Assembly: GCA_944389145.1 (NCBI GenBank)
Contig: CALXLH010000001.1
Coordinates: 1 to 34,226 of the forward strand
Length of the DNA: 34,226 nt
Direction: 5' to 3'
Source of the DNA: an uncultured Spirochaetaceae bacterium
GTDB lineage: Bacteria; Spirochaetota; Spirochaetia; Sphaerochaetales; Sphaerochaetaceae
The notes beneath the pieces were generated by a model, which had not been told where the DNA came from, did no database searches, and saw only the letters and a list, made by a program, of their open reading frames with translations. How positions within the stretch are numbered: the stretch's first letter is position 1; every line of letters starts with the position of its first letter. A program made the translations under genes and the position numbers. Shown in pieces: positions 1-34,226 of the stretch.

Positions 1-893
1 TTCATGAAAGCCTCTATCCCTACAAGAAGAACACGATCGTTCAGGTTGCGTCCGGACGCTTCGGCGTCCATGAGACCTACCTCAACGCTGCCGCAGCCAT
101 CGAGATAAAGATCGGGCAGGGAGCGAAGCCCGGTATCGGAGGGCACCTTACGGGAAGGAAGATCATCGGGGACGTGTCGAAGACGAGGATGGTTCCAGAA
201 GGGCTGGATGCCATAAGCCCCGCTCCCCACCATGACATCTACTCGATAGAGGATCTGGCCCAGCTCGTCATGTCGATAAAGGAAGCGACGGACTACCGTA
301 AGCCGGTAATCGTCAAGGTTGCCGCGGTGCATAATATCGCGCCTATCGCATCAGGAATCGCCAGAAGCGGCGCGGACATCATCTCGATAGACGGATACAG
401 AGGCGGGACAGGAGCTGCGCCGAAGCGCATCCGCGACAACGTCGGTATCCCGATAGAGCTTGCGATAGCCGCAGTCGACCAGAGGCTGAGGGAAGAGAGG
501 ATAAGGGACCGCGTGAGCGTCATCGCCTCAGGAGGAATAAGGAACTCCGCCGATGCGGTGAAGGCAATAGCCCTCGGTGCAGACGCTGTCTCGATAGGCA
601 CTGCCGCGCTCTGTGCCCTCGGCTGTCATATCTGCGCATCGTGCCACACGGGAAGATGTGCCTGGGGACTGGCCACACAGGACCCCGCGCTGACGGCAAG
701 GCTCGATCCGGAAGATGGCGCAAGGAAGCTCGTCAATCTCGTCAATGCCTGGACAAGGGAGATCATGGAGATCATGGGAGGAATGGGCATAAACAGCATC
801 GAGGCATTGAGAGGGAACCGCAGGGCCTTGAAAGGCGTGGATCTCAACGTCAAGGAGCTTGAGATACTCGGAATCGGATATGCAGGAGAGTGA
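1..893 (+). CDS. gltB: Glutamate synthase, FMN/Fe-S synthase domain protein (3' part)
   Basis: This is the C-terminal part of the glutamate synthase catalytic domain, which makes glutamate from 2-oxoglutarate and ammonia on an FMN-bearing TIM barrel. The gene enters from the left edge; the frame starts at base 3 and an internal GTG at 174 is not the start. Seen in the sequence: the VQVASGRFGVHETYLN and IKIGQGAKPGIGGHL segments, then GADIISIDGYRGGTGAAPKR, VIASGGIRNSADAVKAIALG, and a cysteine cluster CHICASCHTGRC followed by GLATQDP, where the 3Fe-4S cluster binds in this family. The protein ends right after this domain, and the GXGXG domain is a separate gene downstream, so this is a split (archaeal/Thermotoga-type) synthase rather than a 1500-residue GltB. 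The glutaminase gene, if present, would lie upstream of the window. The redox partner is not visible. Confidence 0.93.
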   Translation, partial: HESLYPYKKNTIVQVASGRFGVHETYLNAAAAIEIKIGQGAKPGIGGHLTGRKIIGDVSKTRMVPEGLDAISPAPHHDIYSIEDLAQLVMSIKEATDYRKPVIVKVAAVHNIAPIASGIARSGADIISIDGYRGGTGAAPKRIRDNVGIPIELAIAAVDQRLREERIRDRVSVIASGGIRNSADAVKAIALGADAVSIGTAALCALGCHICASCHTGRCAWGLATQDPALTARLDPEDGARKLVNLVNAWTREIMEIMGGMGINSIEALRGNRRALKGVDLNVKELEILGIGYAGE

Positions 894-894
894 C

Positions 895-1611
895 ATGAGG
901 GAATTGGATATAAGACGCGATGGCATGGAAGCGATCAGGAAGCATGGAAGCGAGGAGATAACGATAACAGGATGCCTTGGTGAGCGATACATCGGCTGCG
1001 GAATGAGGTCCGGCACGCTCCACGTGAAGGGGACGCCGGGCAACGCGCTCGCATCCTATCTCGACGGCGGATCGGTCTATGTGGACGGCAATGCCCAGGA
1101 TGCCGCGGCAGACACCATGAACAGCGGTCTGGTTGCCATAAGGGGATGCGCGGGAGACGCGCTGGCATATGGTATGCGAGGAGGGCGTGTCTATGTCCTA
1201 GGAGACGCAGGATACAGGGCAGGCGTGCATATGAAAGCCTATGAGGAGAATAGGAGCATACTCGTGATCGGCGGCAGGACAGGCTCCTTCCTCGGCGAGT
1301 ACCTTGCTGGCGGGATCATCATAGTGCTTGGGCTCGGCGATGAGGGTGAGGATATCACGGGATACTTCTGCGGGAACGGCATGTATGCCGGCACCATCTA
1401 CCTCAGGACGGAAAGGATACCGCCCAATCTTTCCGATAAGCTCATACGGCGGAACGTGGAGGAAGAGGAGAAGGAGGACGTGCTGCGTCCGATCATCACT
1501 GATTTCGCGTCGGTATTCTCCATCTCCGCCGATCAATGCCTATCAGGCAGCTTCATCGCGATCGAAGCTGATAAGTCTAAGTCATATAGCCAGCTATACG
1601 CTGCGGTCTGA
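895..1611 (+). CDS. Glutamate synthase GXGXG-domain protein (GltB3-like)
   Basis: This 238-residue protein is the stand-alone beta-helix domain of glutamate synthase, related also to FwdC/FmdC. In the full enzyme this domain is structural and helps shape the ammonia path between glutaminase and synthase. Seen: recurrent Gly-rich turns such as GCLGERYIGCGMRSGTLHVKG, SYLDGGSVYVDGNA, AYGMRGGRVYVLGDAG and GEYLAGGIIIVLGLG, typical of the right-handed helix. ATG 895 is chosen because AGGAG lies at 884-888, six bases upstream; TTG 859 and ATG 880 are in frame but poorly placed. It starts one base after the stop of the synthase-domain gene, so the two are almost certainly cotranscribed and co-assembled. 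Confidence 0.88.
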   Translation: MRELDIRRDGMEAIRKHGSEEITITGCLGERYIGCGMRSGTLHVKGTPGNALASYLDGGSVYVDGNAQDAAADTMNSGLVAIRGCAGDALAYGMRGGRVYVLGDAGYRAGVHMKAYEENRSILVIGGRTGSFLGEYLAGGIIIVLGLGDEGEDITGYFCGNGMYAGTIYLRTERIPPNLSDKLIRRNVEEEEKEDVLRPIITDFASVFSISADQCLSGSFIAIEADKSKSYSQLYAAV

Positions 1612-1617
1612 GGTCAT

Positions 1618-3204
1618 ATGTGTACGATATTCGCATATAGCGGGAGGCGGCTCAGTCTCCAGGATATTAAGGAGATACTGAAGAGGACGGAGCGGAGGGG
1701 CCCCGATGCGACGAGGATAATCACGCCGAAGGAAGGCCTTTTTCTCGCGTTCCAGCGGCTTTCCATCATGGGTATCGATGAAAGAGGGATGCAGCCCTTC
1801 TGCCATGAAGGAAGGTACAGCATCACCAACGGGGAGATCTACGGCTTCAGGAAGATAAGGAGGGAACTTGAGGACGCAGGTTATGCATTCCGCTCCGATT
1901 CCGACTGCGAAACGCTCCTCTATCTGTACGATAAGCACCGCGAGAGGATGTTCCCGATGCTCGACGCGGAGTATGCCACGGTCATATATGATGAGGCAGA
2001 GGGCTTCATAGCGGCCCGTGATCCGATAGGCATACGTCCCCTGTTCTACGGCTATGACAGCGACGGGATGATCGCCTTCGCAAGCGAGGCCTGCCTGCTG
2101 ATGCCATTCTGCAGCCGCGTCCTCCCCTTCCCTCCGGGACACTACTACAAAGATGGGCGATTCATCTGCTATCGAGATATATCAGAGGTAAGGGAATACA
2201 CGCGCGGAAGCATCGAGGAAATCACGGCAGGGATAAGGGACAGGCTCATCAAGGCTGTCGAGAAGCGTCTCGACTCCGATACTCCGGTTGCCTTCCTCCT
2301 CTCAGGTGGTCTGGACAGCTCGCTCGTCTGCTCGATAGCATCACGCCTGCTGGAGCGTCCTATCCGCACGTTCTCGATCGGTATGGATACCGACCCGATA
2401 GATTCGAAGTATGCCGCGCGAACGGCGGATTTCCTCGGATCAGTCCATACGAACGTCACTATGACGGAGAAGGACGTAATCGGGATCCTGCCAGAGGTAA
2501 TTGAATCCCTCGCCACCTACGACATAACGACCATCAGGGCGAGCATAGGCATGTACCTTCTCTGCAGGTATATTCACGAGAACACCGACACGAGGGTACT
2601 GCTTACCGGAGAGGTATCCGATGAGCTTTTCGGCTATAAGTACACCGATTTCGCCCCAGATCCCGAGGCCTTCGAACGCGAGAGCCAGAAGCGCGTCCAT
2701 GAGCTGTATGCGTATGACGTGCTGAGGGCGGACAGGTGCATCGCGGACAACAGCCTTGAGGCTAGGGTACCGTTCGGAGATCTGGACTTCGCCTCATATG
2801 TCCTTTCAATCGATCCGGAGATGAAGATGAACCATTCAGGCCACGGCAAATACCTCCTTAGGAAGGCCTTTGAGAAAGGAGGATGGCTTCCGGATGACAT
2901 CCTATGGAGGGATAAGGCGGCATTCAGCGATGCAGTGGGGCACAGCATGGTCGACATACTCAAGGCGCATGCGGCAGCGCTCTATGAGGGCAAGGACCTT
3001 GAGAAGGAGTACCTGAGGTATCCGGAGCAGGGGCGGCCATTCACGCCTGAGTCACTGCTCTACAGGGAGATCTTCGAAAGCTTCTACCCTGGACAGTACA
3101 GGATGATACCTGGATTCTGGATGCCTAACCGGAGCTGGCAGGGATGCGACGTGGATGATCCTTCGGCAAGGGTGCTATCGAACTACGGCAAGAGCGGGGA
3201 ATGA
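1618..3204 (+). CDS. asnB: Asparagine synthase (glutamine-hydrolysing), AsnB
   Basis: Makes asparagine from aspartate, ATP and glutamine in the cytoplasm. The protein has 528 residues, close to the 554 of E. coli AsnB, and lines up with it along its length. Cys2 is the N-terminal nucleophile of the class II glutaminase domain (MCTIF), with RRGPD at 26-30, RLSI, NGEIY at 71-75 and SDSDCET following. The synthetase domain carries the PP-loop SGGLDSS at 229-235, then TYDITTIRAS, TGEVSDELFGYKY and NSLEARVPFGD. It begins seven bases after the stop of the GXGXG gene, with TGAGGT at 1609-1614 as ribosome binding site, so it shares the glutamate synthase transcript. The context links glutamine-dependent glutamate and asparagine synthesis. 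Confidence 0.95.
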   Translation: MCTIFAYSGRRLSLQDIKEILKRTERRGPDATRIITPKEGLFLAFQRLSIMGIDERGMQPFCHEGRYSITNGEIYGFRKIRRELEDAGYAFRSDSDCETLLYLYDKHRERMFPMLDAEYATVIYDEAEGFIAARDPIGIRPLFYGYDSDGMIAFASEACLLMPFCSRVLPFPPGHYYKDGRFICYRDISEVREYTRGSIEEITAGIRDRLIKAVEKRLDSDTPVAFLLSGGLDSSLVCSIASRLLERPIRTFSIGMDTDPIDSKYAARTADFLGSVHTNVTMTEKDVIGILPEVIESLATYDITTIRASIGMYLLCRYIHENTDTRVLLTGEVSDELFGYKYTDFAPDPEAFERESQKRVHELYAYDVLRADRCIADNSLEARVPFGDLDFASYVLSIDPEMKMNHSGHGKYLLRKAFEKGGWLPDDILWRDKAAFSDAVGHSMVDILKAHAAALYEGKDLEKEYLRYPEQGRPFTPESLLYREIFESFYPGQYRMIPGFWMPNRSWQGCDVDDPSARVLSNYGKSGE

Positions 3205-3237
3205 GAGAAGCGCAGGAAAAATGATTTCCGGAGGGGC

Positions 3238-3266
3238 TTTCAATATTTATCATCCGGTCTTACTAT
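3238..3266 (+). promoter_or_regulatory. Weak promoter candidate before the MATE gene
   Basis: TTTCAA (3238-3243) and TACTAT (3261-3266) are 17 bases apart, upstream of the MATE start at 3282. The -35 box is poor (three of six consensus bases), so cotranscription from the asnB operon is equally possible. Confidence 0.3.
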
Positions 3267-3281
3267 CCATAGCTAAGGGCT

Positions 3282-4664
3282 ATGAATACAGAGACAGTAG
3301 ACGAGAAATACAGGAAGATGACGGAAACCCCTGTCAAGGGCCTGATACTGCGGCTTTCGGTACCGACGGTGATCAGCAATCTGATATCGACGCTATACAA
3401 CGCTGCGGATACGTTCTTCGTTGGCCAGATATCAACGAGCGCATCGGCAGCTGTCGGCGTCGCGCTATCGCTTCAAGCCGTGATACAGGCCATAGGCTTC
3501 TTCTTCGGACAGGGAAGCGGAAACAACATGTCAAGGCGTCTTGGAGCGCATGATGAGAAGACCGCGGAGATACTTGCATCAACCGGCTTCATATCATCGC
3601 TCATACTCTCAGTGGCGGTATCGGTGCTTGGCCTCATCTTCCTCCGTCCGATGTCCATATTCCTCGGTTCCTCGGAAACGATACTGCCATACGCGATGGA
3701 CTACATGTTCTGGATCCTTATCGCGGCTCCCTTCATGGCATCCTCGCTGGTGCTGAACAACCAGCTGAGGTTCGAAGGGAACTCGTTCTACTCCATGATC
3801 GGACTCACGACAGGCGGCATACTCAACCTGTTCCTTGATCCGCTGTTCATCTTCGGCTTCGATATGGGGATATCAGGAGCTGCCCTTGCAACCGCGATAA
3901 GCCAGTTCGTAAGCTTCATCATATTATTCATACTCTCCGAGCGCATAGGCACTGTAAAGATCAGGCTACGCTCATTCAAGCCATCGCTGAAGCTTCTGGG
4001 AATGATCACGAACGGAGGACTGCCATCACTCTGCCGCCAGAGCGTCACATCGGTCGCCATGATATGCCTGAACAACGCGGCCCTTCCCTTCGGCGATGCC
4101 GCGATAGCCGCCATGGCAATCGTGAATAAGATAGGAAACTTCACCAACTCGGTCCTGATCGGAGTCGGCCAGGGCTTCCAGCCGGTATGCGGCTACAACT
4201 ATGGAGCCGGACTCTATAGGCGGGTCAAGGAAGGATTCTGGTTCTGCGTAAAGCTTATGTCAGCAGTCCTTCTGGTCCTCGCGGTCATAGAGTACATCTG
4301 GGCCTCCCCGATAGTAGGCTTCTTCCGGCGAGGGGATGCGGAGGTCATAGAGATCGGAGACATAGCGCTGAGGCTCAGATGCTTCACGCTCGTATTCTCA
4401 TCATGGATCACTATAAGCAACATGCTGCTGCAGACGACAGGGAAGATGTGGCGAGCCTCGATACTGGGCTTTGCCCGCCAGGGGATCATACTCATACCGA
4501 TAGTCTGGATACTGCCTCCCCTCATCGGCATCTGGGGCATACAGATAGCCCAGCCGCTTGCAGACCTCGTGACATTCCTCATGTCTGTACCGATGACCAT
4601 GGGAGTCATAAGGGCGATGAATGAGGGAGTGAAGCAGGAAGAAGGCATATTCAGGAAAGCCTGA
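3282..4664 (+). CDS. MATE family efflux transporter
   Basis: An inner-membrane multidrug and toxin extrusion type antiporter; the substrate cannot be told from sequence. It is 460 residues long, the usual MATE length, with about twelve hydrophobic segments arranged as two similar halves. Family features seen: the N-terminal LILRLSVPTVISNLISTLYN followed by DTFFVGQIS, the GFFFGQGSGNNMSRRLG stretch, LRFEGNSFYSMIGLTTGGILNLFLDPLFIF at the end of the first half, and GQGFQPVCGYNYGA in the second half. ATG 3282 has AAGGG at 3275-3279. It follows asnB by 77 bases on the same strand and converges on the TRAP operon. Its closest type appears to be the Clostridium/spirochaete MATE group of unknown substrate. 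Confidence 0.93.
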   Translation: MNTETVDEKYRKMTETPVKGLILRLSVPTVISNLISTLYNAADTFFVGQISTSASAAVGVALSLQAVIQAIGFFFGQGSGNNMSRRLGAHDEKTAEILASTGFISSLILSVAVSVLGLIFLRPMSIFLGSSETILPYAMDYMFWILIAAPFMASSLVLNNQLRFEGNSFYSMIGLTTGGILNLFLDPLFIFGFDMGISGAALATAISQFVSFIILFILSERIGTVKIRLRSFKPSLKLLGMITNGGLPSLCRQSVTSVAMICLNNAALPFGDAAIAAMAIVNKIGNFTNSVLIGVGQGFQPVCGYNYGAGLYRRVKEGFWFCVKLMSAVLLVLAVIEYIWASPIVGFFRRGDAEVIEIGDIALRLRCFTLVFSSWITISNMLLQTTGKMWRASILGFARQGIILIPIVWILPPLIGIWGIQIAQPLADLVTFLMSVPMTMGVIRAMNEGVKQEEGIFRKA

Positions 4665-4771
4665 AAGTGCATCACATCATCATACCGCGGACATAGAACA
4701 ACAAAACCTGATTACGAACCGGCATAAACGCATGCAACCACTGACTACGCTCAGCCATCGCATCATATTGA

Positions 4772-4798
4772 AGGCCGCCGCAGAATTAGCGACGGCCT
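4772..4798 (-). terminator. Hairpin between convergent MATE and dctP genes
   Basis: The arms 4772-4777 and 4793-4798 (AGGCCG/CGGCCT) pair, then one C-A mismatch, then three more pairs, with the seven-base loop at 4782-4788. It lies 33 bases past the dctP stop and about 107 past the MATE stop. There is no clear T tract on either strand, so it is a plausible bidirectional terminator but not a textbook intrinsic one. Confidence 0.45.
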
Positions 4799-4830
4799 CA
4801 ACAGAATAATAAGTCAAGCTGACAATGAGA

Positions 4831-5835
4831 TTATTCTATTGCTTCCGCAATCCTATCGGAAAGTCCTTCAGACAACTCAGGAAATGACGCTATAGCCTTT
4901 ACTGCAGCATCAGCCATTGCAACCTTGTCGGACTCTGATGGATAAATGAATGTAACACCTTCAGACGTCATCTTGTCGATATACTCCTGCTGAAGCTCAA
5001 GCCCTTTCTCTGCATAAAGCCGGCTATACTTCTCAAATGTTTCCACGAGTATCTTCTGATTTTCCTCAGAAAGGCTATTCCATACAGCCGAACTCATAGA
5101 CCATACAGCAGGAGCAAGCGAATGCTCAGACATGAATACATATTTTCCGACTTCTTGAAGAGAATACGAATACAGCCCAGATATGCCAGCCTCTGCCCCA
5201 TCAATCATACCTTGCTGCATACTCGTATAGACATCCGAGAAGGCCATTGACATCGTAGATGCATCAAGAGCAGAAAAGAATGCATCCATTGCAGCTCCGG
5301 GTATCCTGATCTTGAATCCCGAAAGGTCTTCAACACTATTTATCGGCTTTATCGATATGATATCTCTAGGAGTAGAACACCATCCGATATTAAACAGCTT
5401 AAGTCCCGATTCAGCCTCAATCGCATCCGCCCATTCCTTGAATAGATCAGAACTGTTAAGGTTTTCACATTCATCGGCGGTCTTTATGACATAAGGCAGG
5501 GCCGTTGCCATGATGTCCGGAGCTCCATAAGAAGCATAGAAATCACCAGAAGTTCCAGAGATGATATTCGCACCGATCTTAGTCTGCTCGACAACATCAC
5601 CCAATGACCCAAGCTCGTTCGAGCAATAAAGCTCAAACTTAAGTTCTCCTCCGCTGAGTTCCTCCATCTCCTTTATCATATCGTTTATGAGCTGGGCCTT
5701 GATATCTGCAGGAGTCTCTGAGATAGAGATCTTAAGAGTCGTGACCTTAGGGCCATCTCCTTCTGCAGAACCACTTGCGAATGCAATACTCACAAACATC
5801 ATGAGTACTGCCAAGACAGTAAGCACTTTCTTCAT
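4831..5835 (-). CDS. dctP: TRAP transporter substrate-binding protein, DctP family
   Basis: The periplasmic receptor of a TRAP carboxylate importer, working with the DctQ and DctM proteins encoded 5' of it in the same operon. It has 334 residues. A signal peptide occupies residues 1-20 (MKKVLTVLAVLMMFVSIAFA), followed by SGSAEG as in many spirochaete binding proteins; no lipobox Cys is present. Family marks: the FKIRIPG segment with Arg177, the position that binds the ligand carboxylate in characterised DctP proteins, followed by MSMAFSDVYTSMQQGMIDGAEAG. The ribosome binding site AAGGAG precedes ATG 5835. It is the last gene of the operon, separated from its membrane partners by two enzyme genes, which suggests the enzymes act on the imported compound. 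The ligand is most likely a carboxylate; its identity is not shown. Confidence 0.93.
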   Translation of the reverse strand: MKKVLTVLAVLMMFVSIAFASGSAEGDGPKVTTLKISISETPADIKAQLINDMIKEMEELSGGELKFELYCSNELGSLGDVVEQTKIGANIISGTSGDFYASYGAPDIMATALPYVIKTADECENLNSSDLFKEWADAIEAESGLKLFNIGWCSTPRDIISIKPINSVEDLSGFKIRIPGAAMDAFFSALDASTMSMAFSDVYTSMQQGMIDGAEAGISGLYSYSLQEVGKYVFMSEHSLAPAVWSMSSAVWNSLSEENQKILVETFEKYSRLYAEKGLELQQEYIDKMTSEGVTFIYPSESDKVAMADAAVKAIASFPELSEGLSDRIAEAIE

Positions 5836-5877
5836 TTCTTTCTCCTTTTTTCGAATATCCTGTTGATACAGGATGCT

Positions 5878-6612
5878 TTATACCTTCTTACGACATCCAT
5901 CTATCTGGATTACCTGCCCTGTAATATATCCAGCCTGATTACTTGCAAGAAAGCAGATCAACCCACTGACATCCTCTGGACGACAGGAATGCGGTATGAA
6001 TGAAAGATCCTCTCTCTCATGCTCCTTCGAACCATCGCTGTTAACATTTCCAGGAGCAACTGCATTGACTGTGACCCCAAAGGCAGCAACCTCCTTGGCA
6101 ACAGCCTTCGTAAAGCTGTCTATAGCTCCTTTGGTCATCGAATAATCTGACATGTAAGGAATACCATATATTCCTGCAACGGATGACACATTGATTATCC
6201 GCCCCCAGCCTCTATCGGTCATTCCTCTTAACGCAGCATGAGTACAATACATGGTCCCTAGGATGTTAACACCTATCTTCCTTTTCCAATTATAGGAATC
6301 GGAATATATGAACTCAGCATTACCGGTCCGCCAGATTGCTGCATTATTCACAAGTATATCGACAGATATTGACTTCTCCCTGATATCACAGAATACTCTC
6401 CTTACTGAATCCTCATCGCTTATATCACAGCGATATGCCTTAGCTGCATCCCCAGAAGGATCTATCGCTTCCGCCGCAGCTTCAGCCATAGATTCATCTA
6501 TATCAATCAGCATGACATGTGCGCCGAAATCAAAGAGCATCCTTGCAGTAGCAAGTCCTATACCGGCAGCAGCTCCAGTTATCACCGCAGTCTTATCTGT
6601 AAATCCATCCAA
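5878..6612 (-). CDS. SDR family NAD(P)-dependent oxidoreductase
   Basis: A classical short-chain dehydrogenase of 244 residues, cytoplasmic, oxidising an alcohol or reducing a ketone. Seen: TGAAAGIG at 12-19 for dinucleotide binding, NNAA at 89-92, the catalytic Ser144 in NVSSVAG, Tyr157 and Lys161 in YSMTK, and a C-terminal GYITGQVIQIDG. Asp37 in LIDIDE after the second strand suggests NAD(H) rather than NADP(H). The start is an unusual TTG at 6612: it directly follows the TAA of the upstream gene, and the AAGGAG needed for it lies inside the last codons of that gene six bases away; the nearby ATG at 6608 is out of frame. This zero-spacing arrangement implies translational coupling. Substrate unknown; by context it acts on the TRAP-imported compound. 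Confidence 0.9.
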   Translation of the reverse strand: MDGFTDKTAVITGAAAGIGLATARMLFDFGAHVMLIDIDESMAEAAAEAIDPSGDAAKAYRCDISDEDSVRRVFCDIREKSISVDILVNNAAIWRTGNAEFIYSDSYNWKRKIGVNILGTMYCTHAALRGMTDRGWGRIINVSSVAGIYGIPYMSDYSMTKGAIDSFTKAVAKEVAAFGVTVNAVAPGNVNSDGSKEHEREDLSFIPHSCRPEDVSGLICFLASNQAGYITGQVIQIDGCRKKV

Positions 6613-7608
6613 TTATTTCTCCTTCACGACAAGTACGACCTTACCGACATTCTCGCCACGCTGGAGGATTGCCTGGGCTTCCTCTGCCTGTTCAATAGGG
6701 AATGTCTTATAGATTGTTGGCATAACTTCACCCCTTACTACCTTAGGCCAAACATCACGAACAAGAGCTGAGAGTATTCTAGCCTTCATCGCAGGAGTCC
6801 TAGCCCTAAGAGTATTTCCAATGATCCGCAATGAATGCTTATACATAAGCTTCATATCAATCAGGGCCTCATCACCAGCCAATGTCGCTATGATTATCCA
6901 TCTACCATCTCTTTCCATATAAGGAAGACACTCCGAGACAGCGGGACCTCCTAGACAATCAATCGCAATATCTATACCATGGCCAGCCGCTAGTTCTCTC
7001 TTCATGACATCTGCTATGCTTTCCTTCTCCGTCACTATGACACGGTCGGCATTAAGATGTCCGAGGGAATCAGCAATCTTCTGTGTAAGTACAGTGGTGA
7101 TCACTCTCAATCCAAAAGCCTTTGCCATAGGGATCAGGACACTGGCAAGACCACTTGCTCCAGCATTCATCAGCAATGTTTCGCCATCTTTTGCATTACC
7201 CTCGATAAACAAGTTCAAATAAGACGTGGCAAAAGCTTCAGGAATAGCAGCCGCCTGTATCATAGAACAGTTCGAAGGAACAGGCATGGCCATGTCATAT
7301 CTGACAGCGACATATTCAGCGTATCCTCCACCACCAAGTAAGGCACATACTTTATCGCCGATCTTCCATTGTGACTCCGATTCAGCCACATCACCTATTG
7401 CAACGACTACCCCCGAGACTTCCAGTCCCATCCATTCAGGACATCCTTCAGGAGGAGGATAATCACCAGCTCGCTGCATCAAATCAGCCCTGTTCAATGC
7501 TGCAGCATGTATCTCAATGAGTATCTCGTCAGACCCGATACATGGATCAGGAACATTCGTCCATATAAGGCTCCGCCTCTCATCATCCTTTATAAGAATC
7601 GCTTTCAT
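6613..7608 (-). CDS. Zinc-free MDR oxidoreductase, PIG3-type NAD(P)H quinone/enone reductase
   Basis: A medium-chain dehydrogenase/reductase of the quinone oxidoreductase group, 331 residues, most like the TP53I3/PIG3 family. Seen: LNRADLMQRAGDYPPPEG at 38-55, GLEVSGVV at 61-68, GDKVCALLGGGGYAEYV, and the nucleotide-binding NAGASGLA at 148-155. The zinc-ligand cysteines of alcohol dehydrogenases are absent. Characterised relatives use NADPH to reduce quinones or the C=C bond of alpha,beta-unsaturated ketones. It lies 13 bases after dctM and abuts the SDR gene. In this operon an enone reductase would fit directly after a dehydratase that yields a conjugated ketone; that step order is my inference. 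Confidence 0.88.
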   Translation of the reverse strand: MKAILIKDDERRSLIWTNVPDPCIGSDEILIEIHAAALNRADLMQRAGDYPPPEGCPEWMGLEVSGVVVAIGDVAESESQWKIGDKVCALLGGGGYAEYVAVRYDMAMPVPSNCSMIQAAAIPEAFATSYLNLFIEGNAKDGETLLMNAGASGLASVLIPMAKAFGLRVITTVLTQKIADSLGHLNADRVIVTEKESIADVMKRELAAGHGIDIAIDCLGGPAVSECLPYMERDGRWIIIATLAGDEALIDMKLMYKHSLRIIGNTLRARTPAMKARILSALVRDVWPKVVRGEVMPTIYKTFPIEQAEEAQAILQRGENVGKVVLVVKEK

Positions 7609-7621
7609 AACACTCTCCTAA

Positions 7622-8911
7622 TCAAACAGATCCATAGACCAGCTTCGGTATAATCAACGTAAGATCCGGGAATATCGTGATGAGCAACAGTACGATCACA
7701 CATATGATTATGAATGGGACAAGCTGCTTGCATACCTCAGCTGTCCTTACCTTGATAGCCCCGGACACAAGGAATATGTAAGTACCAAACGGCGGAGTTA
7801 TTGCGCCGATTGCCGTACACAGGCACATCACAATACCGAAATGAATTAGATTCACACCCAAGGCTGTCGCTACAGGAGCAAGCAGAGGAGCAACAATCAT
7901 CATGCAAGCCATGCCATCAAGGAACATGCCGAGGATTAACATCATTGCATCGATTATCAGAAGAAACAAGATCCTATTTGCACTCAAATCTGCAACAGCC
8001 GCCGTAATAGCCTGCGGTACACGTTCCCAGCTAAGATAATAACTGAATACGTTTGCTCCGCAGAGTACGAGCATAACGGGGCCGATGGAAAGTACAGATT
8101 CAAACATTATTTTTGGCAAATCCCTGAATCTCAGCTCCTTATAGATGAATTTGCCGACAAATACGGAATAAATGGCGATTATCGCACCGCCTTCAACAGC
8201 AGTAAATGCTCCAGCTCTGAGTCCTAATATAAGAACGAATGGGATAACCAAGGCCCATGCAGATTCCTTCAAGGCCTTCCAAATCTCTTTCTTATCAGCA
8301 ATCCTGTCCCTCGTCTTCTGAATGCCATTCTTCTTTGCCCAGATACCATTCCAGATCATCATGCCGATACACATCATTATCCCAGGGACATACCCACTGC
8401 AGAAAAGCTTACCAACAGAGACCTCGCAAAGAGCTGCGAATATGACAAGCCCGACGCCTGGGGGTATTATCGGGGTTATCACCGCAGAAGCAGCTGTAAC
8501 AGCCGCGCTGTAGGCTTTGGGGTATCCACGCTTAGACATCTCCGGGACCAATATCTTGCAATCTGATGCTGCATCAGCAGCTCCGGAACCAGATATTCCT
8601 CCCATCATGGTAGACAAGAGTATATTGACATGGCCAAGTCCACCTCTGAGACTTCCAACGAAACAATCAGCTAGATCCATCAGGCGACTCGTCACCCCGC
8701 TCTGGCTCATGATGGATCCCGCGATTATGAACATCGGGGCAGCCATCATCGAAGGATTCTCTACATTGGCAACCATCCTCTGGATAATCACGGTTGCTGA
8801 AATATAAGGATCAGATAAGAAGTATCCTATCAGGCACATGACTAGGGCAATTGCTACAGGAACGCCAGCTCCGAATAAGAGGAATAACAAAATAACAGGA
8901 TATAATGTCAT
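7622..8911 (-). CDS. dctM: TRAP transporter large permease, DctM family
   Basis: The ion-coupled transport subunit of the TRAP importer, 429 residues, with roughly twelve membrane segments as expected for this family. Seen: MTLYPVILLFLLFGAGVPVAIAL at the N-terminus, the PMFIIAGSIM and GGLGHVNILLSTMMGGISGSGAADAA motifs, VITPIIPPGVGLVIFA, and ITPPFGTYIF near the C-terminus, all DctM hallmarks. Its ATG at 8911 overlaps the dctQ stop by four bases (ATGA), so the small and large membrane subunits are translationally coupled. Together with DctQ and the distal DctP it makes a complete three-component TRAP system. Confidence 0.95.
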   Translation of the reverse strand: MTLYPVILLFLLFGAGVPVAIALVMCLIGYFLSDPYISATVIIQRMVANVENPSMMAAPMFIIAGSIMSQSGVTSRLMDLADCFVGSLRGGLGHVNILLSTMMGGISGSGAADAASDCKILVPEMSKRGYPKAYSAAVTAASAVITPIIPPGVGLVIFAALCEVSVGKLFCSGYVPGIMMCIGMMIWNGIWAKKNGIQKTRDRIADKKEIWKALKESAWALVIPFVLILGLRAGAFTAVEGGAIIAIYSVFVGKFIYKELRFRDLPKIMFESVLSIGPVMLVLCGANVFSYYLSWERVPQAITAAVADLSANRILFLLIIDAMMLILGMFLDGMACMMIVAPLLAPVATALGVNLIHFGIVMCLCTAIGAITPPFGTYIFLVSGAIKVRTAEVCKQLVPFIIICVIVLLLITIFPDLTLIIPKLVYGSV

Positions 8912-9444
8912 GAGTTGCCTCCATTAATGCTTTCCATATGATCCTCCTCATAAGCAGCAATGTACCTAGCTGCAAATCTTTCCGGATGCGTAAAGGATTC
9001 TATAAAGTACAGAATCGAATAGATCTCCATGCTCAGGAAACCAACTATCGCTGCCAAATCGATATATTTATAGCTAAGACGGAAGAAAATAGTTGTTTTC
9101 GTAACCTGACCGATGAAAAGAATGGACAGATATAATAGGAAGGCGAAGAAAAAGATAGAGATAAATACGATTATCCGCCTAAGTAGGATCTTCGACTTCA
9201 TCGGAAGCCTATCGACAAGGAAATCCATGCCATAATGCATATTCTTCTTATAGGCCGCGGCGGCAGACGTGAATGTCGCCCATACCAAACAGATACATTC
9301 AAGTTCCTCAGCCCATGTGAATGGATAATTAAGAATATATCTTGTAAAAACATTGAATATGGCGGTAAGAACCATCACAGAGAGAAATATCGCAGCAAGA
9401 ATATCCTCCCAATTCCTTATTAGAAAAACTAGCTTCTTCTTCAT
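8908..9444 (-). CDS. dctQ: TRAP transporter small permease, DctQ family
   Basis: The small membrane subunit of the TRAP importer, 178 residues, with four predicted membrane segments at about 14-32, 46-64, 88-112 and 128-150. Family marks are NVFTRYILNYPFTWAEELEC around 31-50 and KKNMHYGMDFLVDRLP at 66-81, which match the conserved R-x-(x)n-P-W-xEE and H-x-x-x-D pattern of DctQ proteins. ATG 9444 is chosen because AAAAGGAG lies six bases upstream; the in-frame ATG at 9465 would overlap the preceding gene and has no spaced ribosome binding site. The C-terminal tail is charged and hydrophilic. Confidence 0.9.
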   Translation of the reverse strand: MKKKLVFLIRNWEDILAAIFLSVMVLTAIFNVFTRYILNYPFTWAEELECICLVWATFTSAAAAYKKNMHYGMDFLVDRLPMKSKILLRRIIVFISIFFFAFLLYLSILFIGQVTKTTIFFRLSYKYIDLAAIVGFLSMEIYSILYFIESFTHPERFAARYIAAYEEDHMESINGGNS

Positions 9445-9457
9445 TCTCAGCTCCTTT

Positions 9458-10243
9458 TCACTCATCCCTGTACATACTCCAGTTCGTATTGGAAAGAACG
9501 GCCCTCATAGCTCGAACAGTAGGCTGCCACCTAGATGTTATATCCGCATATTTCGGAACACTTAGTACAATCGAGGAACCATACATATATCCCGTGATAC
9601 GCTGTATACGGCAACATTTCCCACAGGAAAGGAATAGGAATGGAATATCAAGCCTCTCTTTCAGATGCACGGACGTCCTAAGATTCTCCAAAAGCTCATC
9701 ATAGTCATCTGCCCATGTCACGACCTTGGATATATCCGCCCCCCTGCTGGCTTGAGCCAAGGCAAACTCAATGACCTTTGCTTCTTCAAGAAAGGTTTTT
9801 GCATGAGATGACATCAACACTTCTCCGCCCCTCTCATGTATCAGATCAATCAGCTTCATCTGCCTTTCTACAGCTTTTTCATCAAAGCTCAACTCAAGTG
9901 GGTGCGGGTCATACAGATCTCCCATGACATCAATCAAAGTCGCCCCAGCTTCCAGGGCAACCAATAATTCAGCCACAAGCTCTTCATCGGTTTTTCCAGA
10001 ATTTTTATTTTGCCGATAATTCGTAACATATATCGGCTTTCTTCCTGCGAAGGAAAAGATGTACCTCAATTTTGAAAGAGTCTTATCATCATCATTCATG
10101 TGATCCATTTCGATGGCAAAGGCATCTGCGCCATCATCAAATGAATTGCACATATCTGATATTATGGATTCTGGATCACTGCATTCGGTTATCGCACATA
10201 ATATAGGATTCTGCTGGTTAAGGAATGTCGGCTTCACTTCCAT
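9458..10243 (-). CDS. Type I 3-dehydroquinate dehydratase-like protein
   Basis: A 261-residue protein with the (beta/alpha)8 layout of type I dehydroquinase (AroD), which dehydrates 3-dehydroquinate through a lysine Schiff base. By hand alignment with the Salmonella/E. coli enzymes: His147 in SSHAKT matches the general base His143, Lys173 in GADISKVV matches the Schiff-base Lys170, Arg77 in VTNYRQ matches Arg82, Arg215 in IQRITGYMYGSS matches Arg213, and Gln240 matches Gln236. The Glu46/Arg48 pair of true AroD is Ala43/Glu45 here (AFAIEMDHM). The chemistry therefore looks kept but the ring-hydroxyl contacts changed, which argues for a related substrate rather than housekeeping AroD. It sits between an SDR gene (three-base gap) and TRAP genes, with AAGAAGGGG before ATG 10243. 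Confidence 0.8.
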   Translation of the reverse strand: MEVKPTFLNQQNPILCAITECSDPESIISDMCNSFDDGADAFAIEMDHMNDDDKTLSKLRYIFSFAGRKPIYVTNYRQNKNSGKTDEELVAELLVALEAGATLIDVMGDLYDPHPLELSFDEKAVERQMKLIDLIHERGGEVLMSSHAKTFLEEAKVIEFALAQASRGADISKVVTWADDYDELLENLRTSVHLKERLDIPFLFLSCGKCCRIQRITGYMYGSSIVLSVPKYADITSRWQPTVRAMRAVLSNTNWSMYRDE

Positions 10244-10246
10244 GTC

Positions 10247-10999
10247 TTACCCCTTCTTTATCCTCATGATGTTTCTGCCACCATCAATCAGATAATTCGT
10301 ACCTGTGATGAATGCGCCCTTCTCAGAAGCAACATACAAGATTAAGTCGACTATCTCCTGTGGATCTGCAGCACGGCCAACAAGCGTAGACATATTGCTC
10401 ATTGCGGCTCTGGTCAGGACAGGGCCAGGGGATACGCAGCAGACTCTTATGCCATATTGCGCCCCATACAAGGCCAGTGATTTCGTCATGCCATACATAA
10501 CTCCGCTTTTTGCTGCAGAATAATCTATGGCGGAGGGACATCCTTCCTCGCCCGTGATTGATCCAATATTCACGATCACTCCACTTTTTTGCGCAACCAT
10601 TTGCTTCATCATTGCATGAGCAACATAAAAGGGACCTTTGAGATTAACATCAATACCCCAATCAAAAACCTCAATTGGAACATTGATAAATTCATCATCA
10701 CATTTCCAAATTCGCTTTGATGAACCACCGGCACAGTTGACAACGATATCAATGCTTCCAAATTCATTAATTATCTTTTCCCTGGCTTCTACAATCTGAC
10801 CATAATTCCTGATATCGACAGCAACACCAATGGCATCATAACTAAGAGCTCTCAGCTCATTAACTTTATTACCCAAATTTTCAGTATTTACATCAAGCAT
10901 CGCAATATTTGCACCATTTTCTGCGAAATTCTTAGAGCATAAAAAGCCTATTCCCGATGCTGCTCCCGTAATAACAACAGTCTTTCTGAGAAAATCCAT
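10247..10999 (-). CDS. SDR family oxidoreductase, first gene of TRAP operon
   Basis: A classical short-chain dehydrogenase of 250 residues. Seen: TGAASGIG at 11-18, NCAGG in place of NNAG at about 88-92, Asn119 in DVNLKG, Ser147 in NIGSITG, Tyr160 and Lys164 in YSAAK, PGPV after the active site and GTNYLIDGG at the C-terminus. Asp36 in MLDVNT suggests NAD(H). ATG 10999 is chosen over the in-frame GTG at 11008 because AGGTGA at 11010-11005 is correctly spaced for the ATG and overlaps the GTG. A good promoter lies just upstream. By context it would oxidise (or reduce) a hydroxyl of the imported ring acid, supplying the ketone that a Schiff-base dehydratase needs; this role is inferred. Confidence 0.9.
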   Translation of the reverse strand: MDFLRKTVVITGAASGIGFLCSKNFAENGANIAMLDVNTENLGNKVNELRALSYDAIGVAVDIRNYGQIVEAREKIINEFGSIDIVVNCAGGSSKRIWKCDDEFINVPIEVFDWGIDVNLKGPFYVAHAMMKQMVAQKSGVIVNIGSITGEEGCPSAIDYSAAKSGVMYGMTKSLALYGAQYGIRVCCVSPGPVLTRAAMSNMSTLVGRAADPQEIVDLILYVASEKGAFITGTNYLIDGGRNIMRIKKG

Positions 11000-11019
11000 C
11001 TTTATCACCTGCTGATTAC

Positions 11020-11049
11020 ATTATTTGTTTGCAAGAAACGGGCTGTCAA
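11020..11049 (-). promoter_or_regulatory. Promoter of the TRAP/SDR/dehydroquinase operon
   Basis: On the minus strand a perfect TTGACA (11049-11044) is followed after 18 bases by AATAAT (11025-11020, five of six consensus bases). Transcription would begin near 11013, leaving a leader of only about 14 bases that just includes the AGGTGA ribosome binding site. AT-rich sequence upstream holds two TCGA-centred blocks (11079-11082 and 11107-11110) that might bind the AraC-type regulator encoded next door. Confidence 0.65.
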
Positions 11050-11134
11050 TTTAGATTACAGATGGTTTATTGTTATTTTCGATACTTTATTAATTTGAAA
11101 TTTTTATCGATTTTGTTAAATACTCTAAAAAATG

Positions 11135-11914
11135 TTAAATGCCTTTCATGCCATACTGCTCATAATACTCAGTGGCAGTACAGCCAACTATGTCCTTGAA
11201 ACAACGGCAAAAATGATGAACGCTTGCGAAGCCGCAAGCTGCAGATATATCCTGAATCGATGGCCTGTTTGCGTTAAGTAGCTGCTTTGCTCTTTTTATC
11301 CTTATATCAATCAAATACTTCCTAGGAGAAGTTCCATATACGTTTTCGAATCGCCTGCGGAAATATGCCACGCTCATGCCGGATATGCTAGCCATCTTCT
11401 CAACAGATAACATTGGATCGGAAAAATTCTCTTCCATATAGCGGATTCCTGGCAGTATTGAAAGATATTCCTTGCTGTGATAATCCGCAACGGTGAGATT
11501 ACTAAGCATATCATACATAGCACCGAGAGCCTTGAAACGAAAATCCTCCTTTTTGAAAAGGAATAACTTCTGAAGGTATTCATAGGCATTCATGAAAATG
11601 CCCATCGACTCAACCTCGCACGGTATAAATTCATCTATACTGCAAGGCTCAGTACAAGTGAAATTAATTACAGGAAAAAGCCCAGGACTTATTTCATGGA
11701 TCGTATATGACATATCCTTAGGAAGTATCATAACATGACTGGAATCCGAAACAAATCGTCTACCATCATGATCATATATGATCTCTCCGTCGTTACAGAA
11801 CGATAATCCATAAACATTTCTTGTAATATGGCGTTTCTTATTGCCACCAAGGATGTTGACCATCATCACGTCCGTGATATCTGTAACAACTATATCCTTA
11901 AGCCTAGGATCCAA
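11135..11914 (-). CDS. AraC family transcriptional regulator
   Basis: A 259-residue DNA-binding regulator. The N-terminal half (about 1-150) is a probable sensing domain without recognisable motif. The C-terminal half has the two AraC helix-turn-helix units: about 169-190 (LSVEKMASISGMSVAYFRRRFE) and 219-240 (SIQDISAACGFASVHHFCRCFK). Phrases such as YFRRRFENVYGTSPRKYL and RIKRAKQLL are typical. The start is TTG at 11914, supported by a perfectly spaced GGAGG at 11924-11920; no ATG fits. It lies 135 bases upstream of the TRAP operon on the same strand and is the obvious candidate for its activator, responding to the imported compound. The gene is AT-rich compared with lon or asnB. Confidence 0.92.
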   Translation of the reverse strand: MDPRLKDIVVTDITDVMMVNILGGNKKRHITRNVYGLSFCNDGEIIYDHDGRRFVSDSSHVMILPKDMSYTIHEISPGLFPVINFTCTEPCSIDEFIPCEVESMGIFMNAYEYLQKLFLFKKEDFRFKALGAMYDMLSNLTVADYHSKEYLSILPGIRYMEENFSDPMLSVEKMASISGMSVAYFRRRFENVYGTSPRKYLIDIRIKRAKQLLNANRPSIQDISAACGFASVHHFCRCFKDIVGCTATEYYEQYGMKGI

Positions 11915-12006
11915 TTATGCCTCCAATACAGATAATGATATAACATAGGCAACAGCAAGGCAAATCTTGCCACAAAATCATAATATTTTGTAATTCACAT
12001 TTATAC

Positions 12007-12022
12007 TTGCTTATATAAGCAA
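12007..12022. promoter_or_regulatory. Perfect 16-base palindrome upstream of araC-type gene
   Basis: TTGCTTATATAAGCAA reads the same on both strands. It lies about 93 bases before the TTG start of the regulator gene, in AT-rich DNA. A dimeric repressor or activator site controlling the regulator is the simplest reading. It could also form a cruciform or short hairpin, but there is no T tract and no loop, so a terminator is unlikely. Confidence 0.45.
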
Positions 12023-12116
12023 TACTTGCGGACTTCCAGATGAACGACATAGCATAGAACATATCTATTCGAATATGGCCATCGATACCTTCCAAAGAAA
12101 TCTGGATTCAACGCTT

Positions 12117-12156
12117 AAAATCTCCTCGCCTTCTTATCGGAAAGAAGGATTGGAGA
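12117..12156 (-). terminator. Terminator of the GH31 gene
   Basis: Read on the minus strand, the arms TCTCC (12156-12152) and GGAGA (12125-12121) flank a 3x3 internal loop and a second seven-pair stem (12148-12142 with 12135-12129, CCTTCTT/AAGAAGG) around a six-base loop. TTTT follows directly at 12120-12117. It sits about 82 bases past the GH31 stop. Confidence 0.6.
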
Positions 12157-12195
12157 ATTCCGTTCCGACTCTCAAGATGCAGTTCAGCAATAGCA

Positions 12196-12212
12196 AGGGG
12201 CAGATAGCCCCT
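12196..12212 (-). terminator. First hairpin after the GH31 stop
   Basis: AGGGGC (12196-12201) pairs with GCCCCT (12207-12212) around the five-base loop AGATA. It lies 25 bases beyond the GH31 stop codon. There is no U run after it, so it may protect the 3' end or act together with the stronger hairpin at 12117-12156. Confidence 0.4.
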
Positions 12213-12237
12213 CACCTATCGCCGTCTCCAGATACCG

Positions 12238-14751
12238 TCACTCATCCTCTGCCATGCCGATGAGATCGAACTTCTCCGTGCTTACCACGATATCGAAATC
12301 CCGGGACTCAGGCATTGCGGACTTAACCATTATCGTCCGGTCTGAGAGGTTGTAGAACCAGCCCTCGTCAGCTTCGTCATAAGCATCACGGACAATGAAG
12401 CGCGGAAGCTTCCTGCCATCAACCGTCACCCAGAAAGCACCCTTCTCCGGACTTACGACACGGAGGGTGAGACGCTCGACCGTAGGCTCGAAGCTTCCTT
12501 CCCTGCGGAATGAGATCACCTTGCGGTCCCCTGCCTTCACGGTGATATCCGTAAGGGCATAGGCTCCCTTCTCAAAATCCTTGGAGTGACCATCATCATC
12601 ATAGAATATCGCCGAAGCGTCGCAGTCAGCGGATACGATCATGTCGAGCGTCCTGACATGGTCAGTACCTGCCTGATGTATATCCTCCGATGTAAAATAG
12701 ACGGAACCGCCCCGGAGGAACATCGGAATCGATGAGATATCCACAGGAATCTCGATTGCCTGTCCGCCCTCATAACGTCTCATATTGTCATTCATGTCAT
12801 ACCAGCAGGCACCTTCAGGAAGATATATCTCCCTTGTCTCCGCACCTTCCTCAACGACATTGGCAACGAGCACGGCAGGGCCGAACATGAACGTCAGGAG
12901 CTTATCGCCATAGCACTTCCTGTCATGCGGGAACTCAAGGAACAGCGGCCTCATGGCAGGAATGCCTGTCATATGGGCCTGGTACATCAGCGAATACAGA
13001 TACGGAATCATCCTGTAGCGCTGGGCAAATGCCGCCTGCACATGGGGAAGCATCTCATCATACATCCACGGCTGGGTAACGGTGTTGTCGTTATTCGCCG
13101 AGTTGATGCAGAAGCGCGGCTGGAATATGCCATTCTGTATCCACCTGACAAGCATCTCAGGTCCGGGAGCCGGACCGGCGAATCCGCCGATATCACAGCC
13201 CATGTCCGGGCATCCGGAAAGCCCCATGCCGAGGATCGTCGCTATATTGAACTTCACCGTCCGCCAGTCAGTGAGGTTATCGCCGCCCCAGACCTGCGCA
13301 TAGCGCTGGATGCCGGCATACCCTGCCCTGTTGATGATGTACGGACGTTCATTCGGATAGACCTCCGCGATAGCCTCCTTGGCAAGATAGGCCATCATAT
13401 TGGAATGGATGATCTTCAGCTCCGCCATATCGCCACCCATGCCCTCCTTGCTGCATCGGGCGGTCCGGTCCTCGACCCCATCCATCTCGCAGTTATCATT
13501 CCATACCGTCTTCGTCCCCATCTCAAGGATATTCTCCTTCAGAAGCGACTTCCAGCACTCCCTGGCGCTGGGGCTGGTGAAGTCGACGAAGCGCCCCGTT
13601 CCTCCCCACCAGCGACCGTAGTAATCATCCTTGCCGTCAGGTGTCTTTATGAACGCATCCGCAGCCTTGAACCTGTCCATATAAGGATGATGCTTCAATA
13701 TCCCAGGCTTGAGATTCGGTATCACGTTGATGTCCATGGCGTTCATCTTATCGAAGAATCCCTTAGGATCGGGGAAGCGGCGCTTGTTCCAGTTGAAGAC
13801 ATACCTGAGATTATCCTCCTCTCCAGAGGAATAGCCGCTGGCAAGCCAGAAGTTATCAAGATAGATCCTCTCGTCCCTATGCTTCTGTATTACCTTATAT
13901 ATCTCCTGGTCGCAGTCCTTCTCCAGCTCAGCATAGTACATCGTGCTCGCGGTGAATCCGATGGCCTGCTTAGTAGGCATTGCCGGACGTCCCGTAAGCA
14001 TCGTATAGCGGTCGACGACATCCCTCATCTCAGGGCCGTTTATGAGGAACAGGTCTATATCACCGCCATCGGCCTGGTAGAAGGAATAGCGTTCCCAGTA
14101 GCCGCTGATCTCCGCGCACATATCGAAGACGGCGTCGTAGCTGTTGTTGTAGAAGAGCCCTACCGCCTTCTGCTGGTCCTCATTCACGCGGATATAGAAC
14201 GGGATATGCTTATACATAGGATCGCCGGTCTCCGGATCATGGCCGATGGCATCCTTAGGAGACATCCTCATATGGCGTCCCTTCTTATCGAGATGCCCGG
14301 TCTTCTCGCCGAATCCGTAGAAATGATCCTTCTCCCTATCCACCCTGGAGTAATGAGAGAGGCGCCCGAGCTGGTCACGGTCATAGGCCCTTTCGGGAAG
14401 ATCGGAATAGAGAAGATCTCCGGACTTATCATATAAGCGGAAATGGAACGGGGCCTTGTTCAGCACAAGCACCAGCGAGGCTGTGGTGAACACGAGCTCC
14501 CTTCCCCTATCCTCACAGGGGACATCGATCGCCTTGATGCGTGTCCTCTCGTCCTTAAGCAGCTCATCCAGGTCATCATCCCATGCGGTGGTGACAAGGG
14601 CATATGACGACTCCCGGAAGACTCCGTCGAAGCTCACCCTTATCCTGATGATATCATCGGACAGGAATATCAGCTTCACGGAAGCAGAATCGCCTTTTAT
14701 CATATAGCCGTTATCGATCGCCTCTATAGACTCGAACCTTCTTAAGAGCAT
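12238..14751 (-). CDS. Glycoside hydrolase family 31 alpha-glycosidase
   Basis: A retaining alpha-glycosidase, probably an alpha-glucosidase or alpha-xylosidase type enzyme, 837 residues. No signal peptide is seen, so it acts in the cytoplasm on imported oligosaccharides. Layout: N-terminal beta-sandwich (about 1-255, with HFYGFGEKTGHLDKKG), the catalytic TIM barrel (about 260-600), then C-terminal beta domains. The nucleophile is Asp419 in VWNDNCEM and the acid/base is Asp491 in WGGDNLTDW; NRAGYAGIQRYAQVW and GCPDMGCDIGGFAG are further GH31 marks. ATG 14751 is favoured because GGAGG lies five bases upstream; the in-frame ATG at 14763 has no ribosome binding site and would add MEEY. It is divergent from the beta-glucuronidase gene and may share regulation with it. 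Exact linkage preference cannot be read from sequence. Confidence 0.93.
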   Translation of the reverse strand: MLLRRFESIEAIDNGYMIKGDSASVKLIFLSDDIIRIRVSFDGVFRESSYALVTTAWDDDLDELLKDERTRIKAIDVPCEDRGRELVFTTASLVLVLNKAPFHFRLYDKSGDLLYSDLPERAYDRDQLGRLSHYSRVDREKDHFYGFGEKTGHLDKKGRHMRMSPKDAIGHDPETGDPMYKHIPFYIRVNEDQQKAVGLFYNNSYDAVFDMCAEISGYWERYSFYQADGGDIDLFLINGPEMRDVVDRYTMLTGRPAMPTKQAIGFTASTMYYAELEKDCDQEIYKVIQKHRDERIYLDNFWLASGYSSGEEDNLRYVFNWNKRRFPDPKGFFDKMNAMDINVIPNLKPGILKHHPYMDRFKAADAFIKTPDGKDDYYGRWWGGTGRFVDFTSPSARECWKSLLKENILEMGTKTVWNDNCEMDGVEDRTARCSKEGMGGDMAELKIIHSNMMAYLAKEAIAEVYPNERPYIINRAGYAGIQRYAQVWGGDNLTDWRTVKFNIATILGMGLSGCPDMGCDIGGFAGPAPGPEMLVRWIQNGIFQPRFCINSANNDNTVTQPWMYDEMLPHVQAAFAQRYRMIPYLYSLMYQAHMTGIPAMRPLFLEFPHDRKCYGDKLLTFMFGPAVLVANVVEEGAETREIYLPEGACWYDMNDNMRRYEGGQAIEIPVDISSIPMFLRGGSVYFTSEDIHQAGTDHVRTLDMIVSADCDASAIFYDDDGHSKDFEKGAYALTDITVKAGDRKVISFRREGSFEPTVERLTLRVVSPEKGAFWVTVDGRKLPRFIVRDAYDEADEGWFYNLSDRTIMVKSAMPESRDFDIVVSTEKFDLIGMAEDE

Positions 14752-14832
14752 ATATTCCTCCATCCATATGCCGATGCCCAGGCAGGATCACGCGCAGCCT
14801 CGATCCTTGCTCCAGAGGGGCATGCATCATCG

Positions 14833-14861
14833 ATTATACGTGGTTAGCGGATTAAACTCCA
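14833..14861 (-). promoter_or_regulatory. Promoter candidate for the GH31 gene
   Basis: On the minus strand TATAAT (14838-14833) is perfect. Seventeen bases upstream is TGGAGT (14861-14856), only a weak -35, which would suit a promoter that needs an activator. The leader to ATG 14751 would be about 75 bases. Confidence 0.42.
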
Positions 14862-15042
14862 TCAAATATTGGTTTTTCACTGCATGCTGCGGAAGAGATC
14901 GCCTGTCCTACGGGGAAATGGTATCTTAGGCATGCGTGAACAGTAGTGGTACGATAGCAGAGGAAGGAGTCCTGATCTGAAACAGCTGATTTCAAGGCAG
15001 GAGCAGAGCGTACGGACGCATTCGCAGGTAGCGATGATAGAA

Positions 15043-15056
15043 GGATCATATGATCC
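15043..15056. promoter_or_regulatory. Palindromic operator candidate 1 for uidA/GH31
   Basis: GGATCATATGATCC is a perfect 14-base palindrome. It contains TATGAT, a good -10 box on the plus strand, so a protein bound here would block uidA transcription. No good -35 box is seen at the right distance. Confidence 0.45.
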
Positions 15057-15123
15057 GCAGGCTGAGGAGGATGCGCTGGGAACACCTTGGCTACATTCAT
15101 TGGATGATTGTCTCCTGCATCAA

Positions 15124-15140
15124 TGCTAGAATATCTAGCA
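15124..15140. promoter_or_regulatory. Palindromic operator candidate 2, next to uidA ribosome binding site
   Basis: TGCTAGA and TCTAGCA are exact inverted arms of seven bases around a three-base centre ATA. The site ends three bases before AAGGAGA (15144-15150), the uidA ribosome binding site. It could be an operator for a sugar repressor, or form a small RNA hairpin that affects translation start. Confidence 0.5.
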
Positions 15141-15155
15141 GACAAGGAGAATGAT

Positions 15156-16976
15156 ATGCTTGAATACTCGATGCTCTATCCTTCGAACACTCCTACGAGG
15201 ATAGCCATGAGGCTCGATGGAATGTGGAAGTTCCATCTTGACGAGGAAGGATGCGGAAGCGAAAGCGGATGGGCTGCAGGAATACCGGGCAGCGAGATGA
15301 TTCCCGTACCGGCAAGCTTCCAGGACTTCTATACCGATAAGGAGACACGGGAGTTTACCGGCGATGCGTGGTACGAGACAGGAATCGTCATCCCTGCAGC
15401 GATGAAGGGAGAGCGCGTATTCCTGCGCTTCGGGGCAGCCACCCACAGGGCCGAGGTATTCCTCAACGGAAGGAAGGTCGGTGAGCACGAGGGCGGATTC
15501 CTGCCATTCCTCGTCGATATAACCGGTACGGCGGCATATGGGGATATGAACAGGATCGTCGTGAAGGTCAACAACGAGCTGAATGAGACGAACATTCCCT
15601 GCGGACGTACGATAACCCTGCGTAACGGCAGGAAGATGACGAAGCCATACTTCGACTTCTATAACTACTCAGGGCTCCAGCGCTCGGTATATCTTCTTTC
15701 GGTCCCTGAGAGAAGCATCTTCGACGTGGATCTCGATTACTCCATATGCGGCAATGATGCAGAGATACGCTATGCAGTCAGGACCACTGGAGAGGGAGAT
15801 GTCCGAATAGGGCTGATCGACGAGGGGGGCGTCATGGTCGCCGAGGCTAAGGGCAAGGCCGGCGTCATAAGGCTGAAGGACGCACATCTCTGGCAGGTCA
15901 GGAACGCCTATCTCTATACGATGAGGATCACGCTCTCCGATGGAAGCGCAGTGGTCGACAGCTATGATATGGAGATCGGCATAAGGGATGTGAGGATATC
16001 GGGCAAGGACATACTCATAAACGGCTCTCCGGTATATCTCAAGGGATTCGGCAAGCATGAGGACAGCGATATCGTCGGCAGGGGATTCAACATCGGAGTG
16101 ATGAAGAGGGACTTCGAGCTGATGAAGTGGATCGGAGCCAATTCATTCAGGACCTCGCACTATCCATACGATGAGGAGATCTACAGGATGGCAGACAGGG
16201 AAGGATTCCTCATCATAGACGAAGTTCCTGCCGTAGGGCTATTCGAGAGCCTCGTGAACTTCCTGGATGCAGGTACCGGCAAGGGCGCGTCCTCGTTCTT
16301 CGCGAAACCGACTACGCCTCAGCTGCTAAAAGCCCATCTGAAGGCAGTCGAGGAGATGATAGCCCGTGACAAGAACCATCCGTCGGTCATCGCATGGAGC
16401 CTGCTGAACGAACCAGAGTCGAAGGATGAGCATAGCCTCCCCTATTTCACCGCAGTCTTCGAGAAGGCCCGGGAGCTCGATCCACAGAAGAGGCCAAGGA
16501 CATTCGCGATGGAAGTAAGCTCCGGTCCCGATACATGCAGATGCTACCAGCTGTGCGACTTCCTGGAGCTTAACAGGTACTATGGCTGGTATATCAAGGG
16601 CGGCTATGAGATATCGGATGCGGAAGCGGCCTTCAGGGAGGAGATGGACAGATGGAAGGCAAAGGGACTCGACAAGCCGTTCATATTCACCGAGTATGGC
16701 GGAGATACCCTTGCGTCGGAGCATAAGCTGCCATCGGTTATGTGGTCACAGGAGTATCAGGATGAGGTCCTGGAGATGCAGCACCGCGTGTTCGATTCAT
16801 ATGACTTCGTGCGCGGGGAGCAGATCTGGAACTTCGCTGACTTCCAGACAACGGAAGGCCTTATGAGGGTCGATGGAAACAAGAAGGGCGTATTCACGAG
16901 GCAGAGGCAGCCTAAGAGCGTGGCCTACCTGCTTAAGAAACGCTGGGAAAGCCTGCCTCTGGACTATAAGGGATGA
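15156..16976 (+). CDS. uidA: Beta-glucuronidase, GH2
   Basis: Hydrolyses beta-D-glucuronides, releasing glucuronate. At 606 residues it lines up with E. coli GusA (603) from end to end. Seen: N-terminal jelly-roll region (about 1-180), immunoglobulin-like domain, and TIM barrel from about 285. Glu419 in NEP is the acid/base and Glu513 in TEYG the nucleophile (E. coli Glu413 and Glu504). Asn575 and Lys577 in GNKKG form the N-x-K motif that recognises the glucuronate carboxylate and separates GUS from beta-galactosidases. LNRYYGWY is also present. The active-site loop at about 361-390 is the same length as Loop 1 of E. coli GusA. No signal peptide is seen, so the enzyme is cytoplasmic. ATG 15156 has AAGGAGA five bases upstream; ATG 15123 and TTG 15108 are in frame but overlap the palindrome. 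An uptake gene for glucuronides is not in the window. Confidence 0.96.
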   Translation: MLEYSMLYPSNTPTRIAMRLDGMWKFHLDEEGCGSESGWAAGIPGSEMIPVPASFQDFYTDKETREFTGDAWYETGIVIPAAMKGERVFLRFGAATHRAEVFLNGRKVGEHEGGFLPFLVDITGTAAYGDMNRIVVKVNNELNETNIPCGRTITLRNGRKMTKPYFDFYNYSGLQRSVYLLSVPERSIFDVDLDYSICGNDAEIRYAVRTTGEGDVRIGLIDEGGVMVAEAKGKAGVIRLKDAHLWQVRNAYLYTMRITLSDGSAVVDSYDMEIGIRDVRISGKDILINGSPVYLKGFGKHEDSDIVGRGFNIGVMKRDFELMKWIGANSFRTSHYPYDEEIYRMADREGFLIIDEVPAVGLFESLVNFLDAGTGKGASSFFAKPTTPQLLKAHLKAVEEMIARDKNHPSVIAWSLLNEPESKDEHSLPYFTAVFEKARELDPQKRPRTFAMEVSSGPDTCRCYQLCDFLELNRYYGWYIKGGYEISDAEAAFREEMDRWKAKGLDKPFIFTEYGGDTLASEHKLPSVMWSQEYQDEVLEMQHRVFDSYDFVRGEQIWNFADFQTTEGLMRVDGNKKGVFTRQRQPKSVAYLLKKRWESLPLDYKG

Positions 16977-16981
16977 ATGAA

Positions 16982-17014
16982 GGCGGGCCTGTCCAGAGAG
17001 ATGGCAGGCCTGCC
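16982..17014 (+). terminator. Strong hairpin after uidA
   Basis: Bases 16982-16993 and 17003-17014 form a 12-pair stem (ten Watson-Crick, two G-U) with a nine-base loop, starting six bases after the uidA stop. No T run follows. The right arm, GGCAGGCCTGCC, is itself a palindrome. The loop motif CCAGAGAGAT (16993-17002) recurs exactly at 17019-17028. It probably ends or stabilises the uidA message. Confidence 0.5.
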
Positions 17015-17098
17015 GTACCCAGAGAGATCATAGCCCTGAAGGCCCCTTCGCTATCCGGATTGTCTGATTCTCCGCATATTGTTATCTTAGGGAAAACT

Positions 17099-19564
17099 AT
17101 GAACGAGAAGAACATGATGAACAATGCCGAAGAGCAGCTTCCAAGGAGGGCGATAGTACTGCCTCTCCTTGAGCGTCCGCTCTTTCCGGAGACATTCACG
17201 ACACTGATGATCGGCCGTCCATCGGACGTGCAGATCATAACCAAGGCCATAAATGGGGATGGATACTTCGTCGCGCTGATGCAGGAGGAAGGCTCTGGCT
17301 ACAAGAACGTAGGGACTCTTGCCAGGGCCTCTCGCTTCATCAGGCTGCCGAATAACTGTATCCATGTATTCATATCCACGATAGAGAGGGTCAAGGTAGA
17401 GAAGTTCTCCACCGAAGGCTCGCTGATCTATGCCGACTTCGTATCGCTGCCGGATGAGGCGAGGCAGGAGAAGGCTGTGGCTTCGTACGTGCGCGTGCTG
17501 CGCGACACGATAACAGGCCTGAGCCAGTCCACGAACATGTTCTCATTCGCGTCGGATGTGAATGTCACCAATATCGACGATCCGTCCCTGCTCTCCTTCT
17601 ACGCCGCATCCGCGATCAACGCGCCAGGGGCGTTCCTGCAGGATGTGCTAGAGACGCGCTCTCCACGGCAGAGGATCGAGAAGCTCCTGACATTCATTGC
17701 CACCGAGAAGGAGATCATCGACAAGGAGAACGCTATACGCCAGGATATCTACCAGAGGATCAAGGACCGCAACCGCGAGCAGATACTCAGGGAGCAGATA
17801 AAGGCGCTCAACGGCGAGCTAGCAGAGCTTACCGGGCGTCCTCGCAGCGGCAAGGGCAAGGATGAGGATCTCTATACCAAGGCCGCCAACGCCAAGCTTC
17901 CCCCCGCCTACAGGGCCGTAGTGGACAAGGAGCTGGATAAGCTCTCAGGCCTTGAGACGATGAATCCTGAGTATGCAATGACGAAGCTGTATATCGAGAC
18001 GCTCCTGGCCCTGCCGTTCTCATTCGAGGAGAAGGCTCCAAGCTATTCCATCGCCAAGGTGAAGAGCGTGCTAGAGCATGATCACTACGGGATGAAGGAG
18101 GTCAAGGAGCGCATACTCGAGTTCCTGGCTTCCAGGCTCAAGGCGAAGAACGGCAAGGGAGCTATCATATGCCTTGCAGGCCCTCCGGGGGTCGGCAAGA
18201 CCTCCGTAGGCTATTCGATAGCAAAGGCGCTGGGAAAGAAGTTCTATCGCTTCAGCGTCGGAGGCATGAGGGACGAGGCAGAGATCAAGGGTCACAGACG
18301 TACCTATGTCGGAGCGATGCCTGGGAAGATCATACAGGCCATGAAGAGCGTGGGAGTTCCTGATCCCGTCATACTCATCGATGAGATAGACAAGATGGGA
18401 GAATCATTCCAGGGAGATCCTGCCTCCGCGCTTCTGGAAGTGCTCGATCCTGAGCAGAACACGGGATTCCAGGACTTCTATGTGGATATCCCGTACGATC
18501 TCTCGGACGTGCTATTCATCGTTACGGCCAATGATACATCACATATCCCGGAGCCTCTGTATGACAGGATGGAGATCATAGAGCTTTCCGGATACACGCC
18601 GGAGGAGAAGCTGAATATCGGCAAGGATTACCTCGTGCCTAGGCTGCTGAAGAAGAACGGGCTGACACGAAAGGAGATCCGCTTCGATAAGGCGGCCCTC
18701 TCGCTAGTGGCCACGGAGTACGCCCGCGAGGCCGGGGTCAGGAACTATGAGAAGAGCCTTGACAAGATAATGAGGAAGGTGGCGCTTCAGATACTCTCCG
18801 AACCGGAGACGCACCTTCCCGTATCGATCAAGGGCAGCGGGGTCGAGAAATACCTCGGGAAGCCTGTGTTCCCCGCCGATGAGATAGTCAAGGCCGACAA
18901 GATCGGAACGGCCATAGGGCTTGCCTGGACGAGCATGGGCGGCGACGTGCTTCTCATAGAGGCTGAATCGCTGCCGATGAAGGGAGAGCTGAAGGTAACA
19001 GGCCAGCTAGGCTCCGTGATGCAGGAATCGGTATCGATCGCCTGGTCCTCGCTGAAGAAGGAAGCCTACCTAAGAGGCCTGGACCTCTCATTCTTCGAGG
19101 ATACGACCGTACATCTTCACATACCGGAGGGGGCTGTGCCGAAGGATGGTCCGAGCGCAGGAATAACGCTCTTCACGGCACTCTGGTCGATGTACCGCGA
19201 GGAGACGATAAAGGAAGGCCTGGCAATGACGGGCGAACTGACGCTTACCGGTTCGGTGATGCCTATCGGCGGACTCAAGGAGAAGGTGCTTGCGGCAAGG
19301 CGGAACATGATCAAGGAGATAATCATCCCTGATAAGAACATCAGGGATCTGGAGAAGCTCGATCCAGAGGTAAAGGGTGATGTCATCTTCCATCCCGTCT
19401 CAGATATCTCACAGGTCATAGAGATCGCATTCCCGAACGAGGACTCCAAGCGTCTTGAGCGGTCGATCCTCCGCACGCTCGAGGAAGAGAGGAAAAGGCG
19501 TGAGGAAAAGGCAAGGGAGAGAAGCATCGAGCAACCCCATGAGAAGGCGGTGCTATGGCAATAG
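17099..19564 (+). CDS. lon: ATP-dependent protease Lon
   Basis: Cytoplasmic ATP-driven serine protease for damaged and regulatory proteins, 821 residues (E. coli Lon 784). Seen in order: N-terminal substrate-recognition domain beginning with RRAIVLPLLERPLFPETF, a coiled region with IKDRNREQILREQIKALNGEL, the AAA+ module with Walker A GPPGVGKTS at 361-369 and ILIDEIDKM as Walker B, and the protease domain with Ser686 in PKDGPSAG and Lys729 in GGLKEKV forming the catalytic dyad. ATG 17099 is chosen because Lon homology begins just after it; AGGG lies seven bases upstream. An ATG at 16973 overlapping the uidA stop is in frame, but its extra 42 residues are encoded by the terminator-like hairpin. 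The C-terminal tail is rich in Arg, Lys and Glu, and is longer than usual. Confidence 0.96.
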   Translation: MNEKNMMNNAEEQLPRRAIVLPLLERPLFPETFTTLMIGRPSDVQIITKAINGDGYFVALMQEEGSGYKNVGTLARASRFIRLPNNCIHVFISTIERVKVEKFSTEGSLIYADFVSLPDEARQEKAVASYVRVLRDTITGLSQSTNMFSFASDVNVTNIDDPSLLSFYAASAINAPGAFLQDVLETRSPRQRIEKLLTFIATEKEIIDKENAIRQDIYQRIKDRNREQILREQIKALNGELAELTGRPRSGKGKDEDLYTKAANAKLPPAYRAVVDKELDKLSGLETMNPEYAMTKLYIETLLALPFSFEEKAPSYSIAKVKSVLEHDHYGMKEVKERILEFLASRLKAKNGKGAIICLAGPPGVGKTSVGYSIAKALGKKFYRFSVGGMRDEAEIKGHRRTYVGAMPGKIIQAMKSVGVPDPVILIDEIDKMGESFQGDPASALLEVLDPEQNTGFQDFYVDIPYDLSDVLFIVTANDTSHIPEPLYDRMEIIELSGYTPEEKLNIGKDYLVPRLLKKNGLTRKEIRFDKAALSLVATEYAREAGVRNYEKSLDKIMRKVALQILSEPETHLPVSIKGSGVEKYLGKPVFPADEIVKADKIGTAIGLAWTSMGGDVLLIEAESLPMKGELKVTGQLGSVMQESVSIAWSSLKKEAYLRGLDLSFFEDTTVHLHIPEGAVPKDGPSAGITLFTALWSMYREETIKEGLAMTGELTLTGSVMPIGGLKEKVLAARRNMIKEIIIPDKNIRDLEKLDPEVKGDVIFHPVSDISQVIEIAFPNEDSKRLERSILRTLEEERKRREEKARERSIEQPHEKAVLWQ

Positions 19565-20781
19565 AGCTGCTATCTCCAGCGGGGAACTACGAGAAGCTTG
19601 AGACGGCATTCAGCTATGGCGCGGATGCCGCCTATATGGGACTTACCGACTTTTCCCTGCGCAAGAACGCTGGGAACTTCGATGAGGATGAGCTGGCGAA
19701 GGTCCGCGCCCTCAAGGAAAGGACAGGAAAGCGCATATACTGCACGATGAACATCATCTTCCATGAGGGACAGATCGAGAAGCTTCACCAGATGAAGGAT
19801 GAGATCGCGCTCTGGCCATTCGACGCGTTCATCGTCTCTGATATCGGTACGGTCCCATTCCTGCAGAAGGAGTTTCCAGACAGGGAACTCCACCTCTCGA
19901 CACAGGCATCATGCATGAACTCCGAGGCGGTGAAGGTCTATAGGGATATGGGATTCAGCCGCATCATACTCGGCAGGGAGGCTTCGCTTGATGATATCAG
20001 GAGGATAAGGGACGCCGTTCCCGACATGGAGCTGGAGGCATTCGTCCATGGAGCGATGTGCATGGCATACTCCGGAAGATGCCTGCTATCCGCATACCTT
20101 GCAGGACGGAGCGGCAATCAGGGCGACTGTGCCCATACCTGCCGCTGGAAATACCGGATGGCGCTTGAGGAAGAGGAGCGCCCGGGACTCTACTATCCGA
20201 TAGAAGAGGAAGGTGGCTACACCACGATACTCTCCTCCAAGGATCTCTGCATGATAGATCATGTGAAGGAACTTGAGGAGGCAGGGCTCTCATCGCTCAA
20301 GATCGAGGGAAGGATGAAGTCCGTATACTATGTCGCGGTCACGACCAGGGCCTACCGCAAGGCCATAGACGGGAATCCCGACCTAGACAGATACCGCAGG
20401 GATCTATTCGATGTATCCCACAGGGAATTCACCACCGGCTTCTTCTTCTCCTCCGGTCCGATCGACGGCACTGCTGACGTATCGAGGCCGACAAGCTATG
20501 GATACGAGAGGAACTACATGTTCCTTGGAACAGTTCTGAGCGACAGGGGAAACGGCATATATGAGCTTGATGTGAGGAATCAGATCAGGAAGGAAGATGC
20601 GCTTGAATTCATAGGTCCGGATGTACCGCTGCTCAAGGCAGAGGGCTTCTCGCTGCTGGATGGAGACGGGAACGAGGTGGAGAAGCTTGACCATGGCAAG
20701 GCTGGATTCATAAGGACGGGACTGGAGCTGAAGCCCGGATACATAATGCGCAAGGAAGCGGAGGAGAAGCATATCAGATGA
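19555..20781 (+). CDS. trhP: U32 family protein, probable tRNA 5-hydroxyuridine synthesis protein TrhP
   Basis: Related to E. coli YegQ/TrhP, which is needed for 5-hydroxylation of U34 in tRNAs; the older family name is peptidase U32. It has 408 residues. Seen: ELLSPAGNYEKLETAFSYGADAAYMG at 4-29, the U32 signature EAFVHGAMCMAYSGRCLLS at 161-179, and NQGDCAHTCRWKY at 188-200. Cys169, Cys176, Cys192 and Cys196 are candidates for an iron-sulfur cluster, as in this family. LSSKDLCMIDH follows. The gene overlaps the end of lon by ten bases and the next gene by four, so it is in the lon operon. A prephenate-dependent role is known for TrhP; assignment to TrhP rather than another U32 member (RlhA, UbiU) rests on length and the motif spacing. 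Confidence 0.82.
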   Translation: MAIELLSPAGNYEKLETAFSYGADAAYMGLTDFSLRKNAGNFDEDELAKVRALKERTGKRIYCTMNIIFHEGQIEKLHQMKDEIALWPFDAFIVSDIGTVPFLQKEFPDRELHLSTQASCMNSEAVKVYRDMGFSRIILGREASLDDIRRIRDAVPDMELEAFVHGAMCMAYSGRCLLSAYLAGRSGNQGDCAHTCRWKYRMALEEEERPGLYYPIEEEGGYTTILSSKDLCMIDHVKELEEAGLSSLKIEGRMKSVYYVAVTTRAYRKAIDGNPDLDRYRRDLFDVSHREFTTGFFFSSGPIDGTADVSRPTSYGYERNYMFLGTVLSDRGNGIYELDVRNQIRKEDALEFIGPDVPLLKAEGFSLLDGDGNEVEKLDHGKAGFIRTGLELKPGYIMRKEAEEKHIR

Positions 20782-21518
20782 GAAGGACGCTGTTGACCAT
20801 ACTGCTTATGATGGCCTTGCTTATGCCGCTTGCCGCATTCACAGACTCCTTTGCATCCACTGCGGCAGATCCGGCCTTCATGGCACTGATCGATGCGATC
20901 AAGAACGTAGAGGATGAGGCGGCCGTGACCGATCTCTATGAGCAATACATAGCCACCGATATCACGATGACGGAGCGCTCGAGGATAGAGTATCATATGG
21001 CAAGATACTTCAAGGACATGGGTGCAGAGGAAAAGGCCAGGCACCATGTCGATCTGGAGAAGGCCTACCTTGACCAGATTCCGGAGGAAGAAGGCGAGCT
21101 GCAGCGGCGCGTTGCCGAGATGGAAGCCGTATCAGCGGATTACTATGTCAACGGCGGGCTGGGCAAGGGAATGGAAAGCTCCTCGCTGACGAAGGAACTG
21201 TATAAGGACTATCCCGATGAATACTATGTGGCTCTCCAGGAGGCATTCCGCCTTGTCTATACCCCGCCGATCGCAGGGGGATCTCCAGCAAAGGCCCTGA
21301 GGATCTTCAGCGCCATAGAGGAGGAAAGCGAGGGAATGAGCAAGCTTGACCGCTTTTCCCTCCTTGCCGGAAAGGGCATAGCATTAGCTGAGCGCGACGA
21401 GTATGATGAGAGTGAGAAGTATCTTGATGAGGCTGAATCGATCTACGGCGGTGATCCCGCGATAGAGGCAGCCCGCAGGGATAACGCCAGGACACGAAGG
21501 AACGATAGGAACCGCTGA
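20778..21518 (+). CDS. Secreted helical-repeat protein of unknown function
   Basis: I do not recognise this 246-residue protein. Residues 1-20 are a clear signal peptide (MRRTLLTILLMMALLMPLAA), so it is exported, with no lipobox Cys. The rest is acidic and looks all-helical; stretches near 35-75 and 195-235 (e.g. KGIALAERDEYDESEKYLDEAESIYGGDP as two adjoining parts) resemble TPR-like helix pairs. The C-terminus is basic (RRDNARTRRNDRNR). The start overlaps the stop of the U32 gene as ATGA, and its own stop overlaps the ATG of the glycosyltransferase gene by one base, so it is made together with both. A periplasmic scaffold or envelope-assembly role would fit but is only inferred. Confidence 0.75.
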   Translation: MRRTLLTILLMMALLMPLAAFTDSFASTAADPAFMALIDAIKNVEDEAAVTDLYEQYIATDITMTERSRIEYHMARYFKDMGAEEKARHHVDLEKAYLDQIPEEEGELQRRVAEMEAVSADYYVNGGLGKGMESSSLTKELYKDYPDEYYVALQEAFRLVYTPPIAGGSPAKALRIFSAIEEESEGMSKLDRFSLLAGKGIALAERDEYDESEKYLDEAESIYGGDPAIEAARRDNARTRRNDRNR

Positions 21519-22660
21519 TGAGTACATACCTCGCGATATATGCGATGCTGATGGCTGTGATCGGCATATATGCGATGCTGACTACCCTGCTGAACCTTAG
21601 GCATTTCAGGAAGCTCGGAAACGTCAAGGACCATACCGATGGCCCTCTCATCTCCATCATCATACCTGCGCGCGATGAGGAGGCCTCGATAGGCCGCCTG
21701 CTGGATTCGCTGTCGAAGCAGACATACAGGAACATCGAGATACTGGTCATGAATGACCAGAGCTCGGACAGGACCAGGGAGATCGTGCTTGAGCATGAGA
21801 AGACAGATCAGCGGATCAGATGCTATGACTCGGAGGCGGGAAGGAATCTCCATAGCAATGGCAAGATAAACGCCCTCCTGCAGCTTATTCCGCATGCGAA
21901 GGGTGAATACATACTCGCGACCGACGCGGACACATATCATGCCTCGGACTGCATCGCGCACGCCTATTCGATAATGAAGGAGCATGATCTGGATATCATT
22001 TCAGGATTCCCTACAGAGCTGTGCCCTTCATTCGCAGGTACCGTGAACATTTCGGCGATGATGCTGACAAACACCCTTATCCCGCACTTCCTCGTGTATC
22101 ATATCCCGCTTCCAAGCGCGACATTCGCCATCGGGCAGTTCATCATGATGAGGCGAAGTGCCTATGAGGAGACCGGAGGATACTCAAGGATAAAGGGCCA
22201 TATGGATGATGTCGGCATTGCCCGCCTCTTCGTCAGGGAGAGGAAAAGCTTTGCCTTCATATCGATCTCGGAGTACGTGGCATGCTATATGTATACCAAT
22301 GCCCATGATGCGTTTGCAGGCATAGAGCGCTCAATCGCCGGCATCTTCCCTCCGAAGATAGTGTCGATACTGCCGATTGCCGCTGTGATTATCCTGCTGC
22401 TTCATATCGCATTCTCCCCCATAGCCGCCATAGCGGAGTTCTTGGCCCTCGGGCCAACGAGGACCTCGCTGACGATGATCCTCGGAGTCTGCCTCTTCTT
22501 CGTCTCATGGTATCTGGCGTGCAGGAAGGCCGGCTGGCGCAAGCTGATATCGATATCGGCACCGCTCTCGCTCATCCAGATATGCACGATGTATGTACAT
22601 GGGCTATACAACCGCTTGACGGGAAAGGGGTTCATCTGGAAGGGCCGCAAGATCGATTAA
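21518..22660 (+). CDS. Membrane-bound family 2 glycosyltransferase
   Basis: A 380-residue GT2 enzyme that would transfer a sugar from an activated donor to a membrane or lipid acceptor. A membrane segment at about 5-25 anchors the N-terminus. The GT-A domain starts with PLISIIIPARDEEASIGRLL (about 43-62), followed by MNDQSSDRT at 78-86 and the metal-binding DAD at 136-138 (ATDADTY). GHMDDVGIA carries the likely catalytic acidic residues. Three further hydrophobic segments lie in about 280-365. The architecture resembles the group containing glycosyltransferases of carotenoids and glycolipids; the acceptor is unknown. Its ATG shares one base with the stop of the preceding gene (TGATG), indicating coupled translation. 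Confidence 0.9.
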   Translation: MSTYLAIYAMLMAVIGIYAMLTTLLNLRHFRKLGNVKDHTDGPLISIIIPARDEEASIGRLLDSLSKQTYRNIEILVMNDQSSDRTREIVLEHEKTDQRIRCYDSEAGRNLHSNGKINALLQLIPHAKGEYILATDADTYHASDCIAHAYSIMKEHDLDIISGFPTELCPSFAGTVNISAMMLTNTLIPHFLVYHIPLPSATFAIGQFIMMRRSAYEETGGYSRIKGHMDDVGIARLFVRERKSFAFISISEYVACYMYTNAHDAFAGIERSIAGIFPPKIVSILPIAAVIILLLHIAFSPIAAIAEFLALGPTRTSLTMILGVCLFFVSWYLACRKAGWRKLISISAPLSLIQICTMYVHGLYNRLTGKGFIWKGRKID

Positions 22661-22712
22661 GAAAAACCGATACCCCAAAATCCAACTGTGCAATTATTTT
22701 TGTCCTATTTTC

Positions 22713-22740
22713 TTGCATTGGGAAAATTGTGTGTTAGTAT
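22713..22740 (+). promoter_or_regulatory. Promoter of the H1-like small protein gene
   Basis: TTGCAT (22713-22718) and TAGTAT (22735-22740) are 16 bases apart in an AT-rich patch right after the glycosyltransferase stop. Transcription would start near 22747, just before the strong GGAGG ribosome binding site at 22753-22757. Confidence 0.65.
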
Positions 22741-22762
22741 TTCATAAATATTGGAGGTAAAT

Positions 22763-22942
22763 ATGACGATTCATGAGGAACTGATTGCTCAGTTCGAAAT
22801 CTACGTAGCAGAAAGCACTCGTTTCGAACAGAAGGGCATAAAGGCATCTGCGGCAAGGGCTCGCAAGGCGCTGGCCGAGATATCCAAGCTCTGCAAGGAA
22901 AGAAGGAAGGAGATACAGGATCAGAAGACCTCCGAGGAGTGA
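22763..22942 (+). CDS. Histone H1/Hc1-like small DNA-binding protein
   Basis: A 59-residue protein, lysine- and alanine-rich and entirely helical by composition. The core KGIKASAARARKALAEISKL, followed by CKERRKEI, matches the pattern of the bacterial histone H1-like (Hc1) family, whose members begin with a short acidic helix and continue with a K-A-R-rich helix pair. It would bind DNA and help compact the nucleoid. ATG 22763 has GGAGG five bases upstream; a longer frame from TTG 22751 would use the ribosome binding site itself as codons and is rejected. The gene has its own promoter and stands alone between the glycosyltransferase and tRNA-Thr, suggesting independent, probably strong expression. 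Assignment is by pattern only. Confidence 0.65.
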   Translation: MTIHEELIAQFEIYVAESTRFEQKGIKASAARARKALAEISKLCKERRKEIQDQKTSEE

Positions 22943-23000
22943 GCTCCGATAACCTACATGCCTTGATACCGCTGTTTTCAGCCGATTTTACATTAGGCTG

Positions 23001-23029
23001 TTGAAATTGTCAGCAAAATCCGTTATCGT
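23001..23029 (+). promoter_or_regulatory. Promoter of tRNA-Thr
   Basis: TTGAAA (23001-23006) and TATCGT (23024-23029) have ideal 17-base spacing and sit 12 bases before the tRNA. Transcription would begin a few bases before the mature 5' end. Confidence 0.6.
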
Positions 23030-23041
23030 TCCCCTGTTGAC

Positions 23042-23115
23042 GCCTCCTTAGCTCAGTTGGCCAGAGCACGTGACTTGTAATCTCGGGGTCGTTGGTTCGA
23101 ATCCGACAGGGGGCT
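23042..23115 (+). tRNA. tRNA-Thr (anticodon TGT)
   Basis: A 74-base cloverleaf. Acceptor arm GCCTCCT (23042-23048) pairs with AGGGGGC (23108-23114) with one T-G wobble. D arm GCTC/GAGC (23051-23054 and 23064-23067), anticodon loop CTTGTAA with TGT at 23076-23078, T arm GTTGG/CCGAC around TTCGAAT. The anticodon stem CGTGA/TCTCG has a T-T mismatch at its middle pair (23071 and 23083). CCA is not encoded, so it must be added by a CCA transferase. Confidence 0.95.
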
Positions 23116-23133
23116 TTATTAACAAAGCGACAG

Positions 23134-23168
23134 AGCCTTGCAGATAGAAATGCAAGGCTTTATTTCTT
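23134..23168 (+). terminator. Intrinsic terminator after tRNA-Thr
   Basis: AGCCTTGCA (23134-23142) and TGCAAGGCT (23151-23159) form a perfect nine-pair stem with an eight-base loop, followed by TTATTTCTT. It closes the single-gene tRNA unit. Confidence 0.88.
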
Positions 23169-23325
23169 CAAGAGCATATTTCAGCTGAATGATATCCCAA
23201 GGATTCTCTTCAAGCCAACATCCCGCAGGCAAGGTTAACAGGCTCGCAATATAGCATACGAATAAATTACTGAAATTTAATGATAATCCTCCTTCAAGTT
23301 AATCGACAGTAAGTACAAATTACCT

Positions 23326-23337
23326 GGGGTTAACCCC
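23326..23337. promoter_or_regulatory. Palindrome just upstream of the ABC binding-protein gene
   Basis: GGGGTTAACCCC is a perfect 12-base palindrome that ends one base before the AAGGAG ribosome binding site (23339-23344). A related GGTTAAC lies at 23233-23239. It may be an operator for a LacI- or GntR-like regulator, or form a short hairpin (four pairs, TTAA loop) near the ribosome binding site. No regulator gene is adjacent, and I see no convincing promoter between 23169 and 23325. Confidence 0.4.
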
Positions 23338-23350
23338 TAAGGAGTTCGAA

Positions 23351-24634
23351 ATGATGAAGAAGGTTCTCATGGTAATGCTTGTATCGATGCTTGCGGTTAC
23401 CACTATCTTCGCCAACGGTTCATCGGAACAGGCAGGCAGCGCAGACTCGGAGAAGATGACGCTTCGCTTCTTCTTCCCTATCGGAACAGCAGGAGATCTG
23501 GCAACTATCATGACAGGGCTTTGTGACGAATACTCGGCACAGAATCCAGAAGTGGAGATAGAGGCCATCTATGCCGGAGACTATGTACAGACGTTCCAGA
23601 GGACGCTTACGAGCAGCAGAGCGGGCAATCCGCCAGATGTCGCGGTTCTGACGAACGCTGACGTATGGACAGCCGTTGATGAAGGCATCGCGCTTCCGCT
23701 CCAGTCCTTCATCGATGCAGAAGGGCCGGACTTCCTCGATAGGTTCTTCCCTGCGATGCTCGATGACTGCAAGGTAGCAGGCGAATATGTTGCCATACCG
23801 TTCCAGAAGTCCACACATGTCCTTTATTACAACAAGGATATGTTCAGGGCAGCTGGACTTGATCCGGAAAAAGGTCCTGAGACCTGGGATGAGCTCGTTG
23901 AATACTGCAAGCTTCTGACCGTTCCAGGAGAGGTATATGGAGTCGAGATTCCTATTGACTTCTACTACTTGGCCGTATTCATCCTGCAGAACGGAGGAAC
24001 AATCAACAACCTTGAAGGTACAGAGACTTATCTTGATTCTCCAGAGGCTATAGAAACGGTAAGGTTCCTGAGATCGCTGGTCGAAGCAGGCTACGCTCCG
24101 GCAAAAAGGCTCTACGGAGATTCATCCAGTGATTTCGTGGCAGGAAAAGCCGCAATGATGTACAACTCGTCAGGAAGCCTGGCATTCGTGCGTGATAGCT
24201 GCGCCTTTGACTGGGGAGTCTGCTATCTCCCAGCAGGAAAGGAGCGTGTCGCTCCTACAGGTGGCGGACAGTTCGTCATCTGCCAGGGTACTTCTCCTGA
24301 AAGGCAGCAGGCAGCATGGGAATTCATCAAGTGGATGACAGAGCCAGAGCAGGCTGCAGAGTGGAGCATAGGATCAGGATTCATCGCAGTAAATCCTGGA
24401 GCCTTTGATCTTCCTGTGATGATCGAGTACAACGAGAGCCTTCCACAGGCCGTCGTTGCCAGGAATCAGCTTGAGTACGCCATGGGTGAATATCCAAAGA
24501 CGCATGACGCAAGGCAGATAGCACAGACCATGTCAACGGCATTTGAGAGCATCATGGCAGGAATCGTCGATCCGGAGACTGCTATGAGAGAACTTCAGGC
24601 GGACTGCGATTCGATCCTGAGCAAATACCGCTAA
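23351..24634 (+). CDS. ABC transporter sugar-type (UgpB-like) substrate-binding protein
   Basis: The periplasmic receptor of a carbohydrate-class (CUT1) ABC importer, 427 residues. Residues 1-21 form the signal peptide (MMKKVLMVMLVSMLAVTTIFA), followed by NGSSEQ as in many spirochaete receptors. The family 1 binding-protein fold is shown by MTLRFFFPIG, the GNPPDVAVLTNADVW segment, AIPFQKSTHVLYYNKDMFRAAGLDP, PETWDELVEYCKLLT, FVAGKAAMMYNSSGSL and AWEFIKWMTEPEQAAEW. UgpB (glycerol 3-phosphate) proteins are the nearest group I recognise, but ligand residues cannot be assigned. AAGGAG at 23339-23344 supports ATG 23351. A hairpin after the gene would make more of this protein than of the permeases. 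Confidence 0.92.
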   Translation: MMKKVLMVMLVSMLAVTTIFANGSSEQAGSADSEKMTLRFFFPIGTAGDLATIMTGLCDEYSAQNPEVEIEAIYAGDYVQTFQRTLTSSRAGNPPDVAVLTNADVWTAVDEGIALPLQSFIDAEGPDFLDRFFPAMLDDCKVAGEYVAIPFQKSTHVLYYNKDMFRAAGLDPEKGPETWDELVEYCKLLTVPGEVYGVEIPIDFYYLAVFILQNGGTINNLEGTETYLDSPEAIETVRFLRSLVEAGYAPAKRLYGDSSSDFVAGKAAMMYNSSGSLAFVRDSCAFDWGVCYLPAGKERVAPTGGGQFVICQGTSPERQQAAWEFIKWMTEPEQAAEWSIGSGFIAVNPGAFDLPVMIEYNESLPQAVVARNQLEYAMGEYPKTHDARQIAQTMSTAFESIMAGIVDPETAMRELQADCDSILSKYR

Positions 24635-24644
24635 GCTTATCTTC

Positions 24645-24675
24645 GGCTACCATCCGCTATAGGGTGGTAGCCTTT
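24645..24675 (+). terminator. Hairpin between binding protein and permease genes
   Basis: GGCTACCATCC (24645-24655) pairs with GGGTGGTAGCC (24662-24672) over 11 positions including one wobble, with a six-base loop, and TTT follows. It starts ten bases after the binding-protein stop. Such leaky terminators or RNA-stabilising hairpins commonly raise receptor output over permease in ABC operons. Confidence 0.7.
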
Positions 24676-24694
24676 CCATACGGAGACAATTCAG

Positions 24695-25576
24695 TTGAAT
24701 CGACGAAGAATTAAGAAATACGCCACAGCGTATATTTTGCTAGCACCTAGCCTGATTTTCCTGTGTATATTCACGTTCTATCCGATAGCATATTCCCTCT
24801 GGACAAGCATGTTCACGAGGATCTCCGGGCAGTCATCATTCGCAGGCCTGGAAAACTATATCTCCATGTTCAGGAGCCGTGAATTCATCGAAGTACTGAA
24901 GAATAACCTGATTTACGCTGTGTTCAGCACCATACCTGCCGTGATATTCGGCCTGATACTGGCAATAGCGCTCAACACCAGGATCAGAGGGCGTTCATTC
25001 TATAGATTCGCGGTATTCTACCCCACTATCCTACCGATTGCCACAGCTTCGATGATATGGGTGTTCCTGCTATCTCAATCAATAGGACTGGTAAACCATA
25101 TCCTTGATTTGCTTGGTATCACATCAGGTATTGACTGGGTGAATACATCGCCTTACGCGATGATATCTATCATCATCGTCTATATATGGAAATACTCAGG
25201 CTATTATATGCTGCTTTTCCTTTCGGGGTTGCAATCGATAGACAAGAGCCTGTATGAGGAGGCATATCTTGAAGGAGCGTCTACGCTTTCAAGGATACGC
25301 AGGATCACGCTGCCGCTTCTCTCGCCGACGACATTCTTCGTGGTACTTCTGGCGATAGTGAATTCCTTTCAGGCTGTGGATCAGATATACGTAATGACAA
25401 AGGGAGGTCCTCACAACTCAACGAATGTCCTCCTTTATTACATATATGAATACGGATTCGTTTACTGGGATACAGGCAAGGCAAGCAGCGCATCTACCAT
25501 CTTGTTCCTGATACTTCTGATCACGACATTCTTCTATTATTTCGGCCTGCAGAAATCGGTCAACTATGAGAGGTAG
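24695..25576 (+). CDS. ABC sugar transporter permease, UgpA/MalF-like
   Basis: The first of two inner-membrane permease subunits of the importer, 293 residues with six membrane segments. Seen: the N-terminal YILLAPSLIFLCIFTFYPIAYSLW, FAGLENYISMF typical of UgpA-like subunits, and the EAA loop EEAYLEGASTLSRIRRITLPLL near 188-209, which contacts the ATPase. The start appears to be TTG 24695 with GGAG at 24682-24685, a rather long nine-base gap; no ATG is available before residue 34, which would remove the first membrane segment. It lies 60 bases after the binding-protein gene, with the hairpin between. Confidence 0.92.
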   Translation: MNRRRIKKYATAYILLAPSLIFLCIFTFYPIAYSLWTSMFTRISGQSSFAGLENYISMFRSREFIEVLKNNLIYAVFSTIPAVIFGLILAIALNTRIRGRSFYRFAVFYPTILPIATASMIWVFLLSQSIGLVNHILDLLGITSGIDWVNTSPYAMISIIIVYIWKYSGYYMLLFLSGLQSIDKSLYEEAYLEGASTLSRIRRITLPLLSPTTFFVVLLAIVNSFQAVDQIYVMTKGGPHNSTNVLLYYIYEYGFVYWDTGKASSASTILFLILLITTFFYYFGLQKSVNYER

Positions 25577-25579
25577 GAA

Positions 25580-26416
25580 ATGATAAGACAGAAAATGACA
25601 TTTGGCCTCATCGTGAAATATGCCATCCTGATCATAACGTCATTGATAGTATTATTCCCGCTTTTGTGGATGGTATCTGTCTCCTTCAAGACAAAGCTCG
25701 AGCTATTCTCGGCCCCATACAGCCTGCTTCCAAGCCAGATCAGCCTCGATAACTACATAACAGCATGGGGTTATGCTCCTTTCGGCAGCTACTATATAAA
25801 CACGATCGTTATCACGTTCGGTCTTCTATTCATTCAGATGATAACGGTAACGATGGCTGCATTTGCATTTGCCAGGATGGAATTTCCCGGTAAGAACCTC
25901 CTGTTCATGCTCTTTCTGACACAGCTTATGATTACGGCACAAAGCACCATCTACCCCAACTATATGACAATCAGCAGGCTGGGATTGCTCAATACCAGGA
26001 TAGGCGTGATGCTTCCGTACATCGCTTCAGCCATGGGGACATTCCTTCTAAGGCAGGCATTCATGGCCCTGCCGACAGCCCTGGAAGACGCTGGAAAGAT
26101 TGATGGATGCAATGTGGCACAGATGATCATCCATGTATTCCTGCCACAGGTACAGTCAGCAATGCTGGCATTCGCGATAATGAGCGTAACAAACCATTGG
26201 AATGAGTTTCTCTGGCCTCTTCTCGTAACAGAGGATGCAGGCAGCCGGCCTCTTACCGTCGGACTGGCGATATTCGCCCAGCAGGCTGAAGGAGGAGCAG
26301 AATGGAGTCTCCTGATGGCAGCTACGCTTATGGTTTCGCTCCCGCTGCTGCTTGCATTCCTGATTTTCCAGAAGATGTTCGTAGAGGCATTTATCTCATC
26401 AGGACTAAAGGGGTAA
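25580..26416 (+). CDS. ABC sugar transporter permease, UgpE/MalG-like
   Basis: The second permease subunit, 278 residues, six membrane segments. Seen: FPLLWMVSVSFKTKLELFS at the N-terminus, where this family has its M-x-x-S-F-K motif, LSLDNY-like SQISLDNYITAW, and the EAA loop EDAGKIDGCNVAQMIIHVFLP near 169-189. It begins three bases after the stop of the first permease gene with GAGGTAGG overlapping that stop. No ATP-binding subunit follows; the pair must use an ATPase encoded elsewhere, as with MsmK-type shared ATPases. Confidence 0.92.
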   Translation: MIRQKMTFGLIVKYAILIITSLIVLFPLLWMVSVSFKTKLELFSAPYSLLPSQISLDNYITAWGYAPFGSYYINTIVITFGLLFIQMITVTMAAFAFARMEFPGKNLLFMLFLTQLMITAQSTIYPNYMTISRLGLLNTRIGVMLPYIASAMGTFLLRQAFMALPTALEDAGKIDGCNVAQMIIHVFLPQVQSAMLAFAIMSVTNHWNEFLWPLLVTEDAGSRPLTVGLAIFAQQAEGGAEWSLLMAATLMVSLPLLLAFLIFQKMFVEAFISSGLKG

Positions 26417-26420
26417 GGAC

Positions 26421-27224
26421 ATGAAGCTCCGGATCGCATTGATATCAGACATACATCACAATAAGAAGACGATCGAATACAGGCCCGGAAATGAAGCTAT
26501 GAAGCTGATTCCCACATTTATAGAAGAAGCACGGATGCAGAAGGCAGATGTCATCGTAGAGCTTGGAGATCGCATCGGAAATGCAAGCCATGATGAAGAT
26601 ATGGTGCACCTGCAAGACGTCGCATCCGCTTTCAGGAAAGCTGACATGCCCGTACTTCATGCACTTGGCAATCATGACCTGCACTTCCTCTCCGAGGCAG
26701 AGAATATCGATATCCTAGGAATGGAATCTTCTTATTATGCTATATCCGCAAATGGCTACAGGCTGATTATCCTGAATACTGCAGAAGCGACAGGCAGTAA
26801 TTCGATAATGCCGAGCGATACGCAGATCGAATGGCTATCAGATGAGATAGAGGCCGCTACGGAAAAAGTAATAGTAATCAGCCATCATCCATTGACCAAG
26901 CAGGATCAGGAAGGCAATCCATTCTTCGTGGACAACCCAGAAGGATACAAGGTAACGGATGAATCTAGGCTGCAGGATTTAATGCTTGGCAATCCGAAGG
27001 TCATCGCATCAATCAATGGCCATGTGCATTGGAGCTATTGTACGGAAAATGATGGAATACCTTTCATATCAGTCCCATCATTGATTGAAAGCTATCCAGA
27101 GACGATCAATGCCCCAGGGAGCTATATGATAGCAGAGATCTGCGATGAATACATTGACGTAAGCCTAGGCACCTTGGTGCCCAAAAGGACAGTAGGAAGG
27201 ATCGTACTGCCTGTATTATCATAA
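26421..27224 (+). CDS. Calcineurin-like metallophosphodiesterase
   Basis: A two-metal phosphoesterase of the class III cyclic nucleotide phosphodiesterase type (CpdA/GpdQ group), 267 residues, without signal peptide. All metal and catalytic motifs are present: Asp10 and His12 (SDIHH), Asp50 (ELGD), Asn84 and His85 (GNHD), His155 (ISHHPL), and His201 and His203 (NGHVHW). It starts four bases after the permease gene, with AAGGA before ATG. Relatives cleave cAMP, glycerophosphodiesters or other phosphodiesters. Being inside a UgpABE-like import operon favours an imported phosphodiester such as a glycerophosphodiester, doing cytoplasmically what UgpQ does in E. coli; this is inferred. Confidence 0.88.
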   Translation: MKLRIALISDIHHNKKTIEYRPGNEAMKLIPTFIEEARMQKADVIVELGDRIGNASHDEDMVHLQDVASAFRKADMPVLHALGNHDLHFLSEAENIDILGMESSYYAISANGYRLIILNTAEATGSNSIMPSDTQIEWLSDEIEAATEKVIVISHHPLTKQDQEGNPFFVDNPEGYKVTDESRLQDLMLGNPKVIASINGHVHWSYCTENDGIPFISVPSLIESYPETINAPGSYMIAEICDEYIDVSLGTLVPKRTVGRIVLPVLS

Positions 27225-27255
27225 GATAACCTGATGGTAATGATGGAGATGATAT

Positions 27256-28143
27256 ATGATTATCACGATCTGCCTGAGCCCGGCGTTCCAGAGGACGATG
27301 GAATTCAGCAAGCTGACGATCAGCAAGGTAAACAGAAGCATAGCAGCACACGAAGGCGCTGGGGGAAAAGGAATCAATGCGGCTAGGGCTGCAGCCAGGG
27401 AATATGATGAGGTGATGGCGCTCACGATCCTGGGAGGACCACGCATACAGCAGTTCATCGGATACTGCGAGGCAGATGGATTCAGGATCAGATACGCAAA
27501 GTCCCCTTCTCACACCAGGACATGCTGTACCCTGCTTGACCTTAACGAGATGACATGCACAGAGCTTGTAGAGGAAAGTCCGGAAGTGACGATGGAGACG
27601 CTTGATGAATTCTCATCCCTCTTCTCTGATGCCATCGGAAATGACGGATCGGATCTGCTGCTCTTCTCAGGTTCCATCCCCAAAGGCGTTCCTGCCAGAT
27701 TCATCCCATCGCTCGTTGAAGAAGGGACTAGGAATGGCTCGACGATCATGCTTGATATGACAGGACAGCTGTTGCTTGATTCCATGAAGGCAGGAGCAGG
27801 ATTCATCAAGATAAACGAGCAGGAGTTCGTATCGACGTTCCTGCCTGCGGATACCGCCGCCGGTTTCGATATCATAAAAGCAAAGGAAAGCTCCCGAAGG
27901 ATATTCGAGGAGACAGGATATAAGGCAATCATAACGAGAGGGGCAGAGGATACATGGGCATTCGATGGCTATGAAATGCTTTCGATTCCGAATAGGAAGA
28001 TAAAAGGACTGAACACGACCGGGTGCGGAGACACGTTCGCAGGTGCATTCCTAGGGGCATTGGCCAACGGGACTTCGTATATCGATTCATTGGATAACGC
28101 TCAGGTAGCTGCAATCAGGAAAGCGACAGAGGATATCCACTAG
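27256..28143 (+). CDS. PfkB family sugar or sugar-phosphate kinase (1-phosphofructokinase-like)
   Basis: A ribokinase-superfamily kinase, 295 residues, nearest to the FruK/LacC hexose-phosphate kinase group. Seen: the N-terminal MIITICLSPAFQRTMEF (FruK-type MIxTxTLNPAxDxT), GAGGKGINAARA at 34-45, FSGSIPKGVP at 137-146, and the C-terminal signature NTTGCGDTFAGAF with catalytic Asp259. The usual KPN at the phosphate-acceptor region is IKIN (184-187) and the TLG/SLG-A motif is TRGAED, so the substrate may differ from fructose 1-phosphate. GGAG at 27245-27248 is seven bases from ATG 27256. It closes the ABC/phosphodiesterase operon, suggesting it phosphorylates a sugar released from the imported compound. 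Confidence 0.87.
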   Translation: MIITICLSPAFQRTMEFSKLTISKVNRSIAAHEGAGGKGINAARAAAREYDEVMALTILGGPRIQQFIGYCEADGFRIRYAKSPSHTRTCCTLLDLNEMTCTELVEESPEVTMETLDEFSSLFSDAIGNDGSDLLLFSGSIPKGVPARFIPSLVEEGTRNGSTIMLDMTGQLLLDSMKAGAGFIKINEQEFVSTFLPADTAAGFDIIKAKESSRRIFEETGYKAIITRGAEDTWAFDGYEMLSIPNRKIKGLNTTGCGDTFAGAFLGALANGTSYIDSLDNAQVAAIRKATEDIH

Positions 28144-28173
28144 GAAGCAGCATAGCGGCACCATGCATTGGCA

Positions 28174-28182
28174 TGATATCAT
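28174..28182 (+). promoter_or_regulatory. Extended -10 box at rmlB, leaderless start likely
   Basis: TGATATCAT fits an extended -10 (TGn then TATCAT at 28177-28182). Seven bases further is A28189, the first base of the rmlB ATG, and there is no ribosome binding site. Transcription would therefore begin at or next to the start codon. Confidence 0.4.
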
Positions 28183-28188
28183 CATGGC

Positions 28189-29157
28189 ATGAGGCTTTTC
28201 GTTACAGGAGGAGCAGGTTTCATCGGATCTGCGTTCGTGCGCCGCATGATGGAACGTGATGATGTCGAGGCATTGATGGTATTCGATGCGCTGACCTATG
28301 CCGCAGATATGGCGAGGCTTGAGAGCGTACGGGACGATAAGCGCTTCACGTTCTTCAAAGGTGATATAAGAAGCAGAAGAGATGTCGGCAACGCCCTATC
28401 ATCACTGCATCCTGATATCATCGTGAACTTCGCAGCGGAAAGCCACGTCGACAGATCGATAGCCTCCCCTTCCATCTTCATCGAGACGAACGTGCTGGGA
28501 ACGGGAGTGCTCATGGACGCCGCGCTTGAGGCAGGCGTAAGGCGCTTCCATCAGGTATCGACGGATGAGGTATACGGTGACCTTCCGATCGATAGCGATG
28601 AACGGTTCAGCGAAGGATCTCCCCTGCAGCCAAGCTCCCCGTATAGCGCATCAAAGGCATCGGCAGACCTGCTCGTGCTCTCATATGTGAGGACCTATGG
28701 CCTCGACGCGACGATCTCAAGATGCACTAACAACTATGGGCCATGGCAGCATGAGGAAAAGCTGATACCTCTGACGGTATCGAGGGCATTGAAAGGGGAA
28801 TGCATACCGGTCTATGGCGATGGGAGCAACGTGCGGGAATGGATACATGCGGATGATCACTCGGCAGCGCTTGAGGCAATCATAAGGAGAGGACGGAAAG
28901 GAGAGATCTACAACATAGGCAGCGGGATGGAGATATCGAATATCGCGCTAATACGCATGATCCTCCGCATGCTAGGCAGGAGCGAGGAGCTGATCAGCTT
29001 CGTTCCTGACAGGCCAGGCCATGACAGGCGCTATGCCCTTGATTCAGGAAAGCTGCAGCAGGAACTCGGGATATCGTTCAGTGGATGTGATTTCGATAAG
29101 AGGCTCCGTGAGGCAATCAGCAGCTGCTCTTGCAAAACATCCCCTACTTCGCTCTAA
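28189..29157 (+). CDS. rmlB: dTDP-glucose 4,6-dehydratase, RmlB family
   Basis: Converts dTDP-glucose to dTDP-4-keto-6-deoxyglucose, the second step to dTDP-rhamnose and other deoxysugars of the cell surface. It has 322 residues. Seen: VTGGAGFIGS at 5-14 for NAD binding, VNFAAESHVDRSI at 79-91, STDEVYGD with the catalytic Thr125-Asp126-Glu127, Tyr152 and Lys156 in YSASK, RCTNNYGPWQ, and PGHDRRYALD near the C-terminus, all of which are RmlB hallmarks. The other rml genes are absent here. No ribosome binding site is visible before ATG 28189; see the extended -10 entry. A related 4,6-dehydratase acting on UDP-glucose cannot be fully excluded, but the PGHDRRYA and DEVYGD motifs favour RmlB. Confidence 0.92.
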   Translation: MRLFVTGGAGFIGSAFVRRMMERDDVEALMVFDALTYAADMARLESVRDDKRFTFFKGDIRSRRDVGNALSSLHPDIIVNFAAESHVDRSIASPSIFIETNVLGTGVLMDAALEAGVRRFHQVSTDEVYGDLPIDSDERFSEGSPLQPSSPYSASKASADLLVLSYVRTYGLDATISRCTNNYGPWQHEEKLIPLTVSRALKGECIPVYGDGSNVREWIHADDHSAALEAIIRRGRKGEIYNIGSGMEISNIALIRMILRMLGRSEELISFVPDRPGHDRRYALDSGKLQQELGISFSGCDFDKRLREAISSCSCKTSPTSL

Positions 29158-29165
29158 TTCCAGTC

Positions 29166-30293
29166 ATGGATCTCTATTTTGACAATGCTGCCACGACACG
29201 GCTCTCCGAGGCCGCACTCAAGGCATATATCGATACCGAAAGGGAATTCTTCGCCAACCCCTCATCAATACACCGGGAAGGGATGAAGGCGCATAAGGAG
29301 CTTGAAAGGCTGAGAGGAAGCATGGCATCGCTGCTCTCCGTCCCATCTTCATCGCTTTTCTTCACATCCGGAGCCACAGAGTCAATCGCCGCGGTCTTCT
29401 CCTCGCTTCTCATGCAGGATCCGGGCAAGGTAATCATATCCGCGATCGAGCATGAGGCCGTATCATCATGGCTGCGCGTCCTTGAGGCGCACGGCTGGAA
29501 GACGGCACGGCTCAAGGCCAAGGGAGGCTTCGTCCGCAGGGAGGATCTGGAAGCAGAGCTCACGCCCGATACCAAGCTTGTCGCGATAATGGCAGTGAAC
29601 AACGTCACTGGCGCTATCGAGGATATCAAAGGGCTTGAAGAGGCTGTAAGGGAATATGAGGCAAGAGGCCGGAGAAGGATATTCTTCTTCTCGGATTCCG
29701 TGCAGGCTCTCGGGAAGATTCCCTATGACATAGCAGGGCTGGGCATAGATGGCGCATCGTTCTCCGCACATAAGATCAACGGACCAAGAGGCATCGGAAT
29801 GCTATACCTCAGGCGGCCTGAGGCATTCAGCGCCCTGTCCTCAGCAGGCGGGCAGGAAAGAGGAAAGCGCGGCGGAACGGAGAATCTTCCGGCAATCGCA
29901 GGATTCGACGCAGCTCTGGGCGAATGGCTCTCAAGGGCAGAGGATAACCGTAAGAGGATCCAGACGCTCAGCCTGAAGATCAGGCATACCCTTGAGCAGC
30001 TCGGCTTCCAGCTATTCTCTCCGGAAGATCACGCCTCGCCATATATCATATCATTTGCATCCCCTCTGCCTTCCGAGGTATATACAAGGATGCTTTCAGA
30101 TAAGGGCATCGCGGTATCATCAGGATCAGCCTGCTCCAACAATTCCAAGGGCGAGGGAGAAAGGATACTCCTCGCCATGGGCTTCAGGAGCGAGGCTGCA
30201 AGGAGGGCCGTGAGGATATCGCTGTCGAACGGGAGCGATGAGGAAGGCGTGGATGCGCTATTGAAGGCAATCAAGGAGATCGGCAATGGCTGA
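29166..30293 (+). CDS. Cysteine desulfurase (NifS/IscS family), partner of ThiI
   Basis: A PLP enzyme that removes sulfur from cysteine and carries it as a persulfide, 375 residues. Seen: YFDNAATTR at 4-12, TSGATES at 67-73, His96 in AIEHEAV, Asp177 and Gln180 in SDSVQ, the PLP lysine Lys203 in SFSAHKINGPRGIG, and the active Cys323 in SSGSACSNNSKG. The gene overlaps thiI by eight bases; since that ThiI lacks a rhodanese domain, this desulfurase is probably its dedicated sulfur donor, like B. subtilis NifZ. ATG 29166 is chosen by homology (the family begins M-x-x-Y-x-D-N-A-A-T); it lies eight bases after the rmlB stop and has no clear ribosome binding site, so translation may depend on ribosomes finishing rmlB. 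Confidence 0.93.
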   Translation: MDLYFDNAATTRLSEAALKAYIDTEREFFANPSSIHREGMKAHKELERLRGSMASLLSVPSSSLFFTSGATESIAAVFSSLLMQDPGKVIISAIEHEAVSSWLRVLEAHGWKTARLKAKGGFVRREDLEAELTPDTKLVAIMAVNNVTGAIEDIKGLEEAVREYEARGRRRIFFFSDSVQALGKIPYDIAGLGIDGASFSAHKINGPRGIGMLYLRRPEAFSALSSAGGQERGKRGGTENLPAIAGFDAALGEWLSRAEDNRKRIQTLSLKIRHTLEQLGFQLFSPEDHASPYIISFASPLPSEVYTRMLSDKGIAVSSGSACSNNSKGEGERILLAMGFRSEAARRAVRISLSNGSDEEGVDALLKAIKEIGNG

Positions 30294-31476
30294 CAGGCTC
30301 TATCTTATAAAAGAGGGTGAGATATCCCTCAAAGGCGGCAACAGGAACCTCTTCGAGAAGAGGCTCAGGCATAACATAAAGGACAAGCTGCGTCCATATC
30401 ATTCGGAGATCGATAAGCAGAAGGGACGGCTCTACGCGTATATTGAGGAGAGCGCGCCGAAGGAGCTTGTGGAAAAAGCCCTCGCGACCACCAGCGGCAT
30501 AACGGGATTCGCAGAGGCCCACAGGACGGAGAAGGACATGGCTGCGATCGAGGAGACGGCAAGGAAGATCCTCCCTGGCGCATTCTCGCCCAGCGGCAGC
30601 TTCCGCATAACGGTGAAGCGCGAGGATAAGGCATTCCCATTCTCCTCCAAGGATATCGCGATACGCCTCGCGGAAGTCGTGCATGAGCTCTATCCAGAGC
30701 TTACGGTCAACCTAGATGATCCAGACAACACCCTGACCTGCGAGATAAGGAATGAGGCATACCTCTATACAGGGGAAAGCCGTTCAGTCGGAGGGCTCCC
30801 TGTCGGCACCGCAGGCAAGGGAATGCTGCTCCTGTCGGGAGGAATCGATAGCCCGGTCGCAGGAGCGATGATGGCAAAGCGAGGCATGAAGGCAGATGCG
30901 ATCTACTTCCATGCCTATCCATATACGTCGGAGATGGCGCTGGAGAAGGTACGGACGCTCGCATCCCTCATAGCGCCGTACATGCAGGGACTCAGGCTAT
31001 TCGTCGTCCCATTCACCGACGGACAGGTATACATCCGCGATAACGGCTACGAGGAGGAAGCGACGCTAATGTTCCGCGCCTCGATGATGCAGACTGCTGA
31101 GAGGATAGCGAAGGAATACGGAGCAACGGCGCTCATAACCGGAGAGGCTCTGTCACAGGTGGCATCGCAGACGCTGGACGCGATGTCGTTCACCGATAGC
31201 ATGACGGACCTCCTGGTACTCCGTCCCCTCCTGGGAATGGACAAGGAGGAGATCATCATCAGGGCGCGGGGTATCGGGACCTATGACACATCCATCCTCC
31301 CCTATGAGGACTGCTGCGTGGTATTCTCCCCGAAGCATCCGATAACCCGTCCCATCAAGGAGGTGGCCAGAAGGCACTTCGAGGAGCTTGGCATGGCACC
31401 ATTCATCGAGAAGGCCGTAAGGGAGACGATCATCTATTCCTATGACGCGATGGGCAGGGAGTCAAAGGATGAATAG
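30286..31476 (+). CDS. thiI: tRNA 4-thiouridine synthase ThiI
   Basis: Adenylates U8 of tRNA and inserts sulfur to make 4-thiouridine; in some bacteria it also supplies sulfur for thiazole synthesis. It has 396 residues. Seen: an N-terminal ferredoxin-like region with EGEISLKGGNRNLFEKRL at 10-27, a THUMP domain to about 165, the PP-loop SGGIDSP at 184-190, FHAYPYTSE at 208-216, and Cys343-Cys344 in PYEDCCVVFSPKHP. There is no C-terminal rhodanese domain, so it is the short, B. subtilis-type enzyme that takes sulfur from a partner desulfurase; the overlapping upstream gene fits that role. GGAG is seven to eight bases before ATG 30286. Confidence 0.95.
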   Translation: MADRLYLIKEGEISLKGGNRNLFEKRLRHNIKDKLRPYHSEIDKQKGRLYAYIEESAPKELVEKALATTSGITGFAEAHRTEKDMAAIEETARKILPGAFSPSGSFRITVKREDKAFPFSSKDIAIRLAEVVHELYPELTVNLDDPDNTLTCEIRNEAYLYTGESRSVGGLPVGTAGKGMLLLSGGIDSPVAGAMMAKRGMKADAIYFHAYPYTSEMALEKVRTLASLIAPYMQGLRLFVVPFTDGQVYIRDNGYEEEATLMFRASMMQTAERIAKEYGATALITGEALSQVASQTLDAMSFTDSMTDLLVLRPLLGMDKEEIIIRARGIGTYDTSILPYEDCCVVFSPKHPITRPIKEVARRHFEELGMAPFIEKAVRETIIYSYDAMGRESKDE

Positions 31477-32524
31477 GATCGGAGGCTATCTCAGGAGCCA
31501 TTGGTACCTTCCCCTATCCATCCTGCTGGCACTCATCGGAATCGCCATGCGGATGCCGCAGGGTGAGGATATAGTGGGACTGGGATGGGATGTGTTCTTC
31601 ACATTCCCCCTCATATACGTCTCATATGCCGGCCTTAGAAGGGAAAAGGCATTCTCTCTGATGAGATCATTCCTCTCGATGATACGGTTCTCCTATGCGG
31701 TACTGCTCTTCATAGGGCTCTTCTCATACGCCCTTGGAGCGCTCATCACATCATACGCCGCGGTCCTTGTGATGGTCCCTATGGCGATAAGCACGCTTAA
31801 GGGAGCGGAACGGGAGCGATACATTCCTTCCACCGTTGCGCTGGTAGTGCTTTCAGCCTCGCTTGGATCGATGCTCCTTCCATCCGGAAGCCTTGCGAAT
31901 CTCTATATAGCGCCTAGGCTTGGAGAGGCTGGCACGATGATAATGACGATGCTCCCGCTCTCGCTTGCGGGCCTTGCGTTCGTCCTTATCCTGCCGCTCG
32001 CAGTGCTGGGAAGGGATGTACGCGACGAGATCTTCCTCCATGAGGAGATAGACACGGAAGGCTCGAAATCGATGAGGATGCTCTATGTATGCATGATGAT
32101 CATAGCTGTGCTGACCGCGGCAGGGACATTCTTCTGGATGGATATATTCATCCTATTCATGGCCGTGCTGCTGATCTTCGACAGGAAGGCGCTGCTATCG
32201 GTGAACTGGGCGATCCCGGCCTCCTTCATGCTGCTGTCTCTATTCGCGTCATCGATCGATCTGGATACGGTAGGCATGGCTTCTGAGATCGGAATCACGG
32301 AGATCATAGGATCTACCCTCTCCTCCCTGCTGCTTCTTCCGTCATCTGACCCCGCCAGGCTCCTGCGCTCGGTGAATATCGGAAGCCTTGGACTGATGAC
32401 GAGTATGGCTGCATTCCCTGCGTTCATGATGATGGGAAAGGAGAGAGGAAGATTCGCGATCCGCTATCTCCTGATGTCGCTTCCCATAGCCTCAGCGCTT
32501 GCCCTGATAGCCCTATCAATCTGA
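31469..32524 (+). CDS. Membrane protein of the IT (ArsB/SLC13-like) superfamily, degenerate
   Basis: A 351-residue inner-membrane protein with about nine to ten hydrophobic segments. The stretch ALITSYAAVLVMVPMAI followed by LGSMLLPSGSLANLYIAPRLG matches the ion-transporter pattern in which ArsB, NhaD and SLC13-like permeases carry T-N-D-x-A-L-x-x-F-x-P and N-L-G-S-M-x-T-P-x-G-N-P-Q-N. Here the N-D and N-P-Q-N residues, which shape the ion and substrate sites, are replaced (TSY and GSLAN). It is also shorter than the usual 420-450 residues. It may have a changed substrate or a non-transport role. ATG 31469 overlaps the thiI stop by eight bases, with GGGAG upstream; an in-frame ATG-less extension from 31442 is rejected. 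Functional link to thiI is unclear. Confidence 0.75.
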   Translation: MNRIGGYLRSHWYLPLSILLALIGIAMRMPQGEDIVGLGWDVFFTFPLIYVSYAGLRREKAFSLMRSFLSMIRFSYAVLLFIGLFSYALGALITSYAAVLVMVPMAISTLKGAERERYIPSTVALVVLSASLGSMLLPSGSLANLYIAPRLGEAGTMIMTMLPLSLAGLAFVLILPLAVLGRDVRDEIFLHEEIDTEGSKSMRMLYVCMMIIAVLTAAGTFFWMDIFILFMAVLLIFDRKALLSVNWAIPASFMLLSLFASSIDLDTVGMASEIGITEIIGSTLSSLLLLPSSDPARLLRSVNIGSLGLMTSMAAFPAFMMMGKERGRFAIRYLLMSLPIASALALIALSI

Positions 32525-32600
32525 TGAGCGTCTCCCTATATCCTTGATTCGCTATAAGTTAGACCAACTGCCGCTTATGGCTATCAAGGGGTCAGGAGGC

Positions 32601-32627
32601 TTGCTCATTTTCCCCGATTCATATAAC
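32601..32627 (+). promoter_or_regulatory. Weak promoter candidate before the activase gene
   Basis: TTGCTC (32601-32606) and TATAAC (32622-32627) are 15 bases apart, which is short. The -10 box ends ten bases before ATG 32638, and no ribosome binding site is seen, so a message with a leader of only a few bases is expected. Confidence 0.3.
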
Positions 32628-32637
32628 TTCATAGCGT

Positions 32638-34226
32638 ATGCTGAAAATCGGAATAGATGTAGGGTCGACAACGATGAAGACCGTTGCGATGGACGAGGAT
32701 AACAAGCTCGTCTATAGCGACTACCAGCGCCATTATTCACAGATAATAGAGAAAGGCAAGGAAATGCTGACAGCCGCCATGGCTGCCATAGGAGATGAGG
32801 AAGTCACCATCTCGCTCTCAGGCTCGGCAGGCATGGGGCTTGCTGAAGCCGCTGATATACCATTCGTGCAGGAGGTATATGCGACACGCGTGGCCGCCCG
32901 CACCTTCATACCTGATACCGACACCATCATAGAGCTAGGAGGAGAGGATGCGAAGATCCTCTTCCTGAAGAACGGGCTGGAGGTAAGGATGAATGGCACC
33001 TGCGCGGGAGGCACCGGTGCGTTCATCGACCAGATGGCGACGCTTCTGGGCATAAGCCGCGATGACATAGACAGGCTTGCAGAGAAATCAACGGAGATAT
33101 ACACGATCGCATCACGCTGCGGGGTATTCGCCAAGTCCGATATCCAGCCGCTGATCAATCAGGGAGCAAGGACGGAGGATATCGCGGCATCGATACTCGT
33201 TGCTGTGGTGAACCAGACGATCGCTGGCCTTGCGCAAGGCCGGAAGATAGAGGGCAAGGTAATCTACCTCGGAGGCCCTCTGACATTCATCAGGCACCTC
33301 AGGATATTCTTCGACAAGGCTCTCGGCACGACCGGGATCTGCCCGGAGAACTCGCTGTATTATGTCGCGATGGGCTCAGCCCTCTCTCCGGGAGGGAAGA
33401 GGATGAGGCTCTCGGACATAATCAAGGCGCTCGAAAGCTACAGGGGCAAGGGAAGCTTCACCAAGCTCGAGCCGCTCTTCGACGGGGAGAGCGACTACAA
33501 GGCGTTCATCGAGAGGCATCAGAAGGCGACGGTACCGCTCCGTGACCCTTCCACTTACTCAGGAAGGGCATATCTCGGCATCGATGCCGGATCAACGACG
33601 ATAAAGACCTGCCTGCTTGCGGAGAATGGAGATCTACTGCTTTCAAGGTACAGCCCGAACAACGGCAATCCCGTACAGGCGATCCATTCATTCCTCTCCA
33701 CGCTCTATGACACCTATCCTGACATCACGATAGCCGCATCGGCTTCCACAGGATACGGCGAGGATCTGATGAGATCGGCATTCAACCTTGATTTCTCGCT
33801 CGTTGAGACGGAGGCGCACTTCCTCGGGGCAAGGCATTTCATGAACGATGTGGACTTCATCATCGACATCGGAGGGCAGGATATAAAGTGCTTCCGCATC
33901 CGCGACGGCGTCATTGATGACATCTTCCTCAATGAGGCCTGCTCGTCAGGCTGCGGATCGTTCCTGCAGACCTTCGCCAATGCGCTGGGGCAGAGCGCCA
34001 CGGACTTCGCCCACCTCGCCATAACATCCAAGAATCCGGTAGATCTCGGCTCCAGATGCACGGTCTTCATGAACTCATCAGTCAAGCAGGCCCAGAAGGA
34101 TGGAGCCTCGATCAATGATATCTCCGCAGGCCTTGCGATAAGCGTCGTCAAGAACGCGCTGTATAAGGTCATAAGGACCTCGAATCCAGATGAGCTTGGG
34201 CACAGGATCGTCACACAGGGGGGAAC
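32638..34226 (+). CDS. 2-hydroxyacyl-CoA dehydratase activase with tandem ASKHA domains (5' part)
   Basis: The first 529 residues of a large protein of the BadF/BadG/BcrA/BcrD/HgdC family; the right edge cuts it. HgdC-type activases are ATP-driven one-electron donors for radical 2-hydroxyacyl-CoA dehydratases or benzoyl-CoA reductases. Two actin-like ATPase domains follow each other: [10 protein letters not shown] at 5-14 with Cys122 ([10 protein letters not shown]) and Cys161 (SRCGVF), then [10 protein letters not shown] at 314-323 with Cys435 ([10 protein letters not shown]) and Cys474 (SRCTVF). The 39-residue spacing of each Cys pair equals that of the HgdC cluster ligands. Family members with this start are usually about 1400 residues and continue into a dehydratase-subunit-like region, which would lie outside the window. 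No ribosome binding site precedes ATG 32638. Substrate unknown. Confidence 0.9.

Follow-up and report, generated by a model that had tools for sequence, protein, structure and literature searches.

A Ugp-like importer and a calcineurin-type phosphoesterase as a probable functional unit in a spirochaete

In Escherichia coli, UgpBAEC together with UgpQ serves the uptake of glycerol 3-phosphate and glycerophosphodiesters. What, then, is taken up by a spirochaete importer that resembles Ugp but is followed by genes for an unrelated phosphodiesterase and a sugar kinase? This question is raised by a 34,226-nucleotide stretch of DNA from an uncultured Spirochaetaceae bacterium (hereafter the window), which is contig C1 of a 42-contig genome of 2.13 Mb. 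A preliminary description, made from the sequence alone, proposed that a glycerophosphodiester or another sugar phosphodiester is imported, cleaved in the cytoplasm and its sugar phosphorylated. All five ORFs of that set were found on the + strand, at the positions and in the order it gave. They encode a UgpB-like periplasmic substrate-binding protein of the CUT1 family with an N-terminal signal peptide judged by eye (23351-24634; Pfam SBP_bac_8, 1.3e-43, and SBP_bac_1), a UgpA-like and a UgpE-like inner-membrane permease (24695-25576 and 25580-26416; both BPD_transp_1), a two-metal calcineurin-type phosphoesterase, probably a cytoplasmic phosphodiesterase (26421-27224; Metallophos, 9.9e-13), and a PfkB-family sugar (phosphate) kinase of the FruK/LacC group (27256-28143; PfkB, 1e-24, and TIGR03168). 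The intergenic gaps are 60, 3, 4 and 31 bp in order, and, by the terminator scan, the + strand from the second permease to the kinase is free of terminator-like sites. Upstream, a tRNA-Thr (23042-23115, + strand; ARAGORN) and a terminator-like hairpin (23132-23161, + strand; terminator scan), which resembles the terminator of this tRNA gene, are the boundary of the operon and not its members. Genes for RmlB, NifS and ThiI run on in the same strand 3' of the kinase, so the downstream end of the operon is not fixed by spacing alone.

Each of the three transport proteins is closest to its Ugp counterpart, and all score far under the curated cut-offs. The best NCBIfam model of the binding protein is UgpB (141 bits against a cut-off of 411) and its best PDB relative is E. 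coli UgpB (4AQ4), while the permeases match UgpA (145 bits against 335) and UgpE (148 bits against 297). These relatives bear out the earlier assignment of the importer as Ugp-like, though below the cut-offs. It had also been remarked that the importer lacks an ATPase gene. Indeed there is none within 5 kb, but this is not unusual: the genome has 12 importers of the same type, the window's included, with two permeases and without an ATPase within 5 kb, and we rejected the absence as a sign of novelty. A lone UgpC-subfamily ATPase is encoded near G000:C24:59308-60402 (500 bits against a cut-off of 432). MsmK of streptococci is a known case of an ATPase shared among importers (PMC4519317). Likewise, this one MalK/UgpC-type ATPase probably serves many ATPase-less importers, with the difference that sharing in this genome is deduced from gene counts only.

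The phosphoesterase contains all the metal motifs of a calcineurin-type (class III) phosphodiesterase (DxH, GD, GNHD, H and GHxH), and its metal residues D10, H12, D50, N84, H85, H155/H156, H201 and H203 are invariant in five orthologues. Its AF2 model (mean pLDDT 83) was compared with known structures by VIA-align, in which Z differences below 1 were treated as ties. The closest solved folds were 2nxf (Z 27.7), GpdQ (2zo9; Z 25.0, rmsd 2.5 A over 228 residues), Lmo2642 (Z 24.9) and Rv0805 (Z 24.0, rmsd 2.3 A over 212 residues). Complete motifs and the fold of GpdQ and Rv0805 thus uphold the claim of a complete two-metal enzyme behind the importer, and diesterase activity is predicted. No signal peptide was seen by eye, and the enzyme should therefore be cytoplasmic. 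A scan of the genome_contigs set with this protein gave no match. The contrast drawn earlier with the unrelated UgpQ holds in that the window enzyme is of the calcineurin type and UgpQ is a TIM-barrel GDPD, but it overlooks GpdQ of Enterobacter aerogenes, a calcineurin-type glycerophosphodiesterase; its natural substrate is reported to be glycerophosphoethanolamine (PMC4926365). Because of GpdQ, a calcineurin-type enzyme in the role of UgpQ has chemical precedent. GpdQ, a diesterase, has the same calcineurin fold with two metals along most of the protein, but its identity to the window enzyme is 18% over the aligned region, and membership in a Ugp-like operon is not reported for it in the literature consulted. 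We also considered that the phosphoesterase fills a gap left by a missing GDPD. This was rejected; the genome has two ordinary GDPD genes, neither of which adjoins an importer of the window's type.

Is the importer functionally tied to the phosphoesterase? Of 36 congeneric genomes, five have the binding protein, and these same five have the phosphoesterase; a sixth, G326, came from a class-wide search. In all six congeners the order binding protein-UgpA-UgpE-phosphoesterase is kept, always as one cluster. The six loci otherwise lie in differing surroundings; a two-component system is located upstream in three of them, and a PHP-like protein is encoded between UgpE and the phosphoesterase in two. 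The PHP-like protein has a sub-threshold CehA/McbA match (57 bits against a cut-off of 80) and metal motifs recognized by eye, with no Pfam PHP match, no PDB relative and a structure model of pLDDT 39. Three further genomes of the family carry a phosphoesterase homologue (28-29% identity) in a cluster with a GDPD, an alkaline-phosphatase-superfamily enzyme, a metallo-beta-lactamase (MBL) protein and a CUT1 importer. The tie proposed in the preliminary description is supported by this neighbourhood search, with co-inheritance in six of six congeners and unrelated metallohydrolases at the same place in other spirochaetes. That the Ugp-like importer and the cytoplasmic phosphoesterase would act as a functional unit is well supported.

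A class-wide search, performed with a binding-protein profile, detected the importer clade in 30 of 395 genomes, and the following counts rest on the 27 neighbourhoods that were readable. A metallohydrolase gene lies next to the UgpE-like gene in 20 of them. Seven of these partners are of the calcineurin type (six of the window's type and one of another) and 13 have the MBL fold. Ten of the MBL genes are located behind the UgpE-like gene, one of them with a HAD-like gene between, and three are convergent; the MBL proteins give sub-threshold matches to models of RNase Z, PhnP and cyclic-nucleotide phosphodiesterases. The glycerol-3-phosphate antiterminator GlpP takes the place of the metallohydrolase in two neighbourhoods, and five have neither. 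On the binding-protein tree the window's partner type forms one clade, and partner types need 9 changes against 19 with shuffled labels, where the rows of the tree are related and the counts are not independent events. The tree requires several separate partner changes. In our reading of this pattern, an importer with a ligand that would exceed glycerol 3-phosphate in size has repeatedly acquired a step that cuts phosphodiesters. No described Ugp/metallophosphoesterase or Ugp/MBL pairing was found in the open-access literature. The hydrolase exchange across spirochaetes is a more notable result than the operon of the window.

What the binding protein may hold was then judged from its pocket. 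In UgpB, two Tyr and two Ser hold the phosphate, and Gly, Glu and Arg hold the glycerol hydroxyls, as reported in a 2025 structure paper; the phosphate Tyr and Ser are kept in UgpB relatives that bind glycerophosphocholine and uridylyl-3'-5'-phosphoguanosine (U3G) (PMC12718374). We took the contacts from the Phaeobacter UgpB structure in that paper and transferred them to E. coli numbering by motif pattern. Y78, S154, S273 and G305 of the window protein correspond to Tyr65, Ser144, Ser270 and Gly307, and all are kept. The second phosphate tyrosine, Tyr346, is replaced by Phe344; among the 30 clade members aligned, Phe at this position is restricted to the window's genus, where all six members have it. 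The glycerol-hydroxyl contacts are changed at the aligned positions (Glu89 to Asn, Arg397 to Ala). Asp104 and Arg388 lie near the changed contacts and might have taken a shifted role. In the whole clade, Tyr65, Ser144 and Gly307 are invariant (30/30) and position 270 is Ser or Thr (30/30), whereas Glu89 is kept in none and Arg397 in six. Only one of 19 other solute-binding proteins of the genome combines Ser144, Ser270 and Tyr346 (G000:C12:5211), and it has no Tyr65. By these alignments, the pocket is largely conserved where it meets the phosphate and remodelled where it meets the alcohol. Two relatives that bind phosphodiesters, UgpB of Mycobacterium tuberculosis (glycerophosphocholine) and the U3G-binding protein of Thermus thermophilus, have the two Ser and one of the two phosphate Tyr in common with the window protein, which differs from both by Phe at the second Tyr.

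On balance, and with moderate confidence, we favour a CUT1-type ABC importer of a small organic ligand that contains phosphate and is most likely a phosphodiester, with uptake coupled to intracellular hydrolysis. The main evidence is the repeated pairing of importer and metallohydrolase, which suggests that a phosphodiester is taken up and then cleaved. The periplasmic binding protein would capture the ligand via its phosphate group, as the kept UgpB phosphate contacts suggest. The two permeases would carry it inward, presumably driven by the lone UgpC/MalK-type ATPase encoded elsewhere in the genome, and the cytoplasmic phosphoesterase, judging from its fold and metal motifs, would cleave the diester to yield a phosphomonoester and an alcohol. 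The ligand probably has a tail different from the plain glycerol 3-phosphate of E. coli UgpB. The glycerophosphodiester named in the preliminary description is one option only: it has in its favour that most phosphate contacts persist, and against it that the glycerol contacts are gone and that two ordinary GDPD genes lie elsewhere in the genome. Compared with E. coli UgpBAEC-UgpQ, the locus has the same CUT1 layout, its best relatives for all three transport proteins, an importer with a predicted cytoplasmic phosphodiesterase, and most of the UgpB phosphate contacts. It differs in scores far under the cut-offs, in the lack of an ATPase gene in the operon, in a calcineurin-type enzyme in place of the TIM-barrel UgpQ, in changed glycerol contacts and one changed phosphate Tyr, and in the added PfkB kinase. 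Several observations speak against the favoured reading. Tyr346, one of four phosphate side chains, is Phe throughout the genus; the scores for UgpB, UgpA, UgpE, CpdA and FruK stay far under their cut-offs; five of the 27 readable neighbourhoods contain neither a metallohydrolase nor GlpP; the counts come from related sequences; the calcineurin and MBL folds serve many reactions, phosphatase and RNase included; and the kinase is ill-suited to glycerol 3-phosphate.

A wider form of this reading would extend to spirochaetes in general, and we put it forward tentatively, as possible rather than probable. A single UgpBAE-like clade, with its phosphate pocket kept and its glycerol pocket remodelled, may on several occasions have acquired unrelated metal-dependent phosphodiesterases as partners (calcineurin, MBL and in places PHP-like), forming a modular scavenging system for a phosphodiester that is not yet among the known nutrients. 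It might be cyclic, for example a glycerol or inositol cyclic phosphate; the known activities of the three folds overlap on cyclic phosphodiesters. If the favoured reading is true, spirochaetes would have a route by which organic phosphodiesters are taken up and cleaved, serving phosphorus or carbon scavenging, which current annotation would log only as a sugar importer and unrelated hydrolases. With other folds repeatedly taking the place of the hydrolase behind this importer, the ligand class would become predictable.

The ligand could instead be a nucleotide or an RNA fragment, such as a 2',3'-cyclic nucleotide or a dinucleotide, which the phosphoesterase, MBL or PHP enzyme would open after import. 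This is a special case of the favoured reading with another ligand, and we regard it as unlikely. PDB relatives of the window protein include 4qrz, whose entry calls it an ABC-type sugar transporter protein and which we take to be the U3G-binding protein of T. thermophilus. Such a UgpB relative does bind U3G in that species (PMC12718374), and partner enzymes match the models of SpdA (2',3'-cyclic nucleotide) and of cyclic-nucleotide phosphodiesterases. However, these model matches are under cut-off, the conserved cluster has no nucleoside kinase, ribose or base salvage gene, and GlpP beside two clade members points to glycerol phosphate.

GlpP beside two clade members also speaks for import of a phosphomonoester such as glycerol 3-phosphate, which UgpB itself binds, the metallohydrolase being a phosphatase that frees phosphate; phosphatases do exist among calcineurin enzymes. 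We hold this to be a little less likely still. Nearly all hydrolase-bearing members have lost Glu89 and Arg397, the contacts to glycerol, and importers that keep Arg397 mostly have no hydrolase: it is present in one of five readable ones against 19 of 22 others (Fisher p 0.009, relatedness ignored). Least probable is an ordinary-sugar importer whose expression is tuned by the phosphoesterase as a cyclic-nucleotide (cAMP-type) signalling enzyme: the fold is near Rv0805 (Z 24) and there are weak matches to CpdA (3',5'-cAMP phosphodiesterase; 32 bits) and SpdA (36 bits), but the CpdA score stays far short of the cut-off of 225 bits, most of the UgpB phosphate contacts are present here and absent from nearly all other binding proteins of the genome, and MBL replacement behind the same importer better suits a metabolic step.

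Under the favoured phosphodiester reading, the kinase could come last in the pathway. The best family of the kinase is the 1-PFK subfamily TIGR03168 (145 bits against a cut-off of 216), and other FruK/LacC models give 138 of 292 and 98 of 410 bits. Like the FruK/LacC group, it keeps the GGKG, SGSxPxG and GCGD motifs (GCGD being the PfkB catalytic GxGD). It departs from the group by these scores under cut-off and by Gln for the Asp of NPxxD (NPAxD), a substitution common to nearly all aligned spirochaete relatives. The altered KPN and SLG motifs pointed out earlier are present, as KIN and TRG, but both recur in many spirochaete relatives and are not special to this protein. A scan of the genome_contigs set with the kinase found one distant kinase, from a Spirochaetales MAG, in keeping with a spirochaete host. 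As for its place in the set, the kinase is present in two of six operons, those of the window and of G326; in G326 it is the second gene after the phosphoesterase, the first being MgtC-like. The other four congeners have no kinase at the locus. We considered that the kinase is unrelated to the operon, since four congeners lack it there, and this was weakened by G326, which the binding-protein tree places as sister to the window genome (support 100/99). The kinase is a late, clade-specific addition, an accessory of these two genomes, and its tie to the set is weaker than the preliminary description had it. In the window species and its sister it might phosphorylate one product of the cleavage, perhaps a sugar or polyol phosphate, toward glycolysis, which is speculative. 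In the binding protein, both genomes have Asn instead of Ser at position 89 and Tyr instead of Trp at position 195; this pocket change, one event and thus a single contrast, would fit a shift of ligand.

Directly behind the PfkB kinase gene of the window lies a gene for RmlB, dTDP-glucose 4,6-dehydratase (28189-29157, same strand as the kinase; score above the cut-off), which is followed by NifS and ThiI on that strand. In the sister genome, unlike in the window, the kinase is not followed by this RmlB gene. The gene order there is phosphoesterase, MgtC/SapB-family gene (9556-10245 of its operon neighbourhood, L113) and kinase, and the MgtC/SapB-family gene is a hint that the setting is one of starvation for phosphate or magnesium. 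In several genomes, though not in the window, the importer operon has genes for a HisKA_3-type histidine kinase and a LuxR-type regulator next to it (L113, 3665-5582; L054, 3336-5316; L056, 14379-16348; L186, 334-2269).

In three genomes of the window's family, one importer is followed by several phosphodiesterase-type enzymes: a CUT1 importer is clustered with MBL-fold, alkaline-phosphatase-superfamily and GDPD proteins and a homologue of the calcineurin phosphoesterase (L116, 4565-11961; L117, 8626-16022; L118, 9808-17204). Among PfkB kinases, a spirochaete-wide group has the Asp of its NPxxD motif replaced by Gln (L045, L046, L038 and L058-L061), and dehydrogenases and aldolases are encoded near these kinases. 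A second binding protein of the window's own genome (G000:C12:5211-6146, neighbourhood L175) has a partial UgpB phosphate site; the next gene is TIM-barrel isomerase-like, an arrangement also observed at the spirochaete loci L082 and L085.
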